From NCBI RefSeq assembly GCF_001280565.1, contig NZ_LGRO01000001.1:1116001-1180000 (forward strand): a DNA stretch of 64,000 nt. Reading direction: 5' to 3'. Position 1 is the stretch's first letter; the number at the start of each line of letters is the position of its first letter. The translations under genes and the position numbers were made by a program. The notes beneath the pieces are model-generated. The model was not told the DNA's origin. It saw only the letters and a list, made by a program, of their open reading frames with translations, and searched no databases. Source of the stretch: Sulfobacillus thermosulfidooxidans (GTDB lineage: Bacteria > Bacillota > Sulfobacillia > Sulfobacillales > Sulfobacillaceae). Positions 1 to 64,000 of the stretch are shown in pieces.

Positions 1-1
1 T

Positions 2-9
2 GCTATAAT
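2..9 (+). promoter_or_regulatory. Extended -10 promoter element ahead of the Ppx-mutS operon
   Basis: The sequence TGCTATAAT at the very start of the window matches an extended -10 box (TGn followed by a perfect TATAAT). The -35 region lies outside the window. It stands about 50 bases before the first start codon, and an AGGAGA ribosome site precedes that ATG. It probably drives the ppx-like, mutS, mutL, miaA operon. Confidence 0.5.
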
Positions 10-59
10 ACTGACACATTGAAGACAGCCGAGCAATCTATCACAGATAAGGAGATACC

Positions 60-815
60 ATGAGTGCCATCGCAGTCTTAAAAATTGGATCGACGACGAC
101 GGCTTTATTGATTGCCAAAAATCTCTCTACACCTTTAGTCTATGAGCAATCGGTGGTGAACCTATTTGCCGAGGATGCGTCCATCCAGTTGGAGCAAACC
201 CTGGCACGATTTACGCAACTATCAGACCAGTGGCACTGTCCGAGACGATTGGCGGCGGGGGGAGAGGCGATTCGTCAGTTGCCTCATCTTGCGACATCTA
301 TTCGTCACTGGGGATGGCCTCTGTGGCCTGTTGATGGACAGATGGAAGGGCATTTAACGTGGTTTGCTGTAAAAGCATTAGAACCGCAAATGGATTGGAT
401 TATTGATATTGGGGGTGGGAGTACGGAATTTGCCTCCTCCCAGCATATTATCTCCCTGCCTATTGGGGCAGCTACTACCGTTCGTCAAATTCCATGGCCT
501 CAAGATATCCACGCCGAAGAGCCATATGTTGTGGGAGGAACAGCCCACGCTCTGTCATTACTCACTGGGCAACGGGTCATGCGCTTGACGGACATTGAAA
601 GCGTAGCGGAACAGATCGTGCACCACCCTGAACGCCTCAATTTTATGGATCCCGTGAGACGGACTATTTTTCCGAATGGCCTTAAGGTCATTCAGGAGAT
701 TATGCGACATTATCATTGGTCTAAGGTCACCTATTCCCCTTATGGCTTTCTCCAAGGGATTTGGTTGGCCTGTGCGTTGGGCAAGGATCAGAAAACGGGG
801 AACGGTGATTTATGA
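60..815 (+). CDS. Ppx/GppA-family phosphatase-like protein, possibly degenerate
   Basis: The family hydrolyses polyphosphate or pppGpp with an actin/ASKHA-like fold. The second phosphate-binding motif DIGGGSTEF is intact at residues 116-124. The first motif near residue 7 reads LKIGSTTTALLI, where the family normally has an Asp (D-x-GS-N). A lysine therefore sits at that acidic position. At 251 residues it is shorter than the usual 300 or more of even the short Ppx/GppA proteins. The start is ATG with AGGAGA about 6 bases upstream. Its last codon overlaps the mutS start (ATGA), so it leads the mutS-mutL-miaA operon. The missing Asp and short length make catalytic activity doubtful. It could be a nucleotide- or polyphosphate-sensing relative. 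Confidence 0.75.
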   Translation: MSAIAVLKIGSTTTALLIAKNLSTPLVYEQSVVNLFAEDASIQLEQTLARFTQLSDQWHCPRRLAAGGEAIRQLPHLATSIRHWGWPLWPVDGQMEGHLTWFAVKALEPQMDWIIDIGGGSTEFASSQHIISLPIGAATTVRQIPWPQDIHAEEPYVVGGTAHALSLLTGQRVMRLTDIESVAEQIVHHPERLNFMDPVRRTIFPNGLKVIQEIMRHYHWSKVTYSPYGFLQGIWLACALGKDQKTGNGDL

Positions 816-3370
816 CCGCGAAACTGACGCCGATGCAAGAACAGTATCAGCGACTGAAACAACAACATCCGGAGGCTTTGTTGTTTTTCCGTTTGGGCGA
901 TTTTTATGAATTATTTGGTGAGGATGCAGAAATTGCCGCACCGATTTTGGATGTGCAATTAACCACCCGGGATAAAGTGACGCCGATGTGTGGAGTTCCT
1001 TATCACGCAGTAGATCAATATTTGCGCAAATTGGTTGAGAAAGGTTTTACCATCGCCATTGCGGAACAAATGGAAGATCCTCGCTTTGCCAAAGGCTTGG
1101 TGGACCGCGAGATTATCCGGGTGGTCTCACCGGGGACCTTTGTTGATGAATCAGACGGACAGCCTACACGCTTTGCTGTTCTCTATGTGGCTAAGCGCGA
1201 ATGGGCCTTGGTCATCGCGGAATTAGCCACGGGATCGGTGTATTTTACGGAACAACGGATTAATTCCCGCATGACGACCTGGATACAAGAAGAGTGGGAA
1301 CGGTGGCATCCCCAAGAATATTTGACGAATTGGGAAACGGATGTTGTTTTAGCCGGTAAGGCTGTTGCGGATAGATCATGGTTTAATAAAATCTTGTCGC
1401 CTCGGGATTTAGAACAATACTTAGCGCAGAAGTTCGGAACCTCCGGTTTACGTACCTTTGGTCTGGTTGAACATCCTACAGCGCAGGCTGCGCTTTATGT
1501 GTTGTGGCGTTATTTAACCGACTTGGAACACCGCGAACCGGTGCACTTGACCAATATTTTGTGGTACCATCCTGGCCAACAAATGGCGGTGAGCGCGAGA
1601 ACCCTGCATCAATTACATGTGTTATCTAGTGATGGTCCCAGTCTTCTCTCCATTTTAGATAAGACGCTGACACCAATGGGTTCACGCTTGTTAGCATCGT
1701 GGTTAGAGCGACCGTTAACATGTAAAAGCCAAATTTTATTGCGCCAACAGGCGATCAAATGGTTTATGACGCAGCTTGCTATCCGTAAACAAGTCCGCGA
1801 ACGGTTACAAATCATAGGTGATCTTTCCAAAAAGATTTCCCGAGTGGCCCTAGGTATGGCTACACCCAAAGATCTCGTTGCGATTGCTAAAACGCTAGCC
1901 ACAACATTGGACATCTACCACACGGTACAGGACATGCCACACGATCTTTTACCGGTCTTCCCCTCTTTGGATGTGATTTCAGATATCTTGTTACATTTAC
2001 GGGTGCTGAAAGAGGACGTGCCTAACAAATGGGATGAAGGCAACATTATTCAAGAAGGGGTTGATCCACAGATCGATCGTCTACGGTCGGTCATTACCAA
2101 TCAGCGGGAAGCACTAGCGAGCCTTGAACAAGAAGAAAAAGATCGGTCGGGAATTAAAACATTGAAAGTGGGATATCACCGCACCTTTGGCTATTACTTG
2201 GAAGTGAGCCGAGGACAAACTCATAAAGTTCCTGATGACTGGAGACGGCGGCAAACTATGGCGAATGCCGAACGGTATACGAGTGATGCGCTACTGGAAC
2301 TAGAGCGGACGATTTTGGAAGCCCTAGACCGGGTCAAGACGCTCGAATACGAACGGGGTAGAGAACTCCTTTTACTCGTGCAAACGCATAGCGAACCCTT
2401 AAACCAGCTAGCCCGTTGGTTGGCAACTTTAGATGTGTATAGTGCGCTAGCTGAAGTCGCGGTCATGCGTTCTTATACTTTTCCTGAGTGGCAGGACAGT
2501 GCCATACGAGATATGGAAATCACGGGATTGCGGCACCCCATTTTAGAGACCCTCACGCCGCATTTTGTGCCGACATCGATTACGTTACCTGAAGATCTTC
2601 GGGTCATACTGATTACCGGACCGAATATGGGGGGCAAGTCCACTTTCATGCGGGCATTAGCTCTTAATGTGATTATGGCCCACATTGGAGCGCCAGTTGC
2701 GTGCGAGCATATGCATCTTCCCGTTTTTTCCGGTGTTTATGCCCGGATTGGCGCGGATGATGACATTTACCGAGGCCAAAGTACGTTTATGGTTGAAATG
2801 GAGGAGATGGCGTGGATTTTGCGCCAAAGCGATCGCGAAAGTCTGGTGATTTTGGATGAGTTGGGACGGGGAACCTCAACCTTTGACGGGATGGCGATTG
2901 CTCAGGCCGTTGTCGAACGCCTGGCCACCCCTGCCGCCCCTTTAACGTTATTCGCCACTCATTATCATGAACTCACCCAGTTGGCGACGAGCCATCCACG
3001 CATGGTCAATTTTACGGTGGAAGTGATTCATGATCCGAAAACCGGACAATTGGTCTTTACCCACCGTATCATCAATGGTGCCGCATCGCGTTCGTATGGT
3101 GTTGAAGTGGCTGAATTGGCGGGTTTCCCCAAAACTTTGCTGACACGGGCTCGTCATCTGTTAACGATGTGGGAAGAACAGACGCAAGAATTAACCCAGC
3201 CCGTACAACAAGTTACGTGGTTTCGTCCCGATCCCTTAGGACAAGAATTGCTAGATGCCTTAAGACTTCTCGAGCTGGATGATCTATCTCCTCGTGAGGC
3301 ATGGCAATGGCTTCAAGACTGGCGCGAGCGGGTGAAGCGCTCGAGCCTGGATGAAAGGAGTAGCGGATGA
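812..3370 (+). CDS. mutS: DNA mismatch repair protein MutS
   Basis: MutS recognises base mismatches and, with ATP, recruits MutL. The 852-residue protein has the N-terminal mismatch-binding Phe-x-Glu (F31 and E33 in GDFYELF), the connector and lever/clamp regions, and a C-terminal ABC-type ATPase. Walker A is GPNMGGKST at about 603-611, and Walker B with the signature is LVILDELGRGTSTFDG from about 678. The length is normal for MutS1. The start ATG overlaps the upstream stop codon by four bases, and the stop overlaps the mutL start in the same way. Translation of the three genes is therefore probably coupled. Nothing looks broken. Confidence 0.98.
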   Translation: MTAKLTPMQEQYQRLKQQHPEALLFFRLGDFYELFGEDAEIAAPILDVQLTTRDKVTPMCGVPYHAVDQYLRKLVEKGFTIAIAEQMEDPRFAKGLVDREIIRVVSPGTFVDESDGQPTRFAVLYVAKREWALVIAELATGSVYFTEQRINSRMTTWIQEEWERWHPQEYLTNWETDVVLAGKAVADRSWFNKILSPRDLEQYLAQKFGTSGLRTFGLVEHPTAQAALYVLWRYLTDLEHREPVHLTNILWYHPGQQMAVSARTLHQLHVLSSDGPSLLSILDKTLTPMGSRLLASWLERPLTCKSQILLRQQAIKWFMTQLAIRKQVRERLQIIGDLSKKISRVALGMATPKDLVAIAKTLATTLDIYHTVQDMPHDLLPVFPSLDVISDILLHLRVLKEDVPNKWDEGNIIQEGVDPQIDRLRSVITNQREALASLEQEEKDRSGIKTLKVGYHRTFGYYLEVSRGQTHKVPDDWRRRQTMANAERYTSDALLELERTILEALDRVKTLEYERGRELLLLVQTHSEPLNQLARWLATLDVYSALAEVAVMRSYTFPEWQDSAIRDMEITGLRHPILETLTPHFVPTSITLPEDLRVILITGPNMGGKSTFMRALALNVIMAHIGAPVACEHMHLPVFSGVYARIGADDDIYRGQSTFMVEMEEMAWILRQSDRESLVILDELGRGTSTFDGMAIAQAVVERLATPAAPLTLFATHYHELTQLATSHPRMVNFTVEVIHDPKTGQLVFTHRIINGAASRSYGVEVAELAGFPKTLLTRARHLLTMWEEQTQELTQPVQQVTWFRPDPLGQELLDALRLLELDDLSPREAWQWLQDWRERVKRSSLDERSSG

Positions 3371-5094
3371 GTCGGATCCATATTCTCGATCCCTTGGTCG
3401 CCGATCAGATTGCTGCCGGTGAAGTGGTGGAACGTCCCGCATCTGTTGTCAAAGAACTGGTTGAAAATAGTCTCGATGCCATGGCGAAGCATATTGATGT
3501 GCAAATTGACGATGGTGGAAGGCAGCTCATTGCCGTCCAAGACGATGGGCTGGGAATGGATGGGGAGGATCTTGTCTTGTCGGTTCGCCGACATGCAACG
3601 TCAAAAATCAAGGTTTTGGATGACTTAACCCGGTCGATGACCCTGGGATTTCGTGGAGAAGCCCTGGCGGCTATTTCCGCGGTCAGTCATACGCATTTAT
3701 TTTCCCGTCCTCACGATCAGTCTTATGGATTTCATCTGGTGGTTGATGGTGGCAACATTGGCGAATTAGTCCCGACTGCCATGGCGGAAGGTACAGTAAT
3801 CCGGGTCGAGGAACTATTTTTCAATGTGCCAGCGCGATTGAAAGCTATTAAATCGGCTCATGCGGAACTCGGGGCCATCCAGCAATTATTGCAGCATTAT
3901 GCCATTGGGTATGCGGATGTAGCCATAACCCTTCGCGATGGGGAAAAGATCTTGTGGCACACAATAGGTAATGGGCAAGTTCAAGACGTTATCCTTCAAT
4001 TATTTGGCAGCGAAATTGCCGATAGCTTATTACCTGTCCATTACGAACAAGAGGGACTAGTCATCCATGGATTTATTTGTCCCGCTATGAAAAACCGGGG
4101 AACACGGCAGGGGCAAAGTTTATACATTAATCGGCGCTGGGTTAACAATTGGGTGTTGCGAAATGCCATTGAAGAAGCATTTCGTCCCCATCTTCCCGAG
4201 CGGCGTTATCCATATTTTTGGCTTTTCATTACTGTGGATGGATCGGAAGTGGATCCCAATGCCCATCCGACCAAATCGGAAGTGCGTTTAGACCATGAAC
4301 GGTTTATTGCTGGAAAACTATACCATGCGGTACAAGACTCATTGGCGGCGCATTCACCGTCGGAACCGTTATCGCTCGCCGCGGCTGAGACGGAGAAGCC
4401 CTCACAACTTTATGTGTCGTGGCAAGATTCGGAGTCTTTGGAGCCGTCATGGCGTTGGCCCTCGGAGATGGATGCAGACGCTGTCCCAGTCTTACACGAC
4501 GAATACAAAGCCTTAATTCCCTTGGCTCAGTGGCAAGCGAAATATATCATTGCGCAAGGCCCTTTAGGTCTTTATCTCATTGATCAGCATGCTGCTCATG
4601 AGCGGGTATACTATGAACAGTTTCGCCGTAAGGGCCAAGAAATTCTGGTGGCACAACCATTGTTAATTCCTTATACCTATACTTGTTTACCGGGAGAATG
4701 GGCTAAATGGCGCGAGTATCGCGACATGTTTTTAGAAATGGGTTTTGATATCACCGAAGTGGGGGGGACCACCCTAATGGTTCGGGCGATTCCTCAAGGT
4801 CTCATGAATTCCCCCAGTGATAGCGGTGGTATTATCCGTACCGTTCTGGAATCCTTAGCTGATGGTTTACACCACCATGATCATCCCATATTTTGGACGC
4901 AAGAAACTCAATATGCTTTGGCCGCATGCAAGGCGGCCGTCAAAGCGTACCGGGTGCTAACCATGGAAGAAATGCAAGCCTTGCTGGATATGATGGCCAC
5001 TGTTGATGATCCCAGGGGCTGTCCCCATGGACGCCCTACGACACTCCATTTGACGTTAGAGGAGGTTGACCGCCGTTTTGGACGAAAGGGGTAA
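3367..5094 (+). CDS. mutL: DNA mismatch repair protein MutL (endonuclease type)
   Basis: MutL is the matchmaker and, in bacteria without MutH, the nicking endonuclease of mismatch repair. The N-terminal GHKL ATPase motifs are all visible (ELVENSLDA, DDGLGM, ATSKI, GFRGEALAAIS). The C-terminal dimerisation domain carries the metal-binding endonuclease signature DQHAAHERVYYE from residue 406 and the CPHGRP motif from residue 552. This is therefore an endonuclease-competent MutL, as in other Firmicutes. It is 575 residues long, with a short linker. ATG overlaps the mutS stop. The 3' end overlaps the start of miaA. Confidence 0.98.
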   Translation: MSRIHILDPLVADQIAAGEVVERPASVVKELVENSLDAMAKHIDVQIDDGGRQLIAVQDDGLGMDGEDLVLSVRRHATSKIKVLDDLTRSMTLGFRGEALAAISAVSHTHLFSRPHDQSYGFHLVVDGGNIGELVPTAMAEGTVIRVEELFFNVPARLKAIKSAHAELGAIQQLLQHYAIGYADVAITLRDGEKILWHTIGNGQVQDVILQLFGSEIADSLLPVHYEQEGLVIHGFICPAMKNRGTRQGQSLYINRRWVNNWVLRNAIEEAFRPHLPERRYPYFWLFITVDGSEVDPNAHPTKSEVRLDHERFIAGKLYHAVQDSLAAHSPSEPLSLAAAETEKPSQLYVSWQDSESLEPSWRWPSEMDADAVPVLHDEYKALIPLAQWQAKYIIAQGPLGLYLIDQHAAHERVYYEQFRRKGQEILVAQPLLIPYTYTCLPGEWAKWREYRDMFLEMGFDITEVGGTTLMVRAIPQGLMNSPSDSGGIIRTVLESLADGLHHHDHPIFWTQETQYALAACKAAVKAYRVLTMEEMQALLDMMATVDDPRGCPHGRPTTLHLTLEEVDRRFGRKG

Positions 5095-6025
5095 ACAGCC
5101 GTTACTCATTTTGGCCGGACCGACGGCCGTGGGAAAGACGGAAATCAGCCTTTCCATAGCGCGGGAACTCCATGGGGAGATTGTGTCCTGTGATTCAGGA
5201 CAAGTTTTTCAAGGACTGGATATTGGCACGGCTAAAATTTCTCCTGCCGATCGTCAAAACATTCCGCACTTTGGTATCGATCTTGTCAGTCCATGGTCGG
5301 CTTTTTCTGTTGCAGATTACCAAGCTTACGCAAAGCAAGTGATTACTGAGATTGCTAGCCGAGGCCATCTGCCGATTCTGGTCGGAGGCACGGGATTATG
5401 GATTCGCGCTCTTGTTCAAAATTATTTGTTTTCGCCGCAAAATCCCGAGTTATCGCAAATTCTCCGCCGCCATATTCGGATGATTGGTGATGAACATGGC
5501 TGGGAACTCATTCGTGAATTGCTTAAAACAGTGGATCCGGCAAGTTATGAGGCTATTGCGCCGCAAGATCATCACCGGCTGACCCGTGCATTAGAAGTGT
5601 TCTGGAGCACTGGCAAACCTCTTCCCCGGACCGGTCACGAAAGTCCTTATCATGTGGCGTATTGGGTTTTGACCAGACCTTTACGGGAACTGCATCACCG
5701 AATCGAGATACGGACAGAACAAATGATTGCAGCCGGGCTTCCTGATGAAGTGCTGACCTTGTTAAAGCGAGGGGTTCCCCGGAAATCACAAGCGTTATCT
5801 GCAATCGGTTATCGAGAAACGGTTGACTGGGCTTATGGCTTGTCTTCGGATACAGAGCGTGACCAACTGATTATGCTGCATACGAAACAATATGCCAAAA
5901 GGCAACTGACCTGGTTTCGCTCAGAAAAAATGGCTCGATGGCTGGATTTGTCATTGTTTGGCCCAGAGCGTGTGATTCAACAAATTGTTCAACATGCGCA
6001 CCAAACCTTTGATTTGTCCGGTTAA
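5078..6025 (+). CDS. miaA: tRNA dimethylallyltransferase MiaA
   Basis: MiaA transfers a dimethylallyl group to A37 of tRNAs that read codons starting with U. The P-loop AGPTAVGKT is near the N-terminus. Other family motifs are SCDSGQVFQGLDIGTAK, LVGGTGLW and the C-terminal QYAKRQLTWFR. An in-frame TTG at 5066 touches the GGAGG ribosome site and could not be used efficiently. The TTG at 5078 lies 12 bases after GGAGG and is the better start, giving about 315 residues. The gene overlaps mutL by 17 bases. Its TAA stop overlaps the stop of the convergent SleB-like gene (bases 6022-6025). The mutS-mutL-miaA order is common in bacteria. Confidence 0.95.
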   Translation: MDERGKQPLLILAGPTAVGKTEISLSIARELHGEIVSCDSGQVFQGLDIGTAKISPADRQNIPHFGIDLVSPWSAFSVADYQAYAKQVITEIASRGHLPILVGGTGLWIRALVQNYLFSPQNPELSQILRRHIRMIGDEHGWELIRELLKTVDPASYEAIAPQDHHRLTRALEVFWSTGKPLPRTGHESPYHVAYWVLTRPLRELHHRIEIRTEQMIAAGLPDEVLTLLKRGVPRKSQALSAIGYRETVDWAYGLSSDTERDQLIMLHTKQYAKRQLTWFRSEKMARWLDLSLFGPERVIQQIVQHAHQTFDLSG

Positions 6026-6966
6026 CGGCAAAATACCTGGTCGCCGATGACAGCTGTGACTGGCAGGCTATTCATCCAGTTATCATAGGGTAATGACGGA
6101 TTATAGTAAAAGAGGGCACCGTGGGTCGGATCCCAGCCCTTTAGGGCCGCACTCACGGCTAAATAGGCCATCGAGTTAGCGGGACTCCAAATGGTGCCGT
6201 TGCTTACCGATTCAAACTGCCCGGGTTCCTCAATAACTTGGGGAATGGTTTTCGGAAAGCCAGGGGTTTTCAGACGATTGAGGACGACAGCGGCCACAGC
6301 AACTTGTCCAATGAATGGCTGATTCCCGGCTTCTGCATGCACTAAATGGGCAAGTAAGCGAAAATCCTCCCGTGAATAGGGAAGAGACGAGCTTGTGGGC
6401 GAGGCAAGCGGCGCGGCAGGGGCTTGGTAGCTAGCGAGTGCTTGTCCCGTGTAGGGAATGACTAATGTTTGGCCCGGTTGCAGTTTGTCGCTCAATAACC
6501 GATTTTCGTGCCATAAGGCGACCAACGAGACTTTAAATTGACGAGCAATGGTATTTAATGTGTCATGGGGTTTAACGACATAGGTTTGAGGAATGAGCAG
6601 GGTTTGGCCGGCGTAGATGGTCGTTGAGGTCAAATGATTGAGTTGTTCCAATTCTTGAATCGATACATGAAATTTGTTTGAAATGGCCCATAGCGAATCC
6701 CCCCATTGAATATGATACACCCGTGGTGGCCGGGTCGTGGGTTTAGGCATCGGTTTAATAACGGGAAGGGGACGATTTTTAGGAATCGGTGCTGGTTCCA
6801 CATGTGTTGGTTTGGGTGAATCCGTGGGATTTGACCGGCTGACATTGGGGGTGAGTGTGCCGTGCATTACGGTGGTTAAACTCAGGGCAAAAACCCCGGC
6901 AATGATACGAAGCGGCCAACGACTCGCATTTCTAACCCACGTGCGCATAGGCGGCGCTTGAATCAT
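6022..6966 (-). CDS. LysM-containing cell-wall hydrolase, SleB (spore cortex-lytic) family
   Basis: The protein (314 residues) has a membrane anchor or signal at about 17-36, a proline-rich linker and two LysM peptidoglycan-binding repeats at about 83-126 and 129-172. A Hydrolase_2/SleB domain follows from about 200 to the end. The catalytic glutamate is likely E212 in LVHAEAGNQ, the family's typical LV.AEA motif. SleB-type enzymes are lytic transglycosylases that degrade spore cortex or vegetative wall. Here LysM repeats stand in for the usual PG_binding_1 domain, as in YkvT/CwlJ-like relatives, so a vegetative role is possible. ATG follows a good GGAGGGATGTGA ribosome site. Confidence 0.88.
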   Translation of the reverse strand: MIQAPPMRTWVRNASRWPLRIIAGVFALSLTTVMHGTLTPNVSRSNPTDSPKPTHVEPAPIPKNRPLPVIKPMPKPTTRPPRVYHIQWGDSLWAISNKFHVSIQELEQLNHLTSTTIYAGQTLLIPQTYVVKPHDTLNTIARQFKVSLVALWHENRLLSDKLQPGQTLVIPYTGQALASYQAPAAPLASPTSSSLPYSREDFRLLAHLVHAEAGNQPFIGQVAVAAVVLNRLKTPGFPKTIPQVIEEPGQFESVSNGTIWSPANSMAYLAVSAALKGWDPTHGALFYYNPSLPYDNWMNSLPVTAVIGDQVFCR

Positions 6967-7036
6967 TCACATCCCTCCGTCATTAGTAAATTTAGTTCAT
7001 GATATGATCCAAAAGTGGAAAACATGTCCAAATCCT

Positions 7037-8287
7037 TTACAGTCTCAAGGTCATGACATAGGCAATGGTGGTGAACATGGTGGCACTTAAATAAATTGTG
7101 GCCATGCCATAGGGCCAAAGCATGCCCATGCCTAACGCACCAAGAGACAATCCAAAGTACATGGCCGCATTATTCCAGGACAAGGCTAACCCTTTTGCAC
7201 CTTTGGCACTAACCAATGCTTTAAGGACAGGAGTATATGAGGTCACCAGTGAAAACAGCAATAATCCAAGCCAGAGGAACGCTCCCCTCCAAGGGTATCT
7301 CAATCCTAGTAAAATCAATGTTTCTGCAAGGAGGGCCCAGCGGATGACCCGTAAATGGCCAACGCGATCACTCAGATATCCAGCTCCTAAAGTGCCTAAC
7401 AACCCAAATAAACCAAAAGCGATCATGAAGGCTGTCAAACGAAGGGGACTAAAATGATAGGATTGCGTGAGATCTAATGGTAGATAGGTGTAAACGGCTC
7501 CAAAACCTGCATATGCGAATGCAGTGACCAGATAATTCACAGCGAGACGGCTGTCAGGACAAATGCTTTGGTTTTGGTGACTGGTATCCTGTTTTGACAC
7601 GGTCCAAAATTTCCACGTGACACCCCATGATAAAAGGCTTAAGACAAAGATCAGCCAAAACGCGGTAGACCATGTCCAAGCGTCGGCGATGACTAGCCCC
7701 AAGGGAATTCCTAAAAAGGTCGCGGAAGAAAAACCCGCGGAAGCAATAGACATTGTTCGTCCCCGGTGATGAATTGAGGTAGTATCAGCAATATAGGCAT
7801 AAAGACTGGGCGTAAAACCTGCGGCACCCACCGCAGCGATGGCCCGACTCCAGAGCAGATAGCGAAAGGGGGGCTCGAGAGCTGTCAGGAAATCACCTGC
7901 CAGAAAGAGTCCTAATCCCAACAAAGCCAGGCGCCGCCGTGTGTAATGGTCGGCAAATACGCCCCAGAGGGGAGAGGAGATGGCATAGGTTAGAGCAAAT
8001 ACGGTGACGAGGAAACTCACCATATTAGGAGGTTGGTGATATTGTCGGGAAATGGCTGGCAATAGTGGCGAGACAATGTATAAATCCAACCCGATGACAA
8101 AGGTTTGGCCAAAAAACCACAAAGGATGAAGTTGCCGTGGAAACGGAATAATCGCCCCGATCGCCCCCTTAACTCGTCTCCTTAAAACGCCATTAGGATG
8201 ACAAAATGACAGGAAAGATATGTATTGAGGCAGGAAAGGAGTCAATAGTCCGCGAATAAATTCTTTAATGAGATAGCTAGAAGTCAT
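7037..8287 (-). CDS. MFS transporter, substrate unknown
   Basis: This is a major facilitator with about 12 hydrophobic segments. It has the loop 2-3 signature (WGVFADHYTRRRL) and a second-half counterpart (GYLSDRVGHLRVI). The second-half segment GAGYLSDR resembles drug-efflux or sugar-type carriers, but the substrate cannot be told. The start is unclear. The frame is open to an ATG at 8335, which would overlap the divergent peptidase gene. The ATG at 8287 is given here but lacks a good ribosome site, and a TTG closer to the first membrane helix is also possible. It lies between the SleB-like gene and a divergent prolyl-oligopeptidase. Confidence 0.85.
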   Translation of the reverse strand: MTSSYLIKEFIRGLLTPFLPQYISFLSFCHPNGVLRRRVKGAIGAIIPFPRQLHPLWFFGQTFVIGLDLYIVSPLLPAISRQYHQPPNMVSFLVTVFALTYAISSPLWGVFADHYTRRRLALLGLGLFLAGDFLTALEPPFRYLLWSRAIAAVGAAGFTPSLYAYIADTTSIHHRGRTMSIASAGFSSATFLGIPLGLVIADAWTWSTAFWLIFVLSLLSWGVTWKFWTVSKQDTSHQNQSICPDSRLAVNYLVTAFAYAGFGAVYTYLPLDLTQSYHFSPLRLTAFMIAFGLFGLLGTLGAGYLSDRVGHLRVIRWALLAETLILLGLRYPWRGAFLWLGLLLFSLVTSYTPVLKALVSAKGAKGLALSWNNAAMYFGLSLGALGMGMLWPYGMATIYLSATMFTTIAYVMTLRL

Positions 8288-8305
8288 AAATTGCCCGGGG
8301 GTTGT

Positions 8306-10318
8306 ATGACGATAAAACACGATGATGACCAGCATGGATTTGTGATTTATGATCCCTTTCGATTTTTAGAAGACGATACAGAGGACACTAGGCACTTTGA
8401 GGCGGAACAGCATCAAAAGACCATCAGTGCTTTGCATGCCGATGCGTTTTGGGAGCCCATATATCACCGACTTGATACCCTCATGACGCATGAGGAGACC
8501 CATGTACCTCAAGTCCGTCAAGGCGTCATGGCTTTTGTACACCGTAAGCCCGGAGCGAACCAAGCGACCTTAGAGTGTCTTTCCCCAGGTCACTCCCATT
8601 CCCAAACCATCTATGACCCCAATCAAGCCGAGCATCCGCAAGCGATTGACTGGTTTACCTTGTCCGAAGATGGAAAGTTTGTTCTCTTTGGTGTTTCCAA
8701 TCAAGGAGACGAATGGAGTACATTATATATTTATGATTGGACGCATAATCTGCTCTTAGATGACAACATTCCCGGTACACGCTGGGCTTCTGTATTTATG
8801 ACCATGAATCACGCAGTATTTTATTATACGCGCTATCCTGTCGATGAAAGCGGTCGTCCACAGTACTATGGTCAGCGGGTTTATTGTCATCGGTTGGGCA
8901 CGGATTACGCTGATGACATAGAAGTGTTTTCTGACCCCGATCCCACGACAACATTTCGCCTGAGCGGTGCTGAAGATGGTAGCCAACTTGTCATTGAAAC
9001 CCACCGGGGATGGACCGCTAACCGGCTGTCATTACTTACATGGAAGATGGACGATCTAGAAACAACGACCATCATGCCTGTTGACATTTTTAGTGGGACT
9101 AGGGAGCGACTTCAGCCATTTTGGCGTGGCGGGGAATTATTTGGCCTTTATCATCATCCTAGTGAGCCGTCTCAAATATGGAAATGGAATCGTTCTGAAA
9201 ACCGGTGGGCCACATTATGGGTTTCCTCGCCCGCTGAGCCCCTTCAATCTGTTGTGCCGCTTGATAGCGGCCTTGTGCTTCTGTATTTTAAGCAGGCCCG
9301 GTGCCATTTGGCATTTATTGACAACGATGGCGAAATGACGCCTATCGATTTGCCTCATCACGGTGTGGGAACAGTTATAGGACTGCAATCAGACCCGGAA
9401 CATGACCGCTTTTTTATCGAATGGACTTCTTTTGATCAGCCGCCCCAAGTTTATACATGGGCTGTCTGGGCTCCCCAATTAAAGTATTGGGGAGCCCAGA
9501 CCAAAGGTATCGAGGGAATTCGCATCTGGCAGGAATTTGTAAAATCAAAGGATGGTACCTTAATTCCCATTTTCTTGGCCGAGAAAGATGGTGTCCCAAC
9601 CGGGGTCCGTTCAGCCATTGTGGGAGGATATGGAGGATTTAATATTGCTTATCAACCTGCTTATTCTCCGGGAATCCATCTGTGGCTCGAATCGGGCGGA
9701 TTATATGTCGTTGCCGGATTACGCGGTGGCAGCGAATTTGGTGAGGCATGGCACCAAGCGGGTATGCGGGAACGAAAACAAAATGTATTTGACGATATGG
9801 TTAGTGTTTTGCGTCATTTAGTAACCCAAGGATATAGCCGGCCCGATATGATGGGGATTACTGGACGTAGCAATGGGGGCTTGTTGACTGGCACCATAGT
9901 CACGCAGCACCCGGAATTAATCCGTTCTGCCATCATTGGCGTGCCCTTATTAGATATGCTTCGCTACGACCGGTTTTTGGTGGCAGCGTTATGGAAACGT
10001 GAATATGGAGATCCTAATAATCCGACCGATTGGCAGTGGTTGCAACGCTATTCCCCCTATCATCATGTGGTTCCTCATACAAAATATCCCGCAATTTTAA
10101 TTTTTACCTCAGCGCATGACAATCGAGTGCATCCGTTGCACGCCAGAAAAATGACCGCGCGTCTACAGCAGGCCACTGGGTCATCTTATCCGGTTTTTCT
10201 TCGAATTGAACCGCAAGCCGGTCATGGCGTAGGAAAAACTCGCAAGCAACAACTAGAAGAAGAAACCGATATCTGGACTTTCCAGTTTCGCCAATTAGGA
10301 CTTTCTCCGAAGACTTAA
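8306..10318 (+). CDS. Prolyl oligopeptidase family (S9) serine peptidase
   Basis: S9A enzymes combine an N-terminal seven-bladed propeller with a C-terminal alpha/beta hydrolase that cuts short peptides after proline. The catalytic Ser lies in GITGRSNGGLLTG, the Asp in the segment HDNRVHPLHARKM and the His in AGHGVGK. All three are in the right order near the C-terminus. The frame extends to a TTG at 8291, but ATG 8306 has a GGGGG-containing ribosome site five bases upstream and is preferred (about 670 residues). There is no signal peptide, so it probably acts in the cytoplasm on oligopeptides. It is divergent from the MFS gene. Confidence 0.93.
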   Translation: MTIKHDDDQHGFVIYDPFRFLEDDTEDTRHFEAEQHQKTISALHADAFWEPIYHRLDTLMTHEETHVPQVRQGVMAFVHRKPGANQATLECLSPGHSHSQTIYDPNQAEHPQAIDWFTLSEDGKFVLFGVSNQGDEWSTLYIYDWTHNLLLDDNIPGTRWASVFMTMNHAVFYYTRYPVDESGRPQYYGQRVYCHRLGTDYADDIEVFSDPDPTTTFRLSGAEDGSQLVIETHRGWTANRLSLLTWKMDDLETTTIMPVDIFSGTRERLQPFWRGGELFGLYHHPSEPSQIWKWNRSENRWATLWVSSPAEPLQSVVPLDSGLVLLYFKQARCHLAFIDNDGEMTPIDLPHHGVGTVIGLQSDPEHDRFFIEWTSFDQPPQVYTWAVWAPQLKYWGAQTKGIEGIRIWQEFVKSKDGTLIPIFLAEKDGVPTGVRSAIVGGYGGFNIAYQPAYSPGIHLWLESGGLYVVAGLRGGSEFGEAWHQAGMRERKQNVFDDMVSVLRHLVTQGYSRPDMMGITGRSNGGLLTGTIVTQHPELIRSAIIGVPLLDMLRYDRFLVAALWKREYGDPNNPTDWQWLQRYSPYHHVVPHTKYPAILIFTSAHDNRVHPLHARKMTARLQQATGSSYPVFLRIEPQAGHGVGKTRKQQLEEETDIWTFQFRQLGLSPKT

Positions 10319-10504
10319 TTAACGCGGCCTTTGCCTTAATGGCGTCGATCGCAGCAGGTCATTGGCTTGCCTCAAATATCTTTTTGCATTGGGGGGAAGG
10401 AGCTGCGGCTTCAAGGCCCTTCATTTCGGGTCTTTTCCTGGACAGGCAGCATTTTCTTTTCCCAAGCGTATAGATTAGTGATGTCCGTTGGCGGAGGGGA
10501 AATC

Positions 10505-11515
10505 ATGCTGGATGCGATGAATGATCCTGAATATCCTAAAAACCCTTTGACTTCGCGGGAAGTCATAGCGTGGTTCGAGTCCGGACATTTGACGTCGGAC
10601 AAGGCAGTACGGTATTTAGCGCAACTGGATACGCGCGGTGGTCCCAATACGAATCCGTTTCAGCGAACAGCGACCCATTTTAATGGGGAAAGCCGCCATA
10701 AACGCGTAGAGAGCGTTTTACGCGAATTAGATGACCTCGTAGGACTCAAAGAAGTCAAGCAAATGGTGCATGAAATCCGTGCCTATGTCGAGGTCCAACA
10801 ACGTCGGCAACAATTAGGGCTCGTAAGTGCATCGCAGACACTGCATATGATTTTTTCGGGTGCACCGGGCACTGGTAAGACAACAGTCGCGCGAATCATT
10901 GGCCGTCTCTTTCAGGCCCTTGATGTCCTGCCTAAAGGCCATATGCTCGAAGTAGAGCGAGCAGACTTGGTTGGAGAATACATTGGGCATACGGCACAGA
11001 AAACCCGGGAAGTTATTAAACGGGCCTTAGGAGGGGTGATGTTTGTTGATGAAGCCTATTCGCTGGCGCGGGGCGGTGAAAAAGATTTTGGGAAGGAAGC
11101 GATCGATACCCTGGTGAAGGCGATGGAAGATCATCGCGATGAATTTTTGTTGATTCTGGCGGGATACCCCGATGAGATGGCATGGTTTCTATCGACAAAC
11201 CCCGGCTTATTATCGCGGTTTCCCATTCATATGCATTTTCCCGACTATGCCGCCGCAGAACTGATGGCGATAGCCCGCTCTATGTTGTTAGAGCGCCAGT
11301 ATCATTTGACCACCGAAGCGGATCGTCAATTGGCAGAATTTCTGACACGCAGCCATGGACACTGGCATACCAATGCCGGCAATGCGCGTCTGGTTCGCAA
11401 CATCATAGAACGGGCCATTCGACGGCAGGCCGTGCGATTAGTTAGCCATATCGATTCGACGAGTCGTGACGATCTCATGACCCTGACTTGGGCTGACGTG
11501 GAAGGAGGGTGGTAA
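10505..11515 (+). CDS. spoVK: Stage V sporulation protein K-like AAA+ ATPase (CbbX/SpoVK family)
   Basis: This single AAA+ module has Walker A GAPGTGKTT from residue 119, Walker B GGVMFVDEAYSL, and the family's DLVGEYIGHTAQKT pore-loop region. SpoVK is needed for spore maturation in Bacillus. The same family includes the Rubisco activase CbbX, but no Rubisco gene is nearby and the ynbB neighbour argues for SpoVK. The frame is open from 10367, but GGAGGGGA lies four bases before ATG 10505, giving 336 residues. It is followed at once by a GTPase gene, and the two probably form one operon with ynbB. Confidence 0.88.
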   Translation: MLDAMNDPEYPKNPLTSREVIAWFESGHLTSDKAVRYLAQLDTRGGPNTNPFQRTATHFNGESRHKRVESVLRELDDLVGLKEVKQMVHEIRAYVEVQQRRQQLGLVSASQTLHMIFSGAPGTGKTTVARIIGRLFQALDVLPKGHMLEVERADLVGEYIGHTAQKTREVIKRALGGVMFVDEAYSLARGGEKDFGKEAIDTLVKAMEDHRDEFLLILAGYPDEMAWFLSTNPGLLSRFPIHMHFPDYAAAELMAIARSMLLERQYHLTTEADRQLAEFLTRSHGHWHTNAGNARLVRNIIERAIRRQAVRLVSHIDSTSRDDLMTLTWADVEGGW

Positions 11516-12126
11516 TGGAGGCCCTAGTCATCGGAAAGCCTAATGTCGGTAAATCCTTATTTGTTATCAACTTTGCGGCATACTTAGGCGTTAAGGAGAT
11601 TCGTCTGCAATCGACAGAACGCAAAGGCGTTCCCACCAAGAAAATATTATTGTCTTTAGATGAAGCGCGGCATAAACTCGTGTCGCAAAAGCCTCACAAG
11701 ACGCTGACGATTCAAAGTCTGAGCGTTGAGATTATTACGGGTCGACAAAAGAAAGCCCTGTGGATTGTCGATAGTGTTGGTATTACAGAGGGCATCCATC
11801 ATCAAGCGGAGATTCGCCAAGCCATGGCTAATACGTTAATCCGTATGGGGGAGACCAATTTGATTTTGCATATGATTGATCTAAGCAGTGTGGGATCAAA
11901 ACGCATCGAATCCTTAGGACCGCTTGATGACGAGATGGCCAAGTATGCCCAACGTTTAGTGCCGTATCTCATTCTTGGTAATAAAATTGATAAACCTGGG
12001 GCGGTCGATAATTTGCACGCCGTGCGCGAACACTTTAAGGGTATTCCCGTCATTGGCGTATCAGCTCTAACGCGCCGGGGTTTTAAAGAGGTCAAAGCGT
12101 TTACCTTACGTCATCTGGATGCGTAA
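11515..12126 (+). CDS. Small P-loop GTPase in the spoVK-ynbB interval
   Basis: This is a minimal 203-residue GTPase with G1 GKPNVGKS near the start, a DSVG G3 motif in WIVDSVGITEG, G4 NKID and a G5-like SALTRRG. It has no KH, OB or HflX N-terminal domain. The TrmE/Era/EngA superfamily is the closest visible class. In Bacillus the gene between spoVK and ynbB encodes the much longer GTPase HflX (YnbA). Here a short unrelated-looking GTPase fills that slot. ATG 11515 follows GGAGG by seven bases, and GTG 11509 is an alternative. The gene overlaps the spoVK stop region. Function is unknown; a role in sporulation or ribosome assembly is only inference. Confidence 0.82.
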   Translation: MEALVIGKPNVGKSLFVINFAAYLGVKEIRLQSTERKGVPTKKILLSLDEARHKLVSQKPHKTLTIQSLSVEIITGRQKKALWIVDSVGITEGIHHQAEIRQAMANTLIRMGETNLILHMIDLSSVGSKRIESLGPLDDEMAKYAQRLVPYLILGNKIDKPGAVDNLHAVREHFKGIPVIGVSALTRRGFKEVKAFTLRHLDA

Positions 12127-12213
12127 TACGCTCGGACGGTCTACGCCATTTTCGCCATGGATCAAAATAGTGTATGATACCGACGATGAATCTGGCGTAG
12201 GAGGCCTAATAAT

Positions 12214-13431
12214 TTGCGAAATTCTGATATTTTAAAGCAGGCCCGCCAGACATGGCTCCACGTTGAAGCCATTGTCGCGGCGAATGTCACGCGGGTGGCT
12301 AAGGCTTTTAGTGAAAGTGGCCTGTCCACTTCGGATTTAGGGGGGAGTACCGGCTATGGCTATGGCGACCGCGGACGAGAACGGTTAGATCATATTGTCG
12401 CCACAATTATGCATGCGGAAGCGGCCATGGTCCGTCCTCAATGGGCATCCGGGACTCACGCGTTAGCCACCGCCTTGCGTGCTCTCTTAAGCCCGGGAGA
12501 TCATTTATGGTTGGCCAATGGTCCCATTTATGACACGCTTCAACCTCTGATTTTTGGCAATTCACGAACCAGTTTGCCCAGTCGAGGAATAGACGTTAGG
12601 GTATTGCCCACGGACAAGACAGGAATGCCCATTTGGCCCCAGCAAGCCATCTTTCCGCGTGTGGTCTATATTCAACGTTCGCGGGGGTATCAGTCGCGGC
12701 CCTCGTTTCAAGCTGCCGAAATTCGTCAGATCGCGGAAAAAGCGCACTCGTTTGGCGCGTGGTTGGTGGTCGATAATTGTTATGGAGAATTCACCTTAGA
12801 GGAAGAACCGACAGATTGGGGAGCCGATTTGATTGTGGGCAGTTTATTAAAAAATCCGGGCGGTGGAGTTGCGCCAACCGGGGCTTATGTGGCAGGTAAA
12901 AAAGCCCTCGTTGAGGCCGTGGGAGATATGTTACTGGCTCCGGGAATTGGTCATGAGGTCGGACCTACAGGATCTATATTACGTCTGATTGCCCAGGGAT
13001 GGTTTTTGGCACCCATGATAGTGGGCGAAGCCCTCATGGGCGGAATCTATGCATCCCATGCATTTGCGGCTGCAGGTTTTGCCGTTGATCCTTTGCCTGA
13101 GCAATTTCCCCGAAGTGACATTGTAACAGCCGTTCAATTAGGTGATGCAAAGAAAATTGAAATCTTGTGCCGAGCGGTGCAGCGTGTCTCGCCCATCGAC
13201 GGCTATGTGATTCCTGAAGCCTGGTCGATGCCGGGCTATGCTGATCCTGTCATTATGGCTGCCGGCGGCTTTGTTGCGGGTGGATCGTTGGAATTATCCT
13301 GTGATGCCCCGATCAGGCCGCCTTATATCGCGTATTTACAGGGAGGCTTGTCCAAATGGCATACCGTAATGGCGGTTGACGCGGGAATCTCTGCGTTAAA
13401 GACTGCGAACAAGACCCACGACCTTACCTAA
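12214..13431 (+). CDS. ynbB: YnbB-like PLP-dependent protein (methionine gamma-lyase-like, 'aluminium resistance' family)
   Basis: This fold-type I PLP enzyme belongs to the Met_gamma_lyase family PF06838. A GSTGYGYGDRGRERLD segment, the aspartate in VVDNCYGEF and the PLP lysine in SLLKNPGGG are visible. Length is 405 residues, normal for the family. The TTG start at 12214 is supported by GTAGGAGG ten bases upstream. The position after spoVK matches Bacillus. The biochemical role is not established; cysteine or methionine gamma-lyase-like activity is annotated by homology only. Its 3' end overlaps the end of convergent lexA by 36 bases. Confidence 0.9.
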   Translation: MRNSDILKQARQTWLHVEAIVAANVTRVAKAFSESGLSTSDLGGSTGYGYGDRGRERLDHIVATIMHAEAAMVRPQWASGTHALATALRALLSPGDHLWLANGPIYDTLQPLIFGNSRTSLPSRGIDVRVLPTDKTGMPIWPQQAIFPRVVYIQRSRGYQSRPSFQAAEIRQIAEKAHSFGAWLVVDNCYGEFTLEEEPTDWGADLIVGSLLKNPGGGVAPTGAYVAGKKALVEAVGDMLLAPGIGHEVGPTGSILRLIAQGWFLAPMIVGEALMGGIYASHAFAAAGFAVDPLPEQFPRSDIVTAVQLGDAKKIEILCRAVQRVSPIDGYVIPEAWSMPGYADPVIMAAGGFVAGGSLELSCDAPIRPPYIAYLQGGLSKWHTVMAVDAGISALKTANKTHDLT

Positions 13432-13986
13432 AATTTGAACGTCTGAGGAAATAATAGGCTGATAACGTTCATTAGCCGGCATAAGACGGATGCCTTGGGG
13501 CTCTTTGTAGAAATATTTGACGGTGGCTTCATCGCCTAGCAAAGCAATGACAATGTCTCCGTCATGGGCAGCGGATGTGCTTTGTACCGCAACCAGGTCA
13601 CCGTCAAAAATTCCGGCACCAATCATGGAATCGCCCACAACCCGCAGAAGAAAATCCGGATGGACACGAAAGAGTGAAGCCGGTAAATTCAAATGTTCTT
13701 CGATCACTTCAGTCGCTAAAATGGGAACCCCGGCGGTGATATTTCCAACCAAGGGAAGGGAAATTGATTGGGCGTTATAACTATTGCCCATAGTCCAGGC
13801 TCGCCGCTTAGCGGGGGGATGCGATATATACCCTTCTTGTTCTAAGGCCTTTAAATGTCTGGCAACACTGGCAGTTGAGCTTAGTCCGACCGCTTTGCCT
13901 ATCTCGCGTACGGAGGGAGGATAGCCATTTTTCGCAAGAAAGTCTTGAATATAATTCAATATTTTTTGTTGGCGTTCTCCAATCAC
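13396..13986 (-). CDS. lexA: LexA SOS repressor
   Basis: LexA represses DNA-repair genes and self-cleaves when RecA is activated. An N-terminal winged helix (about 1-65) precedes the S24 peptidase domain. The cleavage site is Ala85-Gly86 in ITAGVP. The catalytic dyad is Ser120 in VVGDSMI and Lys157 in EATVKYFY. Length is 196 residues, close to Bacillus DinR/LexA. The start is GTG 13986 behind ATGAGGAGG. I looked for the Firmicute operator (CGAAC-N4-GTTCG) in the upstream gap and did not see a good copy. Self-regulation is therefore not supported by sequence, or uses a diverged box. Confidence 0.96.
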   Translation of the reverse strand: MIGERQQKILNYIQDFLAKNGYPPSVREIGKAVGLSSTASVARHLKALEQEGYISHPPAKRRAWTMGNSYNAQSISLPLVGNITAGVPILATEVIEEHLNLPASLFRVHPDFLLRVVGDSMIGAGIFDGDLVAVQSTSAAHDGDIVIALLGDEATVKYFYKEPQGIRLMPANERYQPIISSDVQILGKVVGLVRSL

Positions 13987-14054
13987 ATTTTATCATCCTC
14001 CTCATGATATCAGGAATATTGTACCATACTAGACAGACAGAGGAGGCGGAGAGA

Positions 14055-15041
14055 CTGAAGAAAGCGATTGGAGCCGTTGTATTATGGTTGGTCATGGGCA
14101 TTTTATCTGATCTATTGGCGCATTCCTTAAACCCCAGCATGATCATCATTGCTGCATTAGGCGTGAGCATCTCTGCTGGGGCTCTCAGCTTTGTCGTCAG
14201 ACGTCCAGAGGTGGCAGCAATAATGATTGGGATGGCCATGTGGAGCATTTGGCTATCACCGTTGAAAATGGTGGACCGCTTGCTCCTTCCCCTCACTGAA
14301 CTTCTTCTCGGTGTAATAATCGCGTGGTGGAGTCAACGGGCTGAGATTGGGCGTTTACGACCTCGGGATGGATTCTTAGGTTTTATAATTCTTATTTTGG
14401 TCTCAATGGCTTTATCGGTTTCATTACTCGTGAGCCATCCCACTACATTATCGACGAATTTGTCCTTACTTCTTGCCGCCTACTTGCTGACGCCGCCGAC
14501 GGAGGTATTAATCGTATTGATGATTCTTACACGCCATCATTTGACCCGTTCTTTTTTGCGCTGTCACTACCAATGGAACGCTAAAACTCTTCCGTTGGTG
14601 GGGTGGGGAATTACTATCGGCATCATGATGTCGGTTATTACAGCACTAGTGGTAGAATGGGAAATAAAGGCGGCACATATCAGGATTCGGTCTAATAATC
14701 CGTTTGTTTTTGCTAAAGGATTAAATGGACACTTAGGACTGATTGCCTTTTTGATGATTGTGGCGATTGTCATCATGGCGCCCGTTGCCGAAGAAATTTT
14801 GTTCCGCGGTATTTTATTTGGGACCTTGCAACCTGCCTGGGGATTAGGTTGGGCCACAGTTGTGGCCGGTTTTCTTTTTGGCGTCGCGCATATGAACCTA
14901 ACCTTGTTAATTCCATTAGCTCTCGCAGGGATGATTTTAAACTTGGTGTATTGGAAAACCGGGTCTTTGATTCCATCAACCATTGCTCACGCGACTTTAA
15001 ACTTATTGTCGGTTGTCATCGCTCTTTTGGCACTTCATTAG
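14055..15041 (+). CDS. CPBP family intramembrane metalloprotease (CAAX/Abi type)
   Basis: This is a polytopic membrane protein with the three CPBP motifs in order. They are EEILFRG from about residue 246 (EExxxR), FGVAHM (FxxxH) and HATLN (HxxxN). Together they form the glutamate/histidine metal site of Rce1-like proteases. The frame stays open into lexA (13875), but that stretch would overlap a divergent gene. The best ribosome site, AGGAGG at 14041-14046, lies eight bases before a CTG codon at 14055, so a rare CTG start is proposed (328 residues). ATG 14004 and TTG 14019 are alternatives without good sites. Function in bacteria is mostly unknown (bacteriocin immunity, signalling). Confidence 0.85.
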   Translation: MKKAIGAVVLWLVMGILSDLLAHSLNPSMIIIAALGVSISAGALSFVVRRPEVAAIMIGMAMWSIWLSPLKMVDRLLLPLTELLLGVIIAWWSQRAEIGRLRPRDGFLGFIILILVSMALSVSLLVSHPTTLSTNLSLLLAAYLLTPPTEVLIVLMILTRHHLTRSFLRCHYQWNAKTLPLVGWGITIGIMMSVITALVVEWEIKAAHIRIRSNNPFVFAKGLNGHLGLIAFLMIVAIVIMAPVAEEILFRGILFGTLQPAWGLGWATVVAGFLFGVAHMNLTLLIPLALAGMILNLVYWKTGSLIPSTIAHATLNLLSVVIALLALH

Positions 15042-15093
15042 CGTTCTGTTGTTCACTACGATTGTTTGCAAGAACCTTTTAGGGGAGATGTTG

Positions 15094-16767
15094 ATGAAGG
15101 TTAGCAACCAAGAATTTTATTCGGGATTGCCTAAAGATAAAGAGTTACGCCGTATAGCCGAAATGACATTAGAAGTCTATCTGCAATACTTTCCGTTCGT
15201 CGCCACAGAATTGGGATTACATGATTGGGATGAGGCATTGCCTCCTGTCAGCGAAGCATCCCTCCAAGCATTCGAGGGGACACTCAATCAAGCGCGCAGA
15301 GCACTGAACTTGATTGATCCAGACACCCTGAATCTGGAAGATTGGGCGGACTATATGACTTTAAAATTTAATGTTGAGTCTTTATGGCTCGATGTGACCC
15401 GCGATCATCCAGAACGAAAAGATCCTAATCTTTTTAACGCGGTGATTAGTGAAAGTTTGTTAAGTCTCGCACGAGGTCAATTTGGTACCGCTGACACGCG
15501 AGGTTATGCCTTGTGGCAACGCTTGCGTCAAGTGCCCGGTTTTCTTGTGGCCGGTCTCAAACAGTTGGATAATCCACCAGAATTGTATGTGGATATGGCT
15601 ATCGAACAGTTTTCCCAGACCCTTCCCTTTCTCCTTTACGATATTCCGCAAGCATTCCAACAGGTCAACAGCCATTTACGACAAGATATTGCAGAGGCGA
15701 GTCAACAAGCCGCGAAAGCTTATGAAAAATTTGTAGATGAATTAAAGACGAAAATAAAACCCAAAGCCCATGGAGATTATCGCCTAGGATCTGAGCGGTA
15801 TTGGGAAAAATTCTATTGGCTTGAGGGCAACGAAGCGTCTTTGGATGAATTACTGAATACAGCGGATGCGGAACTAGAACGTCTGCAGACAAAATTACAA
15901 GACTTCGTTGCACAATATGAACCTTCGGCCAATATCCGACAAGTGATTGCCCAAATTCGGCACGACCATTGGTCGCGTGATTCGTTACTTCAACATACAA
16001 GCCAGCTTTTAGATCAGTTACGTAATTTTGTGGAAAGCCACCAACTTGTAAGCATCCCGAAAAGCCTTCATCCTCATGTTGTCGAAACTCCCGCGTTTAT
16101 GCGACTTACCACATTAGCCTCGATCGTCCCTCCCGGACCTTTTGAGCAGTCATCGCCCCAGGCCTATTATCAAGTGACGTTGCCAGATTCCTCCTGGTCA
16201 GTCGAGGACCAAGAAGCTCAATTGCAAACGCTGAATAAAGCCACGATGCAGATGATTTCTATTCATGAAGTCTATCCTGGTCATTTCGTGCAATTTTTGC
16301 AGATTCCCAAAACGTCCAGCACGGTCCGCCGTGTTTTTGGTTCCGGGGCTTTTGTCGAGGGATGGGCTCATTATACCGAAGAACTTATGATCGAACAGGG
16401 TTACGGTGATGGCAATATAGCGTTACAAATCAGTTACGTATTGGAAGCCCTCGAACGCCTTGGTCGCTTTATTGTGGCGATCCGATTACACCGGGGAGAT
16501 TTCACCCTCGACGATGCCCAACGCTTCTTTGAAACCGAGTGCTTTATGACGGCTGTCGGTGCTAAAAGAGAAACGTTAAGGGGAACACAAGACCCGTTTT
16601 ATTTGATTTATACATGGGGAAAGCTTCAAATTTTCCGTTTGCGGCGTAAGGCTCAAGAACGGTGGGGATCTGAATTTACGTTACAACGATTTCACGATGG
16701 GTTGTTGAGTCACGGTATGCCGATGTTCCCGGTTTTGGAGAAACTTCTGTTTTCCGATCCCAAATAG
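15094..16767 (+). CDS. DUF885 family zinc metallopeptidase-like protein
   Basis: This is a mostly helical 557-residue protein. The zinc signature HEVYPGH is at residue 391 onward, and the downstream EGWAHYTEE at about 422 supplies the third ligand. Both are hallmarks of the DUF885 (PF05960) gluzincin-like family. No signal peptide is present, so it probably acts in the cytoplasm, perhaps on peptides. Activity of the family is poorly documented. ATG 15094 follows AGGGGAG by seven bases, and an ATG at 15088 in the same frame is too close to that site. It follows the CPBP gene by about 50 bases and may share its transcript. Confidence 0.88.
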   Translation: MKVSNQEFYSGLPKDKELRRIAEMTLEVYLQYFPFVATELGLHDWDEALPPVSEASLQAFEGTLNQARRALNLIDPDTLNLEDWADYMTLKFNVESLWLDVTRDHPERKDPNLFNAVISESLLSLARGQFGTADTRGYALWQRLRQVPGFLVAGLKQLDNPPELYVDMAIEQFSQTLPFLLYDIPQAFQQVNSHLRQDIAEASQQAAKAYEKFVDELKTKIKPKAHGDYRLGSERYWEKFYWLEGNEASLDELLNTADAELERLQTKLQDFVAQYEPSANIRQVIAQIRHDHWSRDSLLQHTSQLLDQLRNFVESHQLVSIPKSLHPHVVETPAFMRLTTLASIVPPGPFEQSSPQAYYQVTLPDSSWSVEDQEAQLQTLNKATMQMISIHEVYPGHFVQFLQIPKTSSTVRRVFGSGAFVEGWAHYTEELMIEQGYGDGNIALQISYVLEALERLGRFIVAIRLHRGDFTLDDAQRFFETECFMTAVGAKRETLRGTQDPFYLIYTWGKLQIFRLRRKAQERWGSEFTLQRFHDGLLSHGMPMFPVLEKLLFSDPK

Positions 16768-16837
16768 TTGTACTCTGCATAAATTTGATATGGTAAAATA
16801 AGTCTGGTTGCAAGTTATTGGGGTGGGAGGGAGTCTC

Positions 16838-17977
16838 ATGAACTTCGAATTAACTCCAGAACAGCGCGAGTTAAAAGAATGGGCTCATACGTTTGCCGAA
16901 AAAGAAATTCGTCCTGTAGCCGCGTATTATGATGAGCGCGAAGAAATGCCTTGGGATGTCTTAAAGAAAGCTGCGAAAGTGGGCTTGTTGTCCTATACCA
17001 TTCCAGAGGAATACGGGGGCAATGGGGTACCTGATCTCATTTCTAGTTTAGTGGTCGGAGAGGAATTGTTTTGGGGTTGCGCTGGTATTGCGACAGCCAT
17101 AGGAGGGATTGGCTTAGCGTCAATTCCGATTTTGGAAATGGGCTCCGAAGAGCAAAAGAAAAAGTGGTTGCCGATGTTTTGCGATCCGGATCAGGTTCGC
17201 TTAGGCGCCATGTGCTTGACAGAACCTGGCGCTGGTTCCGATGTGGTGAGCATGACGACCCGAGCGGTGCGCCACGGTGATGAATATATCATTAATGGCA
17301 CCAAAACGTTTATCACAAACGGAGGCATTGCCGATGTCTACGTCGTGTTTGCCAAGACGAATCCCGAGGCCGGTTATGCGGGCGTGTCAGCTTTTATCGT
17401 CGACGGCAAAACCCCCGGCATTTCGTCGGGAAAGAAATTTAAAAAATTAGGCTTGCGGGCTAGTCATACGGCGGAAGTCCGATTCGATGATGTGCATGTA
17501 CCCATCGAAAATCGCCTGGGTGAAGAAAATATGGCCTTCATTGGGGCGATGAAAATGCTCGAGCATTCGCGACCTACGGTCGCCATTGCTGCTGTAGGGG
17601 TGGCGCGAGCCGCATATGAATATGCCTTGGCTTACGCAAAAGAACGGGTCCAATTCGGCAAGCCGATTTATTATAATCAAGCCATATCGTTTACTTTAAC
17701 CGAAATGCTAACCAAAATTGAAGCGGGCCGTTTATTAGCTTATCGTGCCGCATGGTTAGCCGATGAAGGTAAATCATGTAATATGGAAGGATCCATGGCC
17801 AAGGCCTTTTGTGGAGACATGGCCATGGAAGTCGCCACCAATGCAGTTCAAATTTTAGGTGGTTATGGATATATGCGTGATTATCCCGTTGAGAAATGGT
17901 TACGAGATGCCAAAATTATGTCTATTTATGAAGGCACAACGCAAATTCAAAAACGCGTGATGACCCGCATGATGTAA
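16838..17977 (+). CDS. Acyl-CoA dehydrogenase
   Basis: This FAD flavoenzyme catalyses the first step of fatty-acid (or branched acyl) beta-oxidation. Visible motifs are the FAD/substrate segment MCLTEPGAGSD, a second segment RVQFGKPI, the C-terminal QILGGYGYMRDYPVEKWLRD and IYEGTTQIQ. The catalytic base is Glu365 in that last motif, as in short/medium-chain enzymes. Length is 379 residues, typical. ATG 16838 follows GGGAGGGAG. It is the first gene of a cluster with an SCP2 protein and a thiolase, so a catabolic lipid role is likely. Which acyl chain it prefers cannot be told. Confidence 0.95.
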   Translation: MNFELTPEQRELKEWAHTFAEKEIRPVAAYYDEREEMPWDVLKKAAKVGLLSYTIPEEYGGNGVPDLISSLVVGEELFWGCAGIATAIGGIGLASIPILEMGSEEQKKKWLPMFCDPDQVRLGAMCLTEPGAGSDVVSMTTRAVRHGDEYIINGTKTFITNGGIADVYVVFAKTNPEAGYAGVSAFIVDGKTPGISSGKKFKKLGLRASHTAEVRFDDVHVPIENRLGEENMAFIGAMKMLEHSRPTVAIAAVGVARAAYEYALAYAKERVQFGKPIYYNQAISFTLTEMLTKIEAGRLLAYRAAWLADEGKSCNMEGSMAKAFCGDMAMEVATNAVQILGGYGYMRDYPVEKWLRDAKIMSIYEGTTQIQKRVMTRMM

Positions 17978-18027
17978 TGGTGAAAATCCAGGTTTTAATA
18001 AGTTCATTGAGGGAGTGTGACAGGCAG

Positions 18028-18351
18028 ATGACGACAAAGGAAGTTTTTGATCAACTTCAAGACCGCTTAACTCAGAAGACTAACACCCAATTAGCTAGCT
18101 CTACGGGGGTATATCAATTCATTTTAACCGGTGATGATGCGGGTGAGTATTGTGTGCGGGTTAATGCCGATGGGGCCCGCGTAGAACCCGGCAAGGCCAA
18201 TGATGCGGGTGTGACCATTACGATGGCTGCGCAAGATTTTAAGGATTTAGCTGAAGGCAAATTAAATCCCATGAGTGCTTTTATGAGCGGTAAATTATCC
18301 GTCACAGGGGATATGAGCATGGCCTTAAAACTCCAAACATTGATTAGTTAA
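18028..18351 (+). CDS. SCP2 sterol-transfer-domain protein
   Basis: This small (107 residues) single-domain protein of the SCP-2 family has the usual pattern of a beta-sheet core followed by the PDVTI-like segment, here AGVTITMAAQDFKDLAEGKLNPMSAFMSGKL. The LNPMSAFMSGKLSVTGD stretch is a family hallmark. The domain binds fatty acyl-CoA or other lipids. Its place between acyl-CoA dehydrogenase and thiolase suggests it carries acyl substrates for that pathway. ATG 18028 is chosen over an upstream in-frame codon at 17977 because GGGAG lies upstream and the domain starts there; the spacing is long. Confidence 0.9.
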   Translation: MTTKEVFDQLQDRLTQKTNTQLASSTGVYQFILTGDDAGEYCVRVNADGARVEPGKANDAGVTITMAAQDFKDLAEGKLNPMSAFMSGKLSVTGDMSMALKLQTLIS

Positions 18352-18389
18352 GCCGGCACATTGCTTCACATTCAAAGGAGGAAGCCGAA

Positions 18390-19532
18390 GTGACCGAAGC
18401 GTATATCATTGATGGCGTTCGCACCCCATTTGGTCGTCGCAATGGCATGTTAAAAAATGTCCGTCCGGATGACTTAGCGGCAGCCACATTACAACAACTG
18501 GTGTCTCGTACGCATACCGATCCCGCAACCGTGGAAGATGTGCGTTTAGGTTGTGTCACACAAATCGGTGAGCAAGGATTTAACATTGGACGGCTTGCGC
18601 CGTTAATTGCCGGATTTCCTGTCGAAGTGCCAGGGGCAACGGTAAACCGTATGTGTGCCTCAAGTCTGGAAACAGTAAATCAAGCGGCCCAAGCTATCAA
18701 GTCAGATACGCATGATGTGGTAATTGCGGCTGGGGTTGAATCGATGACACGGGTTCCGATGGGTTCGGATGGTTCGACTTTTAGCAACCAACTACTCGCT
18801 CAATATCAAATTGTTCCCCAAGGCATTTCCGCGGAACTCATTGCTGAAAAGTGGCACTTGGACCGGGAAGCACTAGATGCCTATTCCTATCAAAGTCATA
18901 TGCGGGCGATTGCCGCGCAGCATGACCACTATTTTGATAAGGAAACCTTCGATGTTACGGTCTTGGGAGATGACGGGGAGATGCATACCGTCCGGACCGA
19001 TGAGGGTCCAAGACCCGATACAAATCTTGAAAAAATGGCGAATTTGCGTCCGGCATTTAAACCAGACGGCGTGGTAACAGCCGGCAATTCCAGCCAAATC
19101 AGTGATGGAGCCAGTGCATTATTACTTGCTTCGGAAGCGGCGATTACCCGCTATGGGTATACGCCGCGTGCCCGAATTGTGGCCATGAGTGTGGTGGGAG
19201 TTGATCCCGTCATCATGCTTACCGGCCCGATTCCGGCTACCCGAAAAGTGTTGGACAAAGCGGGACTGGAATTTGATGATATCGACGTTTTCGAAGTCAA
19301 TGAGGCGTTTGCATCGGTGGTTCTAGCGTGGGGAGAAGAGTACCATCCGGATTGGAATAAGGTCAATCCACACGGAGGTGCTATTGCGATTGGTCATCCT
19401 CTCGGCGCTTCAGGAGGCCGCTTAGTCTTAACTGCTTTAAATCACTTAGAAGTCACGAATGGTCGGTATGCACTGATTACCATGTGTATTGGATGGGGAA
19501 TGGCCGTAGCGACCATTATCGAACGGGTTTAA
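18390..19532 (+). CDS. Acetyl-CoA acetyltransferase (thiolase)
   Basis: Thiolase cleaves 3-ketoacyl-CoA, or condenses two acetyl-CoA. The acyl-accepting nucleophile is Cys89 in NRMCASSLE. The C-terminal active-site motifs are NEAFASVV, His336 in AIGHPLGASG and the second cysteine Cys366 in MCIGWG. Length 380 fits. The GTG start follows AAAGGAGG. It is the last gene of the acyl-CoA dehydrogenase-SCP2-thiolase cluster and is followed by a strong terminator. With no hydratase or 3-hydroxyacyl-CoA dehydrogenase here, the remaining beta-oxidation steps must be encoded elsewhere. Confidence 0.95.
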   Translation: MTEAYIIDGVRTPFGRRNGMLKNVRPDDLAAATLQQLVSRTHTDPATVEDVRLGCVTQIGEQGFNIGRLAPLIAGFPVEVPGATVNRMCASSLETVNQAAQAIKSDTHDVVIAAGVESMTRVPMGSDGSTFSNQLLAQYQIVPQGISAELIAEKWHLDREALDAYSYQSHMRAIAAQHDHYFDKETFDVTVLGDDGEMHTVRTDEGPRPDTNLEKMANLRPAFKPDGVVTAGNSSQISDGASALLLASEAAITRYGYTPRARIVAMSVVGVDPVIMLTGPIPATRKVLDKAGLEFDDIDVFEVNEAFASVVLAWGEEYHPDWNKVNPHGGAIAIGHPLGASGGRLVLTALNHLEVTNGRYALITMCIGWGMAVATIIERV

Positions 19533-19560
19533 CGGCGTTGACATAAGAAGCCTACAAGGA

Positions 19561-19596
19561 AACCGCCCGACTGTCTATGTCGGGCGGTTTGTTTTA
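19561..19596 (+). terminator. Rho-independent terminator after the thiolase gene
   Basis: Perfect 11-base arms AACCGCCCGAC (19561-19571) and GTCGGGCGGTT (19579-19589) with a seven-base loop are followed by TGTTTT on the plus strand. It ends the lipid cluster and separates it from the convergent propeller gene. Confidence 0.9.
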
Positions 19597-21075
19597 TCGC
19601 GCAGGTGACGGCGAAATTACAAAGATTGACCATCCATCTGCATAGCCTGCGAGAATTTGATGGTTGCCAATGGCTTCTAGGGGATAAGGTGCTGACGAGT
19701 CAGCCGCGCTAGCCGATGGAGGGGCAATGTATTGCCACTGGGAGTCGGATTTTACCCAACGATAAATAGCTCCGGTCGGGGATCCATAAAATAAGTCGCC
19801 ATTGGGTGAAGCGGCTAACTGTCCGACCCCAACTTGTTGTCCATTGCTGGGCACGGCGATTGCTGTCCATCGGTGGCTGGTGGGAGAATATCTCACCAGA
19901 ACAGGATTAGACAGATTGACGAGTGCGGAAATTCCGCCGGCAGGGGACATGACCATGCTAGACGGTGCGGCTCCTAATGCCGGAAAATGAGGAAGTTGGT
20001 GCCAACTTTGTCCGCCATTTTGCGTTTCTAATACCGGTCCGATTCCTGTCCCCGCTACGGGTACCAAGGCCACGGCAATTTGTTGGGAATTGGCCGGATT
20101 GATCGCGTAATCCTCAACTTGCCAACGTTTGGTGTTCAACGGGAGCAGGGAGTTCCACCGTATCCCCGTCTGACTGACTTGCAATGTACCATTGACGATG
20201 GCCCAATAGTGATGGTCCATCGCCACAACATTGGAAAAGGTCGCGGAGCCGATGGCCCATGTTGTCCAATGACGTCCACGGTCTGTACTGACATATCCTA
20301 CTGATTGACCTGAAGGATTTTCCTCGACTAATAACACGTCATTAGGTTTAGTCGGTAGCGCCGAAATTGTATCAATCATATTATTGGTCCCAGGTCCCGG
20401 AGATACCGCCCAATATGCTTTGCTTTGTCCGTGTAATACCGCCCAAGTATTATTGTGCGTCAAATAAATATAGGGACCAGCTGCCGCAAATGATGTAATA
20501 GGTGTCGGGAGCCCGGCAACCCATGTCCCTTTTAACGGGGTTGAACTGGGATGAGGACTGATCACTTGCCCATTGGTTGCGTCATGGCCAACGAAGTCAT
20601 AAATAGGAACGCCTTGGGAAAATAGCGTGCCTCCCAAAACATGGCGTCGATTATCCAACTTTAACACCAGGGAAGTTCCAGTGATTTGACCCAAGGTAAA
20701 TTTACCGGATAGTGTTAAGGCATGACCGGTCGGAACCGCCATGGGATATTTGGCATAAACCGGGGACATATCGATAACCTGAACCTGTTCATCGGAAAAT
20801 TGCTGCAACACTTGCTTAATCGATGACGATAAAGCGGGAGCCGCCAAAGTCCTTTCACTACTGGAGGCCTGGCTTTGGCGGATCGAGTGGAGATGAGGCA
20901 CTAGCACTAATCCGGCCACTGATGCAGCGACTGCACCCAATACCGTTCGGCGGAGATAGCTTTGGCGACGCATCACTTTTTTAGGATGCCAATTAGTATT
21001 AAAATACAATCCCATTCCTTCGCCAAGAGCGTGATCTAGACGTTCCCCTAACTTGTCGTGCAAATGATCGGTCAT
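19594..21075 (-). CDS. Membrane-anchored beta-propeller (BNR/YCF48-like) protein, probable anti-sigma factor
   Basis: The 493-residue protein has a short cytoplasmic N-terminus (about 1-43), a single transmembrane helix at about 44-62 and a long extracytoplasmic part. That part contains repeats of the type STDRGRHWTTW and TQNGGQSWHQL, which are Asp-box/BNR turns of sialidase-like propellers. Its start overlaps the stop of the ECF sigma factor gene by four bases. That layout is the standard one for a sigma/anti-sigma pair. I see no HxxxCxxC zinc anti-sigma motif. The N-terminal 43 residues would have to bind the sigma factor by another fold. The propeller is probably the sensor. The role is inferred from context. 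Confidence 0.72.
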   Translation of the reverse strand: MTDHLHDKLGERLDHALGEGMGLYFNTNWHPKKVMRRQSYLRRTVLGAVAASVAGLVLVPHLHSIRQSQASSSERTLAAPALSSSIKQVLQQFSDEQVQVIDMSPVYAKYPMAVPTGHALTLSGKFTLGQITGTSLVLKLDNRRHVLGGTLFSQGVPIYDFVGHDATNGQVISPHPSSTPLKGTWVAGLPTPITSFAAAGPYIYLTHNNTWAVLHGQSKAYWAVSPGPGTNNMIDTISALPTKPNDVLLVEENPSGQSVGYVSTDRGRHWTTWAIGSATFSNVVAMDHHYWAIVNGTLQVSQTGIRWNSLLPLNTKRWQVEDYAINPANSQQIAVALVPVAGTGIGPVLETQNGGQSWHQLPHFPALGAAPSSMVMSPAGGISALVNLSNPVLVRYSPTSHRWTAIAVPSNGQQVGVGQLAASPNGDLFYGSPTGAIYRWVKSDSQWQYIAPPSASAADSSAPYPLEAIGNHQILAGYADGWSIFVISPSPAR

Positions 21076-21596
21076 AATAGGCCCTCCTTCCAGATAGGTT
21101 CAAGAAGGGGACGTAGATGCTGCCGGGCGCGGTATAACCGCGTCTTAACAACTTGCTCACTCACGCCAAGCGCTGTAGCCGTCTCCTTTAAAGAGCGATC
21201 CATATAATAAAACAGGAGAATGCATTGACGTTCTGCTACGCCTAATTGCATAACCGCTTCAAGGACGTTCATATCATCCATGAGTAAAGGAATCTCGTCG
21301 ATCGCGGATTGCTGGGTCGTCTCCAAAATATCTGTTGGGTCTTCTGGATGCCGTTTGTAATATCGCATGCGGTCACGACACAAGTTTGTCAATGTATGAA
21401 AAAGTAAGGCGGGACTCAAATTTTCGACTCCGTGGCGCTTGGCATGACGCCATAAGCGAACAAAAGCTTCTTGAGCCACATCTTCCGCATCATCGCGAAC
21501 ATGTAAGGTAACGAAAGCATACCGTAATGCCTTGTCCCCATATTCCTCCATAAATTGCGTAAAATGCCGTTCATCTTGCGCGTTCGTTGAAGGCAA
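21072..21596 (-). CDS. ECF-type RNA polymerase sigma factor
   Basis: This 174-residue sigma-70 family protein has region 2 (YAFVTLHVRDDAEDVAQEAFVRLW) and region 4 (LKETATALGVSEQVVKTRLYRARQHLR) and no region 3. This is an extracytoplasmic-function factor. The TTG start at 21596 has an AAAGGGG that abuts it, so the exact start is uncertain, and an in-frame ATG 45 bases further in is possible. It is translationally coupled to the downstream membrane propeller protein. A candidate self-regulated promoter lies just upstream (21627-21655). The signal is unknown. Confidence 0.93.
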   Translation of the reverse strand: MPSTNAQDERHFTQFMEEYGDKALRYAFVTLHVRDDAEDVAQEAFVRLWRHAKRHGVENLSPALLFHTLTNLCRDRMRYYKRHPEDPTDILETTQQSAIDEIPLLMDDMNVLEAVMQLGVAERQCILLFYYMDRSLKETATALGVSEQVVKTRLYRARQHLRPLLEPIWKEGLL

Positions 21597-21626
21597 CCCC
21601 TTTAAGACGATCTCATTTCATCTAAC

Positions 21627-21655
21627 ATAACGTACCACGCTACGAAAAGGTTACA
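21627..21655 (-). promoter_or_regulatory. Candidate ECF-sigma autoregulatory promoter
   Basis: On the minus strand TGTAAC (21655-21650) is followed after 17 bases by CGTTAT (21632-21627). This matches the AAC-core -35 and CGT-core -10 pattern of many ECF promoters. It lies about 30 bases before the sigma gene start. The match is by eye only. Confidence 0.45.
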
Positions 21656-21684
21656 TCAAGGTGCCTCATCACAACAACTCTTTT

Positions 21685-22890
21685 TTAGGATGCGGGCAAG
21701 ATGCGGGAACGAAAACGGATTATCGCGTAATAGAGCCACATGGCGTCGATGAAGAGAAGGATGGCTGTCACATAAAATACACTTTGGATGTGCCAGATAC
21801 TACTGACAAACCCGCCTAATAAAGGGCCTACTAAATTTCCCGCAAAAAGAAAACTACTATTAAAGCCAAATGCGCGTCCTTGTAAGGAAGTCGGTGTATA
21901 CCGCCGGATGAGGGCTTGTACAGAGGGTTGCAAACCGCCAACAGCGAGTCCCAAAATCAGCCTCAGCGCCATGAGCTGATAAGCATTATGTACGTAAGCT
22001 TGAGGGAGATAGAGCACAGCAGCTATGACCAACGAAACTAAAAGCACACGTTGCGCGCCAATTTTGTCCGCTAATTTTCCAAGGCGCGGTGCACTGATGA
22101 TGTTACCAAGTCCGATGGCGGCAAAGGTGGCCCCGGCCAAAGTGGAAATATTTTTGGCATGGGGTTCAAGTTGACGGACGTAAATTGTCACTATGGGTTC
22201 GATGCTAAGATATCCCATTTGAATTACCAAGGTGACCACAAACAAAGGCAGTATAATCCCTGTTTGACGCATTTTACGCAAAAATTCGCGGTCGGACATG
22301 CGAGTGGCGGCTGGGCTGGGTCGAAAATTTTCTCGAACAAAGAAGATCACCAATAACGTTGCCAAAATTTGGAGGACACCGGTTAAGAAAAAAACATGGC
22401 GAATTCCTATAGTATCTGCTAAAATCCCTCCCAAAAACGGGCCAATGAGATTGCCCGCAACCGCCCCAGTTTGCAGTGTACCCAGAGCTCGTCCTGCCTG
22501 CTCGGGAGGGGTTTGGGTGGCCTGTAAGGCGGTTGCCGAAACAATAAAGCCTGCAACGGCCCCTAATAACCCGCGTAGTGCAAATAATTGCCAGACATGA
22601 TGCACAAATCCCATCGAGGCCATGACCAAAGCCATTCCCATACCACTGCGAATCAGCATGACTTTACGTCCCACTCTGTCGGAAAGACGACCCCATAGGG
22701 GTTGGACGAAGGCAGAAACCATAAAGGTCGCTGAAAATACAAGACCAGACCAACGTTCCAATGAACTCAGTTGATGAATCCCTAATTGTTGAATATAGAT
22801 GGGCAGGAATGGTATCACGAGACTCATACTGGATCCCATGATAAAATTGGTGATCCATAGAATATATAAATTGCGTCTCCATGCTTCCAT
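21685..22890 (-). CDS. MFS drug-efflux-like transporter
   Basis: This is a 401-residue 12-helix major facilitator of the DHA1 type. The loop 2-3 motif is WGRLSDRVGRKVMLI, and the second-half copy is LGKLADKIGAQRVLL. The helix 5 segment ALGTLQTGAVAGNLIGPFLGG resembles the antiporter motif C (GxxxGPxxGG). That motif points to a proton-coupled efflux pump, such as the YfmO/MdtG group. ATG follows GGAGTGA. It stands alone on the minus strand, upstream of the ECF operon but apparently with its own transcript. Confidence 0.88.
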   Translation of the reverse strand: MEAWRRNLYILWITNFIMGSSMSLVIPFLPIYIQQLGIHQLSSLERWSGLVFSATFMVSAFVQPLWGRLSDRVGRKVMLIRSGMGMALVMASMGFVHHVWQLFALRGLLGAVAGFIVSATALQATQTPPEQAGRALGTLQTGAVAGNLIGPFLGGILADTIGIRHVFFLTGVLQILATLLVIFFVRENFRPSPAATRMSDREFLRKMRQTGIILPLFVVTLVIQMGYLSIEPIVTIYVRQLEPHAKNISTLAGATFAAIGLGNIISAPRLGKLADKIGAQRVLLVSLVIAAVLYLPQAYVHNAYQLMALRLILGLAVGGLQPSVQALIRRYTPTSLQGRAFGFNSSFLFAGNLVGPLLGGFVSSIWHIQSVFYVTAILLFIDAMWLYYAIIRFRSRILPAS

Positions 22891-23256
22891 GTGTTAAGGA
22901 TTCACTCCATGTGTCACATTATCCGCGACAGACTATTGTCCAAATGGATTATCATATGCCCGTGTTCATCAGAATACATAGGGCGAAATATGTCCTGATA
23001 TTAACCCGATACTGATTTTAAGCATACCTTATTTGCACCGGAAATGCTAAATTTGATAACATGTTTGGTTATATCCCGTGGAGATTGTCGTGTCATGGTG
23101 GGGATCCTCATGTTTTAGTCCGTAAACAAAAAATGATTTGGCGAATGACGCAATGCCTTGTAGAATAATGGCTATCATGCAAAATGAAGACAGTGGTTAA
23201 GCACATTTTGTGAACCATGTGGATTAAAGGAGCTGACCAGGATTAAGTCACCATAT
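22891..23256 (+). other. Intergenic stretch without a gene
   Basis: This is an AT-richer stretch between divergent genes. No open frame with a ribosome site is seen. A weak inverted pair (CATATGCCC near 22964, GGGC plus ATATG near 22982-22993) is visible but not convincing. It presumably holds promoters for the MFS and 2H phosphoesterase genes. AAAGGAG at 23227-23233 is the ribosome site of the downstream gene. Confidence 0.4.
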
Positions 23257-23835
23257 TTGTGGCGGACGGACAAAGGGAAAGGGTCATTAAGCATTGACGG
23301 CAATGCTTTAATTATTCCTGTCGCTTTGCCCGAGGCTCTGGAACGTTTACGTCTAGAAGGTGATCCCTCCGCGCGGCAATTGCCCGCTCATGTTACGGTG
23401 CACTTTCCGTTCGCGGACGAACCGAAAACAAAAATTGTCACGCCAGAACTGAAAAAATTAGTGGGACGAATTGAGGCGTTTCAGATTCAATTTGATTGCC
23501 TCGATCATTTTGACATGCCCGACGAAGTGATTTACTACTTGAAAGTCTCCTCAACGCCCCAACTGGTCACATTGTTCCACACTATATGGAATAAATTTCG
23601 TGCTTATCCGCCCTACGAGGGAAAACATCAAACTATTGTTCCTCACATTACTCTTGCGCGTTATGCACGACCTGTACCAGAAGAGAAAATCGCACGTCTT
23701 TTGGAGGCCGTGGAGCAACATCGCAACGAGTTGCACTGGGAAATATCCGAAGTTGAGTGGGTCAATGTGCAGCCGGGAGTGCCCGGGTGCAGGATACTCG
23801 GGAGTTTTCCTTTAAAACGCAAAGCGGCACGTTAG
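23257..23835 (+). CDS. 2H phosphoesterase (2'-5' RNA ligase-like family)
   Basis: Two HxT-type motifs about 85 residues apart, HVTVHFPF and HITLARY, define the 2H superfamily. These enzymes act on 2',3'-cyclic phosphates or 2'-5' linkages in RNA. Length is about 192 residues, typical. The start is odd. The only good ribosome site (AAAGGAG, 23227-23233) is 23 bases before the TTG at 23257. It is well placed for an ATT codon at 23242 in the same frame (IKSPYLW...). A rare ATT start is therefore possible. Substrate unknown. The gene is convergent with the pterin dehydratase gene. Confidence 0.85.
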   Translation: MWRTDKGKGSLSIDGNALIIPVALPEALERLRLEGDPSARQLPAHVTVHFPFADEPKTKIVTPELKKLVGRIEAFQIQFDCLDHFDMPDEVIYYLKVSSTPQLVTLFHTIWNKFRAYPPYEGKHQTIVPHITLARYARPVPEEKIARLLEAVEQHRNELHWEISEVEWVNVQPGVPGCRILGSFPLKRKAAR

Positions 23836-23848
23836 ACGTAGTCCAAGA

Positions 23849-24124
23849 TTAACTCAAGGCGTCTAATTCTTTAGCCAGTTGCAGATCTTTCTCGGTCACA
23901 CCACCTTCATCGTGCGTGGTTAAGGTCACCTGAACGCGGTTATAGCGAATATCGACATCGGGATGATGATCCATGGTGTTGGCAGGCTCAACCATGCGAT
24001 TGACAAAGGCTACACTTTGGGTAAAATCCCGGAAAACAAATTCCTTGCGAATAGCATTGCCAATCCATTCCCATCCCGTCATATTCTGAAGTTGCTGGAC
24101 GACTTGTTCTGCATTTAGACGCAT
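23849..24124 (-). CDS. phhB: 4a-hydroxytetrahydrobiopterin dehydratase (pterin-4a-carbinolamine dehydratase)
   Basis: This small 91-residue protein has the PCD/DCoH signature: His-His-Pro in MDHHPDVDIRYNRV, followed at the right distance by THDEGGVTEKD. The enzyme recycles the pterin cofactor of aromatic amino-acid hydroxylases, and it also occurs widely in bacteria linked to molybdopterin or unknown pterin use. ATG has an AGGAGGTCACTG-type site upstream. No hydroxylase gene is in the window. It stands alone. Confidence 0.93.
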   Translation of the reverse strand: MRLNAEQVVQQLQNMTGWEWIGNAIRKEFVFRDFTQSVAFVNRMVEPANTMDHHPDVDIRYNRVQVTLTTHDEGGVTEKDLQLAKELDALS

Positions 24125-24313
24125 CAGTGACCTCCTTGCGAAAAATGATTAAAATCTCAGAGCCCAAAGTTCCTAGGAAATATTTTGACAAATATAAGGA
24201 TTGGCTGAACTTCTCTTTTTAGTGTATCGATTCCTCTTATTTCCTGCAATGGCAAGCGAGTTGAGTATTCGTGCGCTCGCCATTACACTGGGATGAAGAA
24301 GAGGGTGAAGCAG

Positions 24314-25567
24314 ATGACTTCATGGTGGCGAGATATTCCTCCTGTAGCACGGTCATTGATGACAATCAGGTTTTTGCGAAGTGTTTCCCAAGGAGCCTTA
24401 GCTGTCGATTTTGTCCTGTATCTTCATGCAATGCATTGGTCAGCAGCCGCGATCGGTTTGTTATTAATGGCAAGTGGTCTCACGGGCGCTCTTTTGAGTA
24501 TTGTTGTAGGATTAATTAGTGACCACTATGGACGTAAGCCGTTCTTGCTATTTTACGAATGTGGGCTGGTCTTGGGAACGTTGTTGATTGTCTTTACCCA
24601 TCTCCGTGTCGTACTGATTGTGGTAGCGATTTTCTTTGCATTTGGACGGGGAGCGAATGGATCTTCGGGGCCATTTGCTCCTGCAGAACAGGCATGGTTG
24701 GCGAGTGTGATTCCACCTCTTAGACGCGGGTCATTATTTAGTGTGAATGCGGCTTTAACCTTTTGGGGGATGGCAATCGGCTCATTTTTAGCTGGCATAT
24801 TACCGGGCTTTTTGACAGGATCTCAACCTAGGGTCCGTTTCGATCCGTTGTTTTGGTTGGCCATTGTCGTTGCAATCATCAATGCTGTTCAAATTTTGTT
24901 GACTCCCGAGCCACAACTCCAAATGTCTGACCGGATGGCCGGAGGTGCATCGAACGTCGATGAAACACAGGTGAGACGCCAGGAGAATAAAGCTCTATCA
25001 TTGTTGGCCTTGGTTAACACCATAAATTCTTTGGGCGTGGGACTGATTGCGCCATTGTTGCCCTATTGGTTTTCAGTTCGCTTTGGCGTTGGTCCCAAAG
25101 CCATTGGACCTGTCTATGGAGTCACGTTCATATTGACAGGTCTGTCCTCGTTGGCCATCGGCAAAGTTTCACAGCGTATTGGTCTCATGGGATCAATTAT
25201 ATGGCCCCGATTGGTCGGTGTTGTCGCGCTCATTGCGATGGCTTTTATGCCGTCATTTCTTCCTGCGGCCCTTCTTTATATTGTTCGCTCGGTGGTTAAC
25301 CGCGGTTCGATGGGAACACGGCAAGCTTTTAGTGTCAGTCTGGTTCGTGATAAACGACGGGGATTTGCGTCGAGTCTCAATGCCGTGTCCTGGACGGTTC
25401 CAGCTTCCATTGGCCCCGCGATCGGCGGGTGGCTGATGGGTATAGGATCTCTTGCTTGGCCGTTTGTGCTAGCATCTGCCCTACAACTGGGATACATCGT
25501 GATTTTTCCGCGGGTTATGGGTCAATATGATCCGACTCGGGCCGTATCGAAATCCTCTTTAACCTAA
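24314..25567 (+). CDS. MFS transporter, substrate unknown
   Basis: This 12-helix major facilitator of about 417 residues has loop 2-3 signature VGLISDHYGRKPFLLFYE and a second-half GKVSQRIG. The middle loop is hydrophilic (about residues 200-225). ATG 24314 is preferred because GAGGGTG lies six bases upstream. ATG 24293 in the same frame has no ribosome site. It is convergent with the ArsR gene and has no clear functional partner. Confidence 0.85.
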   Translation: MTSWWRDIPPVARSLMTIRFLRSVSQGALAVDFVLYLHAMHWSAAAIGLLLMASGLTGALLSIVVGLISDHYGRKPFLLFYECGLVLGTLLIVFTHLRVVLIVVAIFFAFGRGANGSSGPFAPAEQAWLASVIPPLRRGSLFSVNAALTFWGMAIGSFLAGILPGFLTGSQPRVRFDPLFWLAIVVAIINAVQILLTPEPQLQMSDRMAGGASNVDETQVRRQENKALSLLALVNTINSLGVGLIAPLLPYWFSVRFGVGPKAIGPVYGVTFILTGLSSLAIGKVSQRIGLMGSIIWPRLVGVVALIAMAFMPSFLPAALLYIVRSVVNRGSMGTRQAFSVSLVRDKRRGFASSLNAVSWTVPASIGPAIGGWLMGIGSLAWPFVLASALQLGYIVIFPRVMGQYDPTRAVSKSSLT

Positions 25568-25603
25568 GGTGTGCCCGCATAAAACCCGTAGGAGAACACA
25601 CTC

Positions 25604-25951
25604 TCACAATTTATTCAGTTCGGATTTAATGGCGTTTAAGGCCTGATCATTACGAATATAATAGACGCACGCCCCGTCTTTATAGGTCGTGACAAGCCCA
25701 ACGTTGCGCAACATGCCTAGATGATGAGAAACCGTCGATTGAGGTAATTTCATATGCGTCACTAAGTCTTGCACGCACAATCCCACTTCTTGGTGATCAC
25801 TATCCATCGGAACAGTGCGGCAACACAACTCACCGGAATTGCCTAATAAACGCATAATTTCCAGGCGCGTCGGATCGCTCAAGACTTTGAGTGCGCGATC
25901 AAACGAAATAGATGATTGGATAATGGATGCTCGGTGAATCGGTTCAGTCAT
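25604..25951 (-). CDS. ArsR-family regulator of the sulfur cassette
   Basis: This 115-residue winged-helix repressor has a recognition helix in LPQSTVSHHLGMLRNVGLV and a wing in YKDGACVYYIR. Cysteines are at about 43-44 (GELCC), 58 (GLCVQDL) and 94 (DGACVYY). The classic arsenic-sensing CVC pair is reduced to CVQ, so another thiol pair must act as sensor if it is metal- or sulfur-responsive. It is divergent from a persulfide-dioxygenase-like gene. That arrangement recalls BigR/SqrR-type ArsR proteins, which respond to persulfide by forming a disulfide or polysulfide link. Repression of the divergent operon is inferred from context and the dyad at 26009-26025. Confidence 0.9.
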   Translation of the reverse strand: MTEPIHRASIIQSSISFDRALKVLSDPTRLEIMRLLGNSGELCCRTVPMDSDHQEVGLCVQDLVTHMKLPQSTVSHHLGMLRNVGLVTTYKDGACVYYIRNDQALNAIKSELNKL

Positions 25952-26008
25952 TCCTCATAATTCCCTTCTAGATACCTAAATTTTTCTTTTTATAACTCAT
26001 GGTAACAC

Positions 26009-26042
26009 GCTATTGACAGTATAGCACGCAAAACATTAGTGT
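26009..26042 (+). promoter_or_regulatory. Promoter with overlapping dyad (candidate ArsR operator)
   Basis: TTGACA (26013-26018), an 18-base spacer and TAGTGT (26037-26042) form a plausible sigma-A promoter for the persulfide dioxygenase-like operon. The -35 lies inside the inverted repeat GCTAT-TGACAGT-ATAGC (26009-26025). A repressor bound there would block RNA polymerase. The spacer between the arms is seven bases. Confidence 0.55.
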
Positions 26043-26080
26043 ATCCACATAGATTGATATATGAATGGAGGGTATATGCC

Positions 26081-26899
26081 ATGATTTTTCGCCAACATTT
26101 GTGGGGCGAGCAGTCTCAAGCCTCGTACTTTCTAGCCTGTCCTGGAAAAGGGGTGGCGGCCGTCATTGATCCGGCATGGGACATCTCACCGTATCTTCAA
26201 GATGCAGAGCAATTCGGTTTAAAAATTACCTTGGTCCTTGATACCCATATTCACGCTGACCACATTTCTGGAGCCAGACGTTTATGTGCAGAAACTAATG
26301 CGCATTTGGTTGCCCACGAATTAGCCCCTTTTGTTTATCCGGTTGACCGTGTTAAAGACGGCGATATCTTAGAAGTGGGAAACGTGGCTTTACGTGTGGT
26401 GCACACCCCAGGGCATACTCCAGAACATATTGCGCTGTTGGGAACAGACCGCAGCCGCAATCCTGATATGCCATGGTTCTTGTTAACAGGACATAGTCTT
26501 ATGGTGGGCGATGTAGGCCGTCCCGATCTTGCACCCCAAGAATCGGCAAAATCGATGTACGAAACGCTGCATGATCGGCTCAATATGTTACCGGATTACC
26601 TTGAAGTGTGGCCCGGAGCTTATGCAGGCTCCGTCTGCGGTCGGGGCCTATCAGGCAAACCTCATAGTACTTTAGGATATGAACGCAAGACTAATCCGGC
26701 TTTTCGATATCTGAATGTGAGTGATTTCGAACAATTTCTGTTACAAAATCTTCCTCCCAAACCCAAGCAATTTCATTTAATTCGCGAAATCAACCGGGGC
26801 AATGCGGATCCACGGGAATATTTAGATGCTGCTCTGGGTTCTGAACTGAGCCACTCAGCCGATGTGAGTGTGATAATAAAGGATGGTATGTCCTCATGA
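26081..26899 (+). CDS. MBL-fold hydrolase, persulfide dioxygenase (ETHE1/Blh)-like
   Basis: This 272-residue metallo-beta-lactamase-fold protein has THIHADH at about 55-61 (H56, H58, D60, H61), the next histidine in HTPGHTPEH (H112) and GDVGRPDL. The GDVGRPDL motif is typical of ETHE1-like persulfide dioxygenases rather than glyoxalase II. The reaction would be oxidation of glutathione or low-molecular-weight persulfide to sulfite. ATG 26081 follows GGAGGG. It is the first gene of an operon with an MFS carrier (ATGA overlap) and a DsrE protein, behind a divergent ArsR gene. This fits a sulfide/persulfide detoxification cassette. The exact thiol substrate is unknown. Confidence 0.87.
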   Translation: MIFRQHLWGEQSQASYFLACPGKGVAAVIDPAWDISPYLQDAEQFGLKITLVLDTHIHADHISGARRLCAETNAHLVAHELAPFVYPVDRVKDGDILEVGNVALRVVHTPGHTPEHIALLGTDRSRNPDMPWFLLTGHSLMVGDVGRPDLAPQESAKSMYETLHDRLNMLPDYLEVWPGAYAGSVCGRGLSGKPHSTLGYERKTNPAFRYLNVSDFEQFLLQNLPPKPKQFHLIREINRGNADPREYLDAALGSELSHSADVSVIIKDGMSS

Positions 26900-28146
26900 A
26901 ATTGGGGATTAAAGCTAACCGCACACAATTTTTGCTTTTGGTCTTGCTTGTGATCTTTGTAGGCGCCTTGCTTGGAAGTGAACGCACTATCGTACCCGTT
27001 ATGGCTGAGAACACATTCCATTTGACAAATGGTATGTTGATTTTGAGCTTTATCGCAACGTTTGGTTTAAGTAAGGCAATTGTCAATTTATTTGCAGGGC
27101 ATTGGTCAGATCGGGTGGGCCGTAAAAAGGTTTTAATGTGGGGCTGGATTATCGGATTGCCGGTGCCCGTGTTGTTGGCGTTTGCCCCAGATTGGAATTG
27201 GGTGATTGGAGCAAACGTCTTGTTAGGCATTAATCAGGGATTAGCCTGGACAATGACGAGTGTTGCCAAAATCGATTTGGTGGGGCCGCAAGGACGGGGA
27301 TTAGCGGTGGGGATTGATGAAGGATCCGGGTATTTGGGGTTGGCTGCAAGCGGCTGGGCTACCGCCTTGTTAGCGGCACGATTTGGGTTGCGGCCAATTC
27401 CCTTTGTCTTGGCTGAAGTCGTCGCTCTGTTAGGTCTATTATCGACGATAACCTTATTACGAGAGACACGAGAGTTTGCGTTATTAGAGCATACGCAGAG
27501 TTCTCATGGCAAAAATTCACTACCACTCGATTTAAAAGATGCTTTTGCCGAGACAACGTGGAAAAATCCCGGATTATCGACGTTATCCTTGGATGGCCAA
27601 ATTAATAAATGGTCTGATACGTTGATGTGGGGCATTATCCCGTTGTATTTGACTAGTGAACATGTGAGTTTGCCCCAAATTGGATTCGTGGCGGGGATTT
27701 ATGCTGGCACCTGGGGATTAGCGCAATTTGGCACGGGTCTTTTATCCGATCATATTGGACGCCGGAAGCCCATTTTGATGGGATTGGCTTTGAATGCTGT
27801 CGGGATTCTGGGATTATATCTCTTTCACCATGTGGGATTGTGGGCTTTTAGTGCGGGTTTGGGAGGTCTCGGAACCGCATTGCTTTATCCCAATTTGTCA
27901 TCTGCAGTCTCTGATATTGCACCTCCTGCTCACCGGGGTGGCATCACCGGTGTCTTCCGGCTTTGGCGGGATGGAGGTTATGCTGTTGCCGCTCTCTTAT
28001 TGGGCGCAATTAGTACAGCGAGTTCGCTTCATATGACCATTTTAGTCGTGGGGATATTATTATTGATGACCACCATCTTAAGTTGGTGGCGGTTACCAGA
28101 GACTTTGCCCAGGTTAGTTGTGCATCAACACCAGAAAATTGGGTAA
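26896..28146 (+). CDS. MFS transporter in the sulfur cassette
   Basis: This is a 416-residue major facilitator with 12 predicted helices, loop 2-3 signature GHWSDRVGRKKVLM and second-half copy GLLSDHIGRRKPILMG. ATG overlaps the preceding stop by four bases, so translation is coupled to the persulfide-dioxygenase-like gene. By context it could export sulfite, thiosulfate or a related sulfur compound, but nothing in the sequence proves the substrate. A DsrE gene follows after 29 bases. Confidence 0.85.
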   Translation: MKLGIKANRTQFLLLVLLVIFVGALLGSERTIVPVMAENTFHLTNGMLILSFIATFGLSKAIVNLFAGHWSDRVGRKKVLMWGWIIGLPVPVLLAFAPDWNWVIGANVLLGINQGLAWTMTSVAKIDLVGPQGRGLAVGIDEGSGYLGLAASGWATALLAARFGLRPIPFVLAEVVALLGLLSTITLLRETREFALLEHTQSSHGKNSLPLDLKDAFAETTWKNPGLSTLSLDGQINKWSDTLMWGIIPLYLTSEHVSLPQIGFVAGIYAGTWGLAQFGTGLLSDHIGRRKPILMGLALNAVGILGLYLFHHVGLWAFSAGLGGLGTALLYPNLSSAVSDIAPPAHRGGITGVFRLWRDGGYAVAALLLGAISTASSLHMTILVVGILLLMTTILSWWRLPETLPRLVVHQHQKIG

Positions 28147-28175
28147 AACGTGCAACAAGGAAGGAGAGAGTTAAT

Positions 28176-28520
28176 ATGGGAAAGCTAGGCATAATGATTG
28201 CATCGGATAATCCCCAGCGCGTTCGGGTGGCCTTGTCTCTCGCTTTACACACTCAAGAATTGCCGGAAGCCGAACGGCCGGACGATCTAGAAGTTTTTTT
28301 CTTCGCAGAATCCACAGCCCTTTTGGCTACGGCTCCTGATGATATCCGCACCATGATGCAGGATCTGCGGCAGAGAGGCATTCTTTTAGAGGCATGTACG
28401 AACCTCGTGAAATCATACCAGGTAGAAGATGCGGCCCGAGCACTTAATATCGAATTGCTCATGGCCAATCAAACATTTTCCCGTTGGGCCCGTGAAGGAT
28501 ATGCCATTCTCAGTTTTTAA
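28176..28520 (+). CDS. DsrE/DsrF-like family protein
   Basis: This is a small 114-residue alpha/beta protein. It has the start of a DsrE fold (KLGIMIASDNPQRVRVALSLALHTQ) and the usual acidic central strand (DDLEVFFFAEST). A single conserved-position cysteine sits in LLEACTNLVKS, where DsrE and TusD carry their persulfide cysteine. Such proteins bind or pass on sulfane sulfur. ATG 28176 follows AAGGAAGGAGAG. It ends the ArsR-controlled cassette and is followed by a hairpin. A sulfur-carrier role next to the dioxygenase is likely but inferred. Confidence 0.83.
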   Translation: MGKLGIMIASDNPQRVRVALSLALHTQELPEAERPDDLEVFFFAESTALLATAPDDIRTMMQDLRQRGILLEACTNLVKSYQVEDAARALNIELLMANQTFSRWAREGYAILSF

Positions 28521-28541
28521 ATCGTGACAGATATAAAATAC

Positions 28542-28578
28542 GCAGCCCGGTTCCCAATTTATTGCCTGACCGGGCTGC
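28542..28578. terminator. Hairpin between convergent DsrE and transglutaminase genes
   Basis: Ten-base perfect arms GCAGCCCGGT (28542-28551) and ACCGGGCTGC (28569-28578) flank a 17-base loop. No U-run follows on either strand, so termination may be weak or factor-assisted. Confidence 0.55.
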
Positions 28579-28622
28579 ATGATTCGAGAGATGTTGTTAT
28601 GGGATTGTTCTCGCATGGTGCC

Positions 28623-29807
28623 CTATAAATGGCCGAGCCAATGGACAAGCAATGTCGCCGTGTGATGGAGCCAGCGCGTCACTTGTTGCCATAATGATGG
28701 CTCGTGCTGACCTGTGGGGGCCGCAGCAGGCGGATCATGGGACACACTAGCACTGGCATTTTGAGGATGCACAATGGGAGGTGCTTGTTCTGAAGGGGCG
28801 GCCGCTTGTTGTGCCGATGCATAGAAATGATATTGGTAATGAATCCGAATTTGATGTGAGGCGTCTTGAGCAGACAGTAATTGGGGAGAATAGGACCAAT
28901 GAATCACAATGTCCTTGCGTATGCCATCATATAAGGCGATGTGCCAATTGTCTTGTAACGCGGCAAAATAGCCATAGGCTCCCCATGTGGGGTCGGCCAC
29001 TACCCAGCCCACACTCGGCAAATAAAATTCGGTCCATTGATGAAAGCCTCCTTGTCCGCTACCATTATTGGTCACATACCCCCCAACAAAGCGCGCGGGA
29101 ATATGGGCTGTCCGCAATAAGCCCACATAAAGATCGGCAATGTCGCTACAGATGCCTAAATGACTCTCTGCAGTGGCTACGGCACTTCCTGAGGCTTGCA
29201 GCGTATAGTTATACCGAATGTTTTTCACAATCCACTCAAAAAGCGCATGCGCCTCTTGTTCGGGGTTCTCACCAGGTTGAATAACCTGAGCGACAATATT
29301 TTCCAAGACAGGGGAATCGGTGTTGACCTCCTGCGCTTCGAGTTGAGGATTGGTGTAGGTTTGATAGACCGTACTGTGCGTATTATATGCGGGATAAACT
29401 TTGGGAAGCTTGTAATTGACATCATAAGATGTATCAGAATAATGCAATGTTAAGGAGACCGTTTGATGGGGCGCAAGGGTACTCCACACAAAGGTGCCAA
29501 TTAAATTCCCGTATTGATCATGGTGGACCGCCACCGGCTTGATGCTTTCTCCCGTGAGCGAAACTTGTGAATAGCTGGTCTCGGGAGGCAGTAAAACAAT
29601 ATTCGCTTTGACATCATAGGCGGATGCGTTTTCGGTATTCGTCAAAGTGATGGTTTGGGTAAAAACATAATGGGCCGGTAATGAGGTGACGGCATCCGGG
29701 GAAGAAATATTTATAGTTTGGTTGGCGGCATACGCTTGTGGCGTGAGGGTAATGACTCCGGAAAACACCAAGACTAAAGCTCCCGTTGCTAACCGGCTCC
29801 GTTTCAC
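28623..29807 (-). CDS. Secreted transglutaminase-like domain protein
   Basis: GTG 29807 follows GGGGAGG by seven bases and begins a clear signal peptide (RLATGALVLVFSGVITLT, cut after AYA). The exported 394-residue protein has a beta-rich N-terminal half. The transglutaminase-like cysteine-protease core follows, with nucleophile in GICSDIADLY, the His in GGFHQWTEFYL and the Asp in WVVADPTW. The C-terminus has a proline/alanine/serine-rich linker (QQAAAPSEQAPP) and an amphipathic tail (LWQQVTRWLHH). Bacterial members are usually peptidases or amidases acting outside the cell. The target is unknown. Confidence 0.88.
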   Translation of the reverse strand: MKRSRLATGALVLVFSGVITLTPQAYAANQTINISSPDAVTSLPAHYVFTQTITLTNTENASAYDVKANIVLLPPETSYSQVSLTGESIKPVAVHHDQYGNLIGTFVWSTLAPHQTVSLTLHYSDTSYDVNYKLPKVYPAYNTHSTVYQTYTNPQLEAQEVNTDSPVLENIVAQVIQPGENPEQEAHALFEWIVKNIRYNYTLQASGSAVATAESHLGICSDIADLYVGLLRTAHIPARFVGGYVTNNGSGQGGFHQWTEFYLPSVGWVVADPTWGAYGYFAALQDNWHIALYDGIRKDIVIHWSYSPQLLSAQDASHQIRIHYQYHFYASAQQAAAPSEQAPPIVHPQNASASVSHDPPAAAPTGQHEPSLWQQVTRWLHHTATLLVHWLGHL

Positions 29808-30154
29808 GATCTCGCCTCCCCAATAATTGACATACGTATTATAATACCCGTTATGTAGTTTTTGGAAAACACATTCATCTTTGTAGTTGTCCATACACTT
29901 GATAAGACCGCGTTTATTCCTAGACCATCACTTTCCTCCTTATTCTCCTCGTGATGGGATAAAATCAACAAACATTAAGTGATTTTTTATTGTGACAAAT
30001 TTGGATGAACGTTTATTAAACGTGTTCTAAGAAATTACCATGAAATTACCCTGCGCTAAAGCCTCTGGCAGCAAACATAATCCTCATCAACTTCGGGTGC
30101 GCCTTATTTTTTGCTGTCGCAAAATCCTGACCCGGGTGACATGATGGGGTGCGT
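29808..30154. other. Intergenic stretch without a supported gene
   Basis: It holds the upstream region of the transglutaminase gene and the downstream region of the unknown gene at 30155. It is AT-rich around 29940-30040. An open frame on the minus strand (30046-30309) overlaps the 30155 gene in another frame and has no ribosome site. I see no RNA gene or clear promoter. Confidence 0.4.
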
Positions 30155-30514
30155 TTAAAAGGTTCTGCCGCTAGATCCATCGGAGGACTGGTAAACATGC
30201 AGACGATAGATGGCCGAGGAATTTTGGAGAACATACTCGCCTTCGATATCATGAGCCGTGGCAATGGCTTTATCGAATCCTGCCAGGTGAGTGTATTCAT
30301 CCGTGTCAATAAGGCTTAGATGCATCACGACGCCTTCAAAAATGTCATGTTTAATAACCCAGTGAAGATTAAGATGGGGATCAAGAGGGAAATTGCGTTC
30401 GGCAAAAATATCACTGTTCCGACGATCGGGCTGGGTAATGAAAACTTCCAATTGGCGCAACATGTCGGGAGTAATGGGGACTTGGTTGTCGATGACAGGT
30501 TTTTGTTGGGACAT
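30155..30514 (-). CDS. Conserved-looking hypothetical protein
   Basis: This 119-residue protein is acidic and histidine-containing, and I do not recognise it. It has no signal peptide, membrane segment or cysteine. The middle section (LNLHWVIKHDIFEGVVMHL) looks like alternating beta strands. The start is well supported: TGGGAGG lies six bases before the ATG. It stands alone between a divergent DUF2892 gene and the transglutaminase gene. Confidence 0.6.
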   Translation of the reverse strand: MSQQKPVIDNQVPITPDMLRQLEVFITQPDRRNSDIFAERNFPLDPHLNLHWVIKHDIFEGVVMHLSLIDTDEYTHLAGFDKAIATAHDIEGEYVLQNSSAIYRLHVYQSSDGSSGRTF

Positions 30515-30641
30515 ATATATCCTCCCATTGGATTTTGATGTGATGCTCTATTGACATGGTATCACGATTTACAGCCTTTGGACGTTGGATAAGGCGACGC
30601 AAAGACACCAGGCTTCTGGGCCGAAAGCTTAAGATACCCCA

Positions 30642-30681
30642 TTGACAAGAGGCATCATGGAGAATACTGTTAACTTAACAG
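30642..30681 (+). promoter_or_regulatory. Sigma-A promoter with a perfect 7-1-7 operator
   Basis: TTGACA (30642-30647), a 17-base spacer and TACTGT (30665-30670) precede the DUF2892 gene. The -10 overlaps the perfect dyad CTGTTAAcTTAACAG (30667-30681), which covers the likely transcription start. This is a textbook repressor position. The regulator is unknown; ArsR-type or redox repressors often control DUF2892 genes. Confidence 0.65.
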
Positions 30682-30730
30682 CGGAGTTATTAGCATAACT
30701 ACTAAAAATGAGTAAGGGAGAGCGACCATC

Positions 30731-30937
30731 ATGATTAATGAAGGACGAACAGACCGGATTTTGCGTGTGGTTTTCGGCGTGATTTTCGCTATTTTAGCGT
30801 TTTATAAAGTCGGAGGCAGTGTGGGGGAATGGATTTTTGGCATTTTAGCGGTCGTCGCAATCATTACAGGAATCACTGGATTTTGTGGGTTGTATCGCTT
30901 AGTCGGCATTCGGACTTGTCCCATTCGTAAACCGTGA
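30731..30937 (+). CDS. DUF2892 (YgaP-like transmembrane domain) small membrane protein
   Basis: This 68-residue protein begins with the family hallmark NEGRTDRILRVVFGV. It has two hydrophobic segments (about 12-28 and 33-54) separated by a GGSVGEWIFG turn, and it ends GLYRLVGIRTCPIRK. The cysteine near the C-terminus and the GxCGLY motif match the membrane part of YgaP, where the domain is fused to rhodanese. Here it is free-standing. Sulfur-related function is suggested by the family. ATG follows AGGGAGAGCG. Promoter and terminator flank it, so it is a single-gene unit. Confidence 0.87.
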   Translation: MINEGRTDRILRVVFGVIFAILAFYKVGGSVGEWIFGILAVVAIITGITGFCGLYRLVGIRTCPIRKP

Positions 30938-30977
30938 AAAACTATTGGGTCTTTCCTCTTATTTTGTTTTAGTCTTG

Positions 30978-31008
30978 CCGTCTAGAGTGACCTCCTAGAC
31001 GGTTTTTT
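30978..31008 (+). terminator. Rho-independent terminator after the DUF2892 gene
   Basis: Arms CCGTCTAG (30978-30985) and CTAGACGG (30995-31002) with a nine-base loop are followed by six T residues. Confidence 0.9.
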
Positions 31009-31030
31009 GTTTGTTATGCAACGCGGCCCT

Positions 31031-31065
31031 GCATCAAAATGCCAGTTTGTTGCGCATTTTGATGC
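31031..31065. repeat. Perfect 12-base inverted repeat downstream of the deaminase-like gene
   Basis: GCATCAAAATGC (31031-31042) and GCATTTTGATGC (31054-31065) are perfect arms around an 11-base loop. They lie just past the stop of the minus-strand amidohydrolase gene. No U-run follows, so it may be a 3' stabilising hairpin or a protein-binding site rather than a simple terminator. Confidence 0.6.
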
Positions 31066-31096
31066 GGGAAACAAGATGTAGCGCGTTGCTGATGCC

Positions 31097-32392
31097 TTAT
31101 GAGAATTTTGGAGAATGAAAGGACACGGACTCAAATTGATCCGGTGACCATGCTAACTGTGAGGCTTGAGGTTCGGTGTGGGCAAGAATGCGTCCATCGG
31201 CTACAACCCACCGGGGCGGTGGCATAAGACGAATGAGATCAACTTGGTCCGCCACAGGATAGATCACAAAATTGGCTGGTTGTCCTTCGTGAAGGATTAA
31301 GGTTGATGGATAAGAAGGGATCATCATAATTTGAGCCGCATTCGTGGTGACGGTGGATAATACGGCCTCTAACTCGTCAGCGCCCGTCATTTGAGCAATA
31401 TGCGCCAACATACTGGCCACAAACAGTGGGTTCCCGGTTCCCCAGGGATACCATGGATCGACGATGGAGTCATGTCCCGCGCCTACACAAATGCCTGAAT
31501 GTAACAATTCCTTAACCCGGGTCATGCCCCGCCTTTTGGGGTATCGGTCAAAACGGCCTTGCAAGACGATATTATCTAGTGGGTTGGCAATAATCGCAAC
31601 GCCTGCCGTTTTGAGCATACGCATGAGTTTAAAGGCGTAGGCTTCGTTATAAGATGCCATGGCGGTGGTATGACTTGCGGTAACTCTTCCTGCCCATCCA
31701 TTATCGAGTGTTAGTTTCGCCATGGTTTCAAGAAACCGTGAGTGATCATCATCGGTTTCATCGCAATGAATATCAATAGGCCTTTGATATTTGCCAGCTA
31801 AATCAAACGCTAATTGAATATCTTTGATACCGTCTTCACGCGTCCATTCATAGTGCGGAATTCCACCCACGACGTCGGCGCCAAGTTTAAGGGCTTCTTC
31901 CATTAATTCGGGTCCGTTAGGACGGCAAAATATCCCATCTTGCGGAAAAGCCACGAGTTGGAGAATGACCCCTTGGGGAAGTTCTTGGCGCAACCGCAAC
32001 AAAGCTCTTAGGGCGGTGAGGGAATCATCCGAAACATCAACATGGGAACGGATATAAAGAACACCGTGTGCAATATGCCAGCGAATCGCTTCCCGAGCCC
32101 GTCGCACGACGTCCTCTTCGGTGAGCTTTTTTTTGCGTTGATTCCACCGTTCAATCCCCTCAATGAGCGTGCCAGAGCGGTTAGGTTCGGGATCGCCAGC
32201 CGTCAGCACGGCATCGAGGTGAACGTGGGGATCTGATAACGGGGGGAGGAGAAGACCGCCTTCAGCATCATAGGAAGCTGACGAAGCCGGCAAAGACGGT
32301 GCAAGTTGGGTTATCCTCCCATCTTGTATCCTCAGATCATGCAGAGTATCATGGCCAGGAATCCGGACATGATGAAAACTGAATGTGGTCAC
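31097..32392 (-). CDS. Cytosine deaminase-like amidohydrolase
   Basis: This metal-dependent amidohydrolase (about 431 residues) belongs to the CodA/N-isopropylammelide family. The first metal motif is PHVHLD (H56 and H58), then IHCDETDDDHSRF, ASHTTAMAS and the Asp in GHDSIVDPWYPWG. The HCDE-type motif, with its proton-shuttling Glu, matches CodA. The likely reaction is deamination of cytosine or a related heterocycle. GTG 32392 is preferred because GAGGTGAT lies just upstream and overlaps ATG 32398. Other nucleobase genes (NCS1 permease, PucR, nucleoside hydrolase) lie 8-22 kb away, which supports a salvage or catabolic role. Confidence 0.85.
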   Translation of the reverse strand: MTTFSFHHVRIPGHDTLHDLRIQDGRITQLAPSLPASSASYDAEGGLLLPPLSDPHVHLDAVLTAGDPEPNRSGTLIEGIERWNQRKKKLTEEDVVRRAREAIRWHIAHGVLYIRSHVDVSDDSLTALRALLRLRQELPQGVILQLVAFPQDGIFCRPNGPELMEEALKLGADVVGGIPHYEWTREDGIKDIQLAFDLAGKYQRPIDIHCDETDDDHSRFLETMAKLTLDNGWAGRVTASHTTAMASYNEAYAFKLMRMLKTAGVAIIANPLDNIVLQGRFDRYPKRRGMTRVKELLHSGICVGAGHDSIVDPWYPWGTGNPLFVASMLAHIAQMTGADELEAVLSTVTTNAAQIMMIPSYPSTLILHEGQPANFVIYPVADQVDLIRLMPPPRWVVADGRILAHTEPQASQLAWSPDQFESVSFHSPKFS

Positions 32393-32522
32393 AATCATCA
32401 CCTCAAAAAAGTTATCATTGAACGATCTGTATTCATCATACCGAATAATTGTCAAATGTCGGACAAATTCTCAAGATTGGTATAGAGAACGGATGGGGGT
32501 TCGGCGACTCCATCGCAGACAG

Positions 32523-34076
32523 TTATTGAATATGGTAAAGAGCGAAAGATACTGGCCATCCCTGGCCCGACAATTGCTTGATTAGGATGGCATGTTGATG
32601 AAGCCAGTGATCGAGAGACGCTGTGGCATGAGGGGGGACACTGTTAAAAATAAACCAAATGCTACGGCCGGGTTTCAAATATCCTGCCTGTTTCAATTTA
32701 TTCACATTGACCGCTTCCGCAAAATACGCTCCTTTGCCAGGGAGATTAATATATTCGTTCCAGGTAAAATGCCCCGGATAGTTGCCAATTTTAATAGGTA
32801 GATGATAGGCATCAATATAATATTGAATGGTGTATTGACAGCCTGCAATGTTATCCATACACACGATCTCTTGACCGGCTCGATAATCATGGGCCCAGGT
32901 AAGTACCGGATGGCGCCAATTCTCCAACGAAATCCCTTGGCCGTGAATCCACTGTGGCACAACCAAAAATAGGGAAAGAGCGATGAGAGTGAGCTGGGTT
33001 TGCACAGATCGTATAGCCTTTAGCCCACCGATCAGTATGATGACGAGACCCTCTACTGTTGGCAGCAGATAGACCGGATCAAAGACATGATAGTTTCGGA
33101 TATATGAGCTCACATAACTTTCCGCCGGAGGCAACAACATCCATGTTAAACCAAACCACAATGCCATTTCATCACGATGAGTTATTTGCAACCATGATGG
33201 AACCGTTGAGGGCAGGCGAACCCAGGCAATGATGGCCAAACTGCCTAAAAATACCATCAATATCATCAAAGGACTTGTCAACGATTGTTCAAGATAGGTC
33301 GGAATGAGGTGAATCGCTTCGCTGAAGGTTGGCAAAGGAACCCACCCGACTTGCCCTCCCGCTAAAATGGGTGGTAGTAAAGGCAATCCTAATACGGCCC
33401 CTAGAGCCAAGGCCAGAAGAAACTGAAGGAAATGGGACCGGTCGGTGTCGTTCTTCCGCCACAAAATCCACACCAAAATAAACTGGGCAGCGAAATAAAA
33501 AAGACTATTCAAAAAGGAATATAAATCGAGAGTCGATGTCAGGACATAACTTATCCACCACAAACTGCGGTGTCTTGGAGCATTGAGAAATTGCCACAAG
33601 GATAGATAGGATAGGACTGTGAACAGTAAAAAGAGGGAAAAGGACCGAGCTTGTTGGCTATATGTCACGATATATGGAAAACCCAAAAAGAAGACAACGC
33701 CTAAAGCGGCAAACCATTTTGTATGGTACATCGTGCGTAATAAGGCATAGAGCGCGACTGAAGCCAATACATAACCCACAGCATTAGGAATTCTTACTGG
33801 GAAAGCCAACCATGATATATGAAATAGGGTTAAGATGGATAACCAAAAATGCAAAATTACATAATACAGAAACATATTGCCCTCAATGGTGAACAATACA
33901 TGGGAAATGACACCTAAGGATTCTTTAGATAATTCCACTGAAAATGCTTCATCACGCCAAATACTACCCTGTCCCAAATGATGAAAAATGACAGCGGACG
34001 ACACCGCAATAATGGCGGCGACCAGGATAATATTTTCCATTGTGCTATCGGATTTGTTACGGAATAGTTGCTTCAT
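32523..34076 (-). CDS. GT39/ArnT-type membrane glycosyltransferase
   Basis: This 517-residue protein has about ten transmembrane helices. It has the acidic first-loop motif GSIWRDEAFSVELS, the position of the catalytic Asp/Glu of dolichyl-phosphate-mannose transferases and ArnT. A soluble C-terminal part of about 130 residues follows. It should use a polyprenyl-phosphate sugar and glycosylate protein or lipid outside the membrane. ATG follows TTAGGAGG. It is divergent from the PQQ-propeller gene, which may be a cell-surface partner. Acceptor unknown. Confidence 0.82.
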   Translation of the reverse strand: MKQLFRNKSDSTMENIILVAAIIAVSSAVIFHHLGQGSIWRDEAFSVELSKESLGVISHVLFTIEGNMFLYYVILHFWLSILTLFHISWLAFPVRIPNAVGYVLASVALYALLRTMYHTKWFAALGVVFFLGFPYIVTYSQQARSFSLFLLFTVLSYLSLWQFLNAPRHRSLWWISYVLTSTLDLYSFLNSLFYFAAQFILVWILWRKNDTDRSHFLQFLLALALGAVLGLPLLPPILAGGQVGWVPLPTFSEAIHLIPTYLEQSLTSPLMILMVFLGSLAIIAWVRLPSTVPSWLQITHRDEMALWFGLTWMLLPPAESYVSSYIRNYHVFDPVYLLPTVEGLVIILIGGLKAIRSVQTQLTLIALSLFLVVPQWIHGQGISLENWRHPVLTWAHDYRAGQEIVCMDNIAGCQYTIQYYIDAYHLPIKIGNYPGHFTWNEYINLPGKGAYFAEAVNVNKLKQAGYLKPGRSIWFIFNSVPPHATASLDHWLHQHAILIKQLSGQGWPVSFALYHIQ

Positions 34077-34239
34077 GCAAACCTCCTAATGATGGGATCT
34101 CGTCTTGGATTTTATCCTATCACGGTGTTCATGGCGCCATGGTACAATGAAACCAATGAAATGCAATAACCAATCACACGTCCACATGCGGTGGGTGTTG
34201 TCAGTACATAGAACTTGCATATAGGAGTAATGGGTTTGT

Positions 34240-35547
34240 ATGATGAACTTTACTCGCGGGATCCGATGGTTGACTGCGGTGGCAATGATATTGATCCTCT
34301 TATTAATCACTCCTCACGAATTGAATCCCGGTACATTACCTCACCGAAAATTGTGGCCACACCACAATTTAGCATTTGGTCGTCAACCCAATCATAATGG
34401 ACTGATAAGTATTAGTCTTCCTATGCAATTGACCCGGCCAATTAGTTGGACGGACCCGACAACGGGACTTATGCAAATTGCGGTGGTGGATGGAGCGGTC
34501 TATGGTGGAACGGTTCACAGCCCTTATGCCGTGGACAAATTGTCGGCCTTGACCGGACGAATGGAATGGTCCGTATCAGTCCCCAATCAAGTGATGACTA
34601 CCCCCGTAGTCTACCGTGGAGTCGTCATCGTCGGAACGGGGAATCGTGATTGGCCTGGCCCTCAAAGCAACGGTATTCGAGGGACAGGGACTAATCAAAT
34701 CTTGGGATTGTCTGCCAATACCGGAAAGATTCTTTGGTCAATCAACACACCGGGAGAAAACATGCCAACACCGGTCATCAATAATGGAATTTTATATCAG
34801 GTGGGAGGCAGTGATGAAGTCTTAGCGATTAACCCATTGAATGGCAAGATTTTACAAAGACTCCCGATCCCGAGTTATGTGAGTATGTCATCACCGGAAA
34901 TTGTGGACCATGTGATGTATTTCGGGGGAGCTTTACCTTACCAACTTTATGCCATTGACATTCCTCATCTGCGTATCGCTTTTACGACTACGCTTCCCTC
35001 ATCGTTGGGGGGTATAGATGATTGCCCGCCCGCTATTGCTGATGGCATTCTTGTTATCGATTATGAAGGTTTGATTGGTAATCAAATCCATGCCATGGCG
35101 GCAGGGGTGTCAGTGCACACTGGGAGGGTTCTATGGGCCACCGATCTCGGTCCTGGCAGCATTCCCCGGGCGCCAGATGGTTCTCCCACCAATGCGGCAG
35201 GAGTGCCCATTATTCACGGGAACGTGGTGTATTTAGGGTCTCCGGTGACTAGCACATTATATGCCTTGAACTTGCGAACCGGAAAACTTTTATGGAATAC
35301 ATCAGATAGTGGAGCTATTGGCCGTATTACCATGGCCCCGATATGGGTTAATGGGCATATTATCGCCGGGGATAGTATCGGAGATATTATCGTAGTCAAT
35401 GCCAAAACAGGACGTATCGTTTCGACGCTGAAAGAGCCAACACCATTTGTTCCGGGCGTCCCCCAAATAGTTAATGGGTCATTATTCATAGGAACAAAAT
35501 TAGCCACTTATGCGATTCCCTTGGAAAATATTGATGCCCATCTTTAG
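34240..35547 (+). CDS. Secreted or anchored PQQ-type beta-propeller protein
   Basis: The 435-residue protein has an N-terminal hydrophobic segment (about 10-25) without a lipobox. Repeated propeller blades of the PQQ/quinoprotein type follow: LSALTGRMEWSVSV, LSANTGKILWSINTP, INPLNGKILQRLPI, VSVHTGRVLWATDL, LNLRTGKLLWNTSD and VNAKTGRIVSTLKE. I do not see the PQQ-binding disulfide or the catalytic Asp of alcohol dehydrogenases, so it may be a BamB/YxaL-like structural or binding propeller. AGGAG lies about 12 bases before the ATG. It is divergent from the GT39 gene and followed by a GNAT gene. Confidence 0.83.
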   Translation: MMNFTRGIRWLTAVAMILILLLITPHELNPGTLPHRKLWPHHNLAFGRQPNHNGLISISLPMQLTRPISWTDPTTGLMQIAVVDGAVYGGTVHSPYAVDKLSALTGRMEWSVSVPNQVMTTPVVYRGVVIVGTGNRDWPGPQSNGIRGTGTNQILGLSANTGKILWSINTPGENMPTPVINNGILYQVGGSDEVLAINPLNGKILQRLPIPSYVSMSSPEIVDHVMYFGGALPYQLYAIDIPHLRIAFTTTLPSSLGGIDDCPPAIADGILVIDYEGLIGNQIHAMAAGVSVHTGRVLWATDLGPGSIPRAPDGSPTNAAGVPIIHGNVVYLGSPVTSTLYALNLRTGKLLWNTSDSGAIGRITMAPIWVNGHIIAGDSIGDIIVVNAKTGRIVSTLKEPTPFVPGVPQIVNGSLFIGTKLATYAIPLENIDAHL

Positions 35548-35612
35548 AAACGAGCATGGACATTACTGGCCTCATGGTGTAACGCAAAGCGTTGTTCGGG
35601 AGTGATAAGTTT

Positions 35613-36374
35613 ATGGATTATATTGCCGTTATAGAACAATCAACACCTGAAATTTGGCCAGGATCCACGTTGTGGCATGATGAATGGGGAAGTTTAGGCA
35701 CGTTTCCCGATGGTGCTGGGCTAGGCAGTGAAATTATGCGATTTCGGGTTCCACGCCGGATCATGGCAGAACGGCTTGACGCCTTGATGAAGCAATACCG
35801 TAGGAAACCATTGGTACGCGTCAGTCCTAGAGAAACACCTGGACTTACAAGTTGGCTTATTGACCATCAATACCGGTTGCACGAGCGCCAAATGCTCATG
35901 ATTTGGTCTGGGCATGCACCGACGCGGCCGCATTCTCCGTTGGTTCAAGAAGTGCTGACCCCTGAGCAGTTAGCTGGAGTGAACGCATTAGATCATCGCG
36001 TTTTTCATGATCCGGTGTTAGAAGGAGCAAATCTGCACAAAGAGTTACAGCGATTGCAGCCGGATTCCCGCCGATTATTTTATGTATCAGCTGGGGACCA
36101 GGTAATATCGGCAGGGGGATTGACCCGGTTCGACAGGTGGGCATTGTTATGGGGCGGGGAAACGCATCCCGACTTTCGGCAAAACGGGTGGTATCGTCTT
36201 GTGGTCGAACACCGTCTTTTTATCGCCCTAAATCAGTGGGCAGTCGATTTTGCTGCAACATATGCTAACAACGAGACATCGGCACCGATTTTAGCGAAAA
36301 TGGGCTTTCAGTTGTGGGAGGTGCATGATATTTATGCTCCCCCGCAAACAAGCCACATATCCAGCTTGTTATAG
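35613..36374 (+). CDS. GNAT-fold acetyltransferase-like protein
   Basis: Only the C-terminal half of this 253-residue protein resembles GNAT. It has a LLWGGETHPDFRQNGWYRLVVEHRL segment (motif A-like; RQNGWY replaces the usual RxxGxG/A) and YANNETSAPILAKMGFQ, a motif B with the ANxxSxxxxxKxGF pattern. The N-terminal half is unrecognised. ATG 35613 follows CGGGAGTGAT. The gene ends just before a strong hairpin that also serves the convergent peroxiredoxin. Substrate unknown. Confidence 0.72.
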   Translation: MDYIAVIEQSTPEIWPGSTLWHDEWGSLGTFPDGAGLGSEIMRFRVPRRIMAERLDALMKQYRRKPLVRVSPRETPGLTSWLIDHQYRLHERQMLMIWSGHAPTRPHSPLVQEVLTPEQLAGVNALDHRVFHDPVLEGANLHKELQRLQPDSRRLFYVSAGDQVISAGGLTRFDRWALLWGGETHPDFRQNGWYRLVVEHRLFIALNQWAVDFAATYANNETSAPILAKMGFQLWEVHDIYAPPQTSHISSLL

Positions 36375-36387
36375 CGTTATGAAAAAA

Positions 36388-36411
36388 CGAAAGGCCGCTG
36401 GCGGCCTTTCG
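36388..36411 (-). terminator. Terminator between GNAT and peroxiredoxin genes
   Basis: Perfect 11-base arms CGAAAGGCCGC (36388-36398) and GCGGCCTTTCG (36401-36411) with a two-base spacer are followed on the minus strand by TTTTTT. It terminates the peroxiredoxin transcript and may also slow the convergent one. Confidence 0.88.
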
Positions 36412-36416
36412 CTATG

Positions 36417-37064
36417 TTAATCGACTTTGGTGGTTCGGTAATACCAATCCTTTTGATTTTCCCCTTTTTCTTGAAGACGTTTATGCATCTCGTCTGTCGT
36501 GGCTGGGGGAGGCACGATAGCAGGTTGTCCCGGGGTCCAGTCGGCAGGAATGGCGACGCCTTGTTTGGCACTGGTTTGCAGACCATCGATAACCCGCAAG
36601 ATTTCGTCGATGTTTCGTCCGAGGTTGAGGGGATAATAAATCAACGCCCGGACAATTCCTTGATCGTCAATGAAGAAAACCGTTCGCACGGTAGTGGTCG
36701 CAGACGCTCCGGGAGCAACCATTCCGTAAAGGCGGGACACCTTCTGATCGAGATCGGCAATGACCGGGAACGGAATTTGCACACCAAAATTCTGTTCGAT
36801 ATTTGCTTGCCATGCTAAATGGGAATAGACTGAGTCAACGGAGAGACCGATGAGCTGAACGTTGCGCTCCTCAAACTGGGGAGCTCGTCGCGCAAACGCG
36901 ACAAATTCCGATGTTCAGACTGGGGTAAAGTCTGCAGGGTGCGAAAACAAGACCACCCATTTGCCGCGGAATTGGCTGAGTTTAATGGGGCCATGCGTTG
37001 AGTTTGCTTCAAAATCGGGCGCCGGATCCCCGATTCCGGGAAGGCACACACGAGCATCGTCCAT
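36417..37064 (-). CDS. Peroxiredoxin (Prx6-like) with in-frame UGA at the peroxidatic position: putative selenoprotein
   Basis: The frame from ATG 37064 to TAA 36417 is uninterrupted except for one TGA at 36917-36915, codon 50. The residues around it are HPADFTPV-x-TSEF, where x is the catalytic cysteine in all 1-Cys/Prx6-type peroxiredoxins. The rest is complete: GDPAPDFEANST, KLSQFRGKWVVLFS, LIGLSVDSVYSHLAW, FPVIADLDQKVSRLYGM, RTVFFIDDQGIVRALIYYP and the C-terminal TPGQPAIVPPP. The encoded length is 215, normal for the family. A strong AGGAGG lies seven bases before ATG 37064, and a terminator follows. There is no frame change across the UGA. The only cysteine is C7. A fitting hairpin follows the UGA (36880-36909). 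The best reading is selenocysteine at the active site. A recent nonsense mutation or a sequencing error is the alternative. Without recoding only a 49-residue stub, or a 121-residue piece from ATG 36782, would be made. Confidence 0.75.
36880..36909 (-). promoter_or_regulatory. Candidate bacterial SECIS hairpin within the peroxiredoxin gene
   Basis: Numbering bases after the UGA as +1, bases +10 to +18 (UUUGUCGCG) pair with +23 to +31 (CGCGACGAG). This gives nine pairs including two G-U. A single A-C mismatch is followed by three more pairs (+6 to +8 with +33 to +35). The apical loop UUUG is at +19 to +22, within the spacing known for bacterial SECIS elements. If the closing G-C pair opens, the loop begins with G, as many do. 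The pairing was checked by hand only. Confidence 0.6.
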
Positions 37065-37133
37065 ACACTTACCTCCTACCTATATTGTCACCCGCCCAAA
37101 TCAGAAATTTAACTGTCTGGGACAGGCATTTAT

Positions 37134-37148
37134 ATTATACGCAATAAT
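37134..37148 (-). promoter_or_regulatory. Perfect -10 box inside a Fur/PerR-like dyad upstream of the peroxiredoxin gene
   Basis: On the minus strand ATTATTGCGTATAAT has perfect five-base arms around a five-base centre and contains TATAAT, 70 bases before the peroxiredoxin ATG. The length and A/T pattern resemble PerR/Fur boxes, which would suit a peroxidase gene. No good -35 is visible. Confidence 0.4.
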
Positions 37149-37416
37149 TAGGGCTTGTTCTCGGGATGGCCTGACTGGCGTGAAAATACCATTCAGGTTA
37201 CGCGTTTCATGCTACACTTGCGCTATGATCGTCCGACAAAACAGGGAACGGAAGATGGATGCAAAATGAACCGAAGCCATCGATAAGTGACAAAAGTACA
37301 GCAACGATCGAAAAAAAACGAAGACATACATGACGAAAGGAGGAATTCCTGGTTTGTACTGGAGGGGTTATAGCAGGTAAGATACCCCGTTATGCTAATG
37401 AGCCAGGAACACGACC
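37149..37416 (+). other. Leader region of the VOC gene with a possible 16-codon peptide
   Basis: The stretch has no long gene. An ATG at 37330 opens 16 codons (MTKGGIPGLYWRGYSR) ending in TAA 37378-37380. AAAGGAGG (37336-37343) lies inside it and is well spaced for a TTG at 37354 in the same frame, which would give MYWRGYSR. The ribosome site is part of the palindrome AGGAATTCCT (37341-37350). CCTGG (37348-37352) can pair with CCAGG (37403-37407) near the VOC start. It may be a leader peptide or structured leader; support is weak. Confidence 0.25.
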
Positions 37417-37788
37417 ATGCTCCAAGGCGTTGATGAAGTGGTATTTTTTGTTAAGGATATCGAAGAAGTAAAGCGATGGATCCAAAATCTCTTGCAGTGC
37501 CCTGTGGTCTTTGAGTCTCCCGAATATTGCGCGGTATTGGTCGGTAATACCAAAATTGGTCTTCATCTACGTGATGAAAAAAATTCAGGGACTGGAAGCG
37601 GGCAAGTGGCGTATTGGCATGTTCATGATATGGAGCATGTGATAAAGAAATTTCAAGATGCTGGGTGTCGTCTTTACCGAGGTCCGATTCGGGGAATGGA
37701 CGGGCCTATGGTCTGTCAAATGCAAGATCCATTTGGCAACATATGGGGATTTGTGGATTATAGCGTTCTGAATCCTTCGTGTGATTAG
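37417..37788 (+). CDS. VOC-superfamily (glyoxalase/bleomycin resistance-like) protein
   Basis: This single VOC module of 123 residues begins VDEVVFFVKDIEEVKRWI, the usual first strand and helix. A second half-module follows (VAYWHVHDMEHVIKKFQDAG), ending with MQDPFGNIWGFVDY, the DPxGN motif. Possible metal ligands are few. The first half carries no clear His ligand except in LHLR, so enzyme or binding function is uncertain. AGGAACACG precedes the ATG by a few bases and is a weak site. Confidence 0.85.
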   Translation: MLQGVDEVVFFVKDIEEVKRWIQNLLQCPVVFESPEYCAVLVGNTKIGLHLRDEKNSGTGSGQVAYWHVHDMEHVIKKFQDAGCRLYRGPIRGMDGPMVCQMQDPFGNIWGFVDYSVLNPSCD

Positions 37789-37909
37789 GCAAAAACATTT
37801 ACAAATTTAGAAGGAATTTGTCATAACAGTGTCGAATAATTTGTCGAATCGTATGTCTATTCATTCTTATGCACACATTGCAAACTCATTCAGCAGGAGG
37901 ACATCGTAC

Positions 37910-39649
37910 ATGCAGCGTCGTTTGGCTCTTATGTCAGCTGTCGGATTAATCGGCGTCACTGCGTTGGCGGGCTGCGGCACGTCCAATGCTTCAGCTAATA
38001 CGCACTCAACCACGGGCGGAACCGTCGTGGTAGCCGAAGCACCACAAACGCCACCGAACTGGTTTTTCCCCGTCTTTAGTTCATCCGCTTATACCGAAAT
38101 TAACGCCCAGATTCAATTTCTAATGTACCGCCCTTTAATTTACCTGAATAAAGAAAATCAGGTAGATTACGCCAAATCTCTCGTCAGCAAAATTCAGGTC
38201 AATCCCCAAGATAACGAGTTTACATTGACCTTGAATCATAAATACAAATGGTCGGATGGCAAACCTATTACGGCCCAAGATGTTGTCTTTACGTGGGATT
38301 TGATGGATGCGGCGAGCCAACCGAATTCTCCCTGGCCTTATGGCCCAGCAGGAAGTGGCGGAGTGCCTAAAGACTGGAAAAGTGTGACGGCTGAAGGTCC
38401 TAACACCGTGGTGATTACCTTAGACAAATCGGTCAATCCGGCATGGTTTATCCACAACGGTCTCGGTCAAATTTCCCCGGTTCCCGAATTCGTATGGAAC
38501 AAATATCCGAATAATATGACGCAAGAATTGAAGTTTATTCAGTCGGTCTCCAATGAGCCCACCAATCCCCTGTACGATGTGGTGGACGGTCCCTTTAAAT
38601 TTGCGAAGTGGGCCCCTAATCAATATTGGGAATTGGTTCCGAATCCAAACTTTGGTGGGCACAAAGCAAGCATCTCCAAACTGATTTTTCAATATGAAAC
38701 GTCATCAGCTGATGAGTTTGCGGGGCTCAAGAACGGTCAGGTTAATGTGGGATATTTGCCGCCGTCATTGTGGAGTACGCGTAATCAACTGACTAATGAC
38801 ACGCTGTCGCAGTCATATCTTTTTGGTTTTAACTATATTATTCTTAACTTCAACAAGCAGGCTCCAAATGGCATGGGACCGATTTTTTCGAAACTATATG
38901 TCCGCCAGGCCTTACAAATGGGAATCAATCAACAAGGATTGATTGATTCGATGTATCATGGTGCCGGTGTTCCTGAAGATGGACCCATTCCGTCCAAACC
39001 CCATACCGCTTTTTACGATACGGCCCTGAACAATAATCCGTATCCCTTTAATCCTCAAGCCGGAAAGAAATTATTGGAAGAACACGGGTGGCATGAGGTT
39101 AATGGTGTTATGACTAAAAATGGGCAAAAGTTGGCTTTTACCTTTACCTATGCCTCAGCTAGTACAACTTTATCGCATGTGGCGCAGTTATTGCAAAGCG
39201 ATTGGGCAAAAGAAGGCATTCAGGTAACATTACAGCAGTTACCCATTAACCAGTTATTTGCCGAAGATTCACAGAGTTCGCCATCGAAATGGAATATGGG
39301 ATATTGGGGAGCGGGCTGGACATATCAGCTAGATTACTATCCTACCGGAGGAAACCTGTTTGCGACTGGCGCGGGCGAAAATTCCGGTGGATATTCCAAT
39401 CCCACCCTCGATCAATTGATTCAGGCCACATATGCGCCGGGAACTCCCCAGCAAATTCAAGCGCGTATGAACGCCTATCAAGAATTTATGGCCAAACACC
39501 TGCCAGTGCTTTGGATGCCCTGGTTCCCACAAGGTTATGCCCGCATGACCGGATTTGCGGTTCACTCGAATAATGTGCATGGGACGGTCAGCACGTTTAA
39601 TCCCGTAACGGATTTTCTTTATGCGAATTACTGGACTGTATCAAATTAA
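37910..39649 (+). CDS. Oligopeptide-type ABC transporter substrate-binding lipoprotein (SBP_bac_5), copy 1
   Basis: ATG 37910 follows GCAGGAGG and starts a lipoprotein signal (RRLALMSAVGLIGVTALAGC). The lipobox is LAGC, so the protein is anchored to the outer face of the membrane. The 579-residue mature-type protein has DppA/OppA family features: KYKWSDGKPITAQDVVFTWDL, VVDGPFKFAKWAPNQYWELVPNP and YVRQALQMGINQQGLID. Peptides, or nickel and other small ligands, are usual. No permease or ATPase gene is adjacent. A close paralog lies at 61326. A terminator follows directly. Confidence 0.92.
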   Translation: MQRRLALMSAVGLIGVTALAGCGTSNASANTHSTTGGTVVVAEAPQTPPNWFFPVFSSSAYTEINAQIQFLMYRPLIYLNKENQVDYAKSLVSKIQVNPQDNEFTLTLNHKYKWSDGKPITAQDVVFTWDLMDAASQPNSPWPYGPAGSGGVPKDWKSVTAEGPNTVVITLDKSVNPAWFIHNGLGQISPVPEFVWNKYPNNMTQELKFIQSVSNEPTNPLYDVVDGPFKFAKWAPNQYWELVPNPNFGGHKASISKLIFQYETSSADEFAGLKNGQVNVGYLPPSLWSTRNQLTNDTLSQSYLFGFNYIILNFNKQAPNGMGPIFSKLYVRQALQMGINQQGLIDSMYHGAGVPEDGPIPSKPHTAFYDTALNNNPYPFNPQAGKKLLEEHGWHEVNGVMTKNGQKLAFTFTYASASTTLSHVAQLLQSDWAKEGIQVTLQQLPINQLFAEDSQSSPSKWNMGYWGAGWTYQLDYYPTGGNLFATGAGENSGGYSNPTLDQLIQATYAPGTPQQIQARMNAYQEFMAKHLPVLWMPWFPQGYARMTGFAVHSNNVHGTVSTFNPVTDFLYANYWTVSN

Positions 39650-39660
39650 GGCGTGTTTAG

Positions 39661-39690
39661 AGCAGCCCCACGGTGTTGGGGCTGCTTTTA
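39661..39690 (+). terminator. Terminator after binding-protein gene 1
   Basis: Arms AGCAGCCCCA (39661-39670) and TGGGGCTGCT (39677-39686) with a six-base loop are followed by TTT. Confidence 0.85.
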
Positions 39691-39717
39691 TGATTCTCTA
39701 TCGTGTGTTTTGAGACA

Positions 39718-41190
39718 TTATTCGTTAGACAAAGCCGCATTGATGATCTTATTGGTGGAGGAAAGTTCTTGTGCATTAGCAGGCCATATCCGTGACAGTC
39801 CCCAATAGACCACTAACGCGAGACCTAAGCCGATAAACCAGGAATACGAATAAAGCCAGTGCAAGGACATATTGAAATACCCCAGGGCCGAGGTGGATAC
39901 GCCGAGTCCTAAGGCGGCTAACGCACGTAAATTGAATCCATGCCAATAAGTGTAGGCTCCATGGCGCTGATAGAGTGCCATGACCTGAATTCGACGGTGA
40001 TGGATCATCCAAAAATCTGCGATCATCACCCCAGCAACGGGCCCTAACAGTCCACCAATTGCCCCCAGGAATGTAAACAATGTTGTCGGATTTTGCATCA
40101 GTTTCCATGGCATCAAAAAAATTGCCAGAGTTGCCGCCACGATACCAGCTGAAACAAAATTTAAATGGCGGGGAAACAAATTGGTAATGTCATAGGCGGG
40201 CGAAACGATATTTGCCGACACATTAACCGAAATGGTTGCAATGACTAACGCAAAACCGCCTAAAGCTAAGATCACAATGTTGTGAAAATGCGTTAACAAG
40301 GTAATAGGATTCCAAATGGCATGGCCGAAGGCAACCAAACTTCCTGAGGTAATCATGATACTCATGAACGAAAACACAATCGCTGTGCCCGGTAAGCCTA
40401 ACGATTGACCGACAATCTGTGCGCGTTGGGTTTCGCTGAAGCGAGTGAAATCCCCAATATTCAAGACCAATGTTGCCCAACTACTAATGACTCCAGTCAA
40501 CGCCGGTACAAAAACTGTCGATAGGCTTTGTCCTTTAGGAAAATGGGCACCCTGATGAAAAAGTGGACCGAATCCATGGCTCACACGCACGCTCCAAATT
40601 ATGAGGCCCAAAGCTAATATCAGCACGAGCGGTCCAGCCCACGCCTCAAAGCGCTTGATCGAATTCATGCCGTGGCGCAAAATCAGGACATTTAGGAACC
40701 ATGACAACATAAATGTGATCCATCCCGTTAAATTCATTCCCAGAAAATTAAAGGAGCCTCCTATATGCGTCCATCCATGCCAAAGAAGCGCTAATAACGA
40801 ATTGAAAATCGTCGCAATAAAATATGTTTGTACACTAAACCACCCAATGCCGACAATGGCCCGTAGAATAACGGGAATTACCGCGCCCTTTACGCCGAAA
40901 CTGGAGCGTATAAGGACAGGGAAGGGCACGCGCAGGCGAGTGCCTTGGTAGCCATTCAACAACATCGGAACGAGCAGGATCAAATTTCCCACGATTATGG
41001 TAAAAATGGCTTCCCAAGCCGACATTCCGAGGAGAATTAAACCGCCTGCCACTTCGTAGGAAATGATGTTGTGCACCATCCCCATCCATACAGTTAAAAA
41101 ATTGTATGCCGTCCAGGTTTTTTGGGACGCTTTCACAGGAGCTAAGTCGGCATTATATTTGTATAAAGTTTCATCTGACGGATGTGTCAT
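39718..41190 (-). CDS. NCS1-family nucleobase/cation symporter
   Basis: The 490-residue protein has 12 membrane segments. It starts with the cytosolic region DETLYKYNADLAPVKASQKTW and helix 1 YNFLTVWMGMVHNI, typical of the CodB/HyuP/PucI group. Substrates are cytosine, purines, allantoin or hydantoins. ATG 41190 follows AAAGGAGG. The frame is open upstream to 41304 without a site. It is three genes from PucR and 7 kb from the cytosine-deaminase-like gene, which supports nucleobase uptake. Exact substrate not readable from sequence. Confidence 0.9.
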   Translation of the reverse strand: MTHPSDETLYKYNADLAPVKASQKTWTAYNFLTVWMGMVHNIISYEVAGGLILLGMSAWEAIFTIIVGNLILLVPMLLNGYQGTRLRVPFPVLIRSSFGVKGAVIPVILRAIVGIGWFSVQTYFIATIFNSLLALLWHGWTHIGGSFNFLGMNLTGWITFMLSWFLNVLILRHGMNSIKRFEAWAGPLVLILALGLIIWSVRVSHGFGPLFHQGAHFPKGQSLSTVFVPALTGVISSWATLVLNIGDFTRFSETQRAQIVGQSLGLPGTAIVFSFMSIMITSGSLVAFGHAIWNPITLLTHFHNIVILALGGFALVIATISVNVSANIVSPAYDITNLFPRHLNFVSAGIVAATLAIFLMPWKLMQNPTTLFTFLGAIGGLLGPVAGVMIADFWMIHHRRIQVMALYQRHGAYTYWHGFNLRALAALGLGVSTSALGYFNMSLHWLYSYSWFIGLGLALVVYWGLSRIWPANAQELSSTNKIINAALSNE

Positions 41191-41437
41191 GCGTATCCTC
41201 CTTTGATTTGTCCTTTGAATGTCAGCGTTAACAGCAGCCATCACAGAGGAACTTGGGTTAATCATACGAACACGCTGAGAAGATTGTTTATGCAGTCTAT
41301 ACAAAATCCGGATCGGGAATAGGGAAAATCAAGATTTTTGGTCAATATGCTAACGGACAGCAGGATAACAGGCACATGATGTCGTATGTAACTAAAACAA
41401 TAAACTGAACAACTTGCCATAAAGCGAGGCGCATGCA

Positions 41438-42328
41438 ATGGAAGGACAAACCCGTATTGTTCCCGTACGATCTCGGTACCATGTTTGGACCCGGCAGGTA
41501 GGCCACGGCTCCATCCCCATTTTGTTGTTGCATGGAGGACCGGGGGCCACTCATGAATACTTGGAATGTTTCAGTCAATATCTTCCCTTGGATAAGTATA
41601 CGCTGTACTTTTTTGATCAACTTGACTCGTATTATTCTGATCAACCCGGAAATCCGGAATTGTGGACAGTCGAGGGTTTTGTTGATGAGATCGAAGATGT
41701 GCGCCGTGCTCTCAATTTGTCGCAGTTTTATCTTTTAGGCCAATCATGGGGAGGTCTCTTGGCTATTGAATATGCCTTGAAATATGGAGCCTATTTGAAG
41801 GGCGTGATTATTTCTAATATGGTGGCCAGTATTGATAGCTACGTACAATATTTAAATACCTTAAGACGTCAACTTCCCCAAGACATTCAAGATGCCCTAG
41901 AGCGTTATGAGTCTATGGAAGCGTATCAGGATTCTCAATACCAAGAACTCGTTCTTCAGCATTTGTACACAAAGCACCTGTGTCGGCTCGATCCTTGGCC
42001 TGAAGCAGTAACACGCAGTCTCTCCCGCATGAATACAAAAATTTATGAGTATATGCAAGGGCCTAATGAATTTGTTGTAACCGGAACATTCAAAGATTGG
42101 AACCGGTGGCAAGACCTCCATCACATTACGATTCCTGCTTTGGTCATTGGCGGCCGATACGACACCATGGATCCAGCTGCTCTTGAAAAAATGGGGAAAA
42201 TGATTCCTCAAGGGTATAGTGTCATTTGTGAAAATGGAAGTCACATGGCGATGTGGGATGATCCCGAGACTTATTATCCCGCAGTTGAGGAATTTATTGC
42301 GAGCTGTGAAACAGCTAATTTCTCCTAG
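41438..42328 (+). CDS. Proline iminopeptidase-like alpha/beta hydrolase
   Basis: The 296-residue S33-family hydrolase has the oxyanion segment LLLHGGPGATHEY, nucleophile Ser in LLGQSWGGLLA, Asp in GGRYDTMDPAAL and His in NGSHMAMWDDPE. HGGPG with GQSWGG is typical of proline iminopeptidases, which remove N-terminal proline from peptides. A helical lid lies between about residues 130 and 215. ATG follows GAGGCGCATGCA. It sits between NCS1 and PucR genes but on the opposite strand, so it is probably independent of them. Confidence 0.9.
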   Translation: MEGQTRIVPVRSRYHVWTRQVGHGSIPILLLHGGPGATHEYLECFSQYLPLDKYTLYFFDQLDSYYSDQPGNPELWTVEGFVDEIEDVRRALNLSQFYLLGQSWGGLLAIEYALKYGAYLKGVIISNMVASIDSYVQYLNTLRRQLPQDIQDALERYESMEAYQDSQYQELVLQHLYTKHLCRLDPWPEAVTRSLSRMNTKIYEYMQGPNEFVVTGTFKDWNRWQDLHHITIPALVIGGRYDTMDPAALEKMGKMIPQGYSVICENGSHMAMWDDPETYYPAVEEFIASCETANFS

Positions 42329-42413
42329 ACCCAACATATGGAGTCTGGTCGACATTTTCCCAGATTTTCAGGAAAATTGACCGCGGGAACAATGCAAGAG
42401 GGGGATTGATGGG

Positions 42414-43556
42414 CTAATCCACGGGCAAATGTTGAAGACGGTAGAATAACAATCCTAAGTACAATTTAAAAGTGGTCGGCATATCACTTAAATCCCAGGA
42501 AAAATGCTCTTGAATCCGGTTAAGTCGGTACATGACCGTATTCTTATGCGTATTGAGGACTTGTGCTGCTTCCTGGGCATTTTTTCCCATGTCAAAATAA
42601 GCTGCTAAGGTCGGTAACCAGTCTGTGTGATGTTGTTGGTCATATTCAGCAATGGGCAAAATTGTTTTTTCGACGATGCTGTGGGCTCGTTCAACATCAA
42701 GACTCGTTCGTAACGTGGCAAAGGGAGCAATATCGTCATAAGTCACCACCCGAGCGTGAGGACGGATGACACTCCCGACATAGCGGGTGACTTCTGCCTT
42801 TCTCGCGCTCGAACCATAGTCAAACAGCGAGAGACCGTGAGTCCCCAAATATAAGGTGCCCCACTGCCAGGGGATATCATTAAAGATGAGACTTGTTGTC
42901 AGGCGATGAGGAAAACTCATAAACCCAACCGACAAATTCGATTGTTCCATGGTGTGATGGACAATCACGTCGGGCCCAAACACTTCTTCGAAACATCGCC
43001 CAATGGGTAACTCGTTAATCATGGGATGTTTGAGTTCAAACGCGACAATCGGTTGATTTAAATCAATGCGGTACTCATTTGCCCAGTAACGAATTTGGGC
43101 GTAGGATAAATGACCATTGCGTAAGCGCAGAAGAAATTCAGACAGGGATAATGAGCCCCCTAAGTATGCTGTGGCTTCAGATTTTTGGGCAATATGGATA
43201 GCATCGACGATGTCCGCCAGATTAATCGTTGGCGCAATTTCAATGAGCGGGAAACGGAGTTCTTTGGCTAATGCCCGGACCTCTTCGGGAAATTCGTTCC
43301 AATACCGGCGCATTTTTAAGCCGAAACCGGCGCAACCTGCCTGGGCCAGATGAATAATCAGTTCACAAAATCGGTCTACATCACTGTGCAAGGGATATCC
43401 AGTTGTCACCAAGAATTCTCCGGGTTTGACCCAGTCCCCAATATCTGGGGCGTCCATAATGCCCACCAACTTAACTTCCCGGTCGAGGCCTCCAAGACCT
43501 GCCGCCACCTTAATAAATGATGACGGCAGAAGTTGCAATAAATCTTGTACAGTCAT
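42414..43556 (-). CDS. pucR: PucR-family transcriptional regulator
   Basis: This 380-residue regulator has an N-terminal PucR (purine catabolism) ligand domain (VQDLLQLLPSSFIKVAAG to about 125). The C-terminal helix-turn-helix is of the CdaR/PucR type (EAAQVLNTHKNTVMYRLNRIQ). PucR activates purine-catabolic genes in Bacillus. The NCS1 permease and nucleobase enzymes nearby are candidate targets. ATG 43556 follows GTGGAGTG. Its upstream region contains a pair of inverted arms (43581-43588 and 43609-43616). Confidence 0.9.
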   Translation of the reverse strand: MTVQDLLQLLPSSFIKVAAGLGGLDREVKLVGIMDAPDIGDWVKPGEFLVTTGYPLHSDVDRFCELIIHLAQAGCAGFGLKMRRYWNEFPEEVRALAKELRFPLIEIAPTINLADIVDAIHIAQKSEATAYLGGSLSLSEFLLRLRNGHLSYAQIRYWANEYRIDLNQPIVAFELKHPMINELPIGRCFEEVFGPDVIVHHTMEQSNLSVGFMSFPHRLTTSLIFNDIPWQWGTLYLGTHGLSLFDYGSSARKAEVTRYVGSVIRPHARVVTYDDIAPFATLRTSLDVERAHSIVEKTILPIAEYDQQHHTDWLPTLAAYFDMGKNAQEAAQVLNTHKNTVMYRLNRIQEHFSWDLSDMPTTFKLYLGLLFYRLQHLPVD

Positions 43557-43580
43557 CGCACACTCCACACGCCTTATTTG

Positions 43581-43616
43581 AAGAACATTTTGTTATAAAA
43601 TCTAAGACATGTTCTT
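43581..43616. promoter_or_regulatory. Widely spaced inverted repeat upstream of pucR
   Basis: AAGAACAT (43581-43588) and ATGTTCTT (43609-43616) are perfect arms 20 bases apart, enclosing an A/T-rich stretch with TATAAA. They lie 25-60 bases from the pucR start, in the divergent region shared with the SoxB-like gene. This could be a regulator's two half-sites. Match to known PucR boxes was not found. Confidence 0.4.
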
Positions 43617-43656
43617 GATCTTTGTTATCATTATAGCTCCAGAAGGTGAGGGGATT

Positions 43657-43791
43657 ATGTGGAATAATAAAATTCCTCACTTGGCACAATTTTGCTTGAA
43701 CGGTTTTGTTAACATGGCATTCCCAACAACTGTAATATTCTGCCGTAATACGGACCTGTTCCGGGGACATACTAAGGCCGAGGTGAAATAA
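43657..43791 (+). CDS. Possible 44-residue small protein ahead of the SoxB-like gene
   Basis: ATG 43657 follows GGTGAGGGG and opens 44 codons (MWNNKIPHLAQFCLNGF and on). The TAA abuts the ATG of the next gene. The residues show no familiar domain, signal or membrane segment. The ribosome site and tight junction support it. Its short length and lack of recognisable features do not. It may equally be a leader. Confidence 0.3.
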   Translation: MWNNKIPHLAQFCLNGFVNMAFPTTVIFCRNTDLFRGHTKAEVK

Positions 43792-45231
43792 ATGCCAACT
43801 CGGCGTATAACCATTGTGCAACAAAACGATAGTCATGGGTATCTTTGGTCTCACCCCGAATTGTTTTGGACTGTCCCCTCTCCATCTTTTAAGCAAGGGA
43901 TTGGCGGATTTGCTAAAACAGCCCATATCGTACAGGAACTGAGAAAAAGAGAAAATGTATTGTTTGTTGATGGAGGAGATGTGTTTCACGGCACCGGACC
44001 CGTGGTTTTGAGTCAAGGAGCGATTGTTCCCCCGTTATTGAAAGCCATGGATATTGATGTCATGGTACCCGGGAATTGGGATTTTGCCTACGGCCCCGAA
44101 AAATTGTTGCAATTGATCCTTGAAAGTGATGTTCCGGCTTTGGCTTTGAATGTTCGTGACAGTCACGGCAATGGGTTCTTGCCGCCCTCTATGGTGATGG
44201 ATCTAGGTGACGTACGCCTAGGATTGATCGGGCTCACGTACAGTGAAGAAAGCCAAAGTATGCCGCAGAAGTTTTCGCAAGGATTAACTTTTGATCTCGA
44301 TATTCCACAGGTTTCACAAGCCGTGTCTCATCTTCGTGAAAACGAAAAAGCGGAGATTGTAATAGTCCTTAGCCACATGGGACTCCCAGCGGATCTGCAA
44401 CTTGCTCGGGACGTGCCCAACATTGACATTATCTTAAGTGCGCATAGTCATGATCGACTCCACCGGTTAATGAAAGTGAATGGTACGTTGGTTATGCAGT
44501 CGGGTGCTAATGGATCGTTTCTGGGGATTCTCTCTTTTACGGTGAATGCCCAGGGCCGGCTTGACGACATTGCGCATCAACTTTTGACGTTAGAGAATGT
44601 GGACGAGGATAAAAACATCGTCGATCTGCTCCAGCAGTTATTAGAACCTTATCAAGAATCTATGGCTGAACCGATTGGTCAATTGGGCACACCACTACAC
44701 CGCATGACCGTATTAGACGCGCCGATGGATGATGTGATTACGGATGCCTATCTGGCATATTCTGAAGCTGATGTTGCTTTTTCCCATGGTTGGCGATATG
44801 GAGCCCCCATCATTCCTGGGGTATTTACGCAAGGCGATCTTTACGGTATGCTGCCCACCAATCCTGAACTTTTTTCCACCGAGTTGGACGGGGCAACCTT
44901 ACATGACTTCTTAGAAAAAAATTTAGAAAATGTATTTGCCTCCAATCCGTTTCATCAAAAAGGTGGATATGTGGTAAGAAGTGCGGGGCTCATTATGGCC
45001 TTCCGCTCTTACAATCCTAAGGGGCACCGCATTGAATATTTAGCCGTCAACAACCAAGAAGTGAAAATGCGTAAGATCTATCGTGTGGTGTCGGCAGGAC
45101 CCCAAGGATTAAAGGGGATTGATGTCCCTCGGCATTCTTTAAATATTCAAGCTCACGATGTGGTTCGAGATTATTTTAAACGGCATAAGCCTGTAACGGT
45201 GTCAAATAGCCAGCGAGTGATAGCTCTCTAA
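43792..45231 (+). CDS. SoxB-like metallophosphatase/5'-nucleotidase-family protein without signal peptide
   Basis: The 479-residue protein has an N-terminal dinuclear metallophosphatase domain (QQNDSHGYL with D13 and H15, DGGD, PGNWDFAYG at 93-101, VLSHMG, SAHSHD with H218 and H220). A C-terminal 5'-nucleotidase domain follows (FSHGWRYGAPI, FTQGDLYGML, NPFHQKGGYVVRSAG). The usual GNHE motif is GNWD, and the residues after it (FAYG) match the GHWEFTYG of SoxB thiosulfohydrolases. NPFHQKGG resembles SoxB DPYYQQGG. SoxB acts in the periplasm on a SoxY-bound sulfur chain, but this protein has no Tat or Sec signal and no soxYZ or soxAX is near. It may be a cytoplasmic sulfatase-like or nucleotide enzyme. 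ATG follows GAGGTGAAAT. Confidence 0.75.
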   Translation: MPTRRITIVQQNDSHGYLWSHPELFWTVPSPSFKQGIGGFAKTAHIVQELRKRENVLFVDGGDVFHGTGPVVLSQGAIVPPLLKAMDIDVMVPGNWDFAYGPEKLLQLILESDVPALALNVRDSHGNGFLPPSMVMDLGDVRLGLIGLTYSEESQSMPQKFSQGLTFDLDIPQVSQAVSHLRENEKAEIVIVLSHMGLPADLQLARDVPNIDIILSAHSHDRLHRLMKVNGTLVMQSGANGSFLGILSFTVNAQGRLDDIAHQLLTLENVDEDKNIVDLLQQLLEPYQESMAEPIGQLGTPLHRMTVLDAPMDDVITDAYLAYSEADVAFSHGWRYGAPIIPGVFTQGDLYGMLPTNPELFSTELDGATLHDFLEKNLENVFASNPFHQKGGYVVRSAGLIMAFRSYNPKGHRIEYLAVNNQEVKMRKIYRVVSAGPQGLKGIDVPRHSLNIQAHDVVRDYFKRHKPVTVSNSQRVIAL

Positions 45232-45274
45232 TTCCCGGGCGACGACAATTTTTCGGCCATAGACAAGGGCATAA

Positions 45275-45306
45275 TCAAGGCACCCCAGCGGATGCCTTGA
45301 TTTTTT
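45275..45306 (+). terminator. Terminator after the SoxB-like gene
   Basis: Arms TCAAGGCA (45275-45282) and TGCCTTGA (45293-45300) with a ten-base loop are followed by six T residues. Confidence 0.9.
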
Positions 45307-45389
45307 AACACATCGATTTTTTATAATCGAAATAGCTTTAAATCTTTTCATATTTACATGTTATAATCCTGTTGAGGAGGATGAAAATT

Positions 45390-45719
45390 ATGAGTGCATT
45401 GCATGAATTTAAGGCGGAATTGTTCAGAACATTAGGGCATCCAATCCGCTTAAAAATTTTAGAACTCCTCCGGACAGGTGAAAAAACCGTTTCCGAAATA
45501 CAACACGATTTGAATATTGAAGCGTCTTCCGTGTCTCAACAGTTAGCCGTGATGCGTCGAGGCCAACTAGTGGATACGCGAAAAAGCGGTACGAACGTTT
45601 TTTATTCGGTAAGGGACCCGTTGATATTCGACCTGATGGATATCGCACGAAAAATCTTTGAAAACCAAGTCGCTAATATGAACTCTTTATTACATGAAGA
45701 GGAACGTGAACGGACCTAG
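45390..45719 (+). CDS. ArsR-type winged-helix regulator ahead of the hydrogenase-like operon
   Basis: The 109-residue ArsR/SmtB-fold protein has FRTLGHPIRLKILELLRTGEKTV, recognition helix EASSVSQQLAVMRRGQLV and wing TRKSGTNVFYSV. It contains no cysteine, so it is not a thiol or soft-metal sensor of the usual type. ATG 45390 follows GAGGAGG. TATAAT at 45362-45367 is a plausible -10 but no clear -35 is seen. The next gene, the first of the six-gene membrane complex, starts about 55 bases later in the same direction. It may be co-transcribed and autoregulate that operon. Confidence 0.85.
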   Translation: MSALHEFKAELFRTLGHPIRLKILELLRTGEKTVSEIQHDLNIEASSVSQQLAVMRRGQLVDTRKSGTNVFYSVRDPLIFDLMDIARKIFENQVANMNSLLHEEERERT

Positions 45720-45776
45720 GCTGCTGACGGATTATGATTCTTCCGTCAATAATCAACGAATGGGGTAGGGTCAGTG

Positions 45777-47660
45777 ATGCTAGTAGGGCTCGTGTTGAGT
45801 GGCATGATTTTGGCGTTATTGGCCCTCATGCGCCGGAGAACTTATGGATTCACTATTGTCTGGGGCATGACGATGGTGAGTGTTGCGGTTGCTGGTTTAT
45901 TCGTTCATATCGGAGACAATTTTTTGGCACTGAGCCCTTTACGGTCATGGTTTCTCATGATTTTAGGTCTAGGCGTTAGCTTCTCCTCATGGTACCGGAT
46001 TGGTTATGAGCCGGAACAAAGAGCGACGACCCACAACGGCAGCTTTTGGTTTGTGATGTTCGTAACCAGTATGATGACGGTGATAGTGGCTCAAAATGTT
46101 TGGTTGTTCATGACGTCATGGGAACTTATGACGGTAACTTCATTTTTCTTAGTCGTGTCTCATCCCGAACGGGAGGGTGTTATCCCGGCAGGTTTTGTTT
46201 ACCTGGTCATGTCTCAAGTGAGTGCATTGTGTATTCTCTTGGGCCTGCTACTCATGGGCCTTAACCTTCATTCGATGAATTTTAGTGATTGGTATCAGGG
46301 CGGGGTGAACCTGCCGCCTCACATCAAGTTGGAGATTTTTAGTCTGTTAGCGACCGGTTTTGCTATCAAGAGCGGGATTGTCCCTTTTCATATTTGGCTT
46401 CCCCGAGCACATCCGGTGGCTCCGGCTCCCGTATCTAGTTTGATGTCCGGCGTCATGATTAAACTGGGTGTTTTCGGGATTATCCAATTTGTTTTAATCG
46501 ATCTGGGACCCTTATACAAAGGAACCGCATTGGCCTTGTTAGCCTTTGGGGCAATCTCGGGTTTGTTAGGAGTTCTTTACGCCCTGATGGAACGTGATTT
46601 GAAAACATTCCTAGCCTATTCCAGTATTGAAAATATGGGCATCATTTTTTTGGGGTTAGGCACTATGGCACTCGGCATTGACACTCACCAGCCGCTATGG
46701 ATTAGCTTAGGACTGATTGCAAGTCTTCTTCATTCCCTTAATCACGCGATCTTCAAAACCCAATTGTTTTTGGCTGCAGGAGCAGTGGAAAAGCATACGC
46801 ACACATTGAATATGGATCATTTGGGCGGATTGCAGCGCACGATTCCTTTTATTGCTACCGGATTTTTGGTCGGAAGTTTGGCGATTAGTGGCATTCCGCC
46901 ATTTAATGGTTTCATCAGCGAATGGATGACGCTACGTGCCCTCTTGGAGATTACCCAATATCTCCGTGGGTTTACGGCTATCTTTTTTATGATCATGGCC
47001 TTCATCATGGTCCTTACGGCTAGCCTAGCCCTCTTAGGATTTGTTCAAGCGTTTGGCGTGACCTTCTTGGGACAAGCTCGTGCAAAACGAGCCCAATGTG
47101 AGGTGCCTCAGACCATGAGGTGGCCTATTGGCATTTTAGCCGGATTGGCTTTATTGATCGGAATTTACCCCAATCCCTTGTTTGGGATCATGGCCCGGAC
47201 CGATCCTCATGTCATTCTTGCCGTGCCATTTTCTGTCACCCGTTCTTTACACGCTCCGGTGATTGCAGGCATGCTGGCTCTCATTATCGGTGTACTCGTC
47301 GTCATCTCTCGCCCCTGGGATGTCACGATTAGACCCCGTTGGGCATGTGGGCGGGAGAGCAAACCATCTATGCAATGGACCTCGGCATCATTTACCAAAG
47401 CTGTAAGAACAACATTTGCCCTCATTTATCGTCCTCACCGGCGTCTAGAACGAATAGGTCTTTATGCCCGTGATTTTCCGGAAAAACTGGTGTACAAGGG
47501 CGGCACAACACCATTTTGGGAGCGTTATATTTATGGCCCCAGTTATCGGTGGGTTTGGATGATCAGTCGATATAGTACCAAGATTCAAGCAGGGCCAGTC
47601 CGCTTGTATCTGACCTATTTATTGGCCACTATTGGACTCATGTTATGGTTTGTTCATTAG
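45777..47660 (+). CDS. HyfB/NuoL-like proton-pumping membrane subunit
   Basis: This is a 627-residue polytopic protein of the NuoL/Mrp-antiporter family. The conserved channel segments are GFAIKSGIVPFHIWLPRAHPVAPAPVSSLMSGVMIKLG, DLKTFLAYSSIENMGII and HSLNHAIFKTQLFL. The region after about residue 480 is a more hydrophilic tail with further helices. ATG 45777 follows GGGGTAGGG; a GTG directly before it (45774) is also possible. It is the first gene of six that match subunits of hydrogenase-4 (Hyf) and related complexes. It would move protons or sodium. Confidence 0.9.
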   Translation: MLVGLVLSGMILALLALMRRRTYGFTIVWGMTMVSVAVAGLFVHIGDNFLALSPLRSWFLMILGLGVSFSSWYRIGYEPEQRATTHNGSFWFVMFVTSMMTVIVAQNVWLFMTSWELMTVTSFFLVVSHPEREGVIPAGFVYLVMSQVSALCILLGLLLMGLNLHSMNFSDWYQGGVNLPPHIKLEIFSLLATGFAIKSGIVPFHIWLPRAHPVAPAPVSSLMSGVMIKLGVFGIIQFVLIDLGPLYKGTALALLAFGAISGLLGVLYALMERDLKTFLAYSSIENMGIIFLGLGTMALGIDTHQPLWISLGLIASLLHSLNHAIFKTQLFLAAGAVEKHTHTLNMDHLGGLQRTIPFIATGFLVGSLAISGIPPFNGFISEWMTLRALLEITQYLRGFTAIFFMIMAFIMVLTASLALLGFVQAFGVTFLGQARAKRAQCEVPQTMRWPIGILAGLALLIGIYPNPLFGIMARTDPHVILAVPFSVTRSLHAPVIAGMLALIIGVLVVISRPWDVTIRPRWACGRESKPSMQWTSASFTKAVRTTFALIYRPHRRLERIGLYARDFPEKLVYKGGTTPFWERYIYGPSYRWVWMISRYSTKIQAGPVRLYLTYLLATIGLMLWFVH

Positions 47661-47701
47661 CATCTTCATGTTGTCTCACATTCCCCATTGAAGGTGATCA
47701 A

Positions 47702-48619
47702 ATGCTCTGGATTATTCAAATCGTGTCCGTTATGGCCATCATCGGCCTTGCACCCTTAATTTGGGGGATTGCCCAAAAGACAAAAGCCCATTTTCAGGGG
47801 CGTCAAGGACCTTCCTTGCTACAACCCTACCAGATATTTGCCAAAACGTGGAATAAAGAAACAGTCGTGCCCGAGGGTAGTTCGTGGGTTTTTCGGCTCA
47901 GTCCCAGTGTGAATGTTGCCACCCTAATTGTCATTGCCGCTTCCATTCCCTGGGCGGGTCAGGTTCCGACTAATTGGCCTCACAATGTGCTTAGCGTCTT
48001 TTTCCTATTAGGATTGGAGCGATTCAGTGTTGCTTTAGCGGGTCTCGATTCCGCAACCACATTCGGGGGACTCGGCGCAAGCCGGATTGCCACCATTGGC
48101 AGTGGTGTTGAGCCAGCGATGTTGGCCGCGTTTGGGGTACTGTGGGTTGTCAGTCGACATACACAAATTGAAACGGTAGCTCCGTTTTTTGCGAATGCTT
48201 CGCCATCAGGTTTTCTTCCTTGGGGACTCGCTGTATTGAGCTATCTGTTTATTGTGATTGCCGAAACAGGACGATTGCCAGTAGACAATCCGGATACGCA
48301 TCTTGAACTCACGATGATGCACGAAGCGACCCTTTTAGAGTATAGTGGGCGTTTATTGGCCCAGGAGCAACTGGCTATGGCGATGAAGTTTACCATCATT
48401 ATCGGGTTAGGTTGGGTCTGGTTAGGACCCGTTGGTCCATCCCCATGGGTGAATGTGCTCCTCCATGTGGCGGAAATAGGGAGTTCAGCTATGGTTCTTG
48501 CCTGGATGGAAAGCCGGTTTGTGAAATTACGGTATTTCCACTTGCCACGCTATTTTACCTTGGGCGCAGGAATTGGACTTCTCGGCTTTTATTTGGCAAT
48601 GTCTGGGGGAGTGCGATAA
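47702..48619 (+). CDS. HyfC/HycD/NuoH-like membrane subunit
   Basis: This 305-residue NuoH-type protein anchors the soluble arm. It has the loop ARGRQGPxxLQPYxxxxK-like segment (AHFQGRQGPSLLQPYQIFAKTWNKE) and the acidic AETGRLPVDNPDTHLELTMMHEA, both hallmarks of the family. Eight hydrophobic helices are seen. ATG 47702 follows AAGGTGATC and overlaps nothing. The frame is open to 47645 inside the previous gene. The AETGRLPxDNPxTHLELTM form is that of hydrogenase-4 and formate hydrogenlyase rather than of complex I. Confidence 0.9.
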   Translation: MLWIIQIVSVMAIIGLAPLIWGIAQKTKAHFQGRQGPSLLQPYQIFAKTWNKETVVPEGSSWVFRLSPSVNVATLIVIAASIPWAGQVPTNWPHNVLSVFFLLGLERFSVALAGLDSATTFGGLGASRIATIGSGVEPAMLAAFGVLWVVSRHTQIETVAPFFANASPSGFLPWGLAVLSYLFIVIAETGRLPVDNPDTHLELTMMHEATLLEYSGRLLAQEQLAMAMKFTIIIGLGWVWLGPVGPSPWVNVLLHVAEIGSSAMVLAWMESRFVKLRYFHLPRYFTLGAGIGLLGFYLAMSGGVR

Positions 48620-48622
48620 ATT

Positions 48623-49243
48623 ATGGATACCGCGGGATTTTTCGTGTTTTTGTCATCAGCTGGTCTCTTATGGTCTCGGAACCTTTCTTACGCATCCGTA
48701 TTTCTATTAACGGATGGCTTAGCGCTCACCGTAATGATGTTATTAGGCTCTTTAAGTGATGCTGATTTGGCTATTGCGGCTGCCACTTTGCTGATTAAAG
48801 CGATCATAATTCCCGGATCAATATGGCGCGTCGTGCAAAAGTGGCCTGCGGAATTTCGGCAAGATTCTCCCTTACCCCTCTGGGCTTATACCATTGCCGC
48901 TATTTTAGTATTAGGGGTCAATCATGTAATTCGCGTTTTAGCACCCACCCATCTCATCTTACACCGGACCTTATTCTTTTATGGGCTGGCGAGTATTCAC
49001 TTAAGCCTGTTAATGATTGTCAGCCGTCGTCATGTGTTGTCTCAGGTGACAGCCTTAATTGGTATAGAAAACGGCCTGGTCGTTCTAGCCTACTCGGTCG
49101 CCGGGTCTTTGCCCATTTTTATGGAATTAGGCATGTTGGGAGACTTGCTAGTGGCTGCTGCCATTCTCGTGTGGATGACTAGACGCATTCATCAACAGTT
49201 CAAGAGTACCGATGTGACAGCACTGGAGCGCTTAAGGGGGTAA
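48623..49243 (+). CDS. HyfE-like membrane subunit
   Basis: This is a hydrophobic 206-residue protein with about six helices. It lies between the HyfC and HyfF genes, where hyfE belongs. The segment VTALIGIENGLVVLAYSVAGSLPIFMELGMLGDLLVAA matches the NuoK-like part of HyfE (conserved Glu in the membrane). The ribosome site GGGGGAG lies about 11 bases before the ATG, which is four bases after the hyfC stop. It should be part of the ion-conducting arm. Confidence 0.83.
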   Translation: MDTAGFFVFLSSAGLLWSRNLSYASVFLLTDGLALTVMMLLGSLSDADLAIAAATLLIKAIIIPGSIWRVVQKWPAEFRQDSPLPLWAYTIAAILVLGVNHVIRVLAPTHLILHRTLFFYGLASIHLSLLMIVSRRHVLSQVTALIGIENGLVVLAYSVAGSLPIFMELGMLGDLLVAAAILVWMTRRIHQQFKSTDVTALERLRG

Positions 49244-49249
49244 CAAGCG

Positions 49250-50602
49250 ATGGAAGTTTTGGGGTTATTAGCTTTAGGACCGATTGGCGTGATCGTAGGG
49301 GTCATGTTGGAACGAACTTTAAAACGCCAGCAGACGACATATGTCATCGCCATATGGGTGACGTTGGTGTTGCTCTTCACCTTTTACAAGGAGTGGTCAT
49401 TTTTAGCAAAGGGTCATTGGCATTGGACGCCTATTTTGCTCGTAATGACGAATCTGATTGCCATGACAAGCGCATGGGATAGTATTATTTGGTTACATGA
49501 ACATCCGGAAATCCCTAGCCAACGCTATTATCTCGGGTGGGCATTGTTTTGGGCATCTCTCATCCTGATTGCCGGTTCTTCGAATTTAGCCGTGTCGTGG
49601 GTTGCTATCGAATTTTCCACACTGGCATCGGGTGCCTTAATCCTTCTGATGGGAAGTCATCAAGCCTTAGAAGCGGCATGGAAATATATCGTCATTGCCT
49701 CCGTTGGACTAGCTTTGGGATTAGTCGGCATTATCTTTTTGTATGCGGCGCTTCAGTTTCAAGATATGGGATGGACAACACTAAACTACATGAATCTCGC
49801 TCACCATTATCGTGCTATTCCTCCCATTGTTCGAACAGTGGCGACAATTCTCATTGTGAGTGGGATAGGTACCAAGGTAGGATTAGTACCATTTCATACA
49901 TGGCTACCGGATGCTCATTCCGAGGCACCTTCACCGGTAAGTGGATTGTTGTCGGGTGTTCTCTTGGGATTATGTTTGATCACGATCGAACGTTTCGTTA
50001 CGAGTATTATCCTGCCCGGTGGGACAGTCCTATCCGGATATCACTTGTTAACGCTATTTGGCGCTTTATCGATGATGGTTGGATCGCTTGCCTTACTGGT
50101 CCAACGTGATGTGAAACGGCTACTCGCCTACTCATCTCTAGAGCAAATGGGAATTGTTGCCGTGGCTTTGGGCATCGACACACCGCTTTCCCGTTACGCG
50201 GCGTTATTACAGCTTGTTTTTCATGCAGTAGTTAAATCGACCGTATTTTATGCGGGCGGACACTTGAGTGTGATCTACCACACCAAGGACTTGGATAAAC
50301 TGGTCAACATCCGACATACCCACAAAGCTCTTGTGATTCTTTGGGCTTTGGGAATTCTTGCGTTAGCGGGCATACCGCCATTGGGGCTGGCTTATAGTGA
50401 ATGGTTAATTCTGGCTGCGTTGTGGGATGGCCACATCGTGTTATTGCTGATCATGGCCCTATCCTTATTATTGACGTTTGTGGCGCTAATGTATCATTTA
50501 TTACGCCAATTATGGGGATCGCGCGATCTCTTTTTTCCCAAAGTTTCTCGCAATAATCCACTAGTCGAGGTCAAGGATGTAAAAGGGGACGTGATATTGT
50601 GA
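49250..50602 (+). CDS. HyfF/NuoN-like proton-pumping membrane subunit
   Basis: This second antiporter-like subunit (450 residues) has GTKVGLVPFHTWLPDAHSEAPSPVSGLLSG, RDVKRLLAYSSLEQMGIV and LVFHAVVKSTVFYAGG. The Lys and His residues in these segments are the family's ion-channel residues. ATG follows AAGGGGG. The stop overlaps the start of the large-subunit gene (GTGA). With HyfB, the complex has two antiporter-like subunits. Hydrogenase-4 has three and formate hydrogenlyase one. Confidence 0.9.
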   Translation: MEVLGLLALGPIGVIVGVMLERTLKRQQTTYVIAIWVTLVLLFTFYKEWSFLAKGHWHWTPILLVMTNLIAMTSAWDSIIWLHEHPEIPSQRYYLGWALFWASLILIAGSSNLAVSWVAIEFSTLASGALILLMGSHQALEAAWKYIVIASVGLALGLVGIIFLYAALQFQDMGWTTLNYMNLAHHYRAIPPIVRTVATILIVSGIGTKVGLVPFHTWLPDAHSEAPSPVSGLLSGVLLGLCLITIERFVTSIILPGGTVLSGYHLLTLFGALSMMVGSLALLVQRDVKRLLAYSSLEQMGIVAVALGIDTPLSRYAALLQLVFHAVVKSTVFYAGGHLSVIYHTKDLDKLVNIRHTHKALVILWALGILALAGIPPLGLAYSEWLILAALWDGHIVLLLIMALSLLLTFVALMYHLLRQLWGSRDLFFPKVSRNNPLVEVKDVKGDVIL

Positions 50603-52050
50603 ACACAATAAAGGTGAATCACTGGCGTCCTTTTAATCAGGAATGTAAACAAACCGGCAGCCAGCTTTTAGCGCTCACAGCCTTGAAAAACGGGACATTG
50701 ATAAGCCATTGGTTGCATCCCAATGGTCAGATACATGAAGGTTGGTTGCAGATTGATTCAGATGAATTTCCTTCGCTTACTCCCGTATTGCCGGAAGTGG
50801 CATGGGATGAGCGAGAAATTTATGACCTCTTCGGCTATTTTCCTCAAGGTCATTTGGACTTACGTCCTTTAGTGCGTACGCCTCGCTGGCCTGCGCAATT
50901 TTTTCCATTGGCTTCGGACAATCCCGAGAGTTCATGGAATGCTGTGGGCCCGGACAATCCCACAATTGAAGTTCAGGGCGACGGCATAACCATGATGGGT
51001 GTGGGACCCGTGCATGCCGGCATTATTGAGTCAGGGCGGTTTTTATTTAGTCTTATGGGCGAGAATGTGCTCCATGTAGATTTGCACCTTTTTCAAACTC
51101 ACCGTGGGGTGGAAGCACTTTTAGAGCATACCATGCTGTCACATGCTGCTACCGTGCTGTCGCGCATCTGCGGTGCTGATTCGGTTTCCCATCAAACCAA
51201 TTGGGCGATGGCGGTGGAACAAATGGCGGGCTTCGTAATGGATGAATCCCTTGCTTGGCGACGCATTATGTTGTTGGAATCGGAAAGAGTATTAAGTCAT
51301 CTCAATGATTTAGCACAAATTCCTGCCGGTGTTGGTTTTCAAGTGGCTCACCAACATGGGCTTGTCTTAAAAGAAATTTGGCAACAAGGAATGAAAGACG
51401 TGTTTGGTCACCGCCTATTGTTCGACACCGTTCAGCCAGGATTCGCTAAACAGGCTGATATTCCCACCGTTTTAGCGCTTGTCAATACCATCCAAAGATC
51501 ATGGGCACGTTGGCGCCAGATGGTGGAAAATCATCACGGATTTCAAGACCGTATGCAAAGCGTGGGAACCGTTACCGCGGAGGATGTATTGCGGTTAGGC
51601 GGAGCGGGTGTAATTGCTCGTGCGAGCGGCGTTCTCCTTGATGCCCGGTCGTTTATGCCGCTATATCGCGGAGTATCAATGGCTATACCGACCTACAGTT
51701 CTGGGGATGTGAGCGCGCGGTTCAGAATGCGACTGGATGAAGTCGAACAGTCTTGGAAAATTATTCAGCAAGCTGCTAAACATCTTGCGCCGATGCTTTC
51801 ATCTTCTGAGACACTGTGGACCATTCCTCCGGATCTATCAGGAGATGCCGTGACCTTTTCAGAATCCCCTCACGGCTTAAATTGTCATGTGGTTAGATTA
51901 GACAGAGGCCAAATTCGCCGTTATCATATCCGGTCGGGGGCTTTCCGTAATTGGCCCTTGCTAGCAAAAGCAGCAACAGGAAATGGCATCGCGGATTTTC
52001 CATTAATCAATAAGAGTTTTGAGCTTTGTTATAGCTGCAATGACCGATAG
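50599..52050 (+). CDS. HyfG/HycE-like fusion of NuoC and [NiFe]-hydrogenase-type large subunit, nickel site incomplete
   Basis: The NuoC-like part (about 1-130) has WDEREIYDLFGYFPQGHLDLRPL from residue 69. The NuoD/hydrogenase part follows (HRGVEALLEH, ERVLSHLNDL). The first nickel motif is RICGAD at 189-194: C191 is present but the fourth residue is Asp, where NiFe enzymes have Cys (RICGxC). The second motif CYSC (477-480) is present, but the usual DP before it is FEL. The protein ends at CNDR, the residue where HycE-type precursors are cut, so there is no C-terminal maturation tail. It resembles the energy-converting-hydrogenase-related (Ehr) proteins. GTG start overlaps the hyfF stop. Confidence 0.88.
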   Translation: MNTIKVNHWRPFNQECKQTGSQLLALTALKNGTLISHWLHPNGQIHEGWLQIDSDEFPSLTPVLPEVAWDEREIYDLFGYFPQGHLDLRPLVRTPRWPAQFFPLASDNPESSWNAVGPDNPTIEVQGDGITMMGVGPVHAGIIESGRFLFSLMGENVLHVDLHLFQTHRGVEALLEHTMLSHAATVLSRICGADSVSHQTNWAMAVEQMAGFVMDESLAWRRIMLLESERVLSHLNDLAQIPAGVGFQVAHQHGLVLKEIWQQGMKDVFGHRLLFDTVQPGFAKQADIPTVLALVNTIQRSWARWRQMVENHHGFQDRMQSVGTVTAEDVLRLGGAGVIARASGVLLDARSFMPLYRGVSMAIPTYSSGDVSARFRMRLDEVEQSWKIIQQAAKHLAPMLSSSETLWTIPPDLSGDAVTFSESPHGLNCHVVRLDRGQIRRYHIRSGAFRNWPLLAKAATGNGIADFPLINKSFELCYSCNDR

Positions 52051-52060
52051 GAGATGGCAG

Positions 52061-52474
52061 ATGAATCCCATGTGGAGAACATTACAAGCGCGGCATGTGG
52101 ATGCTGGCAGTTGCAATGGATGTGAACAGGAATTAACCCACTTAAGTAATCGCGTCTATGATTTTCAACATCTAGGATTGGACATTGTGGCCTCGCCGCG
52201 ACAAGCCGATACGCTAATCGTCACGGGCCCTGTTAACGACACGATGTATCTTGCTCTGCACACCGTGTGGGAAGCTGTTCCATCCCCTAAATGGCTTGTG
52301 GCCATCGGGGATTGTGCGGCAGGTTGTGGCGTGTTTCAATCAGCATATGCAAGTCATGGCGGCGTAGCAAAAGCCCTAAGAACGCCTGATGTGGTCGTTA
52401 AAGGCTGTCCTCCCGAACCACGACAGATTTTGGATGCACTAAATCAACTCCGCCACAAGGCTTCGGGGAATTGA
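52061..52474 (+). CDS. HyfI/HycG/NuoB-like [4Fe-4S] small subunit
   Basis: This 137-residue protein has the proximal-cluster ligands C18 and C21 (GSCNGCEQE), C85 (GDCAAGCG) and C116 (KGCPPEP). These are the positions of the N2/proximal cluster in NuoB and group-4 hydrogenases. It would pass electrons between the large subunit and a partner. ATG 52061 follows TAGGAG by eight bases, after the large-subunit stop. It ends the operon; no HyfA- or HyfH-type ferredoxin gene follows, so the electron donor must be soluble or encoded elsewhere. Confidence 0.9.
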   Translation: MNPMWRTLQARHVDAGSCNGCEQELTHLSNRVYDFQHLGLDIVASPRQADTLIVTGPVNDTMYLALHTVWEAVPSPKWLVAIGDCAAGCGVFQSAYASHGGVAKALRTPDVVVKGCPPEPRQILDALNQLRHKASGN

Positions 52475-52536
52475 CCACGTTATTTAACCTTCTTTAGAAA
52501 AAGACTTGGGTGAAGAGAACGCAGCCAACTGGCAGG

Positions 52537-52974
52537 TTACGTCCATAGTGCAAAGGGAATATTTGATAAACTTTTTTTCTGTTTAAGATCCCGGATTCCC
52601 TGAGCGCAGACGCCATAAGGTCGCCATGGGCAACTCGCGCACCACCGATCGATATCCTCGGGATTGAGACGTTCGATGATGCGGGCTTCAATGTCACCCC
52701 AGGGAATCTCTTGCCCAGACACAAGGCTTAACGACTCGGCAACGCGCTGATCGCGTTCGAACACGTTACAATCCTCGCAGTGATATTCTTGCGATAAGGG
52801 AAACTTGCAGCAGAGGTCATCAGGACCATCTACTAATACTATGGGAGTGGTGGGAGCAGTACGCAGGCATTGATGAATCGCTGTCATATTTCTGACAAAT
52901 TCTTCAGAATAGCCTTTGCCTCGGTAACCTAACAAACAAAGAATATGATGTCCTCGTAACCGAATAGCAGCCAA
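52537..52974 (-). CDS. DUF1284 (iron-sulfur-type) protein
   Basis: The 145-residue protein starts IRLRGHHILCLLGYRGKGYS, the hallmark of DUF1284. Cysteines are CLRTA, DDLCCKF, YHCEDCNVF and WCASCPWRPYGVC. CxxC pairs of this kind suggest a metal or Fe-S site. Function is not known. The TTG start at 52974 has no strong ribosome site (TGATGGATA). It is convergent with the hydrogenase-like operon; no terminator is clear between them. Confidence 0.85.
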   Translation of the reverse strand: MAAIRLRGHHILCLLGYRGKGYSEEFVRNMTAIHQCLRTAPTTPIVLVDGPDDLCCKFPLSQEYHCEDCNVFERDQRVAESLSLVSGQEIPWGDIEARIIERLNPEDIDRWCASCPWRPYGVCAQGIRDLKQKKSLSNIPFALWT

Positions 52975-53131
52975 TATCCATCACCACAAAGCATTATATC
53001 ATGAAGAAAATGATGCTTAACCCGTTAAAAGTTGCGCATTTCCCCTAAGAATTGTTTAAGTATTCCCTTACAGCATCCATACCGCTCATCTTCCTGTGTA
53101 CAATAGAGAAAAAACAAAGGATGTGCATCCC

Positions 53132-53374
53132 GTGTACGGCGCTTTGATTACTGTGTCTAGAGAGTCCGATCCTGATTTTAGTGTGATAATGCCCGTTCAA
53201 TCTGAGGAATATGAAGCGGCTCAACGATTGCACACATTAGGGGACTTACGCAAGTGGCTTGAGGAACGTGCCAATGATGACGACGTTATGGCATCCATCT
53301 GGGCAGCACTTCAACAAGAGGTGGGAAACCTCAGTAATCGTTATCCTATTGATATCCGCTTAGAGAAGCCTTAA
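53132..53374 (+). CDS. Small hypothetical protein
   Basis: This 80-residue acidic protein (GTG 53132, AAAGGATG nine bases upstream) is not recognised. It begins with a beta-strand-like part (YGALITVSRESDPDFSVIM) and ends in a helical part (LGDLRKWLEERANDDDVMASIWAALQQEV). An ATG at 53096 in the same frame lacks a ribosome site. It is followed by a strong hairpin. It has no cysteine, signal or membrane segment. Confidence 0.5.
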   Translation: MYGALITVSRESDPDFSVIMPVQSEEYEAAQRLHTLGDLRKWLEERANDDDVMASIWAALQQEVGNLSNRYPIDIRLEKP

Positions 53375-53421
53375 AATTTCCGTTTTCGCCTATACAAAAG
53401 GTCTTGGGTTTGGCTTTTGGT

Positions 53422-53455
53422 ATGTTGAGGACGCCTCATAGGGCGTCCTCAACAT
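53422..53455. terminator. Long perfect hairpin between convergent genes
   Basis: ATGTTGAGGACGCC (53422-53435) and GGCGTCCTCAACAT (53442-53455) form a 14-base perfect stem with a six-base loop. There is no U-run, so it may terminate both convergent transcripts weakly or stabilise 3' ends. Confidence 0.6.
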
Positions 53456-53493
53456 GTCCATGGATCGTCAACCGTTAAATTTTTGGCTATTTC

Positions 53494-54444
53494 TTAACAA
53501 ACTTTGGTAAAACGTAGGCGTTGTGCAAAGGCGGTGAGAAATCGTGCGCGATCGACTTCGACGGCGACATCGACATTTGGTCGGGTTGTAGAACGGGTAC
53601 GCCAATCGACCACCGTCATTCCCCGTGTTAATTGCCCGCGCAATTCAATATCTACAGGATAAGGATGAGTTCGACATAATGAGGGATCTTCGGCAACAGC
53701 CACGGCCAAGGGATCATGCAATGGCGCCTTTCTATCTCCCCTGGGAGCTCCGGGATTATAGGCACCTAAATAAAAGTCTACGGCTTGCTGTAGTAAAGCG
53801 TAATAAGGAGCCGTTGGCTCTAGACTTTTTAGCATACAGTCGGAAATGGGCACTTGCGTGGTCACATCAAGCCCCACCATTGTAATGGGAATACCCGAAT
53901 GAAAGACGACCCAAGCGGCTTCGGGATCGCCCCAGATATTCGCCTCAGCCACTGGCGTCACGTTTCCTGCTACGAAGGCAGCGCCGCCCATAATCACCAT
54001 GCGGCGAATGCCTGCGCTAATCTCGGGAAAAGCCAAGAGTAATGAGGCAATATTGGTGAGGCGTGCGGTCGTGATCAGTACCAGGTCGTGGAAATATTGA
54101 TCGATGCTGCGACGAAGAAATTCTACCGCTGATTCCGATTCGGGTCTCAGTTGGGGATGAAATAATTGTGTGCCACCTAAACCGTTCGGCCCATGAAAAG
54201 CTTCCGCCGTGGATTCCCACGGACTGACCAGGGGATGACTTGCCCCCTGGTATACCGGGACTGTATGCGAAGCCATTTCTACGACGGTAAGAGTGTTGCG
54301 AGTGGTATTGGTGATGTCGCCATTACCAAAGCAGGTCGTGATCCCGAGTACATGCAGCGTCTCCGAGGATAGAGCATAAAGAATCGCTAGGGCATCATCA
54401 ATTCCCGTATCCACATCTAATATGACAGGCAGTCGTTCCGCCAT
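53494..54444 (-). CDS. Inosine/uridine-preferring nucleoside hydrolase
   Basis: The 316-residue protein has the calcium-site signature VILDVDTGIDDALAI at residues 7-21 and the later KAPLHDPLAVAVAE. These enzymes split ribonucleosides into base and ribose. ATG follows GGAGCGATATC. It belongs functionally with the deaminase, NCS1 permease and PucR genes, though it is not in an operon with them. The base specificity is not predictable from sequence alone. Confidence 0.93.
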   Translation of the reverse strand: MAERLPVILDVDTGIDDALAILYALSSETLHVLGITTCFGNGDITNTTRNTLTVVEMASHTVPVYQGASHPLVSPWESTAEAFHGPNGLGGTQLFHPQLRPESESAVEFLRRSIDQYFHDLVLITTARLTNIASLLLAFPEISAGIRRMVIMGGAAFVAGNVTPVAEANIWGDPEAAWVVFHSGIPITMVGLDVTTQVPISDCMLKSLEPTAPYYALLQQAVDFYLGAYNPGAPRGDRKAPLHDPLAVAVAEDPSLCRTHPYPVDIELRGQLTRGMTVVDWRTRSTTRPNVDVAVEVDRARFLTAFAQRLRFTKVC

Positions 54445-54693
54445 GGATGATATCGCTCCTTATAGACAGTCTACACTATAATGGAGTTATTGTAGCAAAT
54501 TGGAGATACCGGCATCGTCAACTATCCAAATCCGTAAGACACATCATGGGGCTCAGGTCTTAAAGGTCGCGCTGATTTCCTTAGCAAAAATAGTGACGGG
54601 ACGCAACTGGTTGACGAGGCTCACAGCTTCAGGCACTATGTGGGAAGCATGGTATGGTATGCCCAAAAGCATCTGTATAAGTGAGGTAATGAT

Positions 54694-56070
54694 GTGGATT
54701 ATTCATCAATAACACCTGATGAAATACGACGTTGGGATCGACAGCATGTTTGGCATCCCTTTACTCCGATGAAAGATTATGATGACAGCGATCCAGTCAT
54801 CATTCAAGCAGGGCAAGGCGTCAAAGTGCAAGATATCGAGGGGCGATGGTATTATGACGGGGTCTCCTCCGTCTGGTTGAATGTCCATGGTCATCATGTG
54901 CCTGAACTGGACCATGCCCTTATTGATCAATTGTCTCGCGTGGCCCATACGACATTGCTGGGACAGGGCAATGTGCCCATTACGGTACTGGCCCACCGCT
55001 TAAGTGAAATTATGCCGGGCAACTTAACGCGCTTCTTCTTCTCGGAATCGGGCGCTTCCGCGGTTGAGGTCGCTCTAAAAATGGCTGTACAATATTGGGC
55101 CAACCAGGGACAGCACCAAAAAACAAAAATTATGGGATTCACATCCAATTATCATGGAGATACTTTGGGCGCCATGGCTGTGGCCCCTGATGACACTTTT
55201 CACTGGCCCTTTCTATCGTATTTGCCCAAAGAGCCCCGGGCCCCTTATCCCTATTGTTACCGCTGCCCCTTACAAAAGACCCCTGATCGGTGCCACCTGG
55301 CTTGCTTAGATCTGGCCGAATCGGTCATGAGTGAGCATCAAGACGAACTAGCGGCGGTGATTATCGAGCCCGTGCAGGGAGCTGGTGGCATTATTCCTGC
55401 GCCGTCAGGTTATTTAGCGGGACTTCGGAATTTATGTACGCGCTATGATGTGCTTCTCATTGTTGATGAGGTGGCGACTGGCATAGGACGGACAGGCAAA
55501 TGGTGGGCCACATCTTATGAAGAGATCAGTCCGGATATTTTGTGTATGGGTAAGGGTCTGTCTGGGGGATACTTGCCCATTTCCGCGACAGCGGCAACAG
55601 AGGACATTTATTTACAATTTTATGGACGTGCTGGCGATCGAACGGCCTTGTATCATGGTCATTCCTATGCTGGTAATCAATTGGCGGCTAATGTGGCCCT
55701 GGCGAATTTGGAGCTTATTAGGCAAAACCATATCATTGAGAACGTTGAAAAACAAACACCTAACATCGCACAAGCATTGGATAGACTGCGTTCTCTTCCC
55801 TATGTGGGAGATATCAGGCAAAAAGGATTCATGATTGGCATTGAACTGGTTCAAAACACGGAAGCACGCACCCCATTCCCCTATGCGGCACAGGCGGGAC
55901 GCGTGGTGCAATATCTGGCGCGTCAAAAGGGTATGCTCATCCGGCCCATTGGCAATGTGGTGATTTTTATGCCACCGCTTGCATCCTCATCTACGGAGAT
56001 TAGCGAGATGGTAGATATTTTGTGCGATGCGGTAGTGGCCAGCCAATCATTATTGGAGGCTCTTCTATGA
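54694..56070 (+). CDS. bioA: Adenosylmethionine-8-amino-7-oxononanoate aminotransferase BioA
   Basis: BioA makes 7,8-diaminopelargonate from KAPA in biotin synthesis. It is a 458-residue class III aminotransferase with HVWHPFTPMKDYDD near the start (typical of BioA), PLP lysine K287 in MGKGLSGGYLP and the Asp in LIVDEVATG. An extra cysteine-rich insert (YCYRCPLQKTPDRCHLAC, about 187-205) is seen, as in Bacillus-type BioA. GTG 54694 follows GAGGTAATGAT. It overlaps bioD by four bases. Confidence 0.95.
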   Translation: MDYSSITPDEIRRWDRQHVWHPFTPMKDYDDSDPVIIQAGQGVKVQDIEGRWYYDGVSSVWLNVHGHHVPELDHALIDQLSRVAHTTLLGQGNVPITVLAHRLSEIMPGNLTRFFFSESGASAVEVALKMAVQYWANQGQHQKTKIMGFTSNYHGDTLGAMAVAPDDTFHWPFLSYLPKEPRAPYPYCYRCPLQKTPDRCHLACLDLAESVMSEHQDELAAVIIEPVQGAGGIIPAPSGYLAGLRNLCTRYDVLLIVDEVATGIGRTGKWWATSYEEISPDILCMGKGLSGGYLPISATAATEDIYLQFYGRAGDRTALYHGHSYAGNQLAANVALANLELIRQNHIIENVEKQTPNIAQALDRLRSLPYVGDIRQKGFMIGIELVQNTEARTPFPYAAQAGRVVQYLARQKGMLIRPIGNVVIFMPPLASSSTEISEMVDILCDAVVASQSLLEALL

Positions 56071-56789
56071 CCCCATTCGCGTATTTTGTTACAGGCACCG
56101 ATACCGGTGTGGGCAAAACCTGGATTACCGCCAGCTTGGCAGCATTCTGGTATCGCCAAGGTTATGATGTGGGGGTTATGAAACCCATTGAAACCGGCGT
56201 TAAGGGACCTATGTGGCCGGATGATGCAAAAGCCCTGATGCAGGCATCCCATTCCGCGGACGCCCAAGAATTCGTCGTCCCTTATACATTCGAACCCCCA
56301 GTATCACCGTGGGCCGCAACCTTAATGACGGGCAAACGCGTCGATTGGAATCACCTTATTGAAACGGCACGGGCAGTGATTGCCCGCCATCAAGTGACCT
56401 TGATTGAAGGCGCTGGAGGGATAGCGGTTCCCATTGATGCTGACCATAACATGATTCATATTGCTCAGGAACTTGATATTCCTGTGATCTTGGTGGCCCG
56501 AACGGCGCTGGGGACTATTAATCACACCGTATTGAGTGTGGAATACGCCAAGACCCACCGCGTCAAGATTCTGGGCATTATTATGAATGCGGTGAATGAG
56601 GTGCCAGAAGACGTGTCGACAACACTCAACCCGTCTTTGATCGAATCGCTCACCGGAATTCCAGTCTGGAGCGTGGTGCCGTTCCAGCCGGTCAACGATG
56701 ATGCTCCAGAAAATTATTTAACGACTTTATGGGAACAGACGGGGCAGCGCATTGCATGGCATCCTTTGCAAGGCGGGAAAATGACCTAG
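56067..56789 (+). CDS. bioD: Dethiobiotin synthetase BioD
   Basis: This 240-residue enzyme closes the ureido ring of dethiobiotin using ATP and CO2. P-loop GTDTGVGKT is at 9-17, with KPIETGV and EGAGGIAVPID next; all match BioD. ATG 56067 is preceded by GGAGG and overlaps the bioA stop. The bioB gene follows after 165 bases. This gap has no gene and no clear BirA operator, though such sites diverge widely. Confidence 0.95.
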   Translation: MTPFAYFVTGTDTGVGKTWITASLAAFWYRQGYDVGVMKPIETGVKGPMWPDDAKALMQASHSADAQEFVVPYTFEPPVSPWAATLMTGKRVDWNHLIETARAVIARHQVTLIEGAGGIAVPIDADHNMIHIAQELDIPVILVARTALGTINHTVLSVEYAKTHRVKILGIIMNAVNEVPEDVSTTLNPSLIESLTGIPVWSVVPFQPVNDDAPENYLTTLWEQTGQRIAWHPLQGGKMT

Positions 56790-56954
56790 ACAAGAAGCAG
56801 TGGATAAGGGGATATGACACATAATCCGGATGAAGAAAAATAGGACACAAGGCACAGGAAGAGGCATGCTGCCAGCAAAAGGCCAGCTGAAATTTAGCGA
56901 GATCTTTGATATGACGCATGCTCATGAAATAGCTCGCATAAAGGGGTTATCTAT

Positions 56955-57956
56955 ATGCAATGGAATTTACTGGCTGACAAAGTATTAAATGGGGACAGTA
57001 TCACGCGGGAGGAAGCCTTAAGTATCCTCCGTTCAGATGATCAAGATCTGCTAGCCATTTTGGCTGCAGGATATAAAATTCGGTACCGCTATTATCGCAA
57101 TTATGTGCGTTTCCAATATTTGATGAATGCGAAAAGCGGACTATGTCCGGAAGATTGTCATTATTGTTCGCAGTCTCATATTTCGCGTGCAGATATCCCC
57201 AAGTATCCGCAGAAAACCTCGGACGAGATTCTACAGGGAGCTGAACGGGCCAAGGCCTTGGGAGCAACAACTTATTGTATTGTGGCTAGTGGACGCTCGC
57301 CCACCGATCATGAACTAGACGGATTAATTGACAGCATTACCCAGGTCAAACAACATTATGACTTAAGAATTTGTGCCTGCTTAGGCATTCTGAAACCAGG
57401 GCAAGCTGATCGACTAAAGGCGGCAGGCGTTGACCGGTACAATCATAACATCAATACGTCGTCCCATTATTCACCATCGATTGTGAGTACCCATCACTAC
57501 GAAGATCGGGTACACACCATCGAACAAGTTAAAGAATCCGGGATTTCTCCATGTTCTGGCGTTATTTTCGGCATGGGCGAAACCTGGGAAGATCGCGTGG
57601 AAGCGGCTTTTGCGTTGAAAGACCTTGATGTCGATTCCATTCCGGTGAATTTTCTGATTCCCATTTCCGGGACGCCGTTAGAGAATCAGGAATTGATGAC
57701 ACCAGCCGAATGCCTACGTTCGCTGGCGATGATGCGCTTTGTCAATCCGCGCAAGGAAATTCGCATTGCAGGAGGCCGCGAAGTCCAGTTGCGCTCTCTT
57801 CAACCATTAGGATTGTATGTTGCCAATTCCTTGTTTGTAGCGGACTATTTGACGACGCCTGGTCAAGAGCCGGAGGCTGACCATCAAATGCTTCGCGATA
57901 TGGGATTTGAGGTGGAACCTCAAGATTTTCCGTTGATCACCCCGTTTAGGGAGTAG
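56955..57956 (+). CDS. bioB: Biotin synthase BioB
   Basis: This radical-SAM enzyme inserts sulfur into dethiobiotin. The CxxxCxxC triad is C64, C68 and C71 (CPEDCHYCSQS). The second cluster region (ICACLGIL, YNHNINTS) and GRE..LRS residues near the end are in place. Length is 333 residues. ATG follows AAGGGG. A terminator lies about 60 bases downstream. The operon lacks bioF, bioC and bioW; KAPA must come from elsewhere in the genome. Confidence 0.96.
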   Translation: MQWNLLADKVLNGDSITREEALSILRSDDQDLLAILAAGYKIRYRYYRNYVRFQYLMNAKSGLCPEDCHYCSQSHISRADIPKYPQKTSDEILQGAERAKALGATTYCIVASGRSPTDHELDGLIDSITQVKQHYDLRICACLGILKPGQADRLKAAGVDRYNHNINTSSHYSPSIVSTHHYEDRVHTIEQVKESGISPCSGVIFGMGETWEDRVEAAFALKDLDVDSIPVNFLIPISGTPLENQELMTPAECLRSLAMMRFVNPRKEIRIAGGREVQLRSLQPLGLYVANSLFVADYLTTPGQEPEADHQMLRDMGFEVEPQDFPLITPFRE

Positions 57957-58018
57957 CCGGTCAGGATTTAAGTACGGTTTGCAGCATGGCTTCTGTTAAA
58001 AATTAAAAATTAAATTAC

Positions 58019-58055
58019 AAAGCACCACAACATCTATCAGTTGCGGTGCTTTTCT
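58019..58055 (+). terminator. Terminator after bioB
   Basis: Arms AAAGCACCACAA (58019-58030) and TTGCGGTGCTTT (58041-58052), with one A-C mismatch and a ten-base loop, are followed by T-rich sequence. Confidence 0.8.
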
Positions 58056-58178
58056 TGAAAAGTTCTGGTTGGACGGCTGGACTGTGCAATACCTCTCACA
58101 CCTGTCATTTCCCATCATATGGTATGAAGAACCATAGACAATGTGTCAGGTCCGTAGGGTGAGGGGAGGACGCAACGG

Positions 58179-58604
58179 ATGGTCATTCGTCATATTCAAC
58201 CTAATGATTACCGGGCTCTGTGTGACTTGTGGCAAGCCGCCCATCTAAGTTTCGATATAGGGGATGCAGAAGAGGATTTCGCGTGGGCACTTCAGCATTA
58301 CGGCCAGCACTATTTTGTTCTGGAAGAAGGATCACGAATCATTGGATCGGTATTGGCCGCATTTGATGGCCGCCGGGGATGGATTTACCATCTGGCCGTT
58401 CATCCTGAGTTCCAGCGTCGCGGATTGGGACGACGCTTAATGGAACATGCCGAAGCGTCTTTGAGCCACATGGGGTGTTTGAAAGTTAATTTGTTGATCG
58501 AGCCGCATAATTTGGCCGTTCAGCAATTTTATTCACGTCTAGGATATAACGCCGCGGACAACCATTTCATGGAAAAGATTATCCGTTCTCAGGAAATCTA
58601 TTAG
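58179..58604 (+). CDS. GNAT-family acetyltransferase (YpeA-like)
   Basis: The 141-residue protein is a single GNAT domain. Motif A is HLAVHPEFQRRGLGRRLMEHAE (RRGxGxx, acetyl-CoA binding) and the later NLLIEPHNLAVQQFYSRLGY is motif B. The RxxGLGRxLM form and length resemble YpeA. ATG follows GGGGAGGACG. Substrate unknown, possibly a small amine or protein N-terminus. Confidence 0.9.
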   Translation: MVIRHIQPNDYRALCDLWQAAHLSFDIGDAEEDFAWALQHYGQHYFVLEEGSRIIGSVLAAFDGRRGWIYHLAVHPEFQRRGLGRRLMEHAEASLSHMGCLKVNLLIEPHNLAVQQFYSRLGYNAADNHFMEKIIRSQEIY

Positions 58605-58785
58605 GGTTTGCTCTAATTTTCACTTTGTTGTATCCTCTAAGCTATATCTTGTTCACTCCTGGACTACCTGTATGTCGTGTCTTCAACCGCAAAGAAGTAT
58701 GCACATCGGGTATCTGTCCAAGACATTTTGGGATAATCCGCATATCCAATTACCTAAATGACTATGAAAGGCAGGCTTGTTCGTG

Positions 58786-59238
58786 ATGCAGCATGACAAT
58801 GACCAAACACAAACGCTTCCGTTACCGCCTAGTGCCGCTAACGGATATCCATTTTATTCATGGGCAGGCCTTCGGATTACTGAGGCGGCCAATGGCCGAT
58901 CTACAGTCGAACTTGATGTTCAACATCATCATAGGGGAGGCGGCGGCACAGATGCCGTAAACGGCGGTATCGTCGCTTACATGTTTGACGGAGTTCTCGG
59001 CACTGCAGTGCGTTCGGTATGGACGGACGACGTTGTTAGTCAGGTTACCATCACATTAAACATTCAATATTTACGGATGATCCAGGCAAAATCGCGGATT
59101 GTCGGACATGGACATGTTGTGCGTCAAGGCTCCAGTACCGTGTTTGTTGATGGTGAAATTTTGGATGAATCTGGCGAGGTTTGTGCCAAGTGCACAGGGA
59201 TTTTTAAATTATTTCGGAAAAAGTCATCGAGAGAGTAG
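58786..59238 (+). CDS. PaaI/hotdog-fold thioesterase
   Basis: The 150-residue hotdog protein has the active-site stretch GGGGTDAVNGGIVAYMFDGVLGTAV. NGGIVAYMFDG is the PaaI-type motif with catalytic Asp, next to the preceding HHHRGGGG. It would hydrolyse acyl-CoA thioesters. A short N-terminal stretch precedes the fold. ATG 58786 follows AAAGGCAGG. A hairpin about 45 bases downstream ends the unit. It could serve the acyl-CoA pathway, but is not near it. Confidence 0.88.
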   Translation: MQHDNDQTQTLPLPPSAANGYPFYSWAGLRITEAANGRSTVELDVQHHHRGGGGTDAVNGGIVAYMFDGVLGTAVRSVWTDDVVSQVTITLNIQYLRMIQAKSRIVGHGHVVRQGSSTVFVDGEILDESGEVCAKCTGIFKLFRKKSSRE

Positions 59239-59284
59239 GAAAACTGACCTGTCTCAGGGGAGAAATCTTGTCTGCAGACACATG

Positions 59285-59322
59285 ATGAAAACAGCTAATC
59301 CTTGTGGGTTGGCTGTTTTCAT
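59285..59322 (+). terminator. Hairpin after the thioesterase gene
   Basis: A 17-base stem, ATGAAAACAGCTAATCC (59285-59301) with GGGTTGGCTGTTTTCAT (59306-59322), has two G-U pairs and a four-base loop. The 3' arm contains TTTT. It is likely the terminator, although no free U-run follows. Confidence 0.7.
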
Positions 59323-59600
59323 GATCTCACGATATTCTTTAGGCCTTTACGGCAATTCTCTATTTCTAGCTACCTACCTTGACATCGTCATAGCCCAAAT
59401 AAACGCTTAATGCAAAATGGTGGAAAGACTTGTTCTAAAGATGTAAAGATGATTGAGTCGGAGCTTGATCTTAGCCGGGAACTAGGACCTTTGACCAATA
59501 GCAGAACCGCCATAGCCATGAGATGCTTTATTCATTGAGTTCCCAGGATACTAAAAAGGCGGATTAATAGGGGTAGACGTGCAAAAAGACCAAAAGACAC
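59323..59600 (+). other. Intergenic stretch without a gene
   Basis: No convincing frame or RNA gene is visible. A TTGACA at 59379-59384 lacks a matching -10 at the right distance, so it is not counted as a promoter. This stretch is the upstream region of the unknown protein at 59641. Confidence 0.4.
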
Positions 59601-59632
59601 AAGGGCAGAAGGCAAGAAGGCAAGAAGGAAGG
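59601..59632 (+). repeat. Four tandem purine octamers overlapping a ribosome site
   Basis: Four near-identical eight-base units (AAGGGCAG, AAGGCAAG, AAGGCAAG, AAGGAAGG) end nine bases before the ATG of the 464-residue protein. The last unit provides the ribosome site. A change in unit number could alter translation. Only this one copy can be seen. Confidence 0.55.
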
Positions 59633-59640
59633 ATGATTCG

Positions 59641-61035
59641 ATGCATACCATGTTGCGGTGGGATAATGAAACGGAGACTAGGTTACAGGAAGTTCAAAAT
59701 ACAACGCCTGACAAAGCGAGCGAACTTCTTTGCCAATGGCAGCAACGACACCTACCTTTCTCGCGCATGTATCTCCTCCTCGCTTTAGCTGCGACACGGT
59801 GGGTGGACCATCATGGTCCCTTAATTGGCCATGGCACATTTAACGGTGGACCGGTCATGAGAGCCAGTACATTGCTTTCTCCGCCCTTTCAAAATCTTGC
59901 GTTGCTGCACATGGCCCATTATGTATTAGGATTGTTAAGACATCCCAATTATGGACCGTATCTCATGGTAGACCATTTGCGACCTCAAGAAAGCCTGCCA
60001 GACATTCAACACCGGTTCATTCCCGATTTGGAAACCGGAGAGATGCCTCTATTGTCTGAAAACCGCGCCGCCGAGCTTGCGACCCTAGCGGGACGTAACG
60101 CCAGATGGTTAATGATCCGAGCCGCTCTCAGGCAATATCCGGAAAATGAACACCGGTTATTAATCGTTCAACGGGCTTTAGAGTTTTTGGATGACACAAA
60201 TGGGTGGCATTATGCGGAAGCATTTTTTCGGGCTGCCATCCAGTACTTAGGCCACCGGCCTGACGTTCACATGACGACAGGGGTGCTAGAGGATTGGCCG
60301 GGCACAACCTGTCCTTGTTTGGAAGGACCTGTCGATGTCGAGAAGGCGGAGACCATACGGGAGGCTTTGATTCATTGTGAATTTGGGCAAGAATCCCGAC
60401 AGATTATCGCAGCCATTTCTCAAAATACCAATCACCCCACTTTATTAGAAGCCATTTCCTTAGCAGCCTCAACCTTGATGTTTGTATCCGGGTTTGATGC
60501 CCATGCCGTTACAGGAATTCATTGTGTCATGGACCTTTTGCGCGACGAAACGTGCCCCGCCGATATTCGGCATTTAGGCTGGGCTCTGGTTCTTTCCAGT
60601 TCGCGGACGCGAAGACAAAAAGAAAAACGGGCGCACTGGATCCCGAATGATCTGGTGACACAAGTCAGACACGAGGGAATATCTCCTGGGTCGCAAGTCA
60701 TTTCCGTAGATGATATTATCAAGAGTCTGTATACAGATCGAACGGGTTTCGAGGCCGCCTCCTACACCCGGCAATATCTTCAAACGGGAGGGGATCCTAC
60801 ACCGTTAACGCGACTGTTCATAGAAACAGCGTTAACCACGGAGGAGCCTTTTGATGCCCTTCACAATGTCAAAATGCTATGGGGACTATTGAACGAAACC
60901 CTTCATTCCCGGTCAGATGCGTTCTGGATCCATTTATCTGCGGGCGCACGCGTCATTGCCCAATCGATAACAGATAGCCCCCTTACCGCCACAATTCTGC
61001 AACAGTGGGATAAGTTAAACGCATGCATCCCCTAA
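59641..61035 (+). CDS. Unrecognised 464-residue protein (weakly questin oxidase-like)
   Basis: This mostly helical protein has no signal peptide or membrane helix. Features are His-rich segments VDHHGPLIGHGTFNGGP and LLHMAHYVLGLLRHPNYGPYL near the N-terminus. There is also SGFDAHAVTGIHCVMDLLR in the centre, which resembles the HAVTxxHAxR signature of questin oxidase-like proteins. That similarity is faint and from memory. The histidine pattern may bind a metal or flavin. Only three cysteines lie between about 221 and 250 (TTCPCLEG and IHCEFG). ATG follows AAGGAAGG at about nine bases. It stands alone, with the second binding-lipoprotein gene about 290 bases downstream. Confidence 0.6.
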   Translation: MHTMLRWDNETETRLQEVQNTTPDKASELLCQWQQRHLPFSRMYLLLALAATRWVDHHGPLIGHGTFNGGPVMRASTLLSPPFQNLALLHMAHYVLGLLRHPNYGPYLMVDHLRPQESLPDIQHRFIPDLETGEMPLLSENRAAELATLAGRNARWLMIRAALRQYPENEHRLLIVQRALEFLDDTNGWHYAEAFFRAAIQYLGHRPDVHMTTGVLEDWPGTTCPCLEGPVDVEKAETIREALIHCEFGQESRQIIAAISQNTNHPTLLEAISLAASTLMFVSGFDAHAVTGIHCVMDLLRDETCPADIRHLGWALVLSSSRTRRQKEKRAHWIPNDLVTQVRHEGISPGSQVISVDDIIKSLYTDRTGFEAASYTRQYLQTGGDPTPLTRLFIETALTTEEPFDALHNVKMLWGLLNETLHSRSDAFWIHLSAGARVIAQSITDSPLTATILQQWDKLNACIP

Positions 61036-61186
61036 ATAAGCGCAAGAAAAGAACCGAACCAGGACAGATCGACCATGGCGATAGGCAAAACCGGAATAGA
61101 TTTAAATCGCAACTTATTCCCCGATAAATGAGGCAGGATTGATACCTGTGAGGTTTGTTACGTTGACCAAAAAAATGTAGGGTGAG

Positions 61187-61211
61187 TATCCCATCATGGA
61201 GAACTGGGATA
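61187..61211. repeat. Small inverted repeat upstream of binding-protein gene 2
   Basis: TATCCCA (61187-61193) and TGGGATA (61205-61211) flank an 11-base loop and are followed by six A residues. It may be a regulator site or a weak terminator for the upstream gene. The rest of 61036-61325 shows no gene. Confidence 0.35.
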
Positions 61212-61325
61212 AAAAACGATAAGATTTGAGGGACGAATCCTTCTGAATCCTGTATTTTTCGTCATTCCAAATTATGAGATCCCCTCATCACCAGTTCGAG
61301 GGAAACGACGGAGGAAGCAAAATTC

Positions 61326-63035
61326 ATGAACAAAAAGTCCCTTGCGGCGATGACCCCTTTAGTGCTGATTGCTGCCGGATGTGGTACCCAAAGCACTACG
61401 TCCTCGCCAGCCTTGCCTACCACAGCGACGATTGCATTAGCACCCCAAGTCTCTCCCAATTGGTGGTTTCCGGTCTTGTCCTCTTCGGCCTATAGCGACA
61501 CCAATTTACAGATGAATGCCTTGATGTATGTCCCGCTTTTGCACATTTCTCGTACCGATAGTATCGATTTTTCTCGTTCATTAGCGCAAAAAATTAGCCA
61601 TAATGCCGACGGGACAGTCTACACCATTGATCTGAATCCAAAATATCATTGGTCAAATGGCCAACCTGTTACGGCGCGTGATGTCGTCTTTACCTGGCAA
61701 ATTTTGAAAGCCACGAGTTCCGGTGCCTCGAATCTGCCATGGGGTTACGGAGGAGCGGGTACAGGAGGAATTCCGACGGATTGGGCTAGCGTGGTCGCCA
61801 AATCCCCATACACGGTGGTGGTCACCTTAAAAAAGCCAGCGAATCCCGAATGGTTTGAACACAATGGATTGGGACAAATTGAGCCCGTTCCCGCTGCCAT
61901 TTGGGATAAATATCCTCACAACATGATAGCGGAACTGCAATTCATCAAATCAGTCGCTAATACTCCTCAAGCCAGTGTTTATAATGTGGTCGATGGTCCA
62001 TATCATTTCACCAAAATGGAACCGAACCAATATTGGATGTTTACGGCGAACAGTCACTATGATGGGCACAAATCCACGTTGAAGCACATTGTCTTTGAAT
62101 ATGAAACATCTTCTGCCAACGAATTTGCGGGATTAAAAACCGGAAAAATTGATTATGGATATCTCCCTCCCTCCTTGTGGAACTCGCGTCACCAACTCAC
62201 CCAAGATACCTTTTTCCCAGGATACTTGTTTGGTTTTAATTACTTGCAACCCAACTTGAATCCCAGTGCTCCGGGGGGATTGGGTAAAGTATTCGACCAT
62301 GCCTATATTCGCCAGGCTCTGGAAATGGGAATCGATCAGCAAGGGATCATTAATACGTTTTATCACGGATATGGTGTCACAGAAACCGACCCGATTCCTC
62401 CCAAACCACACACGGTATTCTATGATGCGGCTTTACAAAAACCGCTATATCCTTTTAATCCTGAACAAGGTAAGCGGTTGCTGGAAAAACACGGATGGCA
62501 GTTGCATAACGGGGTCATGACGAAAAATGGTATTCCCTTATCTTTTACCTTGTTATATGTTTCCGGGAGCAATACCGATACGAGTATTGTGCAGCTCATT
62601 AAGCAGGATTGGGCTCAAGAAGGCATTCAAGTGAAGCTGGAAACCCAACCCTTTGATACGGTATTATCTACGGCTCAACAAACGGATGCGACAAAATGGA
62701 ATATGGCATGGTGGGGAGGAGGCTGGACTTATGAGCCTGATTATTATCCCACGGGTGGAAGCTTTTACGCGACCGGAGCCGGAGCCAATCAAGGCGGATA
62801 CAATAATCCAGAAATGGACCAGTTGATTCAAGATTCCTATAAACCCGGGACGCCAACCCAAATTAAACACGCATTAGATGCGTATCTTGCTTATGCCAGG
62901 CAACAAGTTCCGGTGATTTGGCTCCCGTGGACACCGACTTTTAATGAGCACATCAATACCCTTCACGGTACCGCCAAAACATTCAATCCCATTACGGCTT
63001 TGATTTATCCCAACTATTGGACATTCTCGCAATAA
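61326..63035 (+). CDS. Oligopeptide-type ABC transporter substrate-binding lipoprotein (SBP_bac_5), copy 2
   Basis: ATG 61326 follows CGGAGG and starts a lipoprotein signal ending in LIAAGC, with the mature Cys next to GTQSTTSS. The 569-residue protein is a close paralog of the protein at 37910. Near-identical blocks include NGLGQI.PVP, VVDGPYHF, EYETSSANEFAGLKTG, YGYLPPSLW and YYPTGGSFYATGAG. It probably binds peptides or a similar small ligand at the membrane surface. No permease or ATPase gene is adjacent. It could feed a shared transporter elsewhere. Confidence 0.92.
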   Translation: MNKKSLAAMTPLVLIAAGCGTQSTTSSPALPTTATIALAPQVSPNWWFPVLSSSAYSDTNLQMNALMYVPLLHISRTDSIDFSRSLAQKISHNADGTVYTIDLNPKYHWSNGQPVTARDVVFTWQILKATSSGASNLPWGYGGAGTGGIPTDWASVVAKSPYTVVVTLKKPANPEWFEHNGLGQIEPVPAAIWDKYPHNMIAELQFIKSVANTPQASVYNVVDGPYHFTKMEPNQYWMFTANSHYDGHKSTLKHIVFEYETSSANEFAGLKTGKIDYGYLPPSLWNSRHQLTQDTFFPGYLFGFNYLQPNLNPSAPGGLGKVFDHAYIRQALEMGIDQQGIINTFYHGYGVTETDPIPPKPHTVFYDAALQKPLYPFNPEQGKRLLEKHGWQLHNGVMTKNGIPLSFTLLYVSGSNTDTSIVQLIKQDWAQEGIQVKLETQPFDTVLSTAQQTDATKWNMAWWGGGWTYEPDYYPTGGSFYATGAGANQGGYNNPEMDQLIQDSYKPGTPTQIKHALDAYLAYARQQVPVIWLPWTPTFNEHINTLHGTAKTFNPITALIYPNYWTFSQ

Positions 63036-63113
63036 GAAACATTGTGCGCAACAAAAGCGCCCTGTCTTACGCTGCCATCATCATGCCCCACCGTAGCTGG
63101 CCTGAAAAACGCG

Positions 63114-63119
63114 TATAAT
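63114..63119 (+). promoter_or_regulatory. -10 element before the SHOCT gene
   Basis: A perfect TATAAT lies 30 bases before the ATG at 63149. No -35 match is found at 17 bases upstream, so it may need an activator. Confidence 0.4.
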
Positions 63120-63148
63120 AGAAATACAATAAAGCAAAGGGGAGAGGC

Positions 63149-63397
63149 ATGATGATGTGGCCGATGGGGCGCATGTTTCCGTTTTTGGGGTTGATTGGCT
63201 TGACTCTCATGGGATTTTTTCTATGGATATTTTTGTTCCGTCTTTTGGGAAAACCACGATCTGACCACCATGAGATGGCTCCCGGACCCGATCCTTTAGA
63301 ACTTGCCCGGGAGCGTTTTGCACGCGGTGAAATTTCCCAAGACGAATTTGATGCTATCGCAGATCGATTAATCCGCACAGAAAAACCGTTAAAGTGA
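63149..63397 (+). CDS. Small SHOCT-domain membrane protein
   Basis: The 82-residue protein has one hydrophobic segment (about 11-32). A linker and the SHOCT motif follow: DPLELARERFARGEISQDEFDAI. The motif (short C-terminal domain) is often found in membrane proteins of unknown role, sometimes near stress or oligomerisation genes. ATG follows GGGGAGAGG. It is convergent with the DUF302 gene. Confidence 0.85.
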   Translation: MMMWPMGRMFPFLGLIGLTLMGFFLWIFLFRLLGKPRSDHHEMAPGPDPLELARERFARGEISQDEFDAIADRLIRTEKPLK

Positions 63398-63414
63398 TAC
63401 GGTCCAGCATCTAC

Positions 63415-63798
63415 TTATATGGCGTTGTTCAGTGCCTTGATAAGTTTTTCTTCAATTTCTTTGGCCTTCTTTTCCAATTCTTTATCCTCAATTAAGTTGA
63501 TGAGAGTCGTGGGTTTTGTTAGGCCAATTTTCGTGTGACCATGATCATCGTAAACTACGACTTTACAGGGTAGAAAATAACCGACTAACAAATTCTGGGT
63601 GAGTACTGATTTGGCTTCGACAGGATTACAGACCTCAAGCACGTGATAGGCTTGATTGAAATCGACGCCTTTTTCCTGCAGCTTTTGAGCAATATCCATA
63701 TGCCACAGCACGCCAAATCCGTTAGCCTTGAGCTGCTGTTCGACAGATTCAATCGCGTCCGGAACGTTTTTCGTCGTTTCGACCGTATAATGAAACAT
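63415..63798 (-). CDS. DUF302 family protein
   Basis: The 127-residue protein has the alpha/beta DUF302 pattern: NVPDAIESVEQQLKANGFGVLWHMDI, YHVLEVCNPVEAKSVL and LLVGYFLPCKVVVYDDHGHTKIG. LEVCNP and the LLPC-like LPCKVVVY segment carry the two cysteines usual in the family. Such proteins are often near sulfur- or metal-related genes. It is probably cytoplasmic. ATG follows CGAGGTGATTTT. Function unknown. Confidence 0.88.
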   Translation of the reverse strand: MFHYTVETTKNVPDAIESVEQQLKANGFGVLWHMDIAQKLQEKGVDFNQAYHVLEVCNPVEAKSVLTQNLLVGYFLPCKVVVYDDHGHTKIGLTKPTTLINLIEDKELEKKAKEIEEKLIKALNNAI

Positions 63799-63933
63799 AA
63801 AATCACCTCGCCGAATGTGAAATGGTTAAGACTCTTCCCATTATAAGGGTTAGGAACCAGACAAGCCCACACGTGATAGTATACCCAATGTCTCTCCCCG
63901 GCGTAAAAGAGTGCGTTTTGCCCATGCTTCGCT

Positions 63934-64000
63934 TCAAGGCGGGTCATTGCGCCATGAGTCCGCAAAGACCTCCACTTTCAACCCATCCGGATCGGCAAAA
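63934..64000 (-). CDS. C-terminal end of a VOC-superfamily protein (partial)
   Basis: The minus-strand frame from the window edge reads FADPDGLKVEVFADSWRNDP and one more Pro, then TGA at 63936-63934. FxDPDGxxxEV is the classic last strand and metal-ligand Glu of glyoxalase/bleomycin-type VOC proteins. The gene starts beyond the window, so its length and partner motifs are not visible. Confidence 0.7.
   Translation of the reverse strand, partial: FADPDGLKVEVFADSWRNDPP

Follow-up and report, generated by a model that had tools for sequence, protein, structure and literature searches.

It has long been asked how other active sites, such as the one where complex I binds quinone, arose from the nickel–iron pocket of hydrogenases. 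The question is raised in a particular form by an operon of the acidophile Sulfobacillus thermosulfidooxidans whose hydrogenase-like large subunit retains three of the four nickel cysteines: what might such a pocket hold, and which reaction could it serve? We analysed the operon within a window of 64,000 nucleotides (NCBI RefSeq assembly GCF_001280565.1, contig NZ_LGRO01000001.1, positions 1,116,001 to 1,180,000, forward strand) from a 3.83 Mb genome of the Sulfobacillus family; coordinates below are those of the window.

A six-gene operon and its large subunit

The operon is formed by six genes on the + strand (45774–52474) whose NCBIfam and Pfam profiles give the order HyfB-C-E-F-G-I with two Proton_antipo_M subunits, as an earlier note on this DNA, made from the sequence alone, had described. 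The HyfB-like antiporter-type subunit (628 aa; 45774–47660, +) scores 490 bits, short of the cut-off of 667, against NF005086 (hydrogenase 4 subunit B) and has conserved Lys, Glu and His residues; its HyfF-like counterpart (450 aa; 49250–50602, +) matches hydrogenase 4 subunit F models and conserves Glu121, Glu141, Lys145, Lys209 and Lys329. Between them lie a HyfC/NuoH-like membrane subunit with conserved Glu, Asp and Arg residues (listed as 47645–48619, +, with a true start that may be at 47702; PF00146 NADHdh, E 9e-33) and a HyfE-like membrane subunit (48623–49243, +; a match at E 3e-15 that stays under the cut-off of NF008556, hydrogenase 4 membrane subunit). The HyfG/HycE-like large subunit, a NuoC+NuoD fusion, is followed by a HyfI/NuoB-like small subunit (52019–52474, +; PF01058, E 1e-24), the true start of which may lie at 52040–52070; its four proximal-cluster cysteines (C32, C35, C99 and C130, ORF numbering) are all invariant in the clade defined below. 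Profile annotation of the operon finds no HyfA-, HyfH- or HyfD-like gene and neither an NADH module (NuoEFG) nor NuoI; nuo genes form a cluster of their own elsewhere in the genome (L124).

Directly upstream is an ArsR-family regulator without cysteines (45390–45719, +; NF033788 over cut-off, HTH_5), which probably starts at the ATG at 45390, its ORF being listed from a TTG at 45372. An ArsR gene holds this position in 18 of the 19 clade loci with sufficient upstream sequence (the exception is L046), and the encoded regulators share 66–79% identity. The flanking genes encode a SoxB-like/5'-nucleotidase-family protein just upstream of the operon (43792–45231, +; TIGR04486 281 bits, below the cut-off of 550) and, directly downstream on the opposite strand, a DUF1284 protein with several cysteines (52537–52974, −). 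Nine neighbour genes in the wider family, sought as electron partners, belong only to unrelated families or to no family.

The large subunit (483 aa, GTG start; 50599–52050, +) was assigned from its sequence, an alignment and an AlphaFold2 model (mean pLDDT 93). Among solved structures, sequence and fold both bring it closest to HycE, from the formate hydrogenlyase of E. coli (Foldseek TM 0.93; VIA-align against 7z0s_E, Z 45.4, 477 residues at rmsd 1.9). Aligned with HycE, C191 corresponds to C241, C477 to C531 and C480 to C534, and D194 stands in place of C244; the L1 nickel motif therefore reads RICGAD (residues 189–194; 51163–51180, +) where RxCGxC is expected, and the ORF, its start and this motif are as the earlier note gave them. 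The four-cysteine ligand set of a group 4 [NiFe] hydrogenase (RxCGxC, (D/E)(P/L)CxxC) is thus incomplete. In [NiFe] enzymes the second cysteine in either motif serves as a bridge between Ni and Fe, so that with the second L1 cysteine replaced by D194 a bridging ligand is lost. The L2 motif, CYSCNDR (residues 477–483; 52027–52047, +), coincides with the C-terminus of the protein, LCYSCNDR. Of the residues that the FHL structure paper assigns to the HycE canopy (PMC9474812), R478 is replaced by H425 (codon 51871–51873, +) and D529 by E475, with S283 kept as S233. The HycE proton path is kept in the alignment (E193 as E144, H284 as H234, R395 as R341 and E437 as E381).

A pocket fixed in one clade

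Relatives were collected from whole genomes and GTDB contigs. The window protein and its 30 nearest relatives make up a clade of 31 distinct sequences, all with C-[G/A]-x-D, which we compared with 54 four-cysteine relatives (46 CGxC and 8 CAxC) and 13 zero-cysteine sequences. Position 194 is Asp in 31/31 clade members and in 0/54 four-cysteine relatives, all of which have Cys; the suggestion that Asp might be common in active enzymes is answered in the negative by this comparison. The canopy position switches in step, with His at 425 throughout the clade (31/31) and Arg in 54/54 four-cysteine relatives. A sequencing or frame error at D194 was considered and is ruled out by the Asp fixed in 30 relatives. 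C191, C477 and C480 are invariant across the clade, leaving the L2 CxxC intact. The median pairwise identity is 58%, and the five residues of interest are all among the 130 invariant positions out of 483; conservation alone is nonetheless no proof of catalysis, given that 111 of 359 core positions (~31%) are invariant. In the zero-cysteine Ehr group the L1 positions and the position of R478 vary freely. The window genome encodes one such protein in a second Hyf/Nuo-like operon (L121, 6198–13324 of G000:C2), which has a different gene order, with an antiporter-type gene last, and a large subunit ending LSVAGWDQ.

A maximum-likelihood tree, built by a quick method and with a few long branches that leave fine detail uncertain, gathers the clade in a single branch (100% SH-aLRT). 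Closest to it stand the CAxC sequences plus L077 (99%), and zero-cysteine Ehr is the next sister (98%), to the clade together with these CAxC relatives; CGxC sequences are basal, and E. coli HycE and HyfG fall outside. Read most simply, the tree suggests that the Cys-to-Asp substitution arose once and has been held since. We found no earlier notice of the Asp variant in the open-access literature.

Other oddities of the locus are shared more widely. In HycE and HyfG of E. coli, CYSCTDR is followed by a tail of 32 residues, and the window protein ends at exactly that point, the mature HycE end; the tail is equally absent in all 46 CGxC and 8 CAxC relatives, which end in CYxCxDR (one in CTDL) and all have ELC for DPC at L2. 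The six-gene operon without ferredoxin subunits likewise recurs in Firmicutes, Chloroflexi and others. Because the wider family has them, neither the tail trait nor the lack of HyfA and HyfH is specific to this protein. The earlier note was thus right that both are missing, the former with its corollary that no maturation endopeptidase would be needed, but their diagnostic value falls away: a missing tail is ruled out as a sign of an altered enzyme by four-cysteine relatives that are equally tail-less, and missing HyfA/HyfH as a specific trait by four-cysteine relatives with the same operon content. This tail-less four-cysteine family, which is probably HydDB group 4f (the link comes from PMC10284858 and PMC9888536), shares with our operon the same six genes, the ending NKSFELCYxCxDR and the L2 motif ELCxxC, and differs in having CGxC or CAxC in L1 with a canopy Arg where we find Asp and His. 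E. coli hydrogenase-4 and -3 (HyfG and HycE; group 4a) resemble it in fold, gene order, subunit types and mature C-terminus; unlike it they have four cysteines, DPCxxC, the tail, HyfA/HyfH/HyfD, a protease and hyp genes. In one Sporomusaceae MAG (L074), two HyfB-C-E-F-G-I operons stand in tandem with an ArsR-like gene.

Maturation genes in carriers and relatives

Nine carrier genomes, 89–99% complete (G001, G010, G017, G021, G022, G023, G024, G025 and G026), have no hypD, hypE or hypF over cut-off and no true PF00374 hydrogenase. Left out of this list were L107 (hypE present), L093 (another hydrogenase) and two genomes scored negative for hypD/E/F (G019 and G032), whose assemblies may not include their hyp genes; the latter hold a true group 3-like hydrogenase (L142 and L143; RICGIC, DPCISCSTH) beside hypA/hypB-like genes, with no hypD, hypE or hypF. 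In the hypD-positive carriers of the set (G000, G003, G004, G008 and G011), every hypD lies ~8 kb or less from another hydrogenase. The window genome does have hyp genes, which the earlier note proposed to look for, but its two sets each sit inside one of two other hydrogenase clusters. The surroundings of the operon, surveyed over loci totalling about 1.2 Mb, contain neither a hyp gene nor a gene for a maturation protease.

The nearest four-cysteine relatives (L058–L062, L097, L077 and L075, the last from Alicyclobacillus sp. SP_1) are also without hypD, hypF and over-cut-off hypE; most are MAGs, in which single absences are weak, and all of them agree. Their sole PF00374 matches are short, N-terminal and of Nuo/Hyf type. 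Basal CGxC members are mixed, with hypD in 18 tested genomes and no hypD, hypE or hypF in L065, L066, L080, L084 and L100. The assumption that four-cysteine relatives are proven hydrogenases was dropped, 6 of the 8 CAxC genomes plus L075 and L077 being without hypD/E/F, and a group-4-like protein cannot be taken for a hydrogenase on its four cysteines alone. As the nearest four-cysteine relatives also lack hyp genes, Hyp-independence is probably older than the Cys-to-Asp change: before one Cys gave way to Asp, a four-cysteine site apparently survived in the absence of the Fe(CN)2CO pathway, and the sites of these eight relatives are possibly without NiFe cofactor. One tree thereby holds an ordered series, from four cysteines with hyp, through four cysteines without hyp, to Cys3-Asp-His, with a zero-cysteine sister branch.

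Taken with the loss of both a bridging Cys and the canopy Arg, the nine Hyp-less carriers and the placement of hyp genes in other clusters make H2 catalysis by the complex very unlikely. This agrees with the earlier note, which had doubted an H2 enzyme from the altered nickel site; the matching switch from canopy Arg to His425, the hypD/E/F absence in many carriers and the zero-cysteine Ehr operon go beyond it.

A candidate non-H2 complex

The complex is best read as an ion pump of the Ehr-like type in which the pocket, remodelled to Cys3-Asp-His, lies beside one [4Fe-4S] cluster. We consider it likely that the six subunits form an energy-converting membrane complex related to hydrogenases, that this complex makes no use of H2 and that its pocket has a different, Hyp-independent centre. 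A different, non-H2 reaction is probable because the site has been rebuilt with Asp and His and is found in relatives unable to make the NiFe cofactor. The centre would be a single metal ion or cluster on Cys3-Asp with His425 nearby or, less likely, the pocket would be without any metal. Electrons would pass between the pocket and the single [4Fe-4S] cluster of HyfI, a soluble carrier able to dock in the absence of HyfA/HyfH would supply or accept them, and their transfer would drive ions through HyfB and HyfF; the ion pump suggested by the earlier note is supported as a reading by these antiporter-type subunits with their conserved Lys and Glu. The strict conservation of the clade pocket, set against drift at the same positions in zero-cysteine Ehr, speaks for this reading. 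The hyp genes of the window genome count against it, cofactor delivery there being compatible with genome content. We would put forward only tentatively the fuller proposal that the complex I superfamily has here a new type of metal centre, built on Cys3-Asp with a His nearby and without Hyp, derived from a Hyp-independent four-cysteine site and serving a pumping-coupled non-H2 reaction.

An active [NiFe] hydrogenase with Asp in place of a bridging Cys could draw on the HycE fold, the three remaining ligands, the kept proton path and the hyp genes of the window genome; we give it very little credence, since a bridging ligand and the canopy Arg are both lost, nine carriers are without hypD/E/F and the hyp genes of carriers track other hydrogenases. 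The converse view is that the pocket is vestigial, its cysteines structural or in a disulfide, in a cofactor-free Ehr pump heading to the zero-cysteine state. It gains from the zero-cysteine Ehr complex in the same genome, from the position of its zero-cysteine group as sister to the clade plus its CAxC relatives, and from the sulfane sulfur reductase MBS of Pyrococcus furiosus, which keeps two of the four nickel cysteines and in which their mutation left activity unaffected (PMC7684303). We nevertheless judge it unlikely: three Cys, Asp and His stay invariant in 31 diverged sequences, it is the zero-cysteine group whose positions drift as vestigial positions would, and the clade is sister to four-cysteine sequences, not nested in that group.

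MBS, which derives from a hydrogenase and has lost part of its nickel cysteines, is also a structural precedent (PMC7684303), so that retaining three of four cysteines sets our protein apart from zero-cysteine Ehr, as the earlier note held, without making it unique. A sulfur- or polysulfide-active complex working like MBS would fit a sulfur-oxidising host lineage (PMC4378227), and the SoxB-like gene lies just upstream. Yet MBS relies on a shortened proximal-cluster loop in MbsJ that frees one iron, and HyfI, judged from its sequence, keeps the hydrogenase-type spacing C32-x2-C35 with C99 and C130; the proton-path glutamate (E21-type), kept here as E144, is absent in MBS, and the extra FeS subunit of MBS (MbsN/ferredoxin type) has no counterpart in the operon (PMC7684303). 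Since the SoxB-like gene also misses the SoxB cut-off and no counterpart was found next to the operon of the relatives, such a function appears improbable. A minimal complex I-like quinone oxidoreductase seems more improbable still. Homology to complex I is plain in the highly similar fold, the NuoC–NuoD fusion, the NuoH- and antiporter-type membrane subunits and the conserved acidic residues. However, the quinone His of NuoD (Nqo4 H38) aligns with I143 and the complex I Tyr after RxD with G192, so both are absent at the aligned positions, and the quinone-linked pump that the earlier note had entertained is not favoured. The proximal motif is CxxC where complex I has CC, the operon has no NADH or FeS input module, and the genome has its own complex I cluster.

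The Ehr-like reading connects the locus to earlier work. Ehr is said, after Marreiros 2013, to denote energy-converting hydrogenase-related complexes. Justice et al. 2014 described group-4-like clusters of six syntenic genes in all Sulfobacillus, without nickel motifs, and compared them to Ehr, a group without an assigned function; the portion of their text drawn on here does not separate the three-Cys-Asp type from the zero-cysteine type (PMC4378227). Later papers define Ehr by absent ligands (PMC6349859, PMC10284858). Our operon is like Ehr in its Hyf/Nuo-like make-up, incomplete nickel ligands, antiporter-type subunits and lack of an expected H2 role, and unlike canonical Ehr, which is without both CxxC, in its invariant L2 CxxC and first L1 cysteine and its fixed Asp and His. 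On this comparison of sequences, the three-Cys-Asp-His pocket is a variant of Ehr/group-4-like complexes distinct from the zero-cysteine type. In Geobacter, Ehr subunits, which may or may not stand close to this branch, rise on formate (PMC7894505). Cultured Sulfobacillus species carry the complex, so the intermediate is open to testing; the large subunit of S. thermotolerans is 56% identical to that of the window.
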